DNA of 64,000 nucleotides from Planctomycetia bacterium (GTDB lineage Bacteria > Planctomycetota > UBA1135 > GCA-002686595). How positions within the stretch are numbered: position 1 is the stretch's first letter; every line of letters begins with the position of its first letter. Positions 1-64,000 of the stretch are shown here, piece by piece. The notes under the pieces were generated by a model. That model searched no databases. It was given only the letters and a program-made list of their open reading frames with translations, and was not told the origin of the DNA. The DNA lies in the NCBI GenBank assembly GCA_005799545.1, contig SYGM01000167.1:18661-82660 (forward strand), given 5' to 3'. The translations under genes and the position numbers were made by a program.

Positions 1-1794
1 ATGGATCCCGGCGGCCACGGCATCTTCGATTTCATTCACCGCGATCCGATGACGCGCGATGTCGCACCGTCGGTGACCAAGTCCGAGGTTGCGCGCAACA
101 TCCCCTTCGGCGATTGGCAATTCCCCGTCGGCGGCGACAGCGAGTCGAATCGCACGGGCCGGGCCTTCTGGGAGCTGCTTCAGGAAGCGGGAGTGCCTGC
201 GGACATCTGGCGCATGCCCGCCAACTTCCCGGTGGTGGAGAGCGAAGGCTGGTCCTTCTCGGGAATGATGACGCCGGCCGTGGACTCGGCCTATGGCGAG
301 TACCACCTCTACACGACCAACCCGCCGCCGAGCGCCGTGATCGGCGAAGGGCGCATCGAGGGCGTGCGACGCTACGGCGACCTGATCGAGCTGGTGCTGC
401 GCGGCCCCGTCAATCCGTTCCGCAAGGACATGGCGCGGGCGACGACGCCGCTGCGCGTGCACATCGACCCCGCGGCCGATGCCGCGGTGCTGGAAGTCGG
501 CGGTCAGCCGCTGATCCTCAAGCCCGGTCAGTGGAGCGAGTTTGCCGGCGTCAGCTTCGACCTGCTGCCCGCCGGCGCGATGAAGATCGACGGCACGGTG
601 CGCTTCCTGCTGAAGAGCATCACGCCGGTGTTCGAGTTGTACGCATCCCCGATCAACATCGATCCGGAAAGCCCGATGACGCCTGTTTCGGAGCCGAACT
701 CCGCGAGTGCAGACGTTGCACGCGAGATCGGACGCTTCTACACGCAGGGCATGCCGGAGGATGTCAACGCGCTGAAGGACAAGGCCCTCAGCGATCGGGA
801 ATTCCTGGGCCAGTCCGATCTGGTGCACGATGAAGGCGTGCGCATGATGGATCTGGCACTGCGGCGCTGGCGCGAGAACGAACGCGGGGGCTTCGCCTTC
901 TTCTACTTCTCCGGGGTCGACCTGTGCGGTCACATGCTGTGGCGGCATCACGACGAGGATCACCCGCATCATGACGCCGATTTCGCCGCACGCGATCTCT
1001 CGGACTGGAGCGGGATCCCGGGCGATGTATGGAAGAACATCGTCTTTGATCTGTACCTGCGCATGGATCCCGTGCTGGGCCGGATTCGCGAGGCCATGCC
1101 TCCCGATGCGCTGCTGATCGTGATGAGCGATCACGGATTCGAGTCGTACCGGCGCAAGTTCAACCTCAACACCTGGCTCCTTGAGAACGGCTATCTCGTG
1201 CTCAAGCCGGGTCTCACGAAGGAGCTGCCGCGCGAGGATCCGCAGTACCGGCCGATCACGCTTGTCAACGATGTCGACTGGTCGAAGACCCGCGCGTACG
1301 GAGTGGGCTTCAACGCGCTCTATCTCAATCTCAAAGGCCGCGAGCTGGACAATCCGGCCACGCCCGAAGACGAGAGCGGGATCGTCGATGCGGGTGCGCA
1401 GGCCGATGCCCTGATGGCGGAGATTGCCGCGAAGCTCGTGGCGACCCGCGACGGCGAGCGCCAGCCCGTGCTGCGCGTGGACAGGGCCGTCGACGCATAC
1501 CACGGCCCGCGCGTGCCCGAAGCGCCGGATCTCCTCGTGGGCTACAACGCCGGTTACGGCAACTCGGATCCTTCCACGCTCGGTCGCGTGCCGGGTGTCA
1601 TCGTCGAGGACAATCTCGGTGGCACCTTCAACGGCAACCACCTGATGGCGCCGGAAGTGGTCGAGGGCACCCTGCTGACCAATGGCAAGGTGCTGCCCGG
1701 CACGCACAAGCTGGAGGATCTCACCGTGGAGATCCTGCGGCAGTATGGAATCCAGCCCGGAGCGGACATGCGCGGCCGCCCGGTGCTTGAATGA
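1..1794 (+). CDS. Alkaline phosphatase superfamily protein (type I phosphodiesterase/nucleotide pyrophosphatase-like), probably truncated at 5' by the window edge
   Basis: ORF open from base 1; motifs DPGGHGIFDF, FFYFSGVDLCGHMLW, LLIVMSDHGFESY and GTFNGNHLMAPEV typical of AlkP-superfamily metal-site segments. Confidence 0.85.
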   Translation: MDPGGHGIFDFIHRDPMTRDVAPSVTKSEVARNIPFGDWQFPVGGDSESNRTGRAFWELLQEAGVPADIWRMPANFPVVESEGWSFSGMMTPAVDSAYGEYHLYTTNPPPSAVIGEGRIEGVRRYGDLIELVLRGPVNPFRKDMARATTPLRVHIDPAADAAVLEVGGQPLILKPGQWSEFAGVSFDLLPAGAMKIDGTVRFLLKSITPVFELYASPINIDPESPMTPVSEPNSASADVAREIGRFYTQGMPEDVNALKDKALSDREFLGQSDLVHDEGVRMMDLALRRWRENERGGFAFFYFSGVDLCGHMLWRHHDEDHPHHDADFAARDLSDWSGIPGDVWKNIVFDLYLRMDPVLGRIREAMPPDALLIVMSDHGFESYRRKFNLNTWLLENGYLVLKPGLTKELPREDPQYRPITLVNDVDWSKTRAYGVGFNALYLNLKGRELDNPATPEDESGIVDAGAQADALMAEIAAKLVATRDGERQPVLRVDRAVDAYHGPRVPEAPDLLVGYNAGYGNSDPSTLGRVPGVIVEDNLGGTFNGNHLMAPEVVEGTLLTNGKVLPGTHKLEDLTVEILRQYGIQPGADMRGRPVLE

Positions 1795-1811
1795 CGCGCG
1801 GAGGCACAGAC

Positions 1812-2009
1812 ATGTTCGGCAGCGGCAACAAGGTCAAGATCGACAAGAACCTTCTGGAGCGCATCAAGGTGATCTCCAAGGCGGCGGGCTACGCCTCTCA
1901 CGAGGAGTTCATCCAGCACGTGCTCGAGAAGGAAATCGCCAAGTTCGATGACGCGAAGAACGATGCGGACATCACCGAGAAGCTGAAGGGCCTGGGATAC
2001 ATCAGCTAG
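1812..2009 (+). CDS. Small ribbon-helix-helix-like protein (65 aa)
   Basis: MFGSGNKVKIDKNLLERIKVISKAAGYASHEEFIQHVLEKEIAKFDD..KLKGLGYIS; RHH-like helix pattern; directly between the AlkP gene and a membrane protein gene. Confidence 0.7.
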   Translation: MFGSGNKVKIDKNLLERIKVISKAAGYASHEEFIQHVLEKEIAKFDDAKNDADITEKLKGLGYIS

Positions 2010-2013
2010 CTCC

Positions 2014-2889
2014 ATGGACGCCCTCAACGGCCTCTTCACGGCGATCTTCGACCTCCTGTGCGCCCCGCGCGCATGGGTTGGCGATGTCGCCGTGCTGGTG
2101 CTGATCTCGGGCGTCTTCGGCGTTCTGGCGCTGCTGGCCTTCAAGTACATCAGCTTTCAGAAGCGCATCGCGCGCGCCAAGAACCTCATCAAGGCGCACC
2201 TGATCGAGATCCGCATCTATCAGGACAACCTGCGCATCGTCTCGCTGGCGATCGTCAAGGTGCTGGGTCGCAATCTGCAGTATCTGCTGCTGAACTTCCT
2301 GCCCTTCGTCCCGCTCTCGATCCCGTTCGCCTTCGTGCTGGCCCAGCTGGTGACCCGCTTCGCGTACGGACCGATCGCCGTCGAGTCGCAGCCGGAACAC
2401 CGTCTCGCGGGCAGCGGTGTCGTGATCGAGGTGCAGCTGGCGGACGAGTCGCGCTATGACGCGGTGCGCGATGTGCGCATCGAATACCCCTCCGGCATCG
2501 AAGCCGTTTCACCGCTCGTGCGCGTGCCCTTCGAGGGACGCGCCTATCAGGAAGTCGCCGTGCGCCAGCCCGGGTTGCATGCGATCACCGTGAGCCTCGG
2601 CGGCGAATCCCAGCTCAAACTGCTTGATGCGGCACCGGGCGCCGGCATGCGTCAAGCCTCGCGCGAGCAGGGCTTCTTCCACGCGCTGCTGTGGCCTGCG
2701 GAGGCCTCCCTGCCGTCCGACTCGGTCTTTGAGCGCATCGCGCTGCGTTCGCTGCGCCACGCCGAGACCTACCCGCCCTCCGATCTGGGCTGGCTGCCTT
2801 CGGGAGCCGGCGGCATCGTGCTGGTCTTCCTGGTGGCTTCAATGCTGTTCGGCGCGCTCGCGATCAAGCCGCTCAAGGTCCAGATCTGA
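2014..2889 (+). CDS. Membrane protein with basic/coiled segment after TM1, possible Oxa1/EMC3-like (DUF106-type) fold
   Basis: ORF with TM1, then FQKRIARAKNLIKAHLIEIRIYQDNLRIV, then hydrophobic helices and a C-terminal TM; family call is inference. Confidence 0.65.
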   Translation: MDALNGLFTAIFDLLCAPRAWVGDVAVLVLISGVFGVLALLAFKYISFQKRIARAKNLIKAHLIEIRIYQDNLRIVSLAIVKVLGRNLQYLLLNFLPFVPLSIPFAFVLAQLVTRFAYGPIAVESQPEHRLAGSGVVIEVQLADESRYDAVRDVRIEYPSGIEAVSPLVRVPFEGRAYQEVAVRQPGLHAITVSLGGESQLKLLDAAPGAGMRQASREQGFFHALLWPAEASLPSDSVFERIALRSLRHAETYPPSDLGWLPSGAGGIVLVFLVASMLFGALAIKPLKVQI

Positions 2890-3449
2890 TGTTCTCGCCC
2901 CGGGTGGAGCTTGGCTTGCGCTGCTGCGCGGAGGCACACGCCGGTCAAGTTCGCAAGGGTCCCTCCGGCGGGCCATATGCGCTGCACCCCATCCACATGG
3001 CGCTGATGCTGGCCCGGCTCGGCGAGAGCGAAACGGTGCTGATCGCTGCGCTGCTGCACGATGTCGTGGAGGACTGTCCTGGGTGGGATCTTGCCCGCGT
3101 GGAACAGCTCTTCGATGCGGAGATTGCCGCGGTCGTGGGGGAGTTGACCGAAGAAAAGGGTCGCAGCTGGCAGGAACGCAAGGCCCGGCAGGTGGAGCAG
3201 ATTCCCGCGCTCTCGGAAACGGCATTGCGCGTGAAGGCGGCGGACAAGCTGCACAATCTGTGCTCGCTGGCCGCCGATCTCGAGAGCCATTCGCCTGAGT
3301 CCGTCTGGACGCGCTTCAACGGCGGACGCGATCGCACCCTGGAGATGTCGCGCCGGCTCGTGGATGCGATCTGCGCGCGTCTCGAAGGTCCGCTCGCGAC
3401 CGCTCTGCAGGAAAGCATGGACCGCCTCGAACGGCTGGAGTCGCGCTGA
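2889..3449 (+). CDS. HD-domain phosphohydrolase (MESH1/RelA-SpoT hydrolase-like)
   Basis: AEAHAGQVRKGPSGGPYALHPIHMAL...LIAALLHDVVEDCP...KAADKLHNLCSL: HD-domain motifs of small (p)ppGpp-hydrolase-like proteins. Confidence 0.85.
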   Translation: MFSPRVELGLRCCAEAHAGQVRKGPSGGPYALHPIHMALMLARLGESETVLIAALLHDVVEDCPGWDLARVEQLFDAEIAAVVGELTEEKGRSWQERKARQVEQIPALSETALRVKAADKLHNLCSLAADLESHSPESVWTRFNGGRDRTLEMSRRLVDAICARLEGPLATALQESMDRLERLESR

Positions 3450-3455
3450 AAAGCA

Positions 3456-3485
3456 GCGAGCCCCGCGCATGGGCGCAGGGCTCGC
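3456..3485. terminator. Bidirectional stem-loop between convergent genes
   Basis: GCGAGCCC (3456-3463) pairs perfectly with GGGCTCGC (3478-3485), located between the HD gene stop and the stop of a minus-strand small ORF. Confidence 0.6.
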
Positions 3486-3506
3486 CGTTGTCCGATGGGA
3501 CTCGCG

Positions 3507-3629
3507 TCACTTCTTGGCGGTCTTGGTCTTGGCGCCCGCCGCGCGACGGCGCTTGGCGGCTTCCTTCTTCTTCTTCTGACCGGTGCGACGGCGCATCTTC
3601 TTGGACTTGCGATTGTCACCGCGTGCCAT
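3507..3629 (-). CDS. Small highly basic protein, 40 aa (MARGDNRKSKKMRRRTGQKKKKEAAKRRRAAGAKTKTAKK)
   Basis: Complete ATG..TGA ORF on minus strand below the track's size cut-off; AAAGGAA Shine-Dalgarno-like sequence 7 nt before the ATG; followed by a stem-loop. Confidence 0.75.
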   Translation of the reverse strand: MARGDNRKSKKMRRRTGQKKKKEAAKRRRAAGAKTKTAKK

Positions 3630-3719
3630 GTGAGTTCCTTTGCGTGTGTTCGTTGAGGGGCGTGATCGATCCGAAGGCGGATCCGACCCGCATGGTGTAA
3701 CCCGCCGCGCGGCTGCGCG

Positions 3720-4517
3720 TCAACGCTGCGCTCGGGCTCCCGAGTCGAGCAGGGCCTGCATCAGCGCGGCCTGATTGCCCGGACGGACGACGATGAACTC
3801 GTCGTTGCGCGGATCCTGCCGGTTGTAGCGCTGCTCGCTGCCATCAAAGCGCGTCACCCGCCAGCCCAGCGCCCGCGCCACCACCTCGGGTGCGGCCGTA
3901 TCCCATTCCTTGAGGCCTTTGCGATGCGCGTAGAGATCGGCCTCGCCCAACAGGAGCAGCGCAACCTTGTTGCCCACCGATCCGGACGGCACGAGTTCGG
4001 CGTCGAGCAGCTGGGCCGTTGCCGGCATCCACGAAGGGGTGTGCGAGCGGCTGACGGCGATGCGCAGGCGCCCGTTGCGGGGCGCATCGCCGCGCGTCAG
4101 CGCCCCGGATCCGATCAGCCCCGCTTCCGGCTGAGGTCCGAGCCGGCCCCACAGCACGCGCTGCTGCGCCGGCAGTGCCACCACGCCGAGAGCCAGCTCC
4201 CCGTCGACACACAGCGCGATATGGACGGCCCAGTCATCGCGCTGTTGGCTGTACTCGCGCGTGCCGTCGAGAGGATCGACGATCCAGACGCGGCGGCTTG
4301 CGAGGCGCCGAGGAGTGTCCGCGGTCTCCTCGGAGAGAATGGCATCGCCCGGAAAACGACCCTGCAGCATGCCCTGCAGATAACCGTCGGCTGCCTGGTC
4401 GGCGACATCGGCCAGCATGGCCTCTTCCTTCCAGCGATCCGCGGCGCGCAGACCCAGCACGCGTTCTCCCGCGCGCTGCGCGGCCTCGATGGCGAAGGCA
4501 AGTTCGGCTTCCAGCAT
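3720..4517 (-). CDS. Inositol monophosphatase family protein, CysQ-like 3'(2'),5'-bisphosphate nucleotidase
   Basis: ILSEETAD, WIVDPLDGTREY and LKEWDTAAPEVVARALGWRVT are IMPase/CysQ motifs; ORF can extend to 4553. Confidence 0.85.
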   Translation of the reverse strand: MLEAELAFAIEAAQRAGERVLGLRAADRWKEEAMLADVADQAADGYLQGMLQGRFPGDAILSEETADTPRRLASRRVWIVDPLDGTREYSQQRDDWAVHIALCVDGELALGVVALPAQQRVLWGRLGPQPEAGLIGSGALTRGDAPRNGRLRIAVSRSHTPSWMPATAQLLDAELVPSGSVGNKVALLLLGEADLYAHRKGLKEWDTAAPEVVARALGWRVTRFDGSEQRYNRQDPRNDEFIVVRPGNQAALMQALLDSGARAQR

Positions 4518-4602
4518 GGGGGGAGAGTCTAGGGTCTGCGCATCTGGATCCAATGGTGGACGAAGCTAGACTGTTCGCCCAACCCAAGCAAAGGAGACCC
4601 CC

Positions 4603-5055
4603 ATGGCCATCAAGGTGGGAGCCAACGCTCCCGATTTCACGCTCAAGACCCAAGACGAGAAGGACTGGAAGCTCTCGGATCACAAGGGCAAGAACATTGT
4701 CCTGCTGTGGTATCCGCTGGACTGGTCGCCGACCTGCGAGAAGGAGAACTGCAAGATCTCCAACGAGCCCGTCCTCGCCGGCGCCGACACCGTGGTCGTC
4801 GGGATCAGCCGCGACTCGACCTGGTCGCACAAGGCGTGGAAGAACCACTACAAGATCAAGCATGACCTCCTCGCGGATGTGATGCTCGATGTCACCAGGC
4901 AGTATGACCTGCAGCATCCCAAGGCCCCGTTCATCAGCCATCGCGCCACGGTGATCGTGGACAAGAGCGGCAAAGTGGCCTTCGTGGAAGTTCAGGAGAA
5001 CACCGGTGCCGAGCGCAACTGGGCTCCGATCCAGGCTGCTCTCAAGGCTCTCTGA
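4603..5055 (+). CDS. Peroxiredoxin (AhpC/TSA family)
   Basis: VGANAPDFTLKTQDEKDWKLSDHKGKNIVLLWYPLDWSPTCEKENC...; upstream AAAGGAG SD. Confidence 0.92.
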   Translation: MAIKVGANAPDFTLKTQDEKDWKLSDHKGKNIVLLWYPLDWSPTCEKENCKISNEPVLAGADTVVVGISRDSTWSHKAWKNHYKIKHDLLADVMLDVTRQYDLQHPKAPFISHRATVIVDKSGKVAFVEVQENTGAERNWAPIQAALKAL

Positions 5056-5079
5056 CAGGCGCCACCGTCCGATTTTCAA

Positions 5080-5110
5080 CCGAAGCCTGCCCTCCATGGG
5101 CAGGCTTCGG
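5080..5110 (+). terminator. Intrinsic terminator downstream of the peroxiredoxin gene
   Basis: CCGAAGCCTGCCC-tccat-GGGCAGGCTTCGG perfect 13-bp stem followed by CCGTTTT. Confidence 0.9.
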
Positions 5111-5149
5111 CCGTTTTCGGCCCGTGCAGGTACACTCGATGATCTCCCC

Positions 5150-8100
5150 ATGAAGCTCTCTCTCCTTGCCCTGGCGTTGCTGACCCCGCTGGCTGCTTCC
5201 CAGTCGACTTTCGTCAACTTCGAGAGCCCGCATGTGCACCCGCTGGAGCTGACCCCGGACAACCAGCGTCTGCTCGCGGTGAACACCCCCGACAATCGCC
5301 TGGAGGTATTCGATGTCACCGCCGCGCTGCCGCAGCTGGTGCTGGAGATCCCGGTCGGTCTTGATCCCGTCAGCGTTCGTGCGCGCTCTTCTTCCGAAGC
5401 GTGGGTCGTGAACGTGATCTCCGACTCGATCAGCATCATCGATCTCGCGACCGGTCATGTGAAGGCGACGCTGAAGACGCTCGATGAGCCAGCGGATGTG
5501 ATCTTCGCCGGAACGCCGGAGCGCGCCTATGTGTCGTGTGCAGGAGCGGGGAAGCTGCAGGTCTTCGATCCCGCCAACCTCGCGGCCGCCCCGGCGGAAA
5601 TCGCCATTGCCGGCGAGCAGCCGCGCGCGCTTGCGCGCAGCGCCGATGGCTCGCGCGTCTACGTGGCGATCTTCGAGTCGGGCAACGGCACCACGGTGCT
5701 CGGCGGCGGGTCCACCACCAACAACGCGACGCCTCCGAACGTCGTCAGCAATCCGGCCGGCCCCTACGGCGGCCAGAATCCTCCTCCGAACAGCGGCAAC
5801 AGCTTCAACCCGCCGATCGCCGCAGGACTGCCCACGCCGCCCCGCGTCAGCCTGATCGTCCGCAGAAACTCCGCCAACCAGTGGAAGGATGACAACAACC
5901 GCGACTGGACGAGCTTTGTCAGCGGCGCCAACGCCAGCGCCTCGGGGCGACCCGCGGGTTGGACGATGACCGACAATGACATCGGAGTGATCCAGACCGC
6001 CACGAACGCGGTGAGCTACTCGCGCAGACTGATGAACATCTGCATGGGACTCGCCGTGAATCCTGCCAACGGACAAGTGACCTTGGTGGGAACCGAAGCG
6101 GCCAACGAAATCCGCTTCGAACCCAATCTCAAGGGCAAGTTCGTGCGGGTGAATCTGGCGCGCGTGGATGCCACGGGCGCGACCACTCAGGGCATCAGCG
6201 ATCTCAATCCGCACCTGACCTACGCCGCTGCCACCGTTCCGCAGGCCGATCGCACCAAGTCGATCGGCGATCCCCGCGGCATCGTCTGGAACAGCAGCGG
6301 CACGCGCGCCTACGTCAGCGGCATGGGCTCGAACAACGTGATCGTGATCGATGCGCTGGGTGCACGCGCCGGCCTCGCGCAGACCATCGAAGTGGGCGAG
6401 GGGCCCACGGGCGTCGCGCTGCATGAGTCCGCGAGCCGGCTCTATGCGCTCAACAAGTTCGAAGGTTCCATTTCGGTCATCAGCACCGGCACGGAGCTGG
6501 AGATCGCGCGCGTTCCGTTCTTTGATCCGTCGCCTGCCGCGATCAAGCTGGGCCGCCGCCATCTCTACGGCACGCACGAGACGAGCGGTCTCGGACAGGC
6601 TTCCTGCGCCGCCTGCCACATCGATTCGCGCATGGATCGCCTGGCATGGGACCTCGGCGATCCTCAAGGAGCGATGAAAGCCACGACGGGCCAGAATGTT
6701 CAAGGCGGTGCCGGGCAGCCTTGGCACCCGATGAAGGGGCCGATGACGACGCAGACGCTGCAGGACATCGTCGGCAAGGAGCCGCTGCACTGGCGCGGAG
6801 ATCGCGCCGGGCTGGAGGAGTTCAACCCTGCGTTCGTGGCGCTCAACGGCGATGACGTCCAGTTGACGGCCGCGCAGATGCAGGAGTTCGAGAACTTTCT
6901 GGCGACGATTCACTATCCGCCGAACCCTTTCCGCAACCTCGACAACACGCTGCCGACCAATCTGGCGCTGCCGGGCCATTTCACGACGGGACGCTTTGGG
7001 CCGGCCGGCCAGCCGCTGCCCAACGGCAACGCGGTCGCGGGTCTCAATGCGTACCGCACGGCAGGGCTGGACGGCGGCATCAATTGCGTCACCTGTCATA
7101 CCCTGCCGACCGGCGTGGGCACGGACTATCGACTCGTGGGAGCGCAGTTGCAGCCTTTCCCGATCGGTCCGAACGGCGAGAATCACACCGCACTGGTCAC
7201 GGTCGACGGCTTCACGAACGTGACGATGAAGATTTCCCAGCTGCGGAACATGCACAAGAAGGGCGGCTTCAACTTCACGCAGACCTCGAACACGCAGGGG
7301 TTCGGCTTTGCCCATGACGGCAGCGTGGACTCCCTCGAGCGTTTCGTGAACGAGCCTGTCTTCAACCTGACCGGTGATCAGATGACCGCGGACATGGTGG
7401 CTTTCATGAAGGCCTTCAGCGGATCCGAACTGCCGGTGGGATCCCCGACGAACATCACGGAACCGCCCGGACCTCCCAGCAAGGATTCCCATGCCGCAGT
7501 CGGCGCCCAAATAACGATCAACGCACCCGCGCCGACGCCGGCGCTGCTGACGACGATGCTCTCGCTCGCGTCCGCCAACAAGGTCGGACTGGTGGCGAAG
7601 AGCCGCCAGGGCGGGATCGCGCGCGGTTACACGTTCATCGGAGGGAACAACTTCCAGTCCGACCGGGTTTCGCAGGTGCTGAGCGCCAGCGCGCTGCAGG
7701 CGCTGGCGACCGTCGGCAGCGAGATCACCTACACGATCGTCCCCAAGGGCAGTGAAACGCGCATCGGCATCGATCGCGATCTGGATGGGTGCTTCGATCG
7801 GGACGAGCTGGATTTGCTGTCCAATCCAGCCGACCCGGCCAGCAACTCCTGCGGCATGCTGATCGCCTACTGCTTCGGCGACGGATCCACGGCCGCGGCC
7901 TGCCCGTGTGCCAACAATGGCTCAGCGGGTCGCGGCTGTGCCAACTCGCAGCCCGGATCCACCGGAGCTCAGCTGACTTCCAGCGGCGCACCGACGCCGA
8001 ACGACACGCTGGTTCTGCAGTCCGCGGGCATGCTGCCCACGGCGACGGCCGTCTTCCTGCAAGGCAACTCCAACGTCAGCGCGGGCGTGGTCTTCGGTGA

Positions 8101-8353
8101 CGGCGTGCGCTGCGTCGGCGGCAGCCTCAAGCGTCTCGCGGTGAAGAGCAGCGTCGGAGGTGCCGCCATCTATCCCGATGCCGCCCTGAGCGAGCTTTCC
8201 ATCCGCAACCGCTCCGCAGCGCTGGGTGATCCGATTCCGGCGGGGGGCGTGCGTTACTACCAGACCTACTACCGCGATCCGAGCGTAACGTTCTGCGCCA
8301 ATCCGCCGGGCAGCACCTACAACATCACCAACGGTCTGATCGTCCAGTGGTGA
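5150..8353 (+). CDS. Secreted YVTN beta-propeller / cytochrome c peroxidase-like protein with C-terminal Planctomycetota-type module
   Basis: Signal peptide at internal ATG 5150; YVTN-like repeats; two CxxCH motifs (CAACHIDSRMDRLAWDLGDP, CVTCHTLPTG); C-terminal FGDGSTAAACPCANNG..YYQTYYRDP..ITNGLIVQW. Confidence 0.85.
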   Translation: MKLSLLALALLTPLAASQSTFVNFESPHVHPLELTPDNQRLLAVNTPDNRLEVFDVTAALPQLVLEIPVGLDPVSVRARSSSEAWVVNVISDSISIIDLATGHVKATLKTLDEPADVIFAGTPERAYVSCAGAGKLQVFDPANLAAAPAEIAIAGEQPRALARSADGSRVYVAIFESGNGTTVLGGGSTTNNATPPNVVSNPAGPYGGQNPPPNSGNSFNPPIAAGLPTPPRVSLIVRRNSANQWKDDNNRDWTSFVSGANASASGRPAGWTMTDNDIGVIQTATNAVSYSRRLMNICMGLAVNPANGQVTLVGTEAANEIRFEPNLKGKFVRVNLARVDATGATTQGISDLNPHLTYAAATVPQADRTKSIGDPRGIVWNSSGTRAYVSGMGSNNVIVIDALGARAGLAQTIEVGEGPTGVALHESASRLYALNKFEGSISVISTGTELEIARVPFFDPSPAAIKLGRRHLYGTHETSGLGQASCAACHIDSRMDRLAWDLGDPQGAMKATTGQNVQGGAGQPWHPMKGPMTTQTLQDIVGKEPLHWRGDRAGLEEFNPAFVALNGDDVQLTAAQMQEFENFLATIHYPPNPFRNLDNTLPTNLALPGHFTTGRFGPAGQPLPNGNAVAGLNAYRTAGLDGGINCVTCHTLPTGVGTDYRLVGAQLQPFPIGPNGENHTALVTVDGFTNVTMKISQLRNMHKKGGFNFTQTSNTQGFGFAHDGSVDSLERFVNEPVFNLTGDQMTADMVAFMKAFSGSELPVGSPTNITEPPGPPSKDSHAAVGAQITINAPAPTPALLTTMLSLASANKVGLVAKSRQGGIARGYTFIGGNNFQSDRVSQVLSASALQALATVGSEITYTIVPKGSETRIGIDRDLDGCFDRDELDLLSNPADPASNSCGMLIAYCFGDGSTAAACPCANNGSAGRGCANSQPGSTGAQLTSSGAPTPNDTLVLQSAGMLPTATAVFLQGNSNVSAGVVFGDGVRCVGGSLKRLAVKSSVGGAAIYPDAALSELSIRNRSAALGDPIPAGGVRYYQTYYRDPSVTFCANPPGSTYNITNGLIVQW

Positions 8354-8380
8354 TCCGGAGTCGTTGAATCGAAGCGAGGC

Positions 8381-8977
8381 TCAGCGGGGCGCCGGCGCGC
8401 TCTGCGGAGCCTTGCTCACCCTGGTGATCACCAGCGACTCTTCGGCCTGCGCGCGCCATGGAGCGTTGTCGGGAGCACGCGAAAGGGCGCTCTCCAGGCA
8501 TGCGCCCGCTTCGTCCATCCGCTGCATGCTCAGCAGCAGCATGCCCCGGTCGAAATCCACTTCGGGTTTGGCGCCGGGCATGGCTGCAGCCTTGGCAAAG
8601 GCCTGCTCGGCACCGACCTTGTCGTTGAGTCCGCGCCACTTCAGCAGTCCCAGATCGTGCCAGATCTCCGCGTGGTTCGGCGCGCCTTCGGCGGCAAGGA
8701 CCAGCTCGCGCGTGGCCCGCTCGACCTGCCCCAGCTGCGTCAGCGCACGAGACAGCGATGCGCGCAGCACCGGGTCGTCTTTCAGAGCCAGCGCGGATTC
8801 GTAGGAGCGCACAGCCTCGCCGAAGCGGCCGTCCCTGTGCAGCCCGACGGCTTCGCGGGCGTGCTTGTCGGGATCCCGACTGTCCGCGGTGAGGCGCAGG
8901 TAGATCGCAGCTCCCATGCCGAGCAGTGCACCCGCATAGATGCCGGCGATGATCCAGTAGCGGCGGCGTGATTTCAT
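8381..8977 (-). CDS. TPR-repeat membrane-anchored protein
   Basis: MKSRRRYWIIAGIYAGALLGMGAAIYL TM anchor then TPR helices (EAVGLHRDGRFGEAVRSYESALALKDDP...); start overlaps the preceding stop (ATGA). Confidence 0.8.
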   Translation of the reverse strand: MKSRRRYWIIAGIYAGALLGMGAAIYLRLTADSRDPDKHAREAVGLHRDGRFGEAVRSYESALALKDDPVLRASLSRALTQLGQVERATRELVLAAEGAPNHAEIWHDLGLLKWRGLNDKVGAEQAFAKAAAMPGAKPEVDFDRGMLLLSMQRMDEAGACLESALSRAPDNAPWRAQAEESLVITRVSKAPQSAPAPR

Positions 8978-9519
8978 GACTGCGCGCGCGGTCCCGTCCA
9001 GGCCGAGAAGCCGCCTTCGAGGTTGTGGAGCTCGTCGAAGCCCTGGCGGGCAAGGAACTCGCAGGCAGCCGCCGAGCGACCGCCGGCGGCGCAGTAAATC
9101 AGCTTGGGGCGCGCGTCCTTGGGGACTTCGCGCAGACGGGACTCGAGTTCGTCGACGGGGATCAGCTTGGCGCCCGGGATGATCCCCAGCCGAGTCTCCT
9201 GCGGCGTGCGCACATCGATGATGTGCACGGAGCCGCGCTCGAGCATGGCGATCGCCGCCGCGGCCGGGATGTCGTGCCACAGTCGGCCCTCCTCGATCAT
9301 CTCCGGCGTCAGCTTCGCACCGCCGGCGAGCTTGGCGATCAGCTTGCGTTGAATTGCCAGTTCCTGCGCAAACTCCTCCTTGGCGTTTTCGATGCGGCGG
9401 CGCTGGTCCGCAATCGAGTCCTCTTGGGAAGGAGCGGTCCGGCTGCGACTGGCGCGCTGCAGCGCGATCAGTGCAACCACAAGGGCGGAAAGTGCCAGTC
9501 CGGAGGATGCGAAATCCAT
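8974..9519 (-). CDS. Rhodanese-like domain protein with N-terminal membrane anchor
   Basis: HIIDVRTPQETRLGIIPGAKLIPVDELESR..PKLIYCAAGGRSAAACEFLARQGFDELHNLEGGFSAW with active-site Cys loop. Confidence 0.9.
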   Translation of the reverse strand: MDFASSGLALSALVVALIALQRASRSRTAPSQEDSIADQRRRIENAKEEFAQELAIQRKLIAKLAGGAKLTPEMIEEGRLWHDIPAAAAIAMLERGSVHIIDVRTPQETRLGIIPGAKLIPVDELESRLREVPKDARPKLIYCAAGGRSAAACEFLARQGFDELHNLEGGFSAWTGPRAQS

Positions 9520-9521
9520 GT

Positions 9522-10727
9522 TCAAGTCTCCATGTCGGCGCGCGGGCGGAACAGCGCGACGCTGGCGGTGAAGCCGTGCAGGAAATTGCGGCCGCCCACC
9601 GGCCCGATCTCTCCTGCAGCGAAGAAACCGGCGGCCGGGATCGGCGCCGCAAAGGCTGACTGCATGCGCGTGATGTCGTGGTTGGGCTCGTCAAACATGC
9701 GGCTGCCGCGGCCATTGCAGGTGAACAGCAGTGCTCCCAAGGCCCCCTGTGCGGACTCCAAACCCGCTTCGCGCATCAGCTGGGTGAGATCCTCGCCGGC
9801 CGTGGATGCATCACGGGCCAGAAACTGGACCGTCATGCCCACTCGCAGCGAGTCGTCCGCGACCGCGATCGCGCCCGCCTGCGGGTCGATGCCCATCAGG
9901 CCGCGTACGAGGAAATCGCCGCGCTGGAAGCTGCTCTTGCGCGCGTCGAGCGCCAGACCGAGGAACGGCGCACGCGTGAAGAGCTCGCGCTCCTCGTCGT
10001 CGATCCCCTGCAGCATCTCCATCAGCGTGTCGAGCGCCTTGCGACCGCCGAGCTTCTGGACGAGGTTGTCCTTGCAGGCTGTGATCACCAGCGGGCGCCC
10101 GATCGGGCGGCAGCCCTGGCTGACGACGGAACGCAGCTCGACGGCTCCCTCGAGCACGATGCCGATCGCACCGACCTCGCGGATGCCGTCCGAAGTGAAA
10201 AGCATGTTCTGCCCGGGCCCCATGCCGCCGCTCGCCATGCCGCCGGTCACCGGCAGTCCGGGCAATTGCTCATTGAGGATCGCAAGGTAATCGGTGGCAG
10301 GGAACGTGTACGGATCCGCGAGCAGCAGCACGCTGGCCCGGTCGCGATCCTCGATGGGCGGCAGCCCCGAGAACGCAAAGCCGCCATCGGCCTCCTGCGC
10401 AGCGGAAACTTCAAATGCCCGCAGCTGAGTCCAGGGCAGCACCGCGGCAAAAGCCGACAACGCCGGTCCGTTTTCGATCTCCTGCGTGCTGCCGACGATC
10501 GACTCGCCCGTGCAGCCGATCAGAGTGCGGGCCTGCAATGCCCGGCCGAGCGCCGGCCCGAGTTGTTCGATGCCCTCGCCGTGGTGGTGGGACACGAACA
10601 CCACCAGCAGGTCAGGCTTGGCATCTGCCAGCTGAGTCCGGAGAGCTTGCGTCACGGCCGCGACCGCGCGGGCCGTGTCCGACTCACGGCTGAGGCTGCT
10701 GGCGAAGACCGGCGCAGGCGGGCGCAT
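9522..10727 (-). CDS. FIST domain (FIST_N/FIST_C) sensory protein
   Basis: LLVVFVSHHHGEGIEQLGPALGRALQARTLIGCTGESIVG...VTGGMASGG...GALLFTCNGRGSRMFDEPNHDI..PAAGFFAAGEIGPVGG.NFLHGFTASVALF. Confidence 0.88.
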   Translation of the reverse strand: MRPPAPVFASSLSRESDTARAVAAVTQALRTQLADAKPDLLVVFVSHHHGEGIEQLGPALGRALQARTLIGCTGESIVGSTQEIENGPALSAFAAVLPWTQLRAFEVSAAQEADGGFAFSGLPPIEDRDRASVLLLADPYTFPATDYLAILNEQLPGLPVTGGMASGGMGPGQNMLFTSDGIREVGAIGIVLEGAVELRSVVSQGCRPIGRPLVITACKDNLVQKLGGRKALDTLMEMLQGIDDEERELFTRAPFLGLALDARKSSFQRGDFLVRGLMGIDPQAGAIAVADDSLRVGMTVQFLARDASTAGEDLTQLMREAGLESAQGALGALLFTCNGRGSRMFDEPNHDITRMQSAFAAPIPAAGFFAAGEIGPVGGRNFLHGFTASVALFRPRADMET

Positions 10728-10730
10728 GGT

Positions 10731-11006
10731 TCAGGTCAGCTTGGGGATGTCGCCCAATCGGCGCCAGCGGACGACCTCGGCGGCGCTGAAGGAATAGTCC
10801 CGCTCCTTGACGTCCACACCGTACGTTGCGGTCTCGCGGATGTAGGCCTCGGGGTCGGTACCCGGTGCGGGCTGATGGATGTCGCAGTCGTGCATGTGCA
10901 CCTGAAAGGCATCGGCACTGTCAAAGCGTCCAAGGATCACCCGGCCGCTGCGGGTTTCGATGACTAGGTTGATGCCATGAGGGGCGGTGTGGATCGGCTC
11001 CGTCAT
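10731..11006 (-). CDS. Conserved hypothetical protein (91 aa)
   Basis: ORF immediately upstream of the FIST gene in the same orientation. Confidence 0.6.
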   Translation of the reverse strand: MTEPIHTAPHGINLVIETRSGRVILGRFDSADAFQVHMHDCDIHQPAPGTDPEAYIRETATYGVDVKERDYSFSAAEVVRWRRLGDIPKLT

Positions 11007-11014
11007 GGAGAAAA

Positions 11015-11044
11015 GCCTAGCGCAGTCCGTACTTCTGCGTAGGC
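11015..11044. promoter_or_regulatory. Inverted repeat in divergent intergenic region (candidate operator)
   Basis: GCCTAgCGCAG-tccgtactt-CTGCGTAGGC, 10 bp arms with one bulge, between divergent CDS starts at 11006 (-) and 11075 (+). Confidence 0.4.
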
Positions 11045-11074
11045 TAGAAAGCGCACTCCCGAAAGCTCCCCCTT

Positions 11075-12640
11075 ATGCGCGTCGCACTCGTGCTCGGTTT
11101 CCTTCTGCATGCGCCGGCCCTCGCGGGCAACGGCTTCTGGCAGCATGTCGGCACCGGCCCGATCAGCGAAGGCGGTGCCATCTGCACTCGTCTGTGCTTC
11201 CATCCGGCCGGGGATCCGATCATCGCCTACCACGACATGGCCGCCGGCGGGAAAGCCAGCGTGCAGCGCTTCCGCGCCGGTGCGTGGGAGTATCTGGGAG
11301 CCCCTGCGTCGGCCAGCGTGGGCACGGCCTGGTACAACGCGATCGCCTGCGACGCCGCCGGCAGTGTGTTCCTCGGATCGCGCGACTACATGGTCGGCGG
11401 CAAATTCGTGGTGCGCGTGCTGCATCCGGGTTCCGGCAGCTGGGAAACGGTCGGTACCAGCGGCGCTTCGCCCGATGAAGCGCACCACACCTGGCTGGAG
11501 CTCGATCCCTCCGGCATGCCCGTGATCGCCTTTCAGGATCGGGGCACGAACCCGATCGACATGGCGTCCGTCATGCGCTTCGATCCGGCCAACGGGGCGT
11601 GGAACTTCGTCGGCCCGCGCGGCTTCTCCCATGACACGAGCGCCTACAACAGCGTCAAGGTCGCCGCGGATGGGACGCTCTATGCCGCCCACTCCGATGT
11701 GGGGCTGATCAGCGGCGCAGAGGTCGGCCTCCTTAGCGTGCGGCGCTACGACCCTGCCGCGAACAGCTGGGTGACGCTTGGAAACCCGCTCTTCAGCGAG
11801 GTGTCGTCGCTCAACGCCGTGCTCGAGCTGGATCGCAACGGCACGCCGTGGGTTGCGCTGCATCGCTATCACCAGTCGATCCGCGTGTATCGCTTCGATG
11901 GCACGGATTGGCAGGCCGTGGGCGGTTCCGCCTCCGGAACCGAGCGGCCCACCTTCGAGAGCGAAGGGTATCGGCAGTGGACTTCGCTGTGCTTCGACAG
12001 CCAGAACAGGCCACACGTCGCCTATCAGCTCTTTGACTACGGCCACAAGGGCAAGGTGCGCCGCTTCAACGGGACGGACTGGGTCGCGCTGACGGATACG
12101 CCCTTCTCCATCGGAGGAGCGGACTATCTCGTCCTCGGCATCAGTCCTCAGGATGTGCCTTACGTTGCCTATCGCGACATGGGCGCCTCGACGCGTCTGG
12201 TGGTGCAGCGCTTCATCGAAGACCCCGTGATCTACGGATCGCCCGCCTCGAACTCGCTGGGCTGTGCGGCGGATGTGTGGGCGAGCGGGGGACTGTCGAG
12301 CTCGAACGCCAACCCCTGCTGGTTCGGGGCGAATCAGCTGTTCAGCCAGAAGAACGCGATGCCGCTGTGGTCACGCACGGCCGGCAACACGCCGTTCGGC
12401 GGCAGCACGCTGTTGCTGGGGCCGCCGATCCGTCGCACCGTCCTGCTTTCCACGGGAGGGGGCACGCACGGCCCGGATTGCTCAGGCACGCTGCTGCACG
12501 ACTGGAATGCGTACTTCCTCACGAGTCCCTCGGGCCTGAACCCGGGCGAATTTCTCTTCGCGCAGTACTGGATTCGCGATCCGGGCCTGCAGGGTTCGAC
12601 CTACCTGACGCGCGCGGTTCGCTATCTGGTCCAGCCTTGA
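11075..12640 (+). CDS. Secreted beta-propeller-like protein with C-terminal Planctomycetota-type module
   Basis: Signal peptide MRVALVLGFLLHAPALAG; repeated W-x-x-V-G segments; C-terminus YGSPASNSLGC...GSTLLLGPPIRRT...FAQYWIRDPG..LTRAVRYLVQP. Confidence 0.75.
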   Translation: MRVALVLGFLLHAPALAGNGFWQHVGTGPISEGGAICTRLCFHPAGDPIIAYHDMAAGGKASVQRFRAGAWEYLGAPASASVGTAWYNAIACDAAGSVFLGSRDYMVGGKFVVRVLHPGSGSWETVGTSGASPDEAHHTWLELDPSGMPVIAFQDRGTNPIDMASVMRFDPANGAWNFVGPRGFSHDTSAYNSVKVAADGTLYAAHSDVGLISGAEVGLLSVRRYDPAANSWVTLGNPLFSEVSSLNAVLELDRNGTPWVALHRYHQSIRVYRFDGTDWQAVGGSASGTERPTFESEGYRQWTSLCFDSQNRPHVAYQLFDYGHKGKVRRFNGTDWVALTDTPFSIGGADYLVLGISPQDVPYVAYRDMGASTRLVVQRFIEDPVIYGSPASNSLGCAADVWASGGLSSSNANPCWFGANQLFSQKNAMPLWSRTAGNTPFGGSTLLLGPPIRRTVLLSTGGGTHGPDCSGTLLHDWNAYFLTSPSGLNPGEFLFAQYWIRDPGLQGSTYLTRAVRYLVQP

Positions 12641-12763
12641 CTTGGAAATGGTTTCCTTGGACGATCTCTCGGTCTTGATCTAGAAACTCGCAAATTAGTT
12701 GGGAATCCGCGTTCGGTCTGACGATGCACCCCTCGGCAGACAACCCAACACAGGGAGCAATTC

Positions 12764-15016
12764 GTGAATACAGGCAGGCATGGCAGGCTTGCCCCGCTCG
12801 CACTCGCGCTGGCCTTGGCAGGCTGCGCAGGTGGCGGGTCAGGGGCAGAGGAGCAGGGACCGCTTCCCAGCGCGGGAGAGCATGCGATTCTCTTCTGCAC
12901 GCAGGTTCCCAACCCGCAGGATTTCACCACGATCACATCGACGTTTGGCAACCATCTGCCGGGTGTCGGAGCCGCGCCGCGCGGCGGCGATCTGTACATC
13001 CGCTACGCCGACGGCACGCTCAAGAACCTGACGCAGGCCGCCGGCTTCGGAATGGAGGGCCTGCAGGGCGCCCAGTCGATCGCCGTCCGCGAACCCTGCG
13101 TGCACTGGTCCGGCAACAAGGCGCTCTTCAGCATGGTGATCGGCGCTCCGGCGCAATTCGAGCAGGAGAGCTCGCGCTGGCAGATCTACGAGATCAGCGG
13201 GCTTGGCCGCGACGAAGTGCCGGTCATCACGCACGTTGCCAACCAGCCTGAGCAGTACAACAGCATCAGCCCGATCTACGCCAGCGATGACACGATCCTC
13301 TTCACGTCGGATCGGCCGCGCAACGGGGCGCAGCATCTCTATCCCCAACTCGATGAATACGAGGAAGCGCCGACCGTCACGGGGATCTGGAAGCTCGATC
13401 CGCTCACGGGTGCCCTGGAAATCCTCAACCACGCGCCCTCGGGTGCGTTTTCGCCCAGCATCGACAGCTTCGGTCGCGTGATCTTCACACGCTGGGACCA
13501 CCTCGTGAGGGATCAGCAGGCGGATGATGACAACATCTGCAACTGTGATCAGTTCGGCACGTTCAACTACACGAGCGAAGCCGCCGATGCCGTCTCCACA
13601 GGCAACAACGACGAGGTCTTCCCTGAGCCGCGTCCGCAGTGGCTGGGCTTCGTTGGCAATCAGATGCCCGGCTATTTCGGCGAACTTAACGGTTACCAGC
13701 CGCATCTGGTCGGATCCGAGGTCAACCACTTCTTCCCCTGGATGATGAACCAGAACGGGACGGAGGAGGAAACCCTCAACCACATCGGACGTCACGAACT
13801 GCACAGCTACGTGCCGCTCGTGCGTACGGATGATCCGGCCATCGTGTCGCATCTGGGATTCACTCCTTTCACCGCCAACGCCAACCCGGTCAACAACATC
13901 TTCCAGATCCGCGAGGATCCGCTCGTGCCAGGCAGCTACTTCGCGATCCATGCGCCCGAGTTCTTTACGCACGGAGCCGGGCAGGTGATCCGCCTCGACG
14001 GGCCGGCGGGCATGAACGCGGATTCGATGACGGTGGATTACGTCACGCATCCCGACACCGCCAATTTCGATGAGACGCCAGGTGTCCAGCACAGCGGCAT
14101 GTACCGCTCCATCCTGCCGCTCTCGAACGGGGATCGGGTCGTCGTGCATGCCGATACCACCCGCGAGGCCGGCAACGACGGTTCCGGCGGCGTCATCGAT
14201 CCTGTGTACAAGTTCCGCCTGAAGCTGCTGGTCGCGGAGGGCAACCATCACGTGGCCGGGGCCGCGCTCACCGCCGGCATCGTGAAGAACGTCTCCTGGT
14301 ACAGTCCCAACGAGCTTCTGACCTACAACGGCCCGCTGTGGGAGCTGTGGCCGGTGGAAGTGGTTGCGCGTCAGGCCCCTGCTCCTTCCATGCCGGCTCT
14401 GGCTGCGCCGGAACAGCAGGTCCTTGCGGAGGAGGGCGTCAGTCTGGCCTCGCTGCGCAGCTTCCTGCGCACGAACAATCTCGCGCTGATCATCAGCCGG
14501 AATGTGACGCGACGGGATCGCAACGACCTGCAGCAACCCTTCAATCTGCGAGTCGAGGGCGGCGGCGTGGAGACCGCGGTGGGCACGGGTGCCGTGTACG
14601 ATATTGCGCATCTGCAGATCTTCCAAGGCGATCAGATCCGCGGACTGACGATGGGCGGAGCGCAACCGATCGCAGGACGCCGCGTGCTGGCGCAGCCGAT
14701 GCACGATGCGGGGGCCACGAGCCGCAACCCTTCGACGCTCGGTGCGCCCGAGGGCAGCGTGCGCATCGCCGCCGATGGTTCGATGGCGGCACTGGTGCCG
14801 GCCAAGCGCGCGCTCAGCTGGCAGTTGACGGACTCAGCGGGCGAGCCGGTGGTGCGTGAGCGCTACTGGCTGACGTTCCAGCCCGGGGAAATCCGCACTT
14901 GCGCGGCCTGTCACGGTTTCTCCAGCGCGGATCAGAGCGGGAACGCGACGCCGATGAACCCGCCGGCCGCGCTCGGGGATCTGCTGCAGCATCTCAAGGA
15001 CACGGGCGAGCTGTGA
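12764..15016 (+). CDS. HzsA-related lipoprotein with C-terminal CxxCH heme motif (paralog 1)
   Basis: GTG start with AGGGAG upstream; lipobox LALALAGC; TolB-like ILFTSDRPRNG; ICNCDQFG; TCAACHGFSSADQ near the C-terminus. Confidence 0.75.
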   Translation: MNTGRHGRLAPLALALALAGCAGGGSGAEEQGPLPSAGEHAILFCTQVPNPQDFTTITSTFGNHLPGVGAAPRGGDLYIRYADGTLKNLTQAAGFGMEGLQGAQSIAVREPCVHWSGNKALFSMVIGAPAQFEQESSRWQIYEISGLGRDEVPVITHVANQPEQYNSISPIYASDDTILFTSDRPRNGAQHLYPQLDEYEEAPTVTGIWKLDPLTGALEILNHAPSGAFSPSIDSFGRVIFTRWDHLVRDQQADDDNICNCDQFGTFNYTSEAADAVSTGNNDEVFPEPRPQWLGFVGNQMPGYFGELNGYQPHLVGSEVNHFFPWMMNQNGTEEETLNHIGRHELHSYVPLVRTDDPAIVSHLGFTPFTANANPVNNIFQIREDPLVPGSYFAIHAPEFFTHGAGQVIRLDGPAGMNADSMTVDYVTHPDTANFDETPGVQHSGMYRSILPLSNGDRVVVHADTTREAGNDGSGGVIDPVYKFRLKLLVAEGNHHVAGAALTAGIVKNVSWYSPNELLTYNGPLWELWPVEVVARQAPAPSMPALAAPEQQVLAEEGVSLASLRSFLRTNNLALIISRNVTRRDRNDLQQPFNLRVEGGGVETAVGTGAVYDIAHLQIFQGDQIRGLTMGGAQPIAGRRVLAQPMHDAGATSRNPSTLGAPEGSVRIAADGSMAALVPAKRALSWQLTDSAGEPVVRERYWLTFQPGEIRTCAACHGFSSADQSGNATPMNPPAALGDLLQHLKDTGEL

Positions 15017-15106
15017 GTCCACGGGCATCGTGCCCGCGGTTCAAGAAACGCTCGCCCGTCAACCGACATCTCTCTCGGCAGTTTGCGCATCACAGAGGAG
15101 GTGAGC

Positions 15107-17350
15107 GTGAGGGGAGAGATTGCATGTGTGTGCTTGATTGTGCTCGGTTCCTGCGGCGGCGGTGGCTCGGGGGGCGATGACGGCTCGGCGGAGCCGTTGG
15201 CCCTGTTGGGCGGCAACCCCATTCTGTTCTGCACGCAAACGCCGAATCCGGTGGACTTCACGACGATCGCGTCGAGCTTCGGCAACCATGGCAGCAGCGT
15301 GGATGCCTGTCCGCGGGGGGGTGACCTGTGCATTCGCTACCCGAACGGGACCGTACGCAAGCTGACGGCCCTGGCGGGTTGGGGGCAGGGTGGCCAGCAG
15401 GGCGCGCAGTCGATCGCCGTTCGCGAACCCTGCGTGCACTGGTCGGGCAACAAAGCGCTCTTCAGCATGGTGGTCGGATCGCCGGGACCCGGCGAGGCGG
15501 ACACCTCGCGCTGGCAGATCTACGAGGTCTCGGGTCTTGGCATCAACGACACGCCGCTGATCACTCGAGTCGCCAACCAGCCGGAGGAGTACAACAATAT
15601 CAGCCCCATCTACGGAAGCGATGACTCGATCCTGTTCACTTCCGATCGTCCGCGCAATGGACGGGCACACCTCTACCCGCAGCTCGATGAGTACGAGGAG
15701 GTACCGACGGTTACGGGGATCTGGAAGCTCGATCCGGTCAGCGGGGATCTGCACATCCTGAACCACACGCCGTCCGGCGCCTTTTCTCCCTGCATCGACA
15801 GCTTCGGACGCGTGATCTTCACGCGCTGGGACCATCTGGTGCGCGATCAGCAGGCCGATGACGACAACATGTGCCAATGCAACCAGTTCGGCACCTTCAA
15901 CTACACAAGCGAATCGGCGGATGCGATTTCGACGGGCAACAATGACGAGGTGTTTCCTGAGCCTCGTCCGGAATGGCTTGGCCATGTGGGCAGTCACATG
16001 CCCGGCTACAGCGGCGAAATGAACGGCTACCAACCCCACCTCACAGGTTCGGAGGTCAACCATTTCTTCCCGTGGATGATGAATCAGGACGGCTCAGGCG
16101 AAGAGACGCTCAATCACATCGGACGCCACGAGCTGCACGCCTACATTCCGCTCGTGCGCGTGGATGACCCCAATATCGTCTCCCAGCTTGAGATCGGCCC
16201 CTTCTCGGCCAATCAGACGGCGATTCCGCACTGGTACCAGCTGCGCGAAGACCCGAATGACCCCGGGAGTTACTTTGCGATCCACGCGCCGGAGTTCTTC
16301 ACGCACGGAGCGGGTCAGGTAGTCAGGATCCACGCGCCGCCGGGACTGGAAGCCGATGACGTCACAACCCAGATGCTGACGCATCCCGACACGGCAAATT
16401 ACGACACGACGCCCGGCACGAACCACAGCGGGATGTACCGCAGCATCCTGCCGCTGACCAACGGCAAGAAAGTCGTTGTCCACGCCGCCACGGCGCAGCC
16501 CGCAGGCAATCTCGGTAGCGGCAACGTGATCAACCCGGTCTACAAGTTCCGTCTGCGCGAACTGCAGCTGGTCGGCAGCTGGTACAAGGCCGGTGCCGCG
16601 TTGACACGCGGCATCACGAAGAGCGTGTCGTGGTATCGCAACGGACAGCTGATGAGCTTCCAGGGTGCGCTGTGGGAGCTGTGGCCCGTGGAGGTCGCAG
16701 CACGGGCGGTGCCTCAGCCGACTGCCGTGCCGCTGGAGCAGCCTGAGCAGCAGATTCTCGACGAAGAGGGTGTCAGCAGCGCGACCCTGCGAGCCTTCCT
16801 GCGCTCCAAGGGCCTCGCGCTGATCGTGAGCAGGAACGTCACGCGCCGCGACCGCAACGATCTGCAGCAGCCTTTCAACTTGCGTGTCACGGAAGGCGGC
16901 GTGCAGACGATCGCCAAGCCAGGACGCGTGTACGACATCTCGCACCTGCAGATCTTTCAGGCCGATCAGATCCGCGGCCTCACGATGGGCGGCAGCGAGC
17001 CGATTCCGGGCCGCCGCGCGCTTGCGCAGGCATTGCACGACCCGACTGCGCTGGCACACAATCCTCCGGATCCCAACGGTCCTTCCGGAAGCGTGCGAAT
17101 CGCTGCTGATGGTTCCATGGCCGCGCTGGTGCCGGCGCGGCGAGCTCTCAGCTGGCAACTGACGGATCCCATGGGCGAACCCGTGGTGCGCGAGCGTTAC
17201 TGGCTGACGTTCCAGCCCGGAGAGATCCGCACCTGCGCCGCCTGTCACGGCTTCTCCAGCGCGGATCAGAACGGAAACGGGGTGCCGCGCAATCCGCCGC
17301 AGGCTCTGGGAGAACTCCTGCAGCATCTCAAGGACACGGGCGCGTTCTGA
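15107..17350 (+). CDS. HzsA-related lipoprotein with C-terminal CxxCH heme motif (paralog 2)
   Basis: GTG start preceded by AGAGGAGGTGA; lipobox LIVLGSC; collinear and highly similar to the 12764 CDS along nearly its full length, incl. MCQCNQFG and TCAACHGFSSADQ. Confidence 0.75.
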   Translation: MRGEIACVCLIVLGSCGGGGSGGDDGSAEPLALLGGNPILFCTQTPNPVDFTTIASSFGNHGSSVDACPRGGDLCIRYPNGTVRKLTALAGWGQGGQQGAQSIAVREPCVHWSGNKALFSMVVGSPGPGEADTSRWQIYEVSGLGINDTPLITRVANQPEEYNNISPIYGSDDSILFTSDRPRNGRAHLYPQLDEYEEVPTVTGIWKLDPVSGDLHILNHTPSGAFSPCIDSFGRVIFTRWDHLVRDQQADDDNMCQCNQFGTFNYTSESADAISTGNNDEVFPEPRPEWLGHVGSHMPGYSGEMNGYQPHLTGSEVNHFFPWMMNQDGSGEETLNHIGRHELHAYIPLVRVDDPNIVSQLEIGPFSANQTAIPHWYQLREDPNDPGSYFAIHAPEFFTHGAGQVVRIHAPPGLEADDVTTQMLTHPDTANYDTTPGTNHSGMYRSILPLTNGKKVVVHAATAQPAGNLGSGNVINPVYKFRLRELQLVGSWYKAGAALTRGITKSVSWYRNGQLMSFQGALWELWPVEVAARAVPQPTAVPLEQPEQQILDEEGVSSATLRAFLRSKGLALIVSRNVTRRDRNDLQQPFNLRVTEGGVQTIAKPGRVYDISHLQIFQADQIRGLTMGGSEPIPGRRALAQALHDPTALAHNPPDPNGPSGSVRIAADGSMAALVPARRALSWQLTDPMGEPVVRERYWLTFQPGEIRTCAACHGFSSADQNGNGVPRNPPQALGELLQHLKDTGAF

Positions 17351-17387
17351 TCGCGCGGGCGGTGCCCGGCCGCTAGCATGGAGCGCG

Positions 17388-18308
17388 ATGAAACTCGTGC
17401 CCTCCAAATGGATCTGGTCCAGCGGCAAGCTCGTCCCGTGGGAGCAAGCCACCGTCCATGTCATGACCCACGCGCTGCACTACGGCTCCGCGGTCTTCGA
17501 GGGCATCCGCGCCTACGAAACGAAGAACGGTCCGGCGATCTTCGGTCTGCGCGAGCACGTCAAGCGCCTCTTTCACTCCTGCCGCATCGTGCACCTGCCG
17601 CTGCGCTGGACCGAAACGGAGGTCGAGCAGGCCATCCGCCAGACGGTGCGCGAGAACGGCCATCCGCATTGTTACATCCGCCCGCTGGCCTTCCGTGGGT
17701 ACGGCGCCTTGGGCGTGCACGGAGGAGACAACCCTGTCGAGCTGGTCATCGCGACCTTCCCCTGGGGTGTCACGTTCAGCCCGGAGGCACTGGCCGCCGG
17801 CATCGATGTGTGCGTGTCGAGCTGGCGTCGCATGGCGCCCGACACGCACCCGGCGATGGCGAAGAGCGCCGGCAACTACGTCAACAGCCAGCTGATCGTG
17901 CACGAAGCGCGCGCACTGGGCTTTCACGACGGCTTGGCGCTTGACGTCAACGGCTACGTCGCCGAAGGAAGCGGCCAGAACCTGTTCCTGGTGCGCGATG
18001 GCAAGCTCTATACGCCGCCTGTCGGTGCTTCTATCCTCGCGGGCTTCACGCGGCATGCCGTGTTGTCTCTGGCGCAGGAACTTTCGATTCCGATCAGCGA
18101 GCAGCTCATCTCCCGCGAGATGCTCTACACCTCCGAGGAAGCCTTCCTGACCGGCACGGTTGCCGAGCTGACGCCGATTCGCAGTGTCGACCGTCATGCG
18201 GTGGGCATCGGCCGAAGGGGTCCGGTCACCGAGCGCATCCAGCAGCGTTTCTTCGCGCTCGTGCGTGGTGAGATCGCCGACCGTCACCAGTGGCTGACGC
18301 TCGCCTGA
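17388..18308 (+). CDS. ilvE: Branched-chain amino acid aminotransferase
   Basis: WIWSSGKLVPWEQATVHVMTHALHYGSAVFEGIRAYE..YIRPLAFRGYGALGV..YVNSQLIVHEARALGFHDGLALD.NGYVAEGSGQNLFLV.. Confidence 0.95.
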   Translation: MKLVPSKWIWSSGKLVPWEQATVHVMTHALHYGSAVFEGIRAYETKNGPAIFGLREHVKRLFHSCRIVHLPLRWTETEVEQAIRQTVRENGHPHCYIRPLAFRGYGALGVHGGDNPVELVIATFPWGVTFSPEALAAGIDVCVSSWRRMAPDTHPAMAKSAGNYVNSQLIVHEARALGFHDGLALDVNGYVAEGSGQNLFLVRDGKLYTPPVGASILAGFTRHAVLSLAQELSIPISEQLISREMLYTSEEAFLTGTVAELTPIRSVDRHAVGIGRRGPVTERIQQRFFALVRGEIADRHQWLTLA

Positions 18309-19387
18309 TCCTGTTGTTGTGCCTGGGCCTGCTGTGCGGAGAGCTCCGCGCCGCAGGTTCCCACCCCGATTCGGTCTCCAGCACGCGCATCACGGTCGCG
18401 GGGGAGCGGTTGGAGCTGCGCATCCGCACGGAGCTGCGCACATGGCATGAGGCCGTGGCCGTCGATGCTGATCTCAGCGGAACCCTCGAGCAAGGCGAGC
18501 TTGCTGCCGCACGCCAGCAGCTTGCAGCATATGTTCGCGCGCATCTGGAGCTGCAGCCAGTGCGCGACGGAGAACGGCTGGCCGCTGCAGTTCTGGAGCC
18601 GCAGCAGGTGGAAGAAGTGCAGCGTCCGCGCGGCTCCTATCCCATCTACGAGCTTGCGCTCGTCGCCGCACTGCCGCTCTCCTGCAACGGGCTCTTCCTT
18701 AACTCCAGCCTGTTTGAAGTCGAGAATCCGCTGCACAGGGATCAGTGCACGGTTCAGTGGGGAAGCCTGCCGCCGGTGACGCGGCTCGTCTGGGCGGAAG
18801 ACCCGAGCTTCCTGTTCCGTGCGGACGACGTGGAGTCATCCTCGCTGTTCGGCGGATATCTGCGTTCCGGGGTGGAGCACATCCTGCTGGGCTATGACCA
18901 CCTGGCCTTCGTGCTGGTTCTGCTGGTGGCTTCGCGCCGCCTGCGCCAGCTGGGTTGGGTAAGCCTCGCCTTCACGCTCTCGCATTCGCTGACGCTTGCG
19001 GCATCCACCTTCGGCTGGGTGAGCGTTCCCTCGCGGCCCGTGGAGGTCGTGATCGCGCTCACCGTCGCGTGGGTGGCGCTATGGAATCTGCGTGAGCGAG
19101 AACGCCGGCTGTGGCCCGAAGCGCTGGGCTTCGGCCTCGTGCACGGATTCGGCTTCGCAGGCGCGATCGGCGGAACCCTGGCGGCGGAGCCGGAAAAGCT
19201 CACTGCGCTGCTGGGTTTCAATCTCGGAGTCGAGCTGGGGCAGCTGGCGGCGCTGGGTGCTGGCCTGCTGCTGCTGCGGTTGCTCGGACGGAGCTGGTTC
19301 GCCACCGCGCGCGTGCGGATCGTGGTGTCGAGTCTCGTGGCGGCGCTGGCTCTTTACTGGGCGTTCTCGCGCGTGCTCGAAGCCTGA
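18290..19387 (+). CDS. HupE/UreJ-family membrane protein with N-terminal extracytoplasmic domain
   Basis: C-terminal GVEHILLGYDHLAFVLVLL..ALTVAWVALWNLRER..GFGLVHGFGFAGA of HupE/UreJ_2; GTG start overlapping the ilvE 3' end. Confidence 0.82.
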   Translation: MADARLILLLCLGLLCGELRAAGSHPDSVSSTRITVAGERLELRIRTELRTWHEAVAVDADLSGTLEQGELAAARQQLAAYVRAHLELQPVRDGERLAAAVLEPQQVEEVQRPRGSYPIYELALVAALPLSCNGLFLNSSLFEVENPLHRDQCTVQWGSLPPVTRLVWAEDPSFLFRADDVESSSLFGGYLRSGVEHILLGYDHLAFVLVLLVASRRLRQLGWVSLAFTLSHSLTLAASTFGWVSVPSRPVEVVIALTVAWVALWNLRERERRLWPEALGFGLVHGFGFAGAIGGTLAAEPEKLTALLGFNLGVELGQLAALGAGLLLLRLLGRSWFATARVRIVVSSLVAALALYWAFSRVLEA

Positions 19388-19989
19388 TCGGCATCCTCCG
19401 CGTTGGCCGCGGCGGTCTGCAGCACATCCTGAACCAGCGGATGTTCGCGGTCGAGTCGAATGCCTGTGACAGGGAATTCAGGCTGCTTGGGATTGGGAAC
19501 CTTGTGCATCACGATGATGCCGGCATCCGTGGCTTCCTGTATCAGGCGCCGCGGCATGTCCGGATCGAACGCCCAGGCAAACCCGCGCTTCTGCAGGTAG
19601 GTGTCGCGGAACCACTTGAGTGCGATGAAGGACAGATGCGGGTCGCGTTCGGCGTGATCGAGCGCGATCACGAAGTCCACCATGGGCTCACCCGTGCCCG
19701 GATCGGTCTGCATGTTCTCCTGCTGCGGCACCTCGTAGACCACCCAGACCGCGGAATTGCGGGGCTGAAAGGAATCCAGCGGCTGATTGCGCCGCAGTTG
19801 ACGGCCGCTCTCGCGGGCCCGCAGCGAGACATGCACGCTCGAGCCGTCCGGCGGCGCGATGTGGAGCAGCGGTTGCAAGGAAACCGGAAGCCTGCCCATG
19901 CGCTCCAGTTCGCGCAGCGACTCCAGAGCTCCCTGAACCTCGAACTCCAACTGGGCAATGGTCGCGGGCGGGACGCGATGCTGGTTCAT
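19354..19989 (-). CDS. Conserved hypothetical protein
   Basis: Complete ORF; convergent 34-nt overlap with the HupE-like gene. Confidence 0.6.
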   Translation of the reverse strand: MNQHRVPPATIAQLEFEVQGALESLRELERMGRLPVSLQPLLHIAPPDGSSVHVSLRARESGRQLRRNQPLDSFQPRNSAVWVVYEVPQQENMQTDPGTGEPMVDFVIALDHAERDPHLSFIALKWFRDTYLQKRGFAWAFDPDMPRRLIQEATDAGIIVMHKVPNPKQPEFPVTGIRLDREHPLVQDVLQTAAANAEDADQASSTRENAQ

Positions 19990-20128
19990 ACAAGGTTATG
20001 CGGTGATAAGCAGCGGACAGGCGCAGCGCGTTGCGGACGCACAGCGACGGAAGAACACGGAGAACTTTCCCATGCTACCCGGGAATCCAGATCCCGCCAC
20101 TCCCCCCGCAGGGGATATTCTGAAAGCA

Positions 20129-22291
20129 GTGATCTCCCTGGCCCTTCTGCTGCTTTGGTCCGGCGACGTGCTGGATGCGCGCGCACAGTCACTCGTGCGC
20201 CGGCACTGTCTAGAGTGTCACGCCGGCGCACAGGCCAAAGCAGAGCTGCGTTTCGATCTGGAGCAGCCGGGGGCGGGGCTGGATGCCGCTGCATGGCGTG
20301 AAGCATGGACACGCGTTCACGCCGGGGAAATGCCGCCGCGCAAGCATGGCGTGCTCCCGCCGGACGATCGGAAACTCCTACTGGAGCTTGCTGTGACGCT
20401 CGCCGGGCAGGGCGAGGAGCGCTCCGTGCTGCGCAGGCTCTCACGCCGCGAGTACGAGAACACCGTGCGCGACCTGTTCGGGATCGTATTCGATGCCCGA
20501 GAGCACTTTGCGCCCGATGAAATCGGTGGGGGCTTCGACAATCAAGGTGCCGCGCTCTCGCTCAGTGAGGCCGACTTCGAGCGCTACCTGCAGGCGGGTG
20601 AGCGTGTGGCGGCTGCCGCGATACAGGTACGCGATCCCGGCGCGCCGAACCATCAGCGCGTGCGCGCGGAAGCCATGGACGGCGGTGCGTTGCGACACGA
20701 CGTGCGGACACTCTCCAGCAACGGTCAGATCCGCGCCAGCTTCCGCATCGAAGCGGAAGGGCGCTACCGCGTGCGCGCGCGTTGCTTCGGCACCCAAGCC
20801 GGTCCGGATCCTGTGCGCTGGGCGATGTCTTCGGGTGGTCGCGAATTCGCGCGAGGCGCCACAAGGGCCACGCTCAAGCAGCGCGAAGAAGTGATGGGCG
20901 AGCTGACCCTGACGACCGGCTCGCGTAGCATCGAATTCGCGTTCCTCAACGACTACTACAAGCCTGACGATCCCGATCCGCGGCAGCGCGATCGCAACTG
21001 TCACCTTGAGTGGATCGAAATCGAAGGCCCGCTCGATCCGCCGCGCTACTCTCCGTACCAGAGCGCGGCGCTGGCGGATCTGGGGGAGTCCAATCTGCGC
21101 AGCAAGCTCGCAGCGCTGGCAACGCGCGTGTGGCGCGGCCCCGTCAGTTCATCCGATATGGATGCGCTGCTGGCGCTGACGAACGCCGCACATCGTCCCG
21201 TGGAACGCATGCGCTCGGCTCTGGCGGCCATGCTGGCGGCGCCGCGCTTCGTGTTCCGGGTCGAAACAGATCCGGAATCCGCCGCGCCCGGCAGCCTGCG
21301 CCGGCTGAACGGCCATGAGCTCGCGGTCAGGCTTTCCTATCTGGTGTGGGGCAGCTTGCCCGACGATGTGCTGCTGCAGCGCGCTGCCGATGGATCGCTG
21401 CTCAAAGATGAGGTGCTGGAGGCGGAGCTTGCACGCATGCTGCGCGACCCGCGGGCTTCCGAGCTCTCGCGCAGCTTCGCGCTCCAGTGGCTGCAGCTTG
21501 AGGCGCTCGGCAATCATGCGCTGGATGCTGGGCTTCGTGAGTCAATGCTGGCAGAGACATCGCTGCTCTTTGAGTGCGTGCTCCGCGAGGAGCGTCCGAT
21601 CCGCGAGTTGTTGTGTGCGGAGTACAGCTTCATCGACGAACGCCTGGCTGCGCTTTACGGGATGGCTCTGCCGCGCGGTCCGGGAATGCAGCGTGTTGCC
21701 TTGCCTGCCGGCGATCGGCGCGGGGTGCTCGGACATGCCAGCGTGCTGACCGTGACGAGCAACCCGACGCGCACGTCACCGGTCAAGCGCGGCAAGTGGG
21801 TGCTGGAAGTGCTGCTCGATGCGCCGCCGCCACCCCCTCCGCCAGGCGTGGGAGTGCTGACGGAGGCGGATGCCACCGGCGCGCAGCTGCCCATGCGCGA
21901 GCAATTGGCACTGCATCGTTCCAAGCCGGAATGCGCGGTGTGTCACGACCGCCTCGATCCGCTGGGATTGGGCCTCGAGAACTACGATCGCATGGGCCGG
22001 ACGCGCAGCGCGGACGAAGGCGGCCTGATCGACGGTGCCGGCGCGCTTCCGGACGGGCGTGCGTTTCACGGAGTCGGCGAGATGGCTCAGTTGCTGGCTT
22101 CCGATGGTGCGCTGGCCCGCTCGCTCGCCCGCCACCTGATGACCTGGTCGCTGGGGCGTTCGCTCAGCGTCGCCGAACGAGCCGCGCTGGAGCAACGCAT
22201 GGCGGCGCTGGATGCGCAGCAACTTACGTTGCCCGGGCTGTTGAGAGCGATCGTGCTCTCGGAGCCGTTCCGAACGAAGCGAGTGGAGTGA
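20129..22291 (+). CDS. DUF1587/1592/1588/1585-type planctomycete cytochrome protein
   Basis: RRHCLECHAGAQAKAELRFDLEQP; RRLSRREYENTVRDLFGI; PECAVCHDRLDPLGLGLENYDRMGRTR; start placed at GTG before the hydrophobic N-terminus. Confidence 0.88.
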   Translation: MISLALLLLWSGDVLDARAQSLVRRHCLECHAGAQAKAELRFDLEQPGAGLDAAAWREAWTRVHAGEMPPRKHGVLPPDDRKLLLELAVTLAGQGEERSVLRRLSRREYENTVRDLFGIVFDAREHFAPDEIGGGFDNQGAALSLSEADFERYLQAGERVAAAAIQVRDPGAPNHQRVRAEAMDGGALRHDVRTLSSNGQIRASFRIEAEGRYRVRARCFGTQAGPDPVRWAMSSGGREFARGATRATLKQREEVMGELTLTTGSRSIEFAFLNDYYKPDDPDPRQRDRNCHLEWIEIEGPLDPPRYSPYQSAALADLGESNLRSKLAALATRVWRGPVSSSDMDALLALTNAAHRPVERMRSALAAMLAAPRFVFRVETDPESAAPGSLRRLNGHELAVRLSYLVWGSLPDDVLLQRAADGSLLKDEVLEAELARMLRDPRASELSRSFALQWLQLEALGNHALDAGLRESMLAETSLLFECVLREERPIRELLCAEYSFIDERLAALYGMALPRGPGMQRVALPAGDRRGVLGHASVLTVTSNPTRTSPVKRGKWVLEVLLDAPPPPPPPGVGVLTEADATGAQLPMREQLALHRSKPECAVCHDRLDPLGLGLENYDRMGRTRSADEGGLIDGAGALPDGRAFHGVGEMAQLLASDGALARSLARHLMTWSLGRSLSVAERAALEQRMAALDAQQLTLPGLLRAIVLSEPFRTKRVE

Positions 22292-22293
22292 AC

Positions 22294-23619
22294 ATGACAC
22301 GCCGGAGTCTGGATCGACGAACTGTTCTCCGCGGTGCGGCCGTGACGCTTGCGCTGCCCTGGCTGGAGGCGATGCTGCCCAACGGAAGACTGGGTGTGCG
22401 CGCTCAGCAGGCCTCGCCGCCTGCTCCCCGCCGTGCGGTCTGGGTCTACGTGCCCAATGGTCTCGCTCAGCAGCCGCTCAAGGCCGCCGCGGGATTCCAG
22501 CTGCAGGGCGCGCTGGCACCGCTGGCGCCGCTCTCCTCGTCGGTGCTGCTGATTCACGGATTGGCTCAGGATGCTGCGCGTGCCCACGGTGACGGGCCGG
22601 GGGACCATGCGCGCGCCTGCGCTGCGTTCCTGACGGGAGTTCACCCGCTCAAGAAGGACGGTGCGGTGCTGGTGGGCGCTTCTGCCGACCAGCTGGCTGC
22701 GCAGCAGATCGGCAACCGCACGCGTCTGCGTTCGCTGGTCGTGGGCGCCGAGGGCAGCAACACTTCCGGCCAGTGCGACTCGGGTTACGCCTGCGCCTAC
22801 TCGAGCCAGTTGTCCTGGGCCGGACCTTCAACGCCGGCGGGCAAGGAGCACCGGCCGATGCGTGTGTATGAGCGTTTGTTTCTCGACGAGGAGGATCCCG
22901 CTTTCCTCGAAACCATGGCCGAGCGTCGTGCGCGTCGCCGCAGCGTGCTGGACTTCGTGCGCGGCGAAGCCAGACGCCTCGAACAGCGTCTCGGTCAGGC
23001 CGATCGGCAGAAGCTCGAGGAGTATCAGGACGGCATCCGGGAACTCGAGCGTCGGCTGGAGCGCATGCAGCAGGGCGAACAGCAAGCGCGCGCGCTGCCT
23101 GCGCCGCCCAAGGATGCGGAGAAGAACTATCCCGAGCTGGTGCGGGCGCACTACGACCTGATCGCCATGGCTCTGGCCACCGATTCCACGCGCATTGCCA
23201 CCTTCCTGCTCGCGAATGAAGGCTCCAACCGCGGCTATCCGCACCTTGGGATCCCCGAAGGCCACCATGAGCTCTCGCACCACGGCAAGGATCCCCACAA
23301 GCTGACCCAGTGGGAAAAGATCGGCGCATGGCATGTGGATGCGTTCGCGGCCTTCCTGAAGCGTCTGACCGAGCTGCGCGAGGGCGAGAGCAGCGTGCTG
23401 GACAGCACGATGGTCCTGTTCGGCAGCGCGATCGGCGACGGCAACCGCCACAACCACGACCAGCTGCCGATTCTGCTGGCGGGCGCGGTGCGCGGCGGTC
23501 GCGAAGTCGAGTTTGCGCAGGAGACCTCACTCAACCGGCTGCACCTTGCGATGACCGCCTACACGGGGGCATCACTGCCCCGTCTGGGCGATGCGGACCT
23601 GCCGCTCGATCTGGCCTAG
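22294..23619 (+). CDS. DUF1552 domain protein, Tat-type N-terminus
   Basis: SLDRRTVLRGAAVTLALPWLEAMLP; VYVPNGLA..; directly follows the DUF1592-type gene. Confidence 0.9.
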   Translation: MTRRSLDRRTVLRGAAVTLALPWLEAMLPNGRLGVRAQQASPPAPRRAVWVYVPNGLAQQPLKAAAGFQLQGALAPLAPLSSSVLLIHGLAQDAARAHGDGPGDHARACAAFLTGVHPLKKDGAVLVGASADQLAAQQIGNRTRLRSLVVGAEGSNTSGQCDSGYACAYSSQLSWAGPSTPAGKEHRPMRVYERLFLDEEDPAFLETMAERRARRRSVLDFVRGEARRLEQRLGQADRQKLEEYQDGIRELERRLERMQQGEQQARALPAPPKDAEKNYPELVRAHYDLIAMALATDSTRIATFLLANEGSNRGYPHLGIPEGHHELSHHGKDPHKLTQWEKIGAWHVDAFAAFLKRLTELREGESSVLDSTMVLFGSAIGDGNRHNHDQLPILLAGAVRGGREVEFAQETSLNRLHLAMTAYTGASLPRLGDADLPLDLA

Positions 23620-24323
23620 ACCCGCACGCTGGCGGGGAACCAGGCCGTGAACTTCGCCGGCGGAATCGGTGTGTCCATCCAGGACTGATCGGGCGGCGGA
23701 AGACGCAGCACTTCGCGCGTGGTCAACAGCGCGGCCATGCGCTCGCTGGAGATCGTGCCGCGCTTGGTGTTCCAGCGCACTTCGCGGGCTTTTTCGATCG
23801 CGCGCGCAATCTCCAGCGTCATGCGGCAGTCGCCCTGCACATATTCGATCACCTGCTGAAAATTACCCTTGGCCCACTGCTCCGGAGCGTCGGCGCCGCT
23901 CATGGACTTCTTCAGGCCCAGACCCATGCCTCCGGCCACGGCCTGCAACCCGATCGGGAAGCCTCTGCGGTAGAAGAACTGCAGCATCGGATCATAGGAG
24001 TCCAGCGCCACCTCCGCGGCGAGCTGCAGGTCTCCGGCCGCGTGGCCGATCATCTTCAGGTCAAAACTGACTCCGTTCCAAGCCACGATGCGCGCCCCGC
24101 TGCGCTGCTGCTCGCGCAGCCATTTCAGGAAAGCGGCTGCGTCCGCCTGGGTCAGCCGGGGTGCAGGCCTGCCGTCCTGCACGGAGTGGACGACCCTTGC
24201 ACCGCCGTCATCGCCGACGGCCGCGACCACCGAGATGTCGAGCGGGCCGAAAGAGTCCAGATCCGCCCCTTCGGGCAGCAGATTGGCTGTTTCAATGTCA
24301 AAGGCCAGCCAAGGTGCGCTCAT
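23616..24323 (-). CDS. RNase H-like 3'-5' exonuclease (PolB exonuclease-related)
   Basis: WLAFDIETANLLPEG..RIVAWNGVSFDLKMIG..DSYDPM..VIEYVQGDCRMTLEIA: DEDD exonuclease motifs. Confidence 0.8.
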   Translation of the reverse strand: MSAPWLAFDIETANLLPEGADLDSFGPLDISVVAAVGDDGGARVVHSVQDGRPAPRLTQADAAAFLKWLREQQRSGARIVAWNGVSFDLKMIGHAAGDLQLAAEVALDSYDPMLQFFYRRGFPIGLQAVAGGMGLGLKKSMSGADAPEQWAKGNFQQVIEYVQGDCRMTLEIARAIEKAREVRWNTKRGTISSERMAALLTTREVLRLPPPDQSWMDTPIPPAKFTAWFPASVRV

Positions 24324-25312
24324 CGCACTCGCTCGAGCTTGGTCACGCGGCCCAGATAGTTCCAGTCGAGCACGTACAGGTTGCCCTTGCTGTCCCACTT
24401 GGCGAAGTGCGGTGCCGTGAAGCAGCCATCCTGCCACTGCTCGCGCGGCACGCCGTTCTGCGCGCGCAGCCCCTCGTTGGGGTTGTCGCCGATGTGGGTG
24501 AACACCTCGTTCTTCGCGTTGAGGATGGTCACGCGGCCCGCAAGGTCGGCCACCAGCGCGAACTCACCCTGCACATCCACGCTGCAGGGGCGGCGGAAGC
24601 CCTCGATCACGCCCAGATGCCGACCTTCGAAGTCAAAACGCTGCAGCCGGTGATTCTCGCGGTCCGCGACCAGCAGCGTCGGCGGATCCGTGCGTGTATC
24701 GACGGCAATGCCGTGCGGGGTCTGGAACTTGCCGGGCTCGTTGCCAGGTCCACCGAAGCTGCCGAGATATTTGCGCTCCGCATCGAAGCGGTGCACGAAT
24801 CCCTTGCCGTAACCATCAGCGACGAACAACTCGCCCTTGGGGCCGATCGCGATGCCAGTCGGGTGGTAGCCAGCACCACCTTCGTACTTGCTCGACTCCA
24901 CAGGGCAGGGCAGTGCCCACACGAGCTCGCCATCGAGCTTGCGCTTTTGCAATTCGCCTTTGCCGGTGTGGACGAGATAGAGAAACTCCGCGTCGCCTTC
25001 CTTGCGAATCACCATGCCGTGGACGCCGCCGGCGAGTTCGGGGCCGAAGGAACGCAGGTACTTGCCCTTCTCGTCGTACACCATCACGGCGCGCTCCGTG
25101 TCGGTGTTGAAGTATAGGTTGCCCTTCGCGTCAAAGGCGATGCCACCGTGGGTATTGCCCAGTTCCTTGCCGCCCGGCTGTTCCAACCAGCCGGCAACCC
25201 AGCGGTACTGGTGCGCTCCGGTACCCAGGGTTGCCGCCGCGGGAGCTGACGGGGCCTTTTCCTGTGACGGGGGCGAGTAGGAGAGCAGTGTCAGCAGCAG
25301 TGCGGTGAGCAT
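24320..25312 (-). CDS. Secreted NHL-repeat beta-propeller protein
   Basis: Signal peptide from MLTALLLTLLSYSPPS; NHL repeats (HPTGIAIGPKGELFVADGYGKGFVHRFD, TPHGIAVDTRTDPPTLLVADRENHRLQRFD). Confidence 0.85.
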   Translation of the reverse strand: MLTALLLTLLSYSPPSQEKAPSAPAAATLGTGAHQYRWVAGWLEQPGGKELGNTHGGIAFDAKGNLYFNTDTERAVMVYDEKGKYLRSFGPELAGGVHGMVIRKEGDAEFLYLVHTGKGELQKRKLDGELVWALPCPVESSKYEGGAGYHPTGIAIGPKGELFVADGYGKGFVHRFDAERKYLGSFGGPGNEPGKFQTPHGIAVDTRTDPPTLLVADRENHRLQRFDFEGRHLGVIEGFRRPCSVDVQGEFALVADLAGRVTILNAKNEVFTHIGDNPNEGLRAQNGVPREQWQDGCFTAPHFAKWDSKGNLYVLDWNYLGRVTKLERVR

Positions 25313-25338
25313 GGCGATGAATGATAGCATTCGAGCGC

Positions 25339-28056
25339 ATGCAACGGATGCTCCTCCTGCTGCTATGGGTCCTGCTGGCCCTTTCGCTCTACGCTCAGAC
25401 CCCGGCGTTCAAAGCGGCTCGCGACCTTGAGGGCTTCGAAGGCGTGGAGCTCTCCGAGCATCGCGATGTCTACGACCTCACGAGCTTTCGAGAACTCGAC
25501 GGAAAGCCGCTCACGGCCGAGGAGCTTGAAGCGCAGCGCAAGCGCTGGAAAGCGGAGTGGGAGTGCGGCAACGCCCATGTCGCCAAGCTCGAATCCGACC
25601 CCGCGGAGTTGTGGTCTTGGAATCTGCGTCGCCGCCTGCTTCGACACCGCTATTTCTCGAAGATCTCCTGGACGCTGGAACGGCCCGCGCCCGGCTTCGT
25701 GCTGGTCGTGCAGCGCCCGGCCAAGGACGATCCGAAGTACATCGAGCGCCTCGCGGCCTTGTACATTCCCTCGGCAACCAAGACCTTCGCGCAATTCGAG
25801 AAGGAGATCCTGACTCCCACGGGCCTGCAGCGCCGCAGCAGTCATGAACTCACCGCCATCGCGGTGCTCGCCAGCCAGGGCGATCTCGACAACTTCCGCA
25901 AGTTCGTCAACGATCCCACGGGGTACACATCGGCGACCGCCTACGACTATGAGTTGCAGTTGACCGTCGCCTGCCAGGACCCATTCACGGAAGTCAGCCC
26001 GGGCGTGCAGCAGGCCGCAATGAACTACCAGCTGATCAAGGCGCTGCAGCATGCCTATCTCGCGGTTCCCGGCAATCGACCCGCCTCGATCGGGCTCTAC
26101 GAAGGTCTCGCGATGTACTACGGCAGCCTGCGGGATGACAAGGCCACGCCGAAAGCAGAGAGCGCCGGTTGGCTGCTCGATGCGGTCAATGCTGCGGAGA
26201 CTCGCGAGTTGCTCTTGCTGCCGCTCGATCAGTGGCTGCAGATCTCCTCCTGGCAGGATTATGCAGGTCAGGTGGCCAAGCGTGCGGAAGCAGCGCAGCA
26301 GCCCGTGCCGGAAGGCAATCAGATCGGACGCGCCTACGTGGCCCAGTGCGAAAGGTGGCCCCATTTTCTGATGCAGGCTGCCGATGGCCGCTATCGTCTG
26401 CCCTTCCTGACCTTCGCCGGCTCGGCCTTGCGCGGCAAGGGCAAGGCTGCCGATCTGCAGTCGGCCTTTCCGGGCATGGATCTGCGCGCCGTGTCACGCG
26501 AGTTTCTGCTCGCCATGTGCACGGAGGCCGCGAAGCGCAACCCGAAGACCAAGTTCGATCCCAAGGCCATCGAGTCCATGTTTTCGGCAGCCGTGAACAT
26601 CGATGCCGGGCCCATCGTCGTGGGTCCGCAGGTCGAGGAGCAGGTGGCGGAATTCGCTCCGCAGGCCTTGGCTCCCGATGCCGGGGATGTACAGGCCGTG
26701 CATGCGCTGGCTCTGTCGCGCGCCAGAGAGGGTGACTTCGCCGGTGCGCTCGACGAATTGCGCGGTGCGCTTGCCGGCGCGGTTTCGCCAGCCAAGGAGC
26801 GCATCGAACGTGAGTTGATGAGGCTAGAGCAGCTCAATGAGCTGCGCAACGGCTGGCTGCGCGCGCAGATCGCGGCCAAGGGGCGCATCAAGGTCGCCGT
26901 GCGGGGCAGGGAATTCTCCGCGCCCGTCGTCGCCCTCGACAATGGTCTTGTCCGACTCGGTGAAAACGGCGGGGGCGTGGGTAGCGTCGCGCTCCGCGAA
27001 GTCGTGTGGCAGGAAGCCGTCAAGGCTGCTACGAAAACCGAGCATCAAGGCAGTGCGCGGCCGTGGACGCGCGCCTTCGGATTGCTGCTGGCGGGGGATG
27101 AACGCTGGGAAAAGCAGCTCAAGAGCCGCGATGCGGAAGTCGAGGCACTCGCAAAGGACGCGCCGAGCTACGCGGCACTGAAAGCAACCAGCGAGGTGGC
27201 ACGCAGCCTGTATCTGCTCAGCCGCAATCCGATTCCGCGCACGTCGGCGGAGATCGACCAACGGCTCGGCGAAGTGAAGCGCCTGCTGAACATCTACGGC
27301 ACGGATCCCTTGCTGAAACGTCGCATCGACCTGCTGCGTCAGTACGCCACGGCCTGCATCGTGGAACGGATGCGCAGCCTTCCGATGGGTGCCGGCCTGC
27401 ACGGAAAGCTCACCGATCTCGGCGACGGACGCGTGCGCATCGAGTACTCCTTCGACAGCGACCCTGAGGTCGCCGACTGGATCCAGGTGCCGCGTGAATC
27501 CATGCCGCTTCAGCCCGCAGCCAAGGTCCCGGCGGGATCCGTCAGGGCATCCAAGGGGGTGCTGACGGGCACGGGCGGCATGTACCTGCGCTTCGCGCGC
27601 ACGTTTCAGGGAGATGTTTCCGTGCGGTATTCCTTCCATTTCAAGGAGCCCGATGGTGCCTACGGAACACCGCGGATGCTGTGGATCCTGGGGGAGACCC
27701 CGGACGGCAGCTACGTCGGCTGCGATCCGATGGGGGATATCTACGTGCGTTACAGCGATCCGGAAGACTCGCGCAGCCTGCGCCCTAAGCAGCGCGCGCA
27801 GCTGGATTGGAATCAGGACGCGGAGATTGGCATCGAACTCAAGTCCGGTGTTGTCACCACAAGCTTCGAAGACAAGCCGGTCGCGACGCTCGAGAATGCT
27901 CCCGTGAAGGGGGGCAGCATGGCCTTGTTCACGGAGATGGACCTGACCTTCTCGATCAGCAGGATCGTCCTCGAGGGACGCCTGGATGCCCGGCAGGATG
28001 CCAGCCAGCGCAATGCTCTGATCGCCGATGAGCTCAGGAAGCTGGGATTCCCCTGA
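25339..28056 (+). CDS. Large secreted hypothetical protein (905 aa); N-terminal region resembling a degenerate gluzincin-like peptidase, C-terminal LamG/concanavalin-like region
   Basis: Signal peptide MQRMLLLLLWVLLALSLYAQ; PASIGLYEGLAMYYGS resembles DUF1570-like segments but no HExxH seen; C-terminal YSFHFKEPDG... Confidence 0.55.
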   Translation: MQRMLLLLLWVLLALSLYAQTPAFKAARDLEGFEGVELSEHRDVYDLTSFRELDGKPLTAEELEAQRKRWKAEWECGNAHVAKLESDPAELWSWNLRRRLLRHRYFSKISWTLERPAPGFVLVVQRPAKDDPKYIERLAALYIPSATKTFAQFEKEILTPTGLQRRSSHELTAIAVLASQGDLDNFRKFVNDPTGYTSATAYDYELQLTVACQDPFTEVSPGVQQAAMNYQLIKALQHAYLAVPGNRPASIGLYEGLAMYYGSLRDDKATPKAESAGWLLDAVNAAETRELLLLPLDQWLQISSWQDYAGQVAKRAEAAQQPVPEGNQIGRAYVAQCERWPHFLMQAADGRYRLPFLTFAGSALRGKGKAADLQSAFPGMDLRAVSREFLLAMCTEAAKRNPKTKFDPKAIESMFSAAVNIDAGPIVVGPQVEEQVAEFAPQALAPDAGDVQAVHALALSRAREGDFAGALDELRGALAGAVSPAKERIERELMRLEQLNELRNGWLRAQIAAKGRIKVAVRGREFSAPVVALDNGLVRLGENGGGVGSVALREVVWQEAVKAATKTEHQGSARPWTRAFGLLLAGDERWEKQLKSRDAEVEALAKDAPSYAALKATSEVARSLYLLSRNPIPRTSAEIDQRLGEVKRLLNIYGTDPLLKRRIDLLRQYATACIVERMRSLPMGAGLHGKLTDLGDGRVRIEYSFDSDPEVADWIQVPRESMPLQPAAKVPAGSVRASKGVLTGTGGMYLRFARTFQGDVSVRYSFHFKEPDGAYGTPRMLWILGETPDGSYVGCDPMGDIYVRYSDPEDSRSLRPKQRAQLDWNQDAEIGIELKSGVVTTSFEDKPVATLENAPVKGGSMALFTEMDLTFSISRIVLEGRLDARQDASQRNALIADELRKLGFP

Positions 28057-28084
28057 ACGCCGCATGCGTGCTTCAATGGCATGC

Positions 28085-29293
28085 ATGAGCGTTCACCTCT
28101 TCACCACTCTCGATACCAAGGGTCAGGAGGCGCAGTTCCTGCGCAACGCGCTGCAGTCTCTCGGCGTGGCGGTGACGCTCGTCGACACCGGGTGCCTCGG
28201 TGAGCCTGCCGTGACCGCCGATGTTTCGCGTGAATCGGTGTTCGAGGCCGCCGGCACCACGTTGGCCGCGATGCGCGCGCGCAATGACCGCGGCGAAGCC
28301 GTCAGCGCCGCCGCACGCGGCGCAGAGGCGATCGCGTGCGCGGCGCATGCGCAGGGTCGGCTGCACGGCGTGCTGGGCCTGGGCGGCGGGGCCGGAACCA
28401 CGATCGGCACGGCGGCGATGCGTTGCCTGCCGATCGGTGTGCCCAAGATGATGGTCAGCACGCTGGCCTCCGGGCAGGTCAACCACTTCGTCGGCAGCAG
28501 TGACATCCTGATGCTCAACAGCATCGTCGATATCAGCGGGATCAACCGGATCTCGCGCGTCGTGCTGACGCGTGCGGCTCAGGCCATGGCCGGAATGGCG
28601 CTCGGTGCGACACCCGCCGTTTCAGCTAACGATAAACCGCTGGTCGCCGCCAGCATGTTCGGTGTCACGACACCGTGCGTGGAGGCGGCGCGCGCCGTGC
28701 TGGAGGCGGCCGGTTGCGAGGTGCTGGTGTTCCACGCCACCGGGAGCGGCGGTCGCACGCTGGAGTCGCTTGCGGCCAGCGGGATGCTGGCCGGTGTGCT
28801 CGACATCACCACCACCGAGCTCGCCGATGAGCTCGTGGGCGGATTTCTCAGCGCCGGGCCGGAGCGGCTCACGGCGGCGGGCAAGCGCGGCATTCCGCAG
28901 GTTGTCAGCGCGGGCGCGCTCGATATGGTCAACTTCCACGGCATCGACACCGTGCCCGAAGCCTTCCGCGACCGCACGCTCTACCGACACAATGCAAATG
29001 TCACGCTGATGCGAACCACTGCGGCGGAATGCGCCGAACTGGGCCGCATCATCGGTCGCAAGCTTGCGGCGGCACAGGGACCGACCCGCTTCCTGTTCCC
29101 GACGAAGGGTGTTTCCGGCATCGACCGCGCAGGTCAGCCCTTCGATGATCCGGCCGCGCGCGCGGCCCTGCTGGCGGGTCTGAAGGAAACGCATGGCACC
29201 GTTCCGCTCGAGGTGCGTGAGGAGCACATCAATGACGTCGGTTTTGCACAAGCGGCGGCTCGCGAGCTGCTGCGGATGATGGGTCGCGGCTGA
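28085..29293 (+). CDS. Tm-1-like (UPF0261) ATP-binding domain protein
   Basis: VHLFTTLDTKGQEAQFLRNAL..LGLGGGAGTTIGTAAMRCLPIGVPKMMVSTLASG..VGSSDILMLNSIVDISGINRISR. Confidence 0.9.
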   Translation: MSVHLFTTLDTKGQEAQFLRNALQSLGVAVTLVDTGCLGEPAVTADVSRESVFEAAGTTLAAMRARNDRGEAVSAAARGAEAIACAAHAQGRLHGVLGLGGGAGTTIGTAAMRCLPIGVPKMMVSTLASGQVNHFVGSSDILMLNSIVDISGINRISRVVLTRAAQAMAGMALGATPAVSANDKPLVAASMFGVTTPCVEAARAVLEAAGCEVLVFHATGSGGRTLESLAASGMLAGVLDITTTELADELVGGFLSAGPERLTAAGKRGIPQVVSAGALDMVNFHGIDTVPEAFRDRTLYRHNANVTLMRTTAAECAELGRIIGRKLAAAQGPTRFLFPTKGVSGIDRAGQPFDDPAARAALLAGLKETHGTVPLEVREEHINDVGFAQAAARELLRMMGRG

Positions 29294-29315
29294 GAGAGCC
29301 TAGTTGTTGAGCGCG

Positions 29316-31775
29316 TCAGCCGCGCGGGACGATGCGCGTGCCGAGCAGACGGTCCACGAGGGTGGCATGGGGCCAGGCGATGCTGCTGAGCAGGAAGGTC
29401 GCGTAGATTCCCAGCGCGGTCAGCGCCAGTACCATCGTGCCGCCATCCTCGAGCCCGGCCCAGATGCCCAGCAGGGTGATCGCAGGCAACACGAACAGCA
29501 GGGTTCGCAGTCCGCAGAGCAGCGCTCCGGCGCGCATTCCGCGCCGTGTGCGCAGCAGCATGCCGAACATGCGGAACAGCAGACCGCCGCGCGTCAGCAT
29601 GGAAAGCGGGACGAACAGCAGAACGATTGACAACGCGCCTCCGAGAGCCGTGACGATGCGGTCACTGTTGGGATCCAGCAGCGGCTCTGCCTTGTCTGCC
29701 GTCATCACCATTGCCAGGACAAGAGCCAAGGTGATGAATCCGATGCCCATGGAGGTCAGCAAGGCCTGGAATCCACGCTGCCGGCGCGTCACAGAAAGCG
29801 GCCCCTGAGTCATCGGGGCGAGCGCTGCTGCCGCTGCGGCAACGTTGTCATAGCCGTGCTTCAAGCCAAGGATGCGCTGCAGCACTTCATCCCCTGAACC
29901 GGGCATATCGCGGGGCAGCACATGCTGTTCGCCGATCAACAGGCGTGCAGCATGTCCGAGCAGTTGCACCGCACTCATGCGCCGTGCCTCGCCTTCCAGA
30001 ATGGCAAACGACAGCAGCTTCAGGCGTCCGTGACGATCGACCCAGAGCTGACCAAGCTGGTACTCCCCGGCCTCCTCACCGGAAAGTGCATCCGCGAGTT
30101 CCAGCAACAGCCGCAGGAGGACCTCCCAGGCGAGCTCCCCCTGAGCCGCGCGCCAGTTCACCAACGTGTCGCCGCCGGGTGCTTCGAGCACCTGACACTG
30201 CAGGCCCTCGGCCTCGAAGGCGCCCAGCCAGTGCAGGCGCGAGTGGTTGGCCTGAGTGTCGAACCGAATCGGCTGCTGCGCGCCCAGAATCCAGACCTTG
30301 CGTGTCAGCAGCGCATCCTCCGCGCTGTAGAGCTCGCCATGGCTTGTGGTCGCGATGTGGGCTTCGAGCCTGTGCAGCCCAAGGATGCTCGTTTCGGCGT
30401 TCACAGGCCTCGACGTGCGCTCCACATCGTTCAGCTGCTTGGTGAAGCGGGGGAAAGGCAGGGTTGTCTGCGTCGTGCGCGTTCGGCTGGCCCACTCATG
30501 CAGGTACATCCATCCGTTGTTGCGTCGACCTGGGATGATCAGCAGCATCTGCAGGGGGATCACTACGATGCCCGTGATCTGGTCATCGTAATTCCAGAAC
30601 AGATAGGGCAGGGCGCTGGGAACCATGAAGATGGCGGTGCGCAGCATCGTTCGATTCCAGACCGGGACGCCGTTCTCGGTATCGTGAACGCGCAGGCCAA
30701 GAACCCACTTGCCGAGACTCATCCCCAGCCACCCCTCCAGAATGGAGAAGTACAAGAACATCGTCGGGAAGCCCGCAATCAGGCTGTAAAGCTGCAATTC
30801 CTCCTTCGTCGTCCCTGTACTGGCGACAAGGACGGCAACCAGCGCTCCGATGACGAGCGTGTTGAAAAGCGCGAGCACGGCCGTGTCGACAAGGTAGGCG
30901 GCGAGCCTGCGTGCCGGGTGTGCCGGCAGGGCGAACTGAGCGAAGGGATGCAGTGCTTCGTGCAGTTCCTGCAGGGTCTGATGCCGCTTGGCGGGGTCCT
31001 TCTCCATCGCGCGGGCGATGATCTTCGCCAAGGGGCCCGGAACCTCCTTGCGTAGGCTGCGGATGTCATCCGCTGGTTCGGAAAGGATGCGCGCGAAAAC
31101 TTCCTGCACATTGCTGCCCTGCCAGCCCGGTCGACCGGTCAGAAGCGCATAGAGGGTCGCAGCTGCGGAGTACAGATCGCTGCGTTCATCGACTGCGCGG
31201 CCGCGGATCTGCTCCGGTGAGGCATACAGTGGCGAGCCGATGAATTGCCCCGGATCGGTGAGATGCACCTGGGTTTCGATCGAGCGCGAAAGCCCGAAGT
31301 CACCGACCTTGATCCTGCCGTCGGCGCCAAGGAAGCAGTTCGACGGCTTCACATCGCGGTGCAGCACATTGGCACGGTGCGCAGCCTCGAGGCCCTCCAG
31401 AAGTTCGATCGTCCAGCGTACCGCCTGTGCGACGGGGATCCTCTCGCCGCCCTGGATGACGTGCTCGAGCGTCTGACCTTCAACCAGCTCCATGGCGATG
31501 GCCGGTGATTGCTCCACCGAATGCGCCCCATAGACGAAGACACAGCGCGGATCCGAGATCGACGCCGCCAGAATTGCCTCGCGGTGGAAGCGGTCGAAAG
31601 CCGTCTCCTTGTCCTGCATCGAATAGGGCAGGACCTTGAGAGCGACGACTCTGTTGGTCGAGAGTTCGCGGGCGCGATAGACGATGCCCATGCCGCCGCG
31701 ACCAAGCTCCTCGATCAGCTCGAATCCGTCCGCGACACGCGGAAGCTCTCTGGGAACTATGCGGCTGGATTCCAC
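29316..31775 (-). CDS. Serine/threonine protein kinase fused to RDD domain, a pseudokinase-like segment and a second RDD-like membrane region
   Basis: ELGRGGMGIVYRARE..VALKV..HRDVKPSN..KVGDFGLSR; HPARRLAAYLVDTAVLALF..LGMSLGKWVLGLRVHD; C-terminal TLVDRLLGTRIVPRG. Confidence 0.9.
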   Translation of the reverse strand: MESSRIVPRELPRVADGFELIEELGRGGMGIVYRARELSTNRVVALKVLPYSMQDKETAFDRFHREAILAASISDPRCVFVYGAHSVEQSPAIAMELVEGQTLEHVIQGGERIPVAQAVRWTIELLEGLEAAHRANVLHRDVKPSNCFLGADGRIKVGDFGLSRSIETQVHLTDPGQFIGSPLYASPEQIRGRAVDERSDLYSAAATLYALLTGRPGWQGSNVQEVFARILSEPADDIRSLRKEVPGPLAKIIARAMEKDPAKRHQTLQELHEALHPFAQFALPAHPARRLAAYLVDTAVLALFNTLVIGALVAVLVASTGTTKEELQLYSLIAGFPTMFLYFSILEGWLGMSLGKWVLGLRVHDTENGVPVWNRTMLRTAIFMVPSALPYLFWNYDDQITGIVVIPLQMLLIIPGRRNNGWMYLHEWASRTRTTQTTLPFPRFTKQLNDVERTSRPVNAETSILGLHRLEAHIATTSHGELYSAEDALLTRKVWILGAQQPIRFDTQANHSRLHWLGAFEAEGLQCQVLEAPGGDTLVNWRAAQGELAWEVLLRLLLELADALSGEEAGEYQLGQLWVDRHGRLKLLSFAILEGEARRMSAVQLLGHAARLLIGEQHVLPRDMPGSGDEVLQRILGLKHGYDNVAAAAAALAPMTQGPLSVTRRQRGFQALLTSMGIGFITLALVLAMVMTADKAEPLLDPNSDRIVTALGGALSIVLLFVPLSMLTRGGLLFRMFGMLLRTRRGMRAGALLCGLRTLLFVLPAITLLGIWAGLEDGGTMVLALTALGIYATFLLSSIAWPHATLVDRLLGTRIVPRG

Positions 31776-31842
31776 GGCCTGCGCAGTCTAGCGCGGACGG
31801 GCGATGGTTGCACCGTCACGCTTGCGATATCATGGCCTGACG

Positions 31843-32748
31843 ATGAACAACCAGAATGCCTCGCGTGAGATTCCGTTCAAGGCTCTGTCCGGCTATCTGA
31901 TGCTGCTGCCTTGGTTTCTCTCGCTGGGCCTCGCGGTGCTGCTGTTCGCCGCCGCCTCCGGTCACGGCGTCAGCAAGGATGAACAACTCGCCGCAGTGTT
32001 GACGGGTTTCGTGCTGCTGGTGTGCTTCGTGCTGCTCTCGATCGGTTTCTTCATCGTCGAGCCCAACATGGGGCGCGCGCTGATCCTGTTCGGCCGCTAT
32101 CGCGGAACGGTGCGCAGCTCCGGCTTCTGGTGGACCAACCCCTTCACCGTCAAACGCCGGATCTCGCTGCGCGCGCACAACCTCAACGGCAAGACGCTGA
32201 AGGTCAACGATCTGCTCGGCAACCCGATCGAAATTGCCGCCGTCGTGGTGTGGCAGATCCGCGATACGGCGCAGGCATTGTTCGATGTGGAGCAGTTCGA
32301 GCACTTCGTCGAGGTGCAGGGTGAGGCTGCGGTTCGCTGCGTGGCCGCAAAGCATCCTTACGATGACGGTCAGGCCTCTGAGGTCAGCACGACACTCCGG
32401 GGCAGTGCCGATGCCGTGGCAGAGGAACTGGCGGTGGAGCTGCGCCAGCGTCTCGCCATCGCCGGCATCGAAGTGCAGGAAGCGCGGCTGTCGCACCTTG
32501 CCTATGCTCCGGAGATCGCAGCGGCGATGCTGCAGCGACAGCAGGCGGGAGCGATCATCGCTGCGCGCGCCAAGATCGTCGAAGGCGCGGTGTCGATGGT
32601 TGAAATGGCGCTGGCGGATCTCTCGAAGAAGAACATCGTGCACCTAGACGATGAGCGCAAGGCCGCCCTGGTCGGCAATCTGCTGGTGGTGCTGTGCGGA
32701 CAGCAGGCTCCCTCGCCGGTGGTGAACGCCGGCAGCCCCCACAGCTGA
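31843..32748 (+). CDS. SPFH (band 7/stomatin-like) domain membrane protein
   Basis: [90 protein letters not shown]. Confidence 0.9.
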
Positions 32749-32776
32749 ACGCAGCCCGACATGGGGGGCGGGGAAG

Positions 32777-32795
32777 AAGCGCGAAGGTCGCGCTT
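32777..32795. terminator. Short stem-loop between convergent SPFH and reductase genes
   Basis: AAGCGCGA-agg-TCGCGCTT, overlaps the stop codon of the minus-strand gene. Confidence 0.35.
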
Positions 32796-33591
32796 ACCAG
32801 TAGCGCTCGAGGCGGATCCCGCCCAGACCGCCGCCTTCCTTGCCCGCTGCGCTGTCGACGCGGAAACCGCGCGCTTCGAGCAGCGCGCGCACCTCGACGA
32901 TCATGTCGGGGTTTCCGCACAGCAGGGCGTGCGTCCGCGACGGATCGAGTTCGATTCCGAACTTGCGGCACAGGGCTTCATCCGCGAGCACGCTCTGTAC
33001 GCGGCCGCGCAGTCCGGGCCACTCCTCGCGCGAGACCACCGGGATGTACGTGGTGGCGAATTCCAGCTTGCGGCGATGCTCCAGTTCGTCGCGGTAGCAC
33101 AGGTCCGCGCATTCGCGCACGCCGTGCAGGATCACGAAGCGCCGCGCGCTGCCCGTGCGGCGTGCTTCCCGAAGCATCGAAACAAAGGGCGCCAGACCCG
33201 TGCCCGTGGAGATGCACAGCAGCGTCTTGTCCGCCGGGATGCCTTCCAGCGTGAAATGGCCCATCGGCTTCTCGTCGATCCACAGCTTGCCGCCGACGGC
33301 CAGCTTCCACAGCTCCGGCGTCAGCTTGCCGCCCTGCACCAGCGCCACGCACAGCTCGTACTCGCCCGCTGCTCCGGGGTCGGAGGCGATCGAGTAGGAG
33401 CGCTTGAGGACGCGCACGCGCGGCGGACTGGTTCCATCGCGTGAGGGCAGCTCCATCGGCAGTCCGATCTGCACGAACTGTCCCGGCACGAAGGGTGCCG
33501 GCGGCTGGGCATCGGGCCGGATGCGCAGCAGCGCAACGCGCGGAGACAGGTCGATGCGGTGGACGAGGGTCGCGTTCACGTCGACCATCAT
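32794..33591 (-). CDS. Ferredoxin--NADP+ reductase-like flavoprotein
   Basis: [58 protein letters not shown]-binding reductase motifs. Confidence 0.88.
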
Positions 33592-33625
33592 GGTCGAGCG
33601 TGGCATCGTGTACAACAATCAGGAC

Positions 33626-36202
33626 ATGGGCCTGACTCCGCTGCCGATCGATGGCGTCCTGCCGCAGCTGCTCGCGCAGCTGCGGCAGCGTGAGGCCGTC
33701 GTCCTGCGTGCGCCGACGGGCGCCGGCAAGACCACGCGGGTTCCGCCGGCGATCCTGAGGGCGGGCCTGGCGGGAGACAAGCAGATCGTGATGCTCGAGC
33801 CCCGGCGCATCGCCGCACGCGCGGCCGCGCGGCGCATGGCGGAGGAAATGGGCGTCGAGCTGGGCGCCGAGGTCGGTTATCAAGTGCGATTCGAGCGTAA
33901 GGCCTCGCGCCGGACGCGCATTCTCGTGGTGACCGAGGGACTTCTGGTGCGGATGCTCCAGGACGACCCTTTTCTCGAGGATGTGGGCGTGGTCGTGTTT
34001 GATGAGTTCCACGAGCGCAGCCTGCATACCGACCTCGCTCTCGCCCTGACGCGTCGTGTGCAGGCCGATGCGCGCCCAGATCTCAAGCTGGTGGTGATGT
34101 CCGCCACGCTGGCAACGGAAGAGCTCTCGGCCTGGCTCGGGAACGCCCCGATCGTGGTGAGCGAGGGGCGGCTGTTCCCCGTCGACATCCAGTACAGCGA
34201 GACCGACAGCGAAGTGCCGCTGCCCGTGCAGGCGGCCGCCGGCGCGATGCGCGCGCTGCAGGCGACGCGCGGCGATGTGCTGGTTTTCCTGCCGGGCGTC
34301 GGCGAGATCATCCGCACTCATGAGGAGCTGGCTGCGCGCGCCGAGCGTGCCGGCGCGCAGATTCACGAGCTCTACGGCGATCTGGCACCTGCCGAACAGG
34401 ACGCCGTGCTGCGACCGGGCCCGCGCCGCAAGATCGTGCTTTCGACGAACGTTGCGGAGACTTCGGTGACGATCGAGGGCGTGTCGGCCGTGGTTGACAC
34501 GGGCCTTGCTCGCGTGCTGCGCTTCGATGTCGGCGTGGGGCTAGATCGTCTGGAGCTGGAGCGGATCTCACGCGCCTCCGCCGATCAGCGCGCCGGTCGC
34601 GCCGGCCGGACGCAGGCGGGTGTCTGCCTGCGGCTGTGGACCGAGCGCGCACAGCGCTCGCTTTCCGAGCAGGATGACCCGGAGCTGATGCGCGTCGATC
34701 TGTGCGCCAGCGTGCTGCAGCTGCTTTCGTTCGGCGAGCACGCCGTCTTCGGCTTTCCGTGGTTTCAGGCTCCGCAGCGCTCCAGTCTGGAGCGCGCGCT
34801 CCTGCTGCTGACCGGCATCGGCGCCGCGGAGTGGAAGCCGGGTGAGGAAACGGCCACGCTGACTGCGCTGGGTCGGGAACTGGCCCGCTTTCCGCTGCAT
34901 CCGCGTCTAGCGCGCCTGCTGCACGAAGGTCAGCGAGGCGGCGTGCTGCGGGAAGCTGCGCTGGTCGGTGCTCTGCTGTCGGAACGCGACCCCTTCGCGC
35001 GTGGTCCGCGCGGTCCGCGCGGATTGCGCCATGCGCAGCATCATTCCGACTGCGATGTATGGGACCGCGTGCTGGCGCTGGAGGCCTGGGAGGCGCACGG
35101 TCGCTCAGGCAGCGAGCTGGGTGAGCTCAACAAGGGGGCGGCGAACTTCGTACTGCGCGCGCGCGATGGGCTCGTGCGCGATTGCATGCGCATCTTCGGT
35201 GAGGAAGACACCCAAGCCGCCTCGGACAGCGAAGCCGAGCACGCGCTGCGCATGGCCCTGCTGGCGGCCTATCCCGATCGCGTCGTCGCGCGTCGTTCGG
35301 GCGATCGCGAGCGCGGGGTCATGGTCGGTGGTCGCGGCGTGCGTCTGTCTCCGACGAGCGCGGTGCAGGATGGCGATCTGTACCTCGCGGTGGAGCTCGA
35401 CGCAGGCCGGGCCGGCGAGCGCGCGGAGGCCGAAGTGCGCCTGGCGACGCGACTGGATCCCGCCTGGCTGGATCCCGCGCTGATGCACACGCGCGTCGAA
35501 TCCGGCTTCGATCCGCGCACGGAGCGCGTCGGCGCGTGGAAGCGACGCTACTTCCTGGATCTGCTGCTGGAGGAGTCGCAGGCTGCGCTGACGGGCGAAC
35601 TGGCGGCGAGTGCGCTTGCAGCGGCGGCGCGCCAGGATCCTGCGCGTGCGCTGCCGCTGACGGAATCCGATGTCGAGCAACTGATCGCGCGACTGCGCTG
35701 TCTGCGGGCATGGATCCCCCAGCTTGCCGTGCCGGAGATCACGGACTCGTGGATCCTGGAGGATCTGGAGAGCTACGCGGTCGGCAAGCGCTCGTTCGAG
35801 GATCTCAAGCGCGGCGATTTTGCGGGATATCTGCGCGGGCGTCTGGATTGGAAACTGCAACAGGCGCTCGATCGGGAGGCGCCCGCGCGGATCAGCGTGC
35901 CGACCGGCAGCGCGATCGCGCTGCAGTACGAGGCAGGCAAGGCACCCGTTCTGGCGGTGCGGATTCAGGAGGTCTTCGGTCTGGCTGAGACGCCACGCAT
36001 CGCGGGCGGACGCGTGAAGGTCCTGATGCACCTGCTCGCGCCCAACTACCGGCCGCAGCAGGTGACGGACGATCTGGCGAGCTTCTGGAAGTCGGCGTAC
36101 TTCGAGGTGCGCAAGGATCTGCGCGCGCGCTATCCCAAGCACTCCTGGCCCGAAGATCCGTGGAACGCACCGCCGGTGCGCAAGGGACGCAGCTCGAAGT
36201 AG
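33626..36202 (+). CDS. hrpB: ATP-dependent helicase HrpB
   Basis: LRAPTGAGKTTRVPPAIL..MLEPRRIAARAAARRMAEE..VVFDEFHERSLHTDLAL..VVMSATL; HrpB C-terminal region. Confidence 0.92.
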   Translation: MGLTPLPIDGVLPQLLAQLRQREAVVLRAPTGAGKTTRVPPAILRAGLAGDKQIVMLEPRRIAARAAARRMAEEMGVELGAEVGYQVRFERKASRRTRILVVTEGLLVRMLQDDPFLEDVGVVVFDEFHERSLHTDLALALTRRVQADARPDLKLVVMSATLATEELSAWLGNAPIVVSEGRLFPVDIQYSETDSEVPLPVQAAAGAMRALQATRGDVLVFLPGVGEIIRTHEELAARAERAGAQIHELYGDLAPAEQDAVLRPGPRRKIVLSTNVAETSVTIEGVSAVVDTGLARVLRFDVGVGLDRLELERISRASADQRAGRAGRTQAGVCLRLWTERAQRSLSEQDDPELMRVDLCASVLQLLSFGEHAVFGFPWFQAPQRSSLERALLLLTGIGAAEWKPGEETATLTALGRELARFPLHPRLARLLHEGQRGGVLREAALVGALLSERDPFARGPRGPRGLRHAQHHSDCDVWDRVLALEAWEAHGRSGSELGELNKGAANFVLRARDGLVRDCMRIFGEEDTQAASDSEAEHALRMALLAAYPDRVVARRSGDRERGVMVGGRGVRLSPTSAVQDGDLYLAVELDAGRAGERAEAEVRLATRLDPAWLDPALMHTRVESGFDPRTERVGAWKRRYFLDLLLEESQAALTGELAASALAAAARQDPARALPLTESDVEQLIARLRCLRAWIPQLAVPEITDSWILEDLESYAVGKRSFEDLKRGDFAGYLRGRLDWKLQQALDREAPARISVPTGSAIALQYEAGKAPVLAVRIQEVFGLAETPRIAGGRVKVLMHLLAPNYRPQQVTDDLASFWKSAYFEVRKDLRARYPKHSWPEDPWNAPPVRKGRSSK

Positions 36203-36211
36203 GCGCGCCGC

Positions 36212-36886
36212 TCAGCCCATGCAGCGGTTGAACCAGCCGCCGATGTCGGCGAGCTCCTCTTCGCAGACGCTGTGCTGCATGGGATAGGTGTGCCATTCGA
36301 CTTCACAGCCCAGCTGCGTCAACCGCTCGCGCAGATTCTGTCCGCGGCTGATCGGCACCATCGGATCCATCAGGCCGTGGGCCACGAAGCAGCGGATGCC
36401 GCGGTTCGCCGACTGCAGTTGAGCCTCCAGCGTGTCGCCGCAGACCAGATAGGTCGAGAGTGCGAGCACGCCGGCCAGCGGCTGCTCATGACGCAGGGCG
36501 ACATGCACCGCCATGGCACCGCCCTGCGAGAAGCCCGCCAGGAAGATGCGCTGGGAAGGAATGCCGCGGCCGATCTCGCGCGCGATCAGTGCCCGGATGC
36601 GCAGCGCGGAAGCGGCGATGCCCTGTTCGTCATGCCGCGTACGCAGGTCACCGTCGCGGATGTCATACCAGGCGGGCATCACGAAGCCGTTGTTAATGCT
36701 GACAGGCATGCGCGGGGCGTGCGGAAACACGAAGCGCACGGCATGGCGCTGCTCGATGCCCAGATGCGGGGGAACGGGCGCGAAGTCATGGCCGTCCGCG
36801 CCCAAGCCATGCATCCAGATGACCGACCATTGAGCGGCCTTCTCAGGTTCCAGTTCGACGCAGGGCAGCAGGGTGGCGGAGCTCAT
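36212..36886 (-). CDS. Alpha/beta hydrolase, carboxylesterase/lysophospholipase family
   Basis: VIWMHGLGADGHDF..RIFLAGFSQGGAMAVHVAL..VAHGLMDPMVP..MQHSV. Confidence 0.9.
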   Translation of the reverse strand: MSSATLLPCVELEPEKAAQWSVIWMHGLGADGHDFAPVPPHLGIEQRHAVRFVFPHAPRMPVSINNGFVMPAWYDIRDGDLRTRHDEQGIAASALRIRALIAREIGRGIPSQRIFLAGFSQGGAMAVHVALRHEQPLAGVLALSTYLVCGDTLEAQLQSANRGIRCFVAHGLMDPMVPISRGQNLRERLTQLGCEVEWHTYPMQHSVCEEELADIGGWFNRCMG

Positions 36887-36975
36887 GGAGCGCGAAGTGT
36901 GGCGCGCGGGAAGCCCTCTGTCCATGCAGCGGAGTCGGGAGAAGCGTTCGTGACAGTCTCACGGCCGCGGTTAGA

Positions 36976-38535
36976 ATGAGCCGCTTCATGAACGGACCCG
37001 GAGACCAGCCGCAGGGGGACCTCCCGCCGCGCCGCAGCATCGGCTCGGACCTGCTGGGGGAATTTCCGATCCGCCTGCCGGAGCGCACCTTCGCGGTGTC
37101 CTGGATCCTCGGGATCAATCTGGCGGTGATGGCAGCGCTGGCTCTGCGCGGGGTGTCACTGCTCGATCCTTCGCTCGAAGATGTGCTGCGCAACGGCGGC
37201 AACCACGGGCCTTACGTGGCTCAGGGCGAGTGGTGGAGGCTGCTCACGAGCGCGTTCGTGCATGTCGGCCTGTTTCACCTCGCCTTCAACCTGTTCGCCA
37301 TGCACTCGCTGAGAGTCGTGGAAGGCATCTACGGCAGCGGGGCTTTCCTGCTGATCTATTTGTGCTCCGCGATCGGAGCGTCGATCCTGAGCATCCTGTG
37401 GAGGCCCGATGCGGTTTCGGCGGGCGCCTCGGGAGCCGTATTCGGCATGGCGGGCGCGCTGATCGCTTTCTTCCAGGCACACAAGGACACGATCCCCGAG
37501 TCGCTGTTCCGCCCGGTGATGCGAAACATGCTGTTCCTGCTGGGGCTCAACGTGCTGTTCGGCCTGCTGGTTCCAGGCATCGACAATGCCGCGCACTTCG
37601 GCGGACTGGCCTGCGGGTATGTCGCCGCGCGACTCTGCGACCGGGATCCGGAAGACAGCCCGCAGCTCACGCCCCGCCGCGCACAGCGCATTCTGCCGCT
37701 GATCGGAGCGCTGTTTGTCGCCGCGGCGCTGATCCCCTGGCGCGCCAGCGGGGCGGAGGATATTCAGCATGCGCTGGCGCAGGATGCCGCGCTGCGTTCG
37801 CTGCGGCGCGGACAGTGGGATGAGTGCATTCAGAGCGCGACGCAGTCCCTTGAGAAGGACGGATCCAACGCGCTCCTCTTCGCGATCCGCGCCGAAGCGC
37901 ATGTGCAGAAGCGCGAGTTCCAGGCCGCGCTCGCGGACCTCGACCGCGCACTGGCCATCGACAGTCAACTGTCGGACGCGCGCAAGGCGAGGATGTTCCT
38001 GCGCTGGCGCATGAATCGCACGCCGGAAGCCCTCGCCGATGCACAGGCGCTGGTGGAGCAGGGCGATCGCGACGGCAACTCACGCCAGGTGCGCGGCGAG
38101 CTGCTGCTGGCCCTCGGCGAGCATGCAAAGGCTGAAGAGGCCTTCCGCGAGCTCGCTCGCGGCGTTCAGGAGGAGCGCTCGCAGGCCGAGCTGTTCCTGT
38201 GGATCGCTTGCGGGCTGCAGGGCCGTCGTGCACCGGCGACCGAGCGCATTCGCGAATGGGTGCAGGGCCCGCGCTCGATCCAGGGCTCACCGCTCGAGGG
38301 CATGCTTGCGGCGCTCTACGCCGGCGAGGTCCCCGAATCCGAGTTGCTCGATGCCTTTGATCGCCGGGACACGGAGCGGGTCGAGCTGACGCGCCTGTTC
38401 TGGTTCCTCGGCGCGCGCCGCTGGGTGCTGGGCGACCGCGAGGGTGCCCGCCAGTACTTCGCGCGTGTCATCGAGCGCGGGACGAGCGAGGAAAGCACGT
38501 ATCTCCTCGCGCGCGACGGATTGACCAAGCTCTGA
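36976..38535 (+). CDS. Rhomboid intramembrane serine protease with C-terminal TPR region
   Basis: GEWWRLLTSAFVHVGLFHLAFNLFAM; GASGAVFGMAGAL; DNAAHFGGLACGYV; then TPR-like helices; alternative start ATG 36988. Confidence 0.9.
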   Translation: MSRFMNGPGDQPQGDLPPRRSIGSDLLGEFPIRLPERTFAVSWILGINLAVMAALALRGVSLLDPSLEDVLRNGGNHGPYVAQGEWWRLLTSAFVHVGLFHLAFNLFAMHSLRVVEGIYGSGAFLLIYLCSAIGASILSILWRPDAVSAGASGAVFGMAGALIAFFQAHKDTIPESLFRPVMRNMLFLLGLNVLFGLLVPGIDNAAHFGGLACGYVAARLCDRDPEDSPQLTPRRAQRILPLIGALFVAAALIPWRASGAEDIQHALAQDAALRSLRRGQWDECIQSATQSLEKDGSNALLFAIRAEAHVQKREFQAALADLDRALAIDSQLSDARKARMFLRWRMNRTPEALADAQALVEQGDRDGNSRQVRGELLLALGEHAKAEEAFRELARGVQEERSQAELFLWIACGLQGRRAPATERIREWVQGPRSIQGSPLEGMLAALYAGEVPESELLDAFDRRDTERVELTRLFWFLGARRWVLGDREGARQYFARVIERGTSEESTYLLARDGLTKL

Positions 38536-38561
38536 CTTCCCACTACTGTCTCGCCCCGCAC

Positions 38562-40640
38562 ATGGAGCACCTGCTGAAGGGACTGAACGAGGGGCAGCGT
38601 GCCGCCGTGCTCGCCACCGAAGGCCCGGTGCTTGTGCTCGCAGGTGCAGGGTCGGGAAAAACGCGCGTCATCACGCTGCGCACGGGGCATCTGCTGGAGC
38701 GTCGCGTCGCGCCCGAAAACATCCTGGCGATGACCTTCACCAAGAAGGCTGCAGGCGAGATGCGCGAGCGCATCGGTGCGCTCGTGGGCAAGGATCGCGC
38801 GGAGCTGCTGACGATCGGCACCTTCCACTCCTTCTGCGTCAAGCTGCTGCGCCACTACCACGAAGCGGCCGGATTGCCGCCCAACTTCACGATCTGCGAT
38901 GCCTCCGACCAGCTGAGCGCGGCGCGCGGGGCGCTGCGTGAGCTGCGCATCGGCGATGCCACGCTGCAGCCGGCGGCGCTGCAGGCGCGGATCTCGCTGC
39001 TCAAGAACAAGCTGGCCACGCCGGAGAGCGTGCTGGCGGGTGCTGGCGATGACCGCGACGAGCTGATCGGTCGCGCCTGGGCCAAGTACCAGGAGCATCT
39101 CGACCGCGCGCGGCTGGTTGACTTCGACGATCTGCTTCTGATGGCCTGCAGGCTGCTCAAGAAGGACGAGCGCGTCCGTCAGGAGCTGGAGCGCATCTTC
39201 CGCTATGTGATGGTGGATGAATACCAAGACACCAACGGACCGCAGTACGAGATCGTGCGGGCCATCGCCGGGCGTCACCAGAATCTGTGCGTTGTGGGCG
39301 ATGACGTCCAATCGATCTTTGGGTGGCGCGGCGCGGATGTCACCAAGATCCTCTCCTTTGAGAAGGACTTCCCCAAGGCCAAGGTCGTGCGGCTGGAAGT
39401 CAACTACCGCTCGACCGCGCCCATCCTGGAAGCCGCCAACCAGCTGATCGCGAACAATCCCAAGCGCCACGGCAAAGTGCTTCGCTCTGCGCAGGGCTCG
39501 GGCGAGCCGATTCGCTTCCTGCGCTCCGAGGATGAAGCCGGCGAGGCGGACTGGATTGCGCTCGACATCCTCGAGGGTGTGCGCAAGCGCATGTTCCATT
39601 ACATGGACTGTGCGATCCTGTTCCGCTCCAACACCCAGCCGCGCGTCTTTGAGCAGAGCTTTCGCACGCGCAACGTGCCCTACGTCCTAATCGGAGGCAT
39701 GAGCTTCTTCGATCGCAAGGAAGTGCGCGATGTGCTGGCGTATCTCAGGCTGGCGCAGAACCCGCTGGATGAGCCCTCGTTCCTGCGCGTGCTCAACTGT
39801 CCGCCGCGCGGCATCGGCAAGACCACCATCGAGAAGACGCTCGCCTTTGCCACCGAGCACGGCATCACCGTGCCGCAGGCCTTCGCACGCGCCAGCGAGA
39901 TCGGGGGACTCCCGCAGGCTGCGGTGGAGTCCGTGCACATCCTGCGCGACAAGCTGGCACGCTTCGGCAAGCAGGACCCGGGTCGTACGCTGGTGCACTG
40001 GATCCGTGAGCTGCTGGAGGCCGTCGACTATCGCTCCGAGGTCGACCGCGCATATCCCGATCCGAAGATGCGCGAAGACCGCTGGAATGCCGTGACCCAG
40101 GTGCTCGACATGGCCGAGAACCATGTGCGCCGGGGCAAGCAGCCCGGGCTGGCCTCGTTCCTCGAGGACCTGTCGCTTTCCGCCGAGGATGAGCGCGACG
40201 AGGGCGAGGGCCAGAAGAAGAACGCCGTGACTCTGATGACGGTGCACTCCTCCAAGGGCCTCGAGTTCCCGCGGGTCTATCTGGCGGGCGTAGAGGAGGG
40301 CATTCTGCCGCACCTGCGCTCCGTCGCCGAAGACACGGTCGAGGAAGAGCGCCGCCTGATGTATGTGGCCATCACGCGCGCGCAGAAGCACCTCACCGTC
40401 ACCTGGACCAAGTCACGCTCGAAGTACGGTACGCGCATCGAGAGCATGCCTTCGCGTTTCGTGTTCGAGATGCGTGGCGAGAAGCCTCCCAAGGGATGGC
40501 GCGCCGCCGGCATCGACGAGAAGGATGCCGAGCGCACGGAGCGCAGCGAAAAGGCCAAGGAGCGGAAGGCCAAGAACGAATCCAAGGCCGCTGCGAAGGC
40601 CACGACGCGCAAGCGCAAGCAGCGCCCTGCTGCCAGCTGA
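38562..40640 (+). CDS. UvrD/Rep/PcrA-family superfamily I DNA helicase
   Basis: LNEGQRAAVLATEGPVLVLAGAGSGKTRVIT; VDEYQDTNGPQYEIVRAIAG; GDDVQSIFGWRGA; TVHSSKGLEFPRVYLAGVEEG; EERRLMYVAITRA. Confidence 0.95.
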   Translation: MEHLLKGLNEGQRAAVLATEGPVLVLAGAGSGKTRVITLRTGHLLERRVAPENILAMTFTKKAAGEMRERIGALVGKDRAELLTIGTFHSFCVKLLRHYHEAAGLPPNFTICDASDQLSAARGALRELRIGDATLQPAALQARISLLKNKLATPESVLAGAGDDRDELIGRAWAKYQEHLDRARLVDFDDLLLMACRLLKKDERVRQELERIFRYVMVDEYQDTNGPQYEIVRAIAGRHQNLCVVGDDVQSIFGWRGADVTKILSFEKDFPKAKVVRLEVNYRSTAPILEAANQLIANNPKRHGKVLRSAQGSGEPIRFLRSEDEAGEADWIALDILEGVRKRMFHYMDCAILFRSNTQPRVFEQSFRTRNVPYVLIGGMSFFDRKEVRDVLAYLRLAQNPLDEPSFLRVLNCPPRGIGKTTIEKTLAFATEHGITVPQAFARASEIGGLPQAAVESVHILRDKLARFGKQDPGRTLVHWIRELLEAVDYRSEVDRAYPDPKMREDRWNAVTQVLDMAENHVRRGKQPGLASFLEDLSLSAEDERDEGEGQKKNAVTLMTVHSSKGLEFPRVYLAGVEEGILPHLRSVAEDTVEEERRLMYVAITRAQKHLTVTWTKSRSKYGTRIESMPSRFVFEMRGEKPPKGWRAAGIDEKDAERTERSEKAKERKAKNESKAAAKATTRKRKQRPAAS

Positions 40641-40652
40641 GCCGACGGCGAT

Positions 40653-41693
40653 CTAGCCCTGCTTGTCGTCGCCACCCTTGCGGCGCGAAGTTCGCAGGTG
40701 CGCTGCGCGCGCCCGCAGCTGTCCGCAGCCGCCATCGACATCCTGTCCCGCCGAACGCCGCAGCTTGGTGAGGATGCCGCGCGAGTGCAGATACCGCGCC
40801 ATCTCCCGTGCGCGCTCCAGGCCCGGGCGCCGCCACGGCATGCCCTCGACGCTGTTGTAGGGGATGAAGTTCATGACGGCATACTGCCCGCGCAGCAGCC
40901 GTTCGAGCGCCTCAAGCTCGTCGTCGCCGTCGTTGATGCCTTCGAGCAGGGTGTACTGGTACTGAATCGGATAACCGACTGTGCGTGAGTATTCCTGCGC
41001 GAGCGCCACCAGCTCCTCAGGCGCGATGCGCGGCGCTCTCGGCAGCAGCTCTTCGCGCAGCTGCGCCTTGGTGGTGTGCAGGGAAATCGCCAGCGCGGGT
41101 TTGACCGGTCCCTGCGGCAGGCGTTCGAAGACGCGCCGATCGCCCACGGTCGAGAAGACGAGGTTCTTGTGACCCAGTCCGCCCTCGGTGCCCAGCAGCG
41201 TGATCGCTGACATCACCTCATCGAGATTGTGGGCGGGTTCGCCCATTCCCATGAACACCACGCGGCGAACCCTGCGCATGCGGCGCGCCAAGGCGACCTG
41301 CGCCACGATCTCCATGTCTGTCAGCTGTCGGATCAGGCCCGACTTGCCGGTCATGCAGAACACGCAACCGACCGCACAACCCACCTGGGTCGAGACGCAC
41401 ACGCCATCGCGCAGGAGCAGCACGCTCTCGACTTCCTGACCATCCGCCAGCCGCACCAGCAGGCGCGCCGAGCCGTCTTCGCCGGGATGCTCGGAAATCA
41501 CGCTGGCTGCGCGGTTGAGTTCGGCCTGCAGCGCAGGCAGCTCGTCGCGCAGCGCGCCGGGAAAGCGCGCGTGGCCGCGCTCTGCGCTCTCATCGGGTGT
41601 TTTTCCGCGCACAAACGCTTCTACGAACAGGCGCTCCTGCTGGGTCTTGGCCCCCAGAGCCCGTAGTCGTTCCCGAAGCGCGGAGATGTGCAC
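40653..41693 (-). CDS. rlmN: 23S rRNA (adenine-C2)-methyltransferase RlmN-family radical SAM enzyme
   Basis: VSTQVGCAVGCVFCMTG (CxxxCxxC); VVFMGMGEPAHNLDEV; AISLHTT; GTG start. Confidence 0.9.
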   Translation of the reverse strand: MHISALRERLRALGAKTQQERLFVEAFVRGKTPDESAERGHARFPGALRDELPALQAELNRAASVISEHPGEDGSARLLVRLADGQEVESVLLLRDGVCVSTQVGCAVGCVFCMTGKSGLIRQLTDMEIVAQVALARRMRRVRRVVFMGMGEPAHNLDEVMSAITLLGTEGGLGHKNLVFSTVGDRRVFERLPQGPVKPALAISLHTTKAQLREELLPRAPRIAPEELVALAQEYSRTVGYPIQYQYTLLEGINDGDDELEALERLLRGQYAVMNFIPYNSVEGMPWRRPGLERAREMARYLHSRGILTKLRRSAGQDVDGGCGQLRARAAHLRTSRRKGGDDKQG

Positions 41694-41702
41694 GCCTCGA
41701 TT

Positions 41703-42071
41703 CTATCCGTTGGTCGCGCGGCCGACCCAGAGGCCGAGCGCGCCGCTGATCCAGGCCCCGACCATGGTTCCGGCCACATAGAGTGCAGCACTGAGGCGCA
41801 GACCGCTGTTCCAGAGCGCCAAGGTCTCGTGGTTGAAAGCCGAGTAGGTCGTGAAGCCGCCGAGCACTCCCGTCACGAGCAGGAGTTTCAGTTCCGGCGT
41901 GCTTGCGACGCGCGCTGTCGGGCTGGCAAGCAGCCATCCGATGGCGAACGAGCCGATCAGATTGACCACCAGCGTGCCCCAGGGAAACGCATCGGGCAGC
42001 ATCCGGACCACCAGGAAACGCGCCACGGCTCCCAACGCTCCCCCCAGAGCCACGAGCGCGATCATCTTCAT
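41703..42071 (-). CDS. crcB: Fluoride channel CrcB/FluC
   Basis: ALGGALGAVARFLV..PWGTLVVNLIGSFAIGWL..VTGVLGGFTTYSAFNHET. Confidence 0.93.
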   Translation of the reverse strand: MKMIALVALGGALGAVARFLVVRMLPDAFPWGTLVVNLIGSFAIGWLLASPTARVASTPELKLLLVTGVLGGFTTYSAFNHETLALWNSGLRLSAALYVAGTMVGAWISGALGLWVGRATNG

Positions 42072-42107
42072 CCGTGCGCCTTCATCCGTGCACCTTCATC
42101 AGTGAGT
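42066..42107 (-). repeat. Triplicated 14-bp tandem repeat at ldt/crcB junction generating overlapping mini-ORFs
   Basis: CTTCATCCGTGCGC / CTTCATCCGTGCAC / CTTCATCAGTGAGT (plus strand). Confidence 0.85.
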
Positions 42108-42935
42108 CAGCGCAACGCTGGTGCCTTCGAGCGCCAGATGGAACACGCGATCGATGTCGGGCTGCAGCATGCGCACGCAGCCGTGCGAGGCGGGCTTCTG
42201 GATCCAGTTGGCGCTGGGCTCGCCGGTGTAGCCGTGGAAGCCGATCCCGCTCTTGCCGATGCCATCCGAGGACAGCGCGATCCAGTAGCCGCCGAGGATG
42301 TTCTCGGGATCTCCGGCGGGAATGACCTTCCTGGTCTCGGGGTGCGTCCAGACCGGGTTCAGCACGCGCTTCTCGATTCTTGTGGCACCAGCCGGCGTGG
42401 GGGACTTCTCCGCGCCGAGCCCCACAGGCATCGTCGCCATGAGGAGCTCGCCGCCGCCCGGAGCCTTGCGCCAGACGAACATGCGGAAGAGATCGCGGCG
42501 CACTTCGATGCGCAGACTGCGGTCTGACAGGTCAATCAGCTTGAGCTTCTGACCGACACGCAGCTTGCGCTCGTCGAAGCCGGCGTTGAGGTAGCCCAGC
42601 ATTCCCGCGCCGATGCGGTGCGCAGCGGCGATCTTCGAGGGCAAATCACCCTTCTGGACGACATGAGTAACGATGCCCAGTTGCTCCGCGCCGGGGATGG
42701 CTTCGGGACTGAAGTACGCGCGGCGGCACCAGGGTTCCAGCGTGTCCGCCAGCAGCACCGCGCGACGCGGGTCGCTCTCCAGCAGTTTTGTGAGTTCTCC
42801 GCTGCCCTGCCGGACCAGCGCCGGGATCGCGGCCTTGTCGCGCGCGGCCTCGTCAAAGCGCTGCTGAAGGCTTTGCGCGGAAGCAGCGAGTGTGAGGAAC
42901 GGCACGCAGACCAGAAGCAGCAAGGCACGCAGCAT
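42099..42935 (-). CDS. L,D-transpeptidase (YkuD) with LysM-like domain
   Basis: HVVQKGDLPSKIAAAHRIGAGMLGYLNAGFDERKLRVGQKLKL (LysM); GFHGYTGEPSANWIQKPASHGCVRM (YkuD active site). Confidence 0.92.
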   Translation of the reverse strand: MLRALLLLVCVPFLTLAASAQSLQQRFDEAARDKAAIPALVRQGSGELTKLLESDPRRAVLLADTLEPWCRRAYFSPEAIPGAEQLGIVTHVVQKGDLPSKIAAAHRIGAGMLGYLNAGFDERKLRVGQKLKLIDLSDRSLRIEVRRDLFRMFVWRKAPGGGELLMATMPVGLGAEKSPTPAGATRIEKRVLNPVWTHPETRKVIPAGDPENILGGYWIALSSDGIGKSGIGFHGYTGEPSANWIQKPASHGCVRMLQPDIDRVFHLALEGTSVALTH

Positions 42936-42956
42936 GGGGCTGCGAGCCTAGAGGCC

Positions 42957-43508
42957 TCAGGCGTCCGATTCCAGCGGCCGAAAGCGGTGAATCGGTCCCG
43001 TGAAGGTGCCCCGGCCGGTGTCGACGATCAATTCGCCATCGCTCACGGTGACATGCCAGCGATTGTTGCGATCGAGCGTGGCCGCCAGTCGCGCCACCAG
43101 CTCCGGCTCAGGCACCACCGCCTCGATTTCCCCGGCCCTGTGGATGCGCATGCCCGCCCAGTTCTTCTCCAGCGCCTGCGGACTGCGATGAGGGAAGACC
43201 AGCACGCGGTCGGAGGCCTTCGAGGCCTTGTGGATGCGCTCCCCGGTCGGCAAGCCGATCTCCACCCACAGGCGGATGCGGCCGTGCGGGTCGCGCACGG
43301 ACAACGCCGGCTCCTCGGCCTGGCACAGTTCCGGTGCGATCACCAGTTCCAGCTCCCAGCACAGGCACCAGGCCAGCACGCGCGTCACGAGGTAGTCATC
43401 CGACTCGCTCTTGTGCTGCGCGAGCCGCAGCTCGAGCGATTCGTAGACGCCGCGGTCGGCATCGGCGAGCTCGAGCTCGAACTTGCGCAGCAACGAGCCT
43501 TGTGACAT
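42957..43508 (-). CDS. YaeQ family protein
   Basis: KFELELADADRGVYESLELRLAQHKSESDDYLVTRVLAWCL..WVEIGLPTGERIHKASKASDRVLVF. Confidence 0.92.
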   Translation of the reverse strand: MSQGSLLRKFELELADADRGVYESLELRLAQHKSESDDYLVTRVLAWCLCWELELVIAPELCQAEEPALSVRDPHGRIRLWVEIGLPTGERIHKASKASDRVLVFPHRSPQALEKNWAGMRIHRAGEIEAVVPEPELVARLAATLDRNNRWHVTVSDGELIVDTGRGTFTGPIHRFRPLESDA

Positions 43509-43514
43509 CGCGCA

Positions 43515-44168
43515 TCAGCCCTGCAGCAGGCGCAGCAGGGCTTCATCACCCTTCTCGCGCGCCAGATCGAGCGGTGTCTGCTCGAAATCGTTTTCCTGAA
43601 CCGGATTTGCGCCTGCGGTCAGCAGCACACGCGTCATGGCGTGATCGCCGTTGTTGACGGCCGCATGCAGCGCAGTCCAGCCGCCGTGCTGCGCAGCATG
43701 GACATTCACACCGCGCGCCAGCAGCAGCTCCATGATCTCCATGCTGCGGCTGGCGGCCGCGGAGTGAATGGCGCGCAGCTCCATGCCGTTGCGTGAAACC
43801 GCCTCCGGATCGGCGCCGCGCTCCAGCAGCAACACCGCCGTGTCCTTGGAGGCGAAGAAGCAGGCCAGCTGCAGCGGCGTGAAGCCATCGCCCTGAAAGG
43901 ACTCCGCAGCCGCCGCATCCGCATCCAGCAGCGGCCGCAGGCGACGAACATCGCCCAGAGCGGCGGCCGTGCAGACATCGATCGTCGGCGCGAGCCCCAT
44001 CAGCGTGTCGAGCGCATCGCCATTGTGGCGATACATGGCACGCAGGACCATCGAGACGCCCTGTTCGTCGCGCGCACTCGCCAGTTCCGGCTGCTCCTGC
44101 AGCAGCTCCTTGAGCCGTGTCGTGTTGCCCTGCTCGATCGCCTGCAACACGTCGTAATGGTGAGACAT
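43515..44168 (-). CDS. Ankyrin-repeat protein
   Basis: Repeats DGFTPLQLACFFASKDTAVLLLERGADPEAV, GWTALHAAVNNGDHAMTRVLLTAGANPVQ. Confidence 0.92.
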   Translation of the reverse strand: MSHHYDVLQAIEQGNTTRLKELLQEQPELASARDEQGVSMVLRAMYRHNGDALDTLMGLAPTIDVCTAAALGDVRRLRPLLDADAAAAESFQGDGFTPLQLACFFASKDTAVLLLERGADPEAVSRNGMELRAIHSAAASRSMEIMELLLARGVNVHAAQHGGWTALHAAVNNGDHAMTRVLLTAGANPVQENDFEQTPLDLAREKGDEALLRLLQG

Positions 44169-44173
44169 GCTCG

Positions 44174-45475
44174 TCAGATGTGGGGACGCGTGAGGTTCTT
44201 CTGTCCGCCGGGGATGGCCACGACGTTGTCTTCGATGCGGATGCCGCCATGCGAGGCAAGTCGGTCCACCAGCTTCCAGTCGATCATGCTGGTCTGCGAT
44301 CCGCTGCGGAACGGCCGCAGCAGCATCTCGATGAAGTAAACGCCGGGTTCGATCGTGAAGACCTGATTGGCTTCGATCGTGCGCGTCGTGCGCAGGTAGG
44401 GGAAGGACTTCGGCGGCGGCATCACGCCGCCCTCGGGAGCCGCCTGGCGGCCGCCGACGTCGTGCACCTGAACGCCGAGGAAGTGACCGATGCCGTGCGG
44501 GAAGAACGGGCCGGTCAGGCCCTCGGCCACAGCCTGAGCGCCGCCGACCTTGAGGATGCCGTGCTTGTGCAGCAGGTCCGCGATCTTGACGTGCGCCGCC
44601 TCATGGATGGCCAGATAGGGCAGCCCCGGCCGCACCATCTCGCACAGCTCGCGCTGCAGCTGGTCCATGCCGTGCAGCAAGTCCTGGAACAGAGTGTCTG
44701 CGCTGCGCGAGGTCCACGTGCGCGTGATGTCGCTGCCGTAACCGTTGTGCTTGGCGCCGCAGTCGATCAGCAGCACCTTGCCGTTGCGCTGCGTGCGCTT
44801 GCCGCAGTAGTGCAGGATCGCGCCGCGGTCATCGAGCGCCACGATCGTTTCGTAGGGCAGCTCGCGATCCGTGCAGCCCACCGCCTCCACGAAGGCATGG
44901 TGGATCTCCAGTTCCGAGCCGCCCTCAAGGAAGCACTGCCGCGCCGCGGCGTGACCGCGCGCGCCCGAGATCGTGGCCTGCTCAAGGCACGCGATCTCGT
45001 ACTCGGTCTTGTAGGCGCGGTCCCAGTCGAGACGCTTGACCAGCGCATCGGGATTGCACTGCTCTGCGGCGATGCCGCTGCCTGCGGGGTCGTCCCCGAT
45101 GTAGGCGGTGCGGCCCGACTTCTGGATCAGCTTCCAGGCCTTGCCCAGATCCGCCACCTCATGGAACTCGAAGGCCTCCAGCCAGAACGGATTGCCCAGC
45201 GGTGCCTGCTCGTACCAGTAGTCCTCGGGCCGCACGCGCACCAGCAGCGGGCGCTCGCCGGGCCGGATGTGCAGCAGGTGATGCGGCCCGTCCAGAGGCA
45301 CCCAGTGCGTGAAGTGCGGCGTCGTGCGGAAGGGAGCGTCCTGATCGTCCGCGAAGTAGGTGAAGGGCATGCCTGCCTGAATCACCATCCCGTCGAAGCC
45401 GGCAGCGGCGAGCGCCGCCTCGGCAGCGTGCTGCCGGGCGGCGATGTGGGACTTGTAGAGCGTCGCGGACGACAT
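44174..45475 (-). CDS. pepQ: M24-family Xaa-Pro dipeptidase
   Basis: LIDCGAKHNGYGSDITRTW; PFFPHGIGHFLGVQVHDVGG; VFTIEPGVYFI; GGIRIEDNVV: metal-ligand motifs of prolidase. Confidence 0.9.
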   Translation of the reverse strand: MSSATLYKSHIAARQHAAEAALAAAGFDGMVIQAGMPFTYFADDQDAPFRTTPHFTHWVPLDGPHHLLHIRPGERPLLVRVRPEDYWYEQAPLGNPFWLEAFEFHEVADLGKAWKLIQKSGRTAYIGDDPAGSGIAAEQCNPDALVKRLDWDRAYKTEYEIACLEQATISGARGHAAARQCFLEGGSELEIHHAFVEAVGCTDRELPYETIVALDDRGAILHYCGKRTQRNGKVLLIDCGAKHNGYGSDITRTWTSRSADTLFQDLLHGMDQLQRELCEMVRPGLPYLAIHEAAHVKIADLLHKHGILKVGGAQAVAEGLTGPFFPHGIGHFLGVQVHDVGGRQAAPEGGVMPPPKSFPYLRTTRTIEANQVFTIEPGVYFIEMLLRPFRSGSQTSMIDWKLVDRLASHGGIRIEDNVVAIPGGQKNLTRPHI

Positions 45476-45479
45476 GGGA

Positions 45480-46985
45480 TCACTTCACTCCGTGCATCAG
45501 CTTGTTGACCAGCGGGGAGAGCAGCGCCAAGGCGCCGCCCACGATCATGGTCATCCACACGATCGGCACGAAGGCCGCCTCGTAGCCTGCAAGCGCCTCT
45601 GCGCCGCCGGTGGCTCCCACGCTGGCTTCACCAGCAATCTTGGAGAACAAGCCGGCCGCATAGTTGGCCAGCGCGATCGAAACGAACCACGCGCCCATCA
45701 CCATGCCGGTGATTTGCGGCGGTGCGAGCTTGGTCACCATCGACAGACCCACGGGCGAGATGCACAGCTCACCGGTCGTGTGGATCAGGTACAGACCGGT
45801 CAGGAAGGTCCAAGGCACCTGTCCTTGAGCGTCCGCACCGCCGATGCCGGCCAGCAGCAGCATGAATCCCAGTCCGACCTGCAGCAGTCCCAGTCCGAAC
45901 TTCAGCGGGATCGAGGGGTTGAGGTTGCTGCGATCGAGCCACACCCACATTGCCGAGAAGATCGGGCCAAGCGCGACAATGAAGATGGCATTGACCGACT
46001 GGAACCACTCGAAAGGCATGACCCAGCTGCCCAGCTGCAGGTCGATGATGTGGTTCTGCGCGAAGAAGTTGAGCGAGTTACCCGCCTGTTCAAAGCTAGC
46101 CCAGAAGGCGATGTTGCAGGCCAGCAGCAGCAGCAGCGCGAACATGCGATGCCGGATCACGCGATCGCTGTTGAAGGCGATGTACAGGAGGTAGGCCACG
46201 ATGCCCACGCCAAGCGCCAGCAGGCTGTAGCCGACGAGATCCTTCTTCGACAGCAGGAAGTAGATCAGCGGCACGCAGACGATGCAGCCGATCGCGACCT
46301 GGATGATCGAGCCCATGCCTTCACGGCCCGCCGGGGGCAGGCCATGTCCGCGCAGGTGCTTGGCGCCCGCGCCGAAGACCACCAGGCCCAGCAGCATGCC
46401 GATGCCGGCCGCCATGAACCCGTAGCGGTAATCGGCCACTCCGTTCTCGCCGAACCGCACGGAAACCCACTGGCAGGCGATCGGCGCGAGGAAAGCCCCG
46501 AGGTTGATGCCCATGTAGAAGATGGTGAACCCGCCATCACGACGCGGATCGCCCTGCTTGTACAGCTTGCCGACCAGCGTGGAGATGTTGGGTTTGAACA
46601 GGCCGTTGCCGACCACCATCACCGCGAGGCCAAGCAGGAACATGTTCTGCGTCGGGACCAGCAAGCAGAATTCACCGATCGCCATCAGCAGGCCGCCCAG
46701 CAGGATCGAGCGCCGGTAGCCCAGGATCTTGTCCGCCACCGAACCTCCGAACACCCCCAGCGCATAGACCAGCGCGGTGAAGGCCCCGTAGGAGAGCGAG
46801 GCCTGATCCTGAGGCACGTTGAACTGCTGCACTACATACAGCGCCAGCAGCGCACGCATGCCGTAGTAGCAGAAGCGCTCCCACAGTTCGGCGAAGAACA
46901 GGACGAACAGTCCGGTGGGGTGCCCGAAGATCGTCGGGCCGTCATCTTGATACGAGTTGTCCGCAGCAGAGCCTTGGTCAGCCAT
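45480..46985 (-). CDS. POT/PTR-family peptide MFS transporter
   Basis: FGHPTGLFVLFFAELWERFCYYGMRALLALYV; FTIFYMGINLGAFLAPIACQWV; ELCISPVGLSMVTKLAP. Confidence 0.93.
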   Translation of the reverse strand: MADQGSAADNSYQDDGPTIFGHPTGLFVLFFAELWERFCYYGMRALLALYVVQQFNVPQDQASLSYGAFTALVYALGVFGGSVADKILGYRRSILLGGLLMAIGEFCLLVPTQNMFLLGLAVMVVGNGLFKPNISTLVGKLYKQGDPRRDGGFTIFYMGINLGAFLAPIACQWVSVRFGENGVADYRYGFMAAGIGMLLGLVVFGAGAKHLRGHGLPPAGREGMGSIIQVAIGCIVCVPLIYFLLSKKDLVGYSLLALGVGIVAYLLYIAFNSDRVIRHRMFALLLLLACNIAFWASFEQAGNSLNFFAQNHIIDLQLGSWVMPFEWFQSVNAIFIVALGPIFSAMWVWLDRSNLNPSIPLKFGLGLLQVGLGFMLLLAGIGGADAQGQVPWTFLTGLYLIHTTGELCISPVGLSMVTKLAPPQITGMVMGAWFVSIALANYAAGLFSKIAGEASVGATGGAEALAGYEAAFVPIVWMTMIVGGALALLSPLVNKLMHGVK

Positions 46986-47057
46986 GGCGCTCTTGGTCTC
47001 AGGGTGGGGGGGATGGACTCGAGAACAGGTGCACGATCCTACTCGACGATCCGGTGG

Positions 47058-48344
47058 TTATCGATCCGCGCCGGTTGATTCTCCGGGTGCCTCGGCGGTT
47101 CGGCGGCGGTGCTCGCGGCCCAGCCAGGCCGATACCGCGCACCAGGCCAGTCCCAGCGGCGCGGCGCAGGCGCTGATCAGGCCGAGGGGCAGGGCGAGAG
47201 CCTTGAACAGTGCGTCGAAGCTCCACACTCCGAGCTGATCGCCAAGCCGGTAGGCGAAGGTGTCGAGGAAGTTCTTGGACTTGTAGCGCGCCTCGCGGCC
47301 GACCTCGGTGAACAGCATTTCACGCGCGGGGCGGGTCAGCGCGTGCTGCAGGCCGCGCAGCGTCACCTGGATGGCGATCAGGACGGGCAGCACGGGGTGC
47401 AATGCGAGCAGTCCGAGTGCGGCAACGGCCGCGACGGGCTGGGCGAGGAGGGCGAAGCGGATACCCAGCCGACGGATCACGGCAGAGGTGAGAAACAGCT
47501 GCACCAGCAGAGTGGCTCCGTTGGTCCACATGTCGATGCGGGCGAACAGCGCCGTGCGCTCCAGCTTGTCAGGAGCTGCCTCGCGCACCAGCTGGGCCTG
47601 CTGCATGTAGAGAATCGTTCCAATGGCGGTCGCCAGCAGGACATGCAGGGCAACCCCGCGGAGGAACGGCGATCGACGCAGCAGCATCAGCCCATTCCAG
47701 ATGCCGCCTGCTTCCTCGTCTTCGGGACGCGGGCTCGGTGCGCGGGCAGGCGCAGGTCTGCGGCGCGCGATGGCCAGCATGCACCAGGTCGCGCCCTCCA
47801 GCAGTGCAACGGAGACCAGCAGCAGATTGGCGTGCTTGAGCTCAGCTGCCCAAGTGTGCGTGATCCAGCCGCCAAAGATGCCGCCGAGCGTGCCGCCGAC
47901 GGCGATCATGCCGAAGGTGCGCTTGGATTCCTCGAGCGTGTGAACCTCGGTCATGAAGGACCAGAAGACCGAGACCACGAAGACATTGAAGACGCTTACC
48001 CAGATGAAGAAGGCGGCGGCGAGCCACGCGGGCGGCTCGTCCTGACGGCTCCAGAGCCACGCGAACAGCAGCAATTGCAGTGCGAAGGCGCGGTTGACGA
48101 TCGGGATCAGTCGCTCGCGTGCAAAGCGGTTGACGAGCCAGCCGAAGAGCGGCGCGATCGCCAGCATCACGGCCAGCGTGCCGCTGAACAGCAGGGCCAG
48201 TCGCCGCGAATCGCCGCTGGTGCCCACGGTCTCCCGCAACGGCCGGAGGATGTAGTAGCTCGCCAGAAGCAGGAAGAAGTAGCCTGCGCCCAGAAGCAGG
48301 ATCGGCCACTCGCGGCGGCGCACGCTGGTGACAGCGCTCAGCAT
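47058..48344 (-). CDS. MFS-type / nucleotide-exchange-transporter-like membrane protein
   Basis: Polytopic; YYILRPLRETVGTSG, FGMIAVGGTLGGIFGG, FTEVGREARYKSKNFLDTFAYRLGDQLG resembles the NTP/NDP translocase-like group. Confidence 0.8.
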   Translation of the reverse strand: MLSAVTSVRRREWPILLLGAGYFFLLLASYYILRPLRETVGTSGDSRRLALLFSGTLAVMLAIAPLFGWLVNRFARERLIPIVNRAFALQLLLFAWLWSRQDEPPAWLAAAFFIWVSVFNVFVVSVFWSFMTEVHTLEESKRTFGMIAVGGTLGGIFGGWITHTWAAELKHANLLLVSVALLEGATWCMLAIARRRPAPARAPSPRPEDEEAGGIWNGLMLLRRSPFLRGVALHVLLATAIGTILYMQQAQLVREAAPDKLERTALFARIDMWTNGATLLVQLFLTSAVIRRLGIRFALLAQPVAAVAALGLLALHPVLPVLIAIQVTLRGLQHALTRPAREMLFTEVGREARYKSKNFLDTFAYRLGDQLGVWSFDALFKALALPLGLISACAAPLGLAWCAVSAWLGREHRRRTAEAPGESTGADR

Positions 48345-48372
48345 CGGCTGAAATGATGCGGGGAGTGGCCGC

Positions 48373-49323
48373 TCAGTGCGCGCGGAAAGCCAGAATCCAG
48401 GCCCCGAGGATTGCAAGCAATGCGCAAGCGCCGAGCAGGGAATCCGTCATGTCCCGGAAGGGAGGCAGGCGGCGCCTCCAGCCCAGCAGCGCGCCGTAGA
48501 GCAGGCCGGAAAGGAAACCGGTGATGTGCGCGACCACATCCGTGCGCTCCAGCAGCTGCTCGAAGCGACGTGATTCGGCTTCGATGTTGGTGATGTCGTG
48601 ACTGACGCCGCCCATGCCGAGCATGCCCAGCAGGATCAGTCCGATCACCAGCGGCAAGCGCTTCTTCCAGCTGGGCATGCGACCGTCCTTGCGTCGCACG
48701 AACTCATAGGCCACCTGTGCACCGAGCACTCCGAAGACGGCTGTCGATGCGCCGATGGAAACATGCTCCGACGGCTGCACCCACGCATTGACCAGATTGC
48801 CGATGGCGCCGGTGATCACGAAGCCCAGCGCAGCCAGACCCGAACCGACGCTGTGGGCAAGAAAGAGGCCGAAAATCGCCCCGAAAAGCATGTTGCCGGC
48901 GAGATGCACGATGTCTGCGTGGAGTGTCAGCGCCGTGATAGCCTGCCACCACTCGCCGGCTGTGATCTCCACGGCGCGCGCGCTGCCCGCATCCTTCCAG
49001 TCCAGCTGGAAGAGATCGCGCAGGACGGCGAGGTGCAGAATGCCGATCAGGGCCAGATAGCCCACGGCGAGCACGATGCCGTCGGAGTTGGGTTTCGGCA
49101 GCACTTCGCGCGGGGGCCAGCCACGATTCTCCTGCTCATAGCGTCGGAGCTCCGCGCTGGCCTGTGCGGCGCGGTCGACCGGCACCAGCAGCAGGTGCGT
49201 GCCCGGTTGCTGCGAGACCGCATGGGGAACGCCCAGCGACTGCAGCACCAACGCCCAGTGACGCACGGCGCGGGAATCCGCGCTGCGGGCCACTTCCAGC
49301 CATGCGTTCGGGGGGGCATCCAC
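48373..49323 (-). CDS. Rhomboid intramembrane serine protease
   Basis: ADIVHLAGNMLFGAIFG; VSIGASTAVFGVLGAQVAYE; DVVAHITGFLSGLLYG. Confidence 0.88.
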   Translation of the reverse strand: MDAPPNAWLEVARSADSRAVRHWALVLQSLGVPHAVSQQPGTHLLLVPVDRAAQASAELRRYEQENRGWPPREVLPKPNSDGIVLAVGYLALIGILHLAVLRDLFQLDWKDAGSARAVEITAGEWWQAITALTLHADIVHLAGNMLFGAIFGLFLAHSVGSGLAALGFVITGAIGNLVNAWVQPSEHVSIGASTAVFGVLGAQVAYEFVRRKDGRMPSWKKRLPLVIGLILLGMLGMGGVSHDITNIEAESRRFEQLLERTDVVAHITGFLSGLLYGALLGWRRRLPPFRDMTDSLLGACALLAILGAWILAFRAH

Positions 49324-49443
49324 GCTTGCAGCCGATCCTAGGCCCGTATCGGCGGCTTTCGAGGGTGGATCCTCACGCTTTCGGCGCGGGCTTGCGTATT
49401 TGGGGGCGGGCAGCCGAAAGGAGTAGGCTGTTCACCACCCCTC

Positions 49444-52400
49444 ATGATGCTGACCCGAATTCTTTTCCTGGCGCTCGCGTTCCTGCCCGTTTCGACCGCG
49501 TCGGCTCAATCGCAGGCACCCGCGCGCCTGCGCTTGGACTATCTGGAGAACCCTCTGGGCATCGATGAGCGCAAGCCGCGCTTCTCCTTTGAGCTGGTCG
49601 ATCCGCGCCGCGGTGCCGTGCAGAGCGCGTATCACATCCTTGTGGCGCGCACGGCGCAGGAACTGGAGCAGGACAAGGGCTCGGTCTGGGACAGCGGCAA
49701 GGTGCTTTCCAGCGCAACCTGCCAGATCGATTACGGCGGCTCTGCGCTCGAAGCCTGGACGCGCTACTTCTGGAAGGTCCGCAGCTACGACGGCGAAAAC
49801 AAGGCCTCGCCATGGAGCGCGACCGCGGGCTTTTCCACCGGAGCGTTGACGCTGCAGGACTGGTCTGCGCGCTGGATCGAGGATCCCACTCCGCAGCCGG
49901 CCTACAGGAAGGGCTCGATGGGCTGGCGCTCACAGCCTTCGAAGGCCGCGGATGACTACAAGTGGGTGACGATCGATGTCGGCGAGGGCGGCATCTGGGA
50001 CCGCACGCGCCTGTACCCCGTCACCACCGGCAAGCGCGGCGAGCGCTTCCCGCTCAAGGTCAAGATCTTCGGCTCGGATCGTCCGGGCTTCGACAGCTTC
50101 ACCACGGCCTACCGCGTCGAGCGCGACAAGAGCGATCCGGATCTGGTGCTGCCGGAGAACGGGCCGATCGAGATCGAGAACACCTCGCGCATGAAGATGC
50201 GCTACATGCGCGTGGGTATCTACGTGATGCGGCCGGCGGACGCTGGCGACTACTCAGTGGAACTTGCCGAAGTCGAACTGCTCGACGGCGCACAGGTTGT
50301 CTCGCGCGGCCTGCCCGTCACCGTCAGCGATTCGGTGGATGGCGAGGGCTGGAGTGCGGCGGCGCTGGTCGACGGTGTGACCACCTCGACTCCCGGTGCC
50401 GGCGAGGCGCCGATCCCCGCGACCACTCTGCGACGGGAATTCACGCTGCGTGCCGCTCCGGCGCAGGCCTGGCTGTCGTGCTCGGCGCAGGGCCTGTACG
50501 AGGCGCGCATCAACGGCTCCAAGGTCGGCGATGCGGTGCTCGCGCCCGGCTGGAACGACTATCGCTCGCGAGTCTTCGGCAACACGCATGACGTCACGGC
50601 GCTGCTGCGCGCGGGGCCCAACGCGATCGGAGTTCTGGTGGGTGACGGCTGGTATTCGGGCCGCGTCGGTCTGGCGCACCTGTTCCCCGACCTGCCTCCG
50701 CGCGGCATCTACGGTCGCAAGCCGAAGTTCTTCGGCCAGCTGCGCATCGAGTATGCGGATGGCTCCAGCGAGCTCATCAACACCGACGAGGAGTGGAAGT
50801 CGACGCTTGGCGGTCCGATTCTCTCCGCCGACATTCTCGACGGCGAGCATCATGATGCTCGCCGGGAACTGACCGGCTTCGATCAGCCGGGTTTCGATGA
50901 CAAGAGCTGGAGCAAGGCTGCGCTGGTGACGGGTTTCAATCCCGGCATCAATGCCACGCGCATGCTGCCCGTCGTGGTCCGCGAGGAACTGTTCCCCGTC
51001 AGCGTGCAGAAGCGCGGTGAAGGCGTGTGGCTCTACGATTTCGGCCGCAACATGGCCGGCTGGTGCCGTCTCGGCATCGAGGGCCCCGCCGGCACGCAAG
51101 TCAAGCTGCGCTACGCGGAGGCCCTTCAGCCCGACGGATCCATCTACGTCGACAATCTGCGCACCGCCTCGCAGACCGATCGTTATGTGCTCAAGGGCGG
51201 CGGCAAGGAAGTCTGGGAGCCCCGCTTCACGTATCACGGCTTCCGCTACGTGCAGGTCGAAAGCCCCGTGGCGATCGAGCTCGTGGCGCGGCCGATCAGC
51301 AATGCGGCACCGGATGCCGGCGAGTTCCGTTCGAGCAATCCGACGCTCAACGCGCTTTGGAAGAACATCGGCAACACCTTCCGCTCGAATTATCTCGGTT
51401 ACCCGACGGACAGCCCGCAGCGCGATGAGCGACTGGGTTGGACCGGAGATGCGCAGATCTTCGCACCGACCGCGATGCAGCTGGCGGATCTGCCGGCCTT
51501 CTTCACCAAGTGGATGCAGGACGTGCGTGACGGGTATTCCACGGAGTTCCGCTTCCCGGACATGGCTCCGCATCCGTTCGACAAGAACTCCTACTTCACG
51601 GGCGGCCCCGGCTGGGCGGATGCCGGCGTGCTGGTGACTCATCAGATGTGGCTGCGCTACGGCGACCGCCGCATCGTCGAGCTGATGCTGCCCTTCGCCA
51701 CGCGCTGGCTGGATGCGGTACGGACCTCCAACCCTCAGTTCGTTTTCACCAATGAGCGCGCCAACGACTATGGAGACTGGCTCAACGGCAGCCAGATCAA
51801 CGCACCGGGTTGGGACACCGCCGGCTGCGAGGTGCCCAAGGACCTCTTCGCCACGGCGTATTGGGCACATTCCGCCGAACTGGTCGGCGAAATGGCCGCC
51901 GCAATTGGCAAGGACGACATCGCCATCAAGGCCTTCGAGATGCGCGATGCGATCGCGGCCGCGTTCCAGAGCCGTTTTCTCTCCGCCGACGGATCGATGC
52001 CCGGCGACACGCAGGCGGGCTACGCCCTCGCGCTCGCTTTCAATCTCGTGCCGGCCAACCTCGTGCCGCAGGTCTCCGCCAAGCTGGCTCAGGCCGTCAC
52101 GATCAAGCGCCCCTTCAAGCTGACGACCGGATTCCCCACCACGATTCACGCGCTGATGGCGCTCTCCAACCACAACGGCGGGGAAACAGCCAGCCGCATC
52201 GTGCGCGATCGCAGCTTCCCCGGCTGGGGTTGGCAGCTCGAACAGGGTGCGACGACCATGTGGGAGCGCTGGGACGGGTACTCCAAGGAGCGCGGCTTCC
52301 AGGATCCCGCCATGAACTCGCTCAATCACTGCGCCTTCGCCTCGGTGGGCGAGTGGATGATTCACTGTGTCGCGGGCATCGAACCCGACAGTCAGGCCGC

Positions 52401-52716
52401 AGGATTCGCTCGCTTCCTCGTCCATCCCCGCTGCGGCATCCAGATTCCGACCGCCGGAGGCCGCTACCACTCCATCCGCGGCATCATCGACACGCAGTGG
52501 GCGATCGCGGACGGCCGCTTCCAGCTGTCGCTGACCGTGCCTCCGAATACGAGCGCGACGGTGATCATCCCTGCCAAGTCACTCGATGAGATCCGCGAGA
52601 GCGGCAAGCCGCTTGCCGAAGCGGCACCGCATGTCGTTCCGATCCTGGTGCAGGACGGCAAGGCGACGCTGGATGTGCGGGCGGGCAGCTACCGCTTCGA
52701 CAGCGCCATCCCCTGA
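49444..52716 (+). CDS. Alpha-L-rhamnosidase (GH78-like), secreted
   Basis: Signal peptide; LGYPTDSPQRDERLGWTGDAQIFAPTAM; GPGWADAGVLVTHQMWLRYGD; ANDYGDWL; TTMWERWDGYSKERGFQDPAMNSLNHCAFASVGEWM. Confidence 0.93.
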   Translation: MMLTRILFLALAFLPVSTASAQSQAPARLRLDYLENPLGIDERKPRFSFELVDPRRGAVQSAYHILVARTAQELEQDKGSVWDSGKVLSSATCQIDYGGSALEAWTRYFWKVRSYDGENKASPWSATAGFSTGALTLQDWSARWIEDPTPQPAYRKGSMGWRSQPSKAADDYKWVTIDVGEGGIWDRTRLYPVTTGKRGERFPLKVKIFGSDRPGFDSFTTAYRVERDKSDPDLVLPENGPIEIENTSRMKMRYMRVGIYVMRPADAGDYSVELAEVELLDGAQVVSRGLPVTVSDSVDGEGWSAAALVDGVTTSTPGAGEAPIPATTLRREFTLRAAPAQAWLSCSAQGLYEARINGSKVGDAVLAPGWNDYRSRVFGNTHDVTALLRAGPNAIGVLVGDGWYSGRVGLAHLFPDLPPRGIYGRKPKFFGQLRIEYADGSSELINTDEEWKSTLGGPILSADILDGEHHDARRELTGFDQPGFDDKSWSKAALVTGFNPGINATRMLPVVVREELFPVSVQKRGEGVWLYDFGRNMAGWCRLGIEGPAGTQVKLRYAEALQPDGSIYVDNLRTASQTDRYVLKGGGKEVWEPRFTYHGFRYVQVESPVAIELVARPISNAAPDAGEFRSSNPTLNALWKNIGNTFRSNYLGYPTDSPQRDERLGWTGDAQIFAPTAMQLADLPAFFTKWMQDVRDGYSTEFRFPDMAPHPFDKNSYFTGGPGWADAGVLVTHQMWLRYGDRRIVELMLPFATRWLDAVRTSNPQFVFTNERANDYGDWLNGSQINAPGWDTAGCEVPKDLFATAYWAHSAELVGEMAAAIGKDDIAIKAFEMRDAIAAAFQSRFLSADGSMPGDTQAGYALALAFNLVPANLVPQVSAKLAQAVTIKRPFKLTTGFPTTIHALMALSNHNGGETASRIVRDRSFPGWGWQLEQGATTMWERWDGYSKERGFQDPAMNSLNHCAFASVGEWMIHCVAGIEPDSQAAGFARFLVHPRCGIQIPTAGGRYHSIRGIIDTQWAIADGRFQLSLTVPPNTSATVIIPAKSLDEIRESGKPLAEAAPHVVPILVQDGKATLDVRAGSYRFDSAIP

Positions 52717-53037
52717 AGGGGATACTGCTCCCCGTCTCGGGACTCAAAGTCGGAGAAAAAGCGCGAGGTATCCGGGGCGATGACGTCCTTACCTTGCCGG
52801 GGCACCATTCGTCACCCCGGCGAGGAGACCGATGGAGCACTGAATACCGCAGGGAAGCCCGGACCACCGGGCCACGCCAACGCCTGATGAACGCAGAGGC
52901 TTCTGTCCGCGCAAGCGCAGCGGAGCCCACTGAGGTCTCTTGCGGCGGCGATAGAGCCCTGAATCAGGGGGCACCCCCAGGGCCTGGTCAAGAACCGCGG
53001 CCCGAGCGAGTCCCGGCAAAGGGAGCAGTATCCCTTT
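52716..53037. other. ~320-nt non-coding element bounded by a 17-bp inverted repeat (structured RNA or MITE-like element)
   Basis: AAGGGGATACTGCTCCC (52716-52732) pairs with GGGAGCAGTATCCCTTT (53021-53037), 16 Watson-Crick plus one G-T pair; internal hairpins; no credible CDS inside. Confidence 0.6.
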
Positions 53038-53567
53038 TAGAGGCCGCGTGCCGCCTGATCGAGCTCCATGGCCTTGGCCGGCGAGTAGCCCCGATCATGG
53101 AACCAGATCACCTTGCCACTGCGGTCGAGCAGCAGCACACGCGTGTTGCGCGGACTCTCCTCGCCCGTGAAGCTCGTGATCTTGCCCGCCTCGGAACCGT
53201 AGACTGTCACGACCGCGGGCCAGTCCTCACGGGGAATTCCGCTGCGCATGCCCGAGTCGATCCAGCCCGAGATCATCGAAGGCACGAGGCTGTCGATGGT
53301 CGGCACTTCGAGGATGCGCACGGGCGTTTGCGCCTGCATCAGACCCATCACCCAGCGATCGAGATCGAACTGCGTGCCCTGCACGTAGCCGACAAGCAGC
53401 ACCGCCGGCTTGCCCGAGAGCGCCTGCGGCAGGGTGGTCGCCTCTCCGCTGAGGCTCTTGCCCTGCACGGTCGGGAAGCTCTCGCCGACGGGAGCGCGGT
53501 TGGGCTTGGTGCTGGAGCAACCAGCCAGCAGCCCGAGCAGGGAAAGCGTGAGCGTTTGTGAATTCAT
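53037..53567 (-). CDS. Lipoprotein with thioredoxin/peroxiredoxin-like fold lacking CxxC
   Basis: MNSQTLTLSLLGLLAGCSS lipobox; ALSGKPAVLLVGYVQGTQFDLDRWVMGL..NTRVLLLDRSGKVIWFHDRGYSP; start overlaps the preceding CDS stop (ATGA). Confidence 0.7.
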   Translation of the reverse strand: MNSQTLTLSLLGLLAGCSSTKPNRAPVGESFPTVQGKSLSGEATTLPQALSGKPAVLLVGYVQGTQFDLDRWVMGLMQAQTPVRILEVPTIDSLVPSMISGWIDSGMRSGIPREDWPAVVTVYGSEAGKITSFTGEESPRNTRVLLLDRSGKVIWFHDRGYSPAKAMELDQAARGL

Positions 53568-54100
53568 GAGGCGATTTGTGGACAACAGTTCAGGAGCTGA
53601 TCCATGGGCAGATGGTTGCCCACATGTTCTGCACGGTGCGCCAGCAGGATCGTGCGGCCGTCGACCAGGAATTCGCCGCCCAGCCGCGCAGGGTCGCCCA
53701 CCGGCAGGCCGACGCCGTTGCCCTTGGCGAGCGCGCGGAACAGAGAGCCCAGCACGGCGGGACCCGCGATCTGACCCAAGCCCGCCCGCTCCAGACCGAA
53801 GGCCTGGTAGAAGACCGCCTCCGGGTCGGCGACGGCGCTGGCCTGCGGATCGAAGCGGCGGAAGAAATCCTCGGTCTGCGTGGTGTCACCCAGCGTGAAG
53901 AAGAGCACTCTGGGGATCGGCTGATGGGCCTCGCGCGCACGGCGCAGGTCGCGGACTCGCTCGCGGCAGAAGGTTCACCCGAAGTGTCGCAGGAAAACCA
54001 GCAGGCGCGGGGGCCCGGCCAGCTCGGCATCGAGGCTCGCGCCGTTCAAATGGAGGCCCGCGATTCGGTGCAGCCAGACGCTCTCGGAGATGCGATCCAT
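53564..54100 (-). CDS. Putative selenoprotein, PRXL2/AhpC-TSA_2-like thiol oxidoreductase; in-frame TGA at 53975..53977 read as Sec (UxxC motif)
   Basis: MDRISESVWLHRIAGLHLNGASLDAELAGPPRLLVFLRHFG-U-TFCRERVRDLRRAREAHQPIPRVLFFTLGDTTQTEDFFRRFDPQASAVADPEAVFYQAFGL..GGEFLVDGRTILLAHRAEHVGNH; homology-like motif continues on both sides of the TGA in one frame. Confidence 0.8.
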
Positions 54101-54188
54101 ACCCAAAAGTGTTCGCCCGCAGGCAGCGAACGGATGCCCGTGCGCAACCGGCGGGGGGCTTCGGGCGAACAAGCCCGAGGCACTCGCC

Positions 54189-54965
54189 ATGGCCGAAGGA
54201 CCTCAAGTACTGCTGCGCGCCGAATGGCTGGACCGGCAGCTGGGCGGCCGCACCCCCCTCGCCGTGGAGGGCTGGACCGAGGCCATGCGCCCGCTCGCCA
54301 TGCAGCTCTCCAACCGGCGAGTCGAGCGCGTCTTCGCCCGCGGCAAGAACCTGCTGCTGGAATTCGAGGGCGGAGCCTGCCTCCACAACCACCTGCGCAT
54401 GGGTGGGCGCTGGAGGGCCATCGGAGGCGAGGAGGCCCTGCCGGAGGATGCGTGGCTGTCCTTCCGCATGGGGGATCGGCGCATCGTCAACCTCGGCGGA
54501 GAGCTGCTGCAGCTACTGACCCGTGACGGTCTCGACACGCTGCTCGAAACGCTGGGGCCGGATGTCATGGCCGAGCCCTTTCCGCGCAGCGAGCTCCTGA
54601 TCGCCCTCGCGCGAGCACGCGGCAGCATCGCCTCGGCGCTGCTGGATCAGCACGTCGTGGCCGGCATCGGCAACATCGCACGCTGCGAAGCGCTGCACCG
54701 CGCACGCCTGGCTCCGCAGTCCGCCTGCAAGACGCTCTCGCCACGCGAACTCGACCGGCTGCTGGATGCGCTGCAGGCCGTGACCCAGGAGAGCTACCGC
54801 AACGCCGGGCGCTGGACGCCGCGCGCCTACGAGCGCACGGGCGAGCCCTGCGGTCACTGCGGGGAAGCGATCGCCGTGCTCAGCGTCGAGTCGACGCAGC
54901 GCAAGCTCTACGGCTGCGTGCGCTGTCAGGCGCGGGTGGTCAAGGATCTTTTCACGAACGGATAG
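54189..54965 (+). CDS. Fpg/Nei-family DNA glycosylase with N-terminal MAEGP
   Basis: MAEGPQVLLRAEWLDRQLGG..KNLLLEFEGGACLHNHLRMGG..SALLDQHVVAGIGNIARCEALHRARLAP..GEPCGHCGEAI..RKLYGCVRCQ zinc finger. Confidence 0.9.
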   Translation: MAEGPQVLLRAEWLDRQLGGRTPLAVEGWTEAMRPLAMQLSNRRVERVFARGKNLLLEFEGGACLHNHLRMGGRWRAIGGEEALPEDAWLSFRMGDRRIVNLGGELLQLLTRDGLDTLLETLGPDVMAEPFPRSELLIALARARGSIASALLDQHVVAGIGNIARCEALHRARLAPQSACKTLSPRELDRLLDALQAVTQESYRNAGRWTPRAYERTGEPCGHCGEAIAVLSVESTQRKLYGCVRCQARVVKDLFTNG

Positions 54966-54967
54966 TC

Positions 54968-55948
54968 ATGCGGATTCTGCTGCTGAGTGCACTGTTGCTG
55001 CTGCTCGTGCTCGTCGTGGGCGTCGGCTGCCGATCGCTGTCGCGCAGTGATGTCGAAACGCGCGTGCGCTTGCTGAAGAAGAACCAGCCCCTGTCCGCCC
55101 ACACCCTCTCCGAGCGCCGGGTGGATGCCGTGCTCGCGGGTCAGGCCCTGCAGCTGCGGCTGCGCTGGTATCGCCTCGGCCCCGAGCGGTCCGAGCAGCC
55201 GCCGATCGTCTTCGTGCACGGAACGCCCGCTGTGGCCGAGCACTGGACCGAGCTGACGCTGGGTGCCGGCGGACTGGCAACGGATCGTGTCGTCTATCTG
55301 CTGGAGCTGATTGGACACGGCTATGCTCCCGATGAGCTGGCCCACACGAGCTTCCAGGCCTGTGCCGATCACGTGCGGGTGTTTCTCGAGTCCCTGGATC
55401 TGCGCAATGTGACGCTCGTGGGCCACTCCTACGGCGGCGAGTTCGCCTGGCGCTGTGCCCTTGATGCGCCTGAGCGCGTGGGCCGGCTCGTTCTGATTGA
55501 CTCCTCCGGGCCGCCGCGGCGCGATGGCGAATGGATGAGTGAAGAGGAGAAGATGCGCGAGTGGTCGATCGCGCGGTACGGTTGGATCGCCTCCACGCCG
55601 GAGCGCGTCGAGTCCGCCCTCGCCATCCACTTCCCCGGCCCCATTCCGGAAGATCGGCTGGAGGAGATGTACCTCGCCTGCGCGCATCGCAAGGCCTGGG
55701 AGGCGATGGTGGAGCTGTGCCGCGACGAGAATGGCGAGCGCTTCGAGGAGCTGGCCAAGCTTCAGGCTAAGGCCTTACTCATATGGGGAGCGCAGGACAT
55801 TGCCTACAAGCCGGAGCGCTTCCTGAAGGAGTTTCAGCGCGTTCTGCCCCAGGCGCAGACGATGCTGATCGAAGGAGCTGGTCACTACCCTCACGAGGTG
55901 TTCCCGGGAAAGGTCGCCGGGGCAATTCGAGAGTTCGCGCGTCCTTGA
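54968..55948 (+). CDS. Alpha/beta hydrolase, membrane-anchored/lipoprotein-like N-terminus
   Basis: PPIVFVHGTPAVAEHW; VTLVGHSYGGEFAWRCALDAPERVGRLVLIDSSG; GAGHYPHEVFPGKVAGAI. Confidence 0.9.
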   Translation: MRILLLSALLLLLVLVVGVGCRSLSRSDVETRVRLLKKNQPLSAHTLSERRVDAVLAGQALQLRLRWYRLGPERSEQPPIVFVHGTPAVAEHWTELTLGAGGLATDRVVYLLELIGHGYAPDELAHTSFQACADHVRVFLESLDLRNVTLVGHSYGGEFAWRCALDAPERVGRLVLIDSSGPPRRDGEWMSEEEKMREWSIARYGWIASTPERVESALAIHFPGPIPEDRLEEMYLACAHRKAWEAMVELCRDENGERFEELAKLQAKALLIWGAQDIAYKPERFLKEFQRVLPQAQTMLIEGAGHYPHEVFPGKVAGAIREFARP

Positions 55949-56402
55949 GGTGCCAATAATCCGAACTTGGCCAGACCACCGGCAGGGTCGGAGTCCGCCA
56001 TGCGCCTGAGCAGATGCGGATCAAGGCTCAAGTGCACGAGCGGGACCAGCGCCTACATCGTTGCGGCGTGTGCCGGTGGTGCCATTGCAGCGGTTGGAGA
56101 TCCACGCAGAGTTGGCAACATCGTCGAAGCTCACACGGTGGAAAGCTCGCAGCAAGATTCTGCTGGCGTTGGTCAGTGGATCATTGCGGCTGACCGCGCA
56201 TGGCAGCTCTCGATGAAGGGATCGATAACCCTCTTGAGAACCATGCAATTGACATCGTGCAAACCGACGTCGTTGGTCCGGTAGCCGCCCGCTTTCCGGT
56301 GACCGGCACTGGCATCGTTCAGCTTCCAACCCATTGCGACCGAGCGTCCCTTGTTGCGCCAATCCGCTCATGCGCTACGATCGCGCGCCGGAGTCCACCC
56401 TC

Positions 56403-56711
56403 ATGATCATGCACATGGTGCTGCTGAAGATCCGCAAGGATGTCCCCGCCGCCGACGTCCGCAAGGCCTTTGATGCTCTGGCGGCTCTCCAGAAGGTCGT
56501 GCCCGGTCTGTTGAGCTTCCACGGCGGACCCTATTCCTCGCCGGAGAACTTCGAGAAGGGCTACACGCACGGCTTTTCGATGGTTTTCAAGGATGCCGCC
56601 TCGCGGGACATCTATCTGCCGCACTCCGAGCACGAAAAGTGCAAGGCGATGATCTTCCCGTTGCTGCAAGGCGGGCTCGATGGCGCGGTCGCCTTCGACT
56701 ACGAGTTCTGA
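56403..56711 (+). CDS. Dabb family (stress-responsive alpha/beta barrel) protein
   Basis: MHMVLLKIRKDVPAADVRKAFDALAALQKVVPGLLSFHGGPYSSPENFEKGYTHGFSMVFKDAASRDIYLPHSEHEK. Confidence 0.92.
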   Translation: MIMHMVLLKIRKDVPAADVRKAFDALAALQKVVPGLLSFHGGPYSSPENFEKGYTHGFSMVFKDAASRDIYLPHSEHEKCKAMIFPLLQGGLDGAVAFDYEF

Positions 56712-57843
56712 GCCTGCACGGCACGCGCTGCCGGCACTGCTCGCTCTGTGCCTCGCGGGCTGCAGCCCGTCCGTGCAACCTGGCGGACAGTTGCTGACGC
56801 AGATCGAGGGCGCACGCTCACCCGCCTGGAGTGCGGACGCGCGACTCGTGTACGTTCTGCCCAATGAAGGCGGTGTGGAGCTGATCGCGGATGATCTCCG
56901 CGGTTACGCACAGCCTGTTGCGCAAGGTGAGCGCTGGTTCGTCAACTGGGCTGATGTGCCCGCGGCGAGTGTCGATGCGGACGCGCGCCTGTGGTTCTCC
57001 TTCCTGCCGATCGTCGGAGAGGGCACCTACGACTACGCGGCCTGGATCGGCACGCAGCCGCGCGCGACGGGTCATCCCATGCGGATCCACACCGATGAGG
57101 GCGCGGGCGAGCATGGCTTCGTGTCGATCGCCGGCGCGGGGAGCGGCGTGGCATGGTCGGTCTGGCTCGATGGTCGGGCGCACAAGCAGGCCGGCGGCGC
57201 CACCCGCGTCTATGCGCGGCGCTTCGATGCCGTTCAAGGTGCCGGGGCCGAGCTGCTCGTGGATGAACGCGCCTGCGATTGCTGTCCGACCTCTCTGGCA
57301 CGCTGGGGCGAGGGCAGCATCGTGGCCTATCGCGACCGCTCGGAGAGCGAGGTGCGCGACATCACGGTGTCCTATGTTCCCGATCAGGGCGAACCACGCG
57401 CGCTGACGACCTTTCCGGATGCCTGGGAGTTCCGCGGGTGTCCGGTCAACGGACCCGCGGTGATCGTGCAGGGCCGACAGATCCGCGTGCTGCGTTACAC
57501 GGAAGCTGGTGGATCGGCTCGCGTGATCCTCGCTGGCAGCTCATCGCTGGATCAGCAGTGGTCTTCCGTCGAGGTGGCGCGCGGCAATGTGCTGGGGCGT
57601 GTCGACATGTCTGCGGGGCCCGGCGGGGAAACGAGCCTGCTGTGGCTCGAGAAGTCCGCCGATGCCGCGGTGTGGAGGCTGCGGCGGATGGCGCGCGGCG
57701 AAGTTGCCGACTTCGAGATCGCCGCGGTGCCTGCCGGCCGTGAATCCGGGCGTGCCCGAGTGCTTGATCTGGGAACACGAGTGCTGGTGGCTGTACCCGG
57801 AGCTGCGGGCATCGAAGTGCGCGAGCTGAGCTTCCCGCACTGA
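56680..57843 (+). CDS. Lipoprotein, sialidase-like beta-propeller with CDCCPT motif
   Basis: Lipobox LLALCLAGC; GGATRVYARRFD..DERACDCCPTSLARWGEGSIVAYRDRSESEVRDI typical of BNR-like secreted proteins; overlaps the Dabb gene 3' end. Confidence 0.7.
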   Translation: MARSPSTTSSEPARHALPALLALCLAGCSPSVQPGGQLLTQIEGARSPAWSADARLVYVLPNEGGVELIADDLRGYAQPVAQGERWFVNWADVPAASVDADARLWFSFLPIVGEGTYDYAAWIGTQPRATGHPMRIHTDEGAGEHGFVSIAGAGSGVAWSVWLDGRAHKQAGGATRVYARRFDAVQGAGAELLVDERACDCCPTSLARWGEGSIVAYRDRSESEVRDITVSYVPDQGEPRALTTFPDAWEFRGCPVNGPAVIVQGRQIRVLRYTEAGGSARVILAGSSSLDQQWSSVEVARGNVLGRVDMSAGPGGETSLLWLEKSADAAVWRLRRMARGEVADFEIAAVPAGRESGRARVLDLGTRVLVAVPGAAGIEVRELSFPH

Positions 57844-57926
57844 AGCGCCTCATGCAGCCATCCCGGACGTAAGCACCTCCACGAAGCACTCCCGCAGGTG
57901 CTTCGTCGCCGTATCATGGCGGCGTC

Positions 57927-60900
57927 ATGAAGGCCCTCCCTGCGCTGCTGTCCTGCGTTCTGCCTTTCGTTTTCGCCGCTTGCGAGATCACGGGGCCGCG
58001 GCCCGTGCCCGTCACCCAGCCGGTATTCGAGCGTCAGCAGCTTTCCGGCAGCTTCTTCGCCGAAGGCGGCGCGTTTGCGGATCTCGATCGCGATGGATTT
58101 CAGGACGTCATCGCAGGCACATGCTGGTGGAGAGGACCTGAGTACACAGAGAAGCACGAACTGCTGGCTGAGAAAACCTACGATCCATTCGGCTACTCCG
58201 AGCACTTCTTCGCCTGGCCGATGGATGTCGATGCGGATGGCTGGATCGATCTGGTGACGGTCGGCTTTCCGGGCGAAGCAGGGCATTGGTTGCGCAATCC
58301 TCGAGGTGCGGAAGGGTACTGGGAGCGCTTCGTGATCCACGACCACGTGGACAACGAGTCACCGGCGTTCATCGACATCACGGGTGACGGGGTGGCGGAG
58401 CTCGTCTGTCAGGACGGCCAGTACTTCGGCTACGCCCAGCTCGATCCCGCGCAGCCTCGGGCGCCATGGCGCTTTCACCGCATCAGCGCCGCCATGGATG
58501 GGCTGGGCCGTTTCACGCACGGACTGGGCGTGGGCGACATCGACGGCGATGGACGCGCGGATGTGTGCTGGCGCGAAGGCTGGTTGCGTCAGCCGGAGTC
58601 GCTCGAAGGCGACCCGGCGTGGGCCTACACGACCTTCCGATTTTCGACGCAGGAAGGCGGCGCGCAGATGCTCATCACCGATGTGGACGGCGACGGCTTC
58701 AACGACATCGTGACCAGCCTCGCTGCCCATCATTTCGGTCTGTCGTGGTTCCGCCAGGTTCGCGACGGTTCGCAGATCGGCTTTGTCGAGCAGAAGGTGA
58801 TGACCGACAAGCACGAGGACAGCGCCGCGCAGATCAGCTTCTGCGAGCTGCATGCGCTGGCACTCAGTGACGTCAACCGCGATGGATTGGCGGATGTCGT
58901 CACGGGCAAGCGCTGGTGGTCGCACGGTCCGGACGGTGACTGCCAGCCGGGAGCGAAGTCGGTGACCTACTGGTACGAGTTGGTGCGCGAGCGGAACGGC
59001 GCGCGCTATGTGCCGCACCTCGCCGATGATGAGAGCGGTGTGGGGACGGCCGTGACCGTCGGCGACATCGACAAGGACCAGGATCAGGACATTCTCGTGG
59101 TCAACAAGCGCGGCGTGTTCGTGCTGTGGCAGCGCACGGCAGCCGAGCTGGAGGGGAAGTCCGCGCCGCGCCGCATCGTCACGCTCGATTTCGAACGGGG
59201 TGATCTGTTCGGCTGGACGGCCACGGGCGAGGCCTTCACCGGACAGCCTGTGCGCGGCGACACCGTCACGGCGCGCAAGCGCGAAGCCAGCCGCCATCAG
59301 GGCCAGTATTGGATCGGCGGCTACGAGCGCGTCGGGGACAAGGCAACCGGGAGGCTGATCTCGGATCCCATTCCCGTGACCGCGCCCTGGGTGAGCTTCC
59401 TCGTGGGCGGCGGCGGCAATGAGGAAACGCGCGTGGAGCTGCGCAGCGTTCCCGACGATGCGCTGCTGCACAAGACCGGCGGCGCCGACTACGAGTCCCT
59501 GCAGCGCGTGGCCTTTGACGTCTCGGCGCAGGTGGGCAAGGAGCTGCGCGTGGTGCTGATCGATGAGCACACGGGGCATTGGGGGCACATCAACTTCGAC
59601 GATCTGCGCTTCCATGCGGAAAAACCGGCGCTGGAGCGCTCCGAGGACACGCCGCCGATCCTCGCGCTCGATGCCGTGCCCAATGCCGGCCTCGCGCCGG
59701 AGGCCGCGCGGGCGGCGATGAGCACGCTGCCTGGCTTTGCGGTGGATCTGATCGCGGCGGAGCCGCGCGTGCACCAGCCCGTGGCATTTGCTCTGGATGC
59801 CGCGGGCCGTCTTTGGGTCGCCGAGGCGCATACCTATCCCGTGCGGGCGCGCGAGGGTGAAGGCAAGGATCGCATCGTCGTATTCGAGGATCGTGACGGC
59901 ACCGGTGACTACGAGACCCGCACCGTTTTTCTCGAAGGTCTCAACCTTGTCAGCGGCATCGAAGTTGGTTTCGGCGGCGTGTGGATCGGCGCCGCACCGC
60001 AGTTGTTGTTCGTGCCGGATGCAAACGATGACCTGGAGCCGGACGGTCCGCCGATCGTGAAGCTGGACGGTTGGGGCTACGAAGACACCCACGAGACTCT
60101 CAACTCGTTCCGCTGGGGACCGGATGGCTGGCTTTACGGCTGCCACGGAGTGTTCACGCACAGCCGCGTGGGCAGGCCCGGCAGCAAGGATGCCGAGCGC
60201 GTTGCGCTCAACGCCGGAGTCTGGCGCTACCACCCGACGCGTGAGGAATTCGAGGTGTTCGCCTGGGGCACTTCGAATCCCTGGGGTCTCGACTATGATG
60301 CGCAGGGCGAGCTCTTCATCACGGCATGCGTGATTCCGCACGCCTATCACGTGATTCAGGGCGGCCGCTACATTCGGCAGGCCGGTTCGCACTTTGATGC
60401 GCACGTCTATCGCGAGCTTGACACGATCGCGGATCACCGCCACTGGACGGGCGCCAATCCCTGGGCCGGCAACAACCGCTCCGGTGATTTCGGCGGCGGC
60501 CACGCGCATGCAGGCGCGCTGATCTACCAGGCGACGGCCTTCCCTGAGGAGCATCGGGGCGCGCTGCTGATGAACAACATTCACGGCAACCGCATCAACA
60601 GCGATCGGCTGCAGAAGAGCGGCTCGGGCTTCGTCGCGAGCCATGGGCCTGATCTTCTGCTGGCGAACGACAAGTGGTTTCGCGGCATCGCCCTGCAGCA
60701 GGGACCGATGGGTGAAGTCTTCGTGATCGACTGGTATGACGCGCAGGCCTGCCACCTCAACGACCCGGCGCGCTTCGACCGGGGCAACGGGCGGATTTAC
60801 AGGTTGCGTCACGGCGAGTGGAGCCGGCCGCGCGTCAAGCTCAGCGTGCTGGCCTCGCGCGAGCTGGCCTCGCGCATCGCGGATCCCAATGCATGGGCGG

Positions 60901-63062
60901 CACGCCACGCCCGCCGCATCCTTCAGGAGCGCGGCATCGGCCCCCAGCTGGTCGCGCAGCTCGAAAGCCAGATCGAGGACAAGGCCGGCAGGCAGCGCCT
61001 GGAGTCGCTGTGGACGCTGCAGGCCGCCAAGGGAATTCCGGAAGCGCGTCTGCGCGTCTGGTTGCGCGATGCTGATGAGGCGCTCGCGGCCTGGTGTGTG
61101 CGATTCGTCTGCGAAGATCGAACCATCGAGCCCGAGACGCTCGCAGCCTGCGTCGAACTCGCGCAGAGCTCCGCTTCGCCACGGGTCCGACTGGCGCTCG
61201 CCAGCGGCGCTCAGCGACTGCCTCTGGCTCAACGCAAGCCGCTGGTGGAGGCTCTCAGCCTGCGTGCCGAGGATGACAAGGATGCGAACATTCCGGCCGT
61301 GCTGTGGAGCGCGGCGGAGCCGCTTGTGGCGCTCGATGTGCAGTCGGCACTCGCCACCGCCATGCAATCGCGTCTCGGCGATCTGCGTCGTTTCATCGTG
61401 CGTCGTGCCGCTGCGGATCCCGCGCTGCATGAGGGCCTGTTCGCATTCCTCTCTGCGCGCACCGCAGCGGCGGATTGGAACTGGATGCTGCCGGAAGTGC
61501 AGCAGGGTCTCGCGGAACAGCGCGGCTTGCGCGCGCCGGAGAGCCTCGCCGCTTTCCTGAAGCGGCTCGCAGCGCAGCCGGAATGGTCCGAGACTCGCGA
61601 GCGGCTGCTGCTGGCCTTCGGCGACACCAGCGAGCTGCCGCGCCTGCGTGAGCGCGTGCAGGATTCGACGGTGGATGCGAAGGCGCGTCGCGACGCGCTG
61701 GAAGCGCTGGTCGCGGCCAAGGACCGCGAGACGGAAGCCCTGCTGCCTCGGTTGCTGCACGACCCCGCCCTGACTCAGACCGTGCTGCGCGCGTGGTCGG
61801 GCTTTGCATCGGCTGGCGTGCTGCTCGATCAATACGAGCAGATCCCCGCGGAATGGCGCGCCGAGGCGGTACGCACGCTGGCGGAGCGTCCCGACATGGG
61901 CGAGCGTCTCGTGTCGGCGCTGGAGAGCGGCAAGCTCGCCCGTGCCGATCTGGATGCGATCGCCGCGACCCATCTGCACGCTGGTGCCGGCCCGGATTTG
62001 CGGGCGCGGCTGGAGCGCGCGTGGGGCCGTGTCCGTCAGCCTGGCGCCGAAGCGGCCTCACGCGTTGCCGAGTGGAAGACGCGCCTGTCTGACGCGGTGC
62101 TGGCTCAGGCCGACCTCGCGCGAGGACGCGAGGTCTATTCGCGAACCTGCCAGAACTGTCACAGTCTGTTCGGTCGCGGTGCGAAGCTCGGCCCCGAGCT
62201 GACGGGCTCCAATCGCGCCGATCTCGACTACCTGCTGACCAATCTGATCGATCCCAGCGGCGTGGTGGGGCAGGACTATCAGGCGACACTGGTCTGGACC
62301 GAGGACGGACGCTTCTACAACGGCCTGCTGCGATCCGAGACGGACAGCAGTCTCACAATGGAAAACGAACGCGAGCGCATCACGCTCGACAAGCAGGAGA
62401 TCGAGAAGCGGGAACTCTCCAGCCATTCGCTGATGCCGGAAGGGCAGCTGGAAGCCCTGGGCTTCGAGGAGGCGCGCGACCTGATCGCGTACCTGCGCTC
62501 GCCGGTGCAGACGCCGATCCGGGCCACGCGCTTGAACGCAAAGGACTTCTTCGACAGCACCACATTAACCGGTTGGAAGGGAGATGGCGTGTCCTGGCGT
62601 GTCGAAGCCGGCCAGCTCGTCGGCAGCACGAGCGGCCTCGCGCGCAATGAGTTCCTGATCGGCGAGCTGGAGCTGGGTGATTTCCGCTTCAGCGCGGATG
62701 TGCAGCTGCTGCGCGACGAGGGCAACAGCGGGATCCAGTTCCGCTCGATGGAGCTGCCTGATCGTGAAGTGATGGGCTATCAGGCCGACATCGGCCCGGG
62801 TTGGTGGGGCAAGCTCTACGAGGAGCATGGCCGGGGGCTGCTGCACTCGAGCTACGATGCCAGCCACTTCGTGCCCGGGGCCTGGCATCGCTACGAGGTC
62901 GAAGCGCGCGGATCGCGCGTGCGCACCTGGATCGACGGCCAGCTGTGCGTTGATCTGGAGGATGCCGAGGGGCGGCGCCGCGGCGTGATCGCCTTCCAGC
63001 TGCACTCGGGTCCCGCGACGGAATTGCGCGTGCGCAATCCGCGCGTCGAGATCCTCGACTAG
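57927..63062 (+). CDS. Giant multidomain lipoprotein: FG-GAP/VCBS repeats + PVC-type heme-binding dehydrogenase-like domain + HEAT-like region + cytochrome c (CQNCH) + 3-keto-disaccharide hydrolase-like domain
   Basis: GAFADLDRDGFQDVIAGTCWW..VDADGWIDLVTVG; FAVDLIAAEPRVHQPVAFALDAAGRLWVAEAHTYP; SRTCQNCHSLFGRGAKLGPELTG; C-terminal DFFDSTTLTGWKGDGVSWRVEAGQLVG...GNSGIQFRS. Confidence 0.88.
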   Translation: MKALPALLSCVLPFVFAACEITGPRPVPVTQPVFERQQLSGSFFAEGGAFADLDRDGFQDVIAGTCWWRGPEYTEKHELLAEKTYDPFGYSEHFFAWPMDVDADGWIDLVTVGFPGEAGHWLRNPRGAEGYWERFVIHDHVDNESPAFIDITGDGVAELVCQDGQYFGYAQLDPAQPRAPWRFHRISAAMDGLGRFTHGLGVGDIDGDGRADVCWREGWLRQPESLEGDPAWAYTTFRFSTQEGGAQMLITDVDGDGFNDIVTSLAAHHFGLSWFRQVRDGSQIGFVEQKVMTDKHEDSAAQISFCELHALALSDVNRDGLADVVTGKRWWSHGPDGDCQPGAKSVTYWYELVRERNGARYVPHLADDESGVGTAVTVGDIDKDQDQDILVVNKRGVFVLWQRTAAELEGKSAPRRIVTLDFERGDLFGWTATGEAFTGQPVRGDTVTARKREASRHQGQYWIGGYERVGDKATGRLISDPIPVTAPWVSFLVGGGGNEETRVELRSVPDDALLHKTGGADYESLQRVAFDVSAQVGKELRVVLIDEHTGHWGHINFDDLRFHAEKPALERSEDTPPILALDAVPNAGLAPEAARAAMSTLPGFAVDLIAAEPRVHQPVAFALDAAGRLWVAEAHTYPVRAREGEGKDRIVVFEDRDGTGDYETRTVFLEGLNLVSGIEVGFGGVWIGAAPQLLFVPDANDDLEPDGPPIVKLDGWGYEDTHETLNSFRWGPDGWLYGCHGVFTHSRVGRPGSKDAERVALNAGVWRYHPTREEFEVFAWGTSNPWGLDYDAQGELFITACVIPHAYHVIQGGRYIRQAGSHFDAHVYRELDTIADHRHWTGANPWAGNNRSGDFGGGHAHAGALIYQATAFPEEHRGALLMNNIHGNRINSDRLQKSGSGFVASHGPDLLLANDKWFRGIALQQGPMGEVFVIDWYDAQACHLNDPARFDRGNGRIYRLRHGEWSRPRVKLSVLASRELASRIADPNAWAARHARRILQERGIGPQLVAQLESQIEDKAGRQRLESLWTLQAAKGIPEARLRVWLRDADEALAAWCVRFVCEDRTIEPETLAACVELAQSSASPRVRLALASGAQRLPLAQRKPLVEALSLRAEDDKDANIPAVLWSAAEPLVALDVQSALATAMQSRLGDLRRFIVRRAAADPALHEGLFAFLSARTAAADWNWMLPEVQQGLAEQRGLRAPESLAAFLKRLAAQPEWSETRERLLLAFGDTSELPRLRERVQDSTVDAKARRDALEALVAAKDRETEALLPRLLHDPALTQTVLRAWSGFASAGVLLDQYEQIPAEWRAEAVRTLAERPDMGERLVSALESGKLARADLDAIAATHLHAGAGPDLRARLERAWGRVRQPGAEAASRVAEWKTRLSDAVLAQADLARGREVYSRTCQNCHSLFGRGAKLGPELTGSNRADLDYLLTNLIDPSGVVGQDYQATLVWTEDGRFYNGLLRSETDSSLTMENERERITLDKQEIEKRELSSHSLMPEGQLEALGFEEARDLIAYLRSPVQTPIRATRLNAKDFFDSTTLTGWKGDGVSWRVEAGQLVGSTSGLARNEFLIGELELGDFRFSADVQLLRDEGNSGIQFRSMELPDREVMGYQADIGPGWWGKLYEEHGRGLLHSSYDASHFVPGAWHRYEVEARGSRVRTWIDGQLCVDLEDAEGRRRGVIAFQLHSGPATELRVRNPRVEILD

Positions 63063-63103
63063 CGGGGTTTTCGCACCGAGGGGGCGCGCTAGAATCGGCC
63101 TCC

Positions 63104-64000
63104 ATGTTCTCCGCCCTGTCTTCCGCCCTGTTCTTCGCAGCGTTGTCCATTCCGGCTCCTCAGGAGCCCCTCAACATCTTTCTGCGCGGTGGTCCCAAGA
63201 CGCACGGTCCTGGACAGCACGAGCACGAGCTGTGGGTCCGGGAATGGACTCCGCTGCTGCAGCAGCGCGGCGCCAAGGTCGAGGGCGCCCTGCGCTTTCC
63301 CACCGCCGAAGAGCTGGCGCGCACCGATGTGCTGGTGATGTTTGCCGCCGAGGCGGGTTCGATTCACGGCGAGGAGCGCAGGAATCTGGAGCAGTACCTC
63401 GCGCGCGGCGGCGGAATCGTCGCGATCCACGATGCGGTCTGCGGCGATGATCCGCAGTGGTGGAAGGGTGTCATCGGCGGCGCGTGGGAGCATGGACACG
63501 CCAAGTGGCACGAAGGCCTCACGGACATCTACTTCACCGATCGCGATCACCCGCTCACGGCCCAGGCGGGCAACTTCCGCTTCAACGACGAGATCTACAC
63601 GGATCTGCATCTCGATCCGACGGCACGCGTGCTTGCCCGCGGCTTCCACTCGGTCTTTGATGCCTCGCCGCAGACCTGGATCTTCGAGAAGGGCGACTAC
63701 CGCTCGTTCGTGACCATCCAGGGGCACGAGTGGACCTCGTTCTCGCATCCGGCCTGGCGTGCGCTCCTCTTGCGCGGAATCGCGTGGGCGGGCAAGCGTG
63801 ACATCGATCTGCTCGTATCGGCCGAAGAAAAGGCCGCAGTGCGCTACCCGCCCGGCGGCCCGATCGAACCGTCCAAGGCGGCCGCGGCGCTGGAGCTGCA
63901 CGACGAGTTCCAGCTCTCTCTGGCAGCAGCCGAGCCGATCGTGGTCAAGCCGATCTCGATCGACTGGGATGCGAAGGGCCGCATGTGGGTGGCGGAAACC
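63104..64000 (+). CDS. ThuA-domain protein continuing into a PVC-type heme-binding domain, truncated by the window end
   Basis: Signal peptide, LNIFLRGGPKTHGPGQHEHELWVREWTPLL..VLVMFAAEAGSIHGEERRNLEQYLARGGGIVAIHDAVCG; ends ...ISIDWDAKGRMWVAET with no stop. Confidence 0.88.
   Translation, partial: MFSALSSALFFAALSIPAPQEPLNIFLRGGPKTHGPGQHEHELWVREWTPLLQQRGAKVEGALRFPTAEELARTDVLVMFAAEAGSIHGEERRNLEQYLARGGGIVAIHDAVCGDDPQWWKGVIGGAWEHGHAKWHEGLTDIYFTDRDHPLTAQAGNFRFNDEIYTDLHLDPTARVLARGFHSVFDASPQTWIFEKGDYRSFVTIQGHEWTSFSHPAWRALLLRGIAWAGKRDIDLLVSAEEKAAVRYPPGGPIEPSKAAAALELHDEFQLSLAAAEPIVVKPISIDWDAKGRMWVAET

Follow-up and report, generated by a model that had tools for sequence, protein, structure and literature searches.

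A kinase-RDD-pseudokinase-RDD protein of the Planctomycetota with a probably tryptophan-plugged adenine pocket in its pseudokinase domain

A single protein of 819 amino acids, encoded in the window (the whole stretch of 64,000 nucleotides that was analysed), is composed of four domains in the order kinase, RDD, pseudokinase and RDD. This architecture and the pseudokinase status of the middle domain are assigned with very high confidence. The gene is the open reading frame at positions 29316-31775 on the minus strand, starts with GTG and has exactly the extent that was first noted. Beyond this, it is tentatively proposed that the protein represents a phylum-wide family with an intramolecular pseudokinase, the adenine pocket of which would be plugged by a pair of Trp residues so that the domain might act as a permanently closed, nucleotide-free regulator of the active kinase, as a bacterial, membrane-embedded analogue of the JAK type; such a family would be hitherto undescribed. 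The features are as follows, with the coordinates being those of the window.

30936..31733, minus strand: Hanks-type Ser/Thr kinase domain, residues 15-280, canonical, with VALK, HRDVKPSN and DFG intact (Pfam Pkinase, E 1e-45)
30468..30917, minus strand: first RDD membrane domain (RDD1), residues 287-436, four predicted membrane helices (Pfam RDD, E 2e-12; helices and strands in the AlphaFold model)
29796..30386, minus strand: pseudokinase domain, residues 464-660 (profile search of the PDB, AlphaFold, Foldseek)
30291..30293, minus strand: Trp495, by alignment in place of the adenine-contacting Ala of VAxK, which reads VWIL
30042..30044, minus strand: Trp578, by alignment at the beta7 catalytic-spine Leu position (L173 of PKA)
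29319..29786, minus strand: second, RDD-like membrane domain (RDD2), residues 664-819, four membrane helices, ending DRLLGTRIVPRG (profile score, order of elements in the AlphaFold model, positive-inside charges)
31843..32748, plus strand: gene for an SPFH/band-7 membrane protein, head-to-head with the kinase gene (Pfam Band_7, E 9e-18)

Domain architecture and fold

Judged from its residues, the first domain is a normal Hanks-type Ser/Thr kinase. The Gly loop, the VAIK Lys, the alpha-C Glu, HRD, DFG and APE were present in all 22 of the 22 kinases of the family, and a Foldseek comparison of this domain with PknB gave a TM of 0.93 by target. Pfam assigned residues 18-271 of the 819-amino-acid protein to Pkinase and residues 285-413 to RDD, with RDD1 reaching 48.2 bits compared to a gathering cut-off of 24.1. 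This agrees with the canonical kinase followed by an RDD domain that the preliminary description had claimed, and the motifs quoted there were all located in the protein. NCBIfam matched the kinase part only, and zero Pfam matches were obtained when the last 380 residues, about 440-819, were run alone. Among the matches listed for the full-length protein, Foldseek returned only kinases, with the RDD parts remaining without a match. A role in defence was rejected: the PADLOC matches concerned only the generic kinase domain, and the tested neighbours were without a match.

The fold of the middle segment was evaluated with a profile built from 15 homologous middle segments, which included zero ordinary kinases. 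An hmmsearch with this profile against the PDB found mycobacterial PknA (E 4e-8), in an alignment that set VAVK of PknA against VWil and kept the region from the catalytic loop to DFG in register, and ordinary kinases were the next matches after the family members when the profile was searched in genomes. A direct comparison of the kinase and middle-segment profiles scored 58.6, while 40 shuffled controls reached at most 21.3 and the reversed control 12.2. AlphaFold, run on the middle segment with an alignment of 15 rows, returned a model with a pLDDT of 88.2, a pTM of 0.84 and the strand and helix order of a kinase: beta1-beta5, helices D and E, beta7-8 and subsequently the C-lobe helices, without an alpha-C and without an activation segment. 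With this model, Foldseek found kinases at E 6e-9, and 50 of 50 matches listed were kinase or kinase-homology domains, with the pseudokinase of MviN at rank 10 as the closest known pseudokinase there. The middle domain is thus predicted to have a kinase fold, and the kinase-like order of subdomains that had been read from the sequence before is upheld by the profile, the model and the structural matches.

The C-terminal part was likewise compared with its counterpart. A profile comparison of RDD1 with RDD2 scored 53, with controls at or below 20, and in the AlphaFold models the elements of both follow in one and the same order: a pair of long helices, then a short helix and a strand, then two more helices, and finally another short helix with a strand. 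The RDD-like topology claimed for the C terminus therefore stands. The window protein had no Pfam RDD match in RDD2, but 4 of 14 homologous C-terminal halves did (best E 5e-4). Three of the four membrane helices of RDD1 were recovered by hydropathy, and the charges beside the membrane helices, read by the positive-inside rule, place both kinase domains in the cytoplasm. In many relatives (L139, L140, L141, L142, L146), an insert of 90-130 residues is located between membrane helices one and two of RDD2; it is absent from the window copy, is predicted to be non-cytoplasmic and could be a sensor loop.

Residue signature and distribution of the pseudokinase

Twenty-three pseudokinases were compared with 22 partner kinases and 68 other kinases. 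The beta3 Lys, the Asp of HRD and the alpha-C Glu were gone in 23 of the 23 pseudokinases. The Asp of DFG was present in 14 and gone in 9, including the window copy, which reads SFA at this position; the preliminary description, which had HRD and DFG as missing, was right for the window copy with respect to both motifs. At the position of the Ala in VAxK, 20 of the 23 pseudokinases possess a Trp and the others Leu, Ile or Phe, compared to Ala in all 90 of the 90 other kinase domains. The catalytic-spine position in beta7 is a Trp in 22 pseudokinases and a Phe in one. Together with this Trp pair, the motifs LxRxVW and LWxD were near-invariant across the 23 domains.

In established kinase structures, the positions corresponding to Trp495 and Trp578 flank the adenine ring of ATP, one on each face. 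Because both of these adenine-sandwiching positions, as placed by alignment to known kinases, are occupied by Trp, the adenine pocket of the pseudokinase is probably plugged by the two side chains, and there are good grounds to regard the ATP pocket as filled and the domain as one that would not bind ATP. Some members may nevertheless bind a metal or another ligand residually, since the Asp of DFG persists in 14 of the 23. A similar solution is described for the MviN pseudokinase, in which the aromatic residues F724 and W789 fill the pocket and ATP is not bound (PMC12599244), and Phe residues introduced at spine-filling positions yield stable dead kinases in the case of PKC and Akt (PMC12721161).

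Homologues of the middle segment are present in additional genomes of the family and order of the window, as well as in other families of the phylum. When 81 genomes of the family were searched with the second half, members were identified in 14. Thirteen named genomes contained zero members, just matches of the strength of ordinary kinases. Most homologues have the architecture kinase-RDD-pseudokinase-RDD, and all complete members that were seen carry the pseudokinase in fusion with a kinase. One variant (L041) is a kinase-pseudokinase protein without membrane domains and another (L040) is kinase-pseudokinase-RDD2. That such variants keep both kinase domains while dropping one or both RDD domains suggests that the two kinase domains are a functional pair. 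Loci with these two architectures are L181:8305-9951, a kinase-pseudokinase without membrane helices, and L182:6397-8724, a kinase-pseudokinase-RDD2. The best match reported for a related kinase (L042/L185, G003:C24) contains one in-frame TGA.

Origin of the second half

The architecture would be explained most simply by a tandem duplication of the kinase-RDD unit. The two halves fit this in that they form a colinear repeat: the profiles of the whole halves aligned colinearly over 357 columns with a score of 109, with 40 shuffled controls at or below 29 and the reversed control at 11. In the tree, the family kinases and the pseudokinases form one clade each (SH-aLRT 99 and 100), and several subgroups are common to both clades, as would be expected if the two domains had been inherited together.

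Alternatively, the second half may not be a duplicate of the first but may descend from another kinase of the PknB type that was joined to an RDD domain, which is possible but somewhat less likely than not. In this case, the ARDxxLxRxV motif of the pseudokinase, which is usual in PknB-type kinases, would be explained, with the active kinase of the family having ARExxTGRxV instead. The pseudokinase profile also ranked some other PknB-type kinases, with up to 61 bits, above the partner kinase with 0-21 bits, in a set of kinases that had been partly chosen by the same profile, and RDD2 was no nearer to RDD1 than to stand-alone RDD domains. A quick tree had placed the family kinase and the pseudokinase apart; however, the tree joining both was not rejected by the AU test (p 0.60). 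No kinase-RDD fusions were noticed outside the family in 61 related genomes, as judged on the length of the open frames only, and the kinase-RDD unit recurs in the same order within one protein; both speak against this alternative origin.

Possible function and relation to known systems

The pseudokinase is probably a nucleotide-free domain that regulates or scaffolds the neighbouring active kinase, and a role as an intramolecular regulator is plausible. The protein joins a membrane-embedded Ser/Thr kinase and a dead kinase domain in one chain, each of them followed by an RDD membrane domain of four helices. With the pocket occupied by the two Trp side chains and the catalytic spine completed by them, the domain would be held closed without a nucleotide and may present an unchanging surface to the cytoplasm, for docking or for allosteric contacts. 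This surface could control the active kinase, be it the one of its own chain or that of a partner in a dimer, or bring partners to it, and the second RDD domain, with its extra-membrane loop of roughly 100 residues in many relatives, could be the sensing or anchoring part. A back-to-back contact of the RAF/PknB type should not be assumed for the two kinase domains because the pseudokinase is without an alpha-C.

The pseudokinase might instead be mainly a scaffold: the domain itself, or its flanking linkers once phosphorylated by the attached kinase, would recruit a separate effector and leave the kinase unregulated. This is unlikely, although MviN, the closest known pseudokinase among the fold matches listed, recruits FhaA (PMC12599244) and a gene adjacent to the kinase gene may encode a partner. 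The divergent SPFH/band-7 gene is retained beside the kinase gene in six genomes, which suggests a membrane-platform partner: five other genomes have an orthologue, 64-74% identical to that of the window, in the corresponding divergent place, and beyond it, in the window and in these five, follow genes for an FNR-like oxidoreductase and an HrpB helicase. The SPFH/band-7 gene is a possible candidate for a partner on the strength of this conserved neighbourhood. It was, however, missing near the kinase gene in several other genera and in all other families examined, some of the contigs being short, and the constant fusion of the pseudokinase to a kinase speaks also against the scaffold reading. 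On the other side of the kinase gene, a convergent gene of the UPF0261 family is located in the window (28073-29293, plus strand), the position of which is held in all five other genomes with the SPFH arrangement by a HEAT-repeat gene of about 750 amino acids. Farther away, the open reading frame of 911 amino acids at 25321-28056 on the plus strand had no match in Pfam and NCBIfam at the thresholds used; a homologue of it is located near the kinase locus of one other genome (L141).

The second kinase had initially been described as decayed, and a decaying duplicate with no function beyond membrane anchoring would agree with the faster evolution of the second half compared to the first kinase, with the loss of the activation segment and alpha-C, and with the variants that are without one or both RDD domains. 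This is very improbable. Nei-Gojobori dN/dS values of five pairs, some of them near saturation, were 0.19-0.43 for the pseudokinase compared to 0.10-0.20 for the kinase; the pseudokinase is under purifying selection, and the second half is therefore not a relic. The domain is ancient, occurs in several families across the phylum and possesses a conserved signature of its own, so that the term decayed is not supported. Likewise very improbable is that the pseudokinase has acquired a different catalytic function, as SelO or SidJ did: kinase-fold enzymes with altered motifs exist and 14 of the 23 pseudokinases contain the Asp of DFG, but SelO and SidJ retain the beta3 Lys and this Asp (PMC12599244), whereas the 23 domains have lost the beta3 Lys, the HRD Asp and the alpha-C Glu, the adenine pocket is apparently filled, and the window copy is without the DFG Asp, too.

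A nucleotide-free regulator or scaffold of the neighbouring kinase may be compared with several known systems. MviN (Rv3910, ActPs3 family) is likewise a bacterial Ser/Thr pseudokinase with a deletion in the activation loop and degraded motifs, and bulky aromatic residues fill its ATP pocket and complete the catalytic spine (PMC12599244). It differs from the window protein in being a transmembrane protein of peptidoglycan synthesis for which no active kinase is described within the chain, and because its VAIK motif reads VALT, F724 and W789 are not located at the VAxK Ala, unlike Trp495. The ActPs3/MviN pattern of VALT, Lsidhpsr and Y-- (PMC12599244) contrasts with VWIL and SFA in the window copy and with VWxx and mostly LWID-type motifs in the homologous pseudokinases. 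In the GLW pseudokinase family, GLW replaces HRD and a poly-Leu(/Trp) motif is present at beta3 (PMC12599244); no GLW was found in place of HRD in the family described here, and its Trp residues are at the beta7 spine and at the VAxK Ala. Seven families are treated in a review of bacterial pseudokinases, and the terms RDD, tandem and Planctomycetes are absent from its text. A search of the open-access literature found no kinase-RDD-pseudokinase protein and nothing relevant on kinase-RDD proteins.

The sensor parts of kinases of the PknB/PknA type are usually a single helix and an extracellular domain. The first domain of the window protein is a normal member of this group and shares its superfamily with the pseudokinase, but the stand-alone kinases have neither a pseudokinase nor an RDD domain. 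With respect to the RDD family (PF06271), RDD1 is above the Pfam cut-off and RDD2 is of that type by profile and topology while being undetected by Pfam. An active and a dead kinase in one chain are also found in the eukaryotic tandem kinase-pseudokinases, JAK, GCN2 and those of plants, and in JAK the dead kinase domain is regulatory. There was no sign of a common origin with these eukaryotic tandems, from which the protein differs by a membrane domain after each kinase and by a strongly trimmed pseudokinase; for the plants, a tandem kinase-pseudokinase family is described in PMC6170490. If the proposed function is true, bacteria, too, have kinases that are controlled by a dead kinase within one polypeptide, and the Trp pair would put to a test in nature what has up to now been tried mainly by engineering, namely that filling of the catalytic spine can substitute for ATP.
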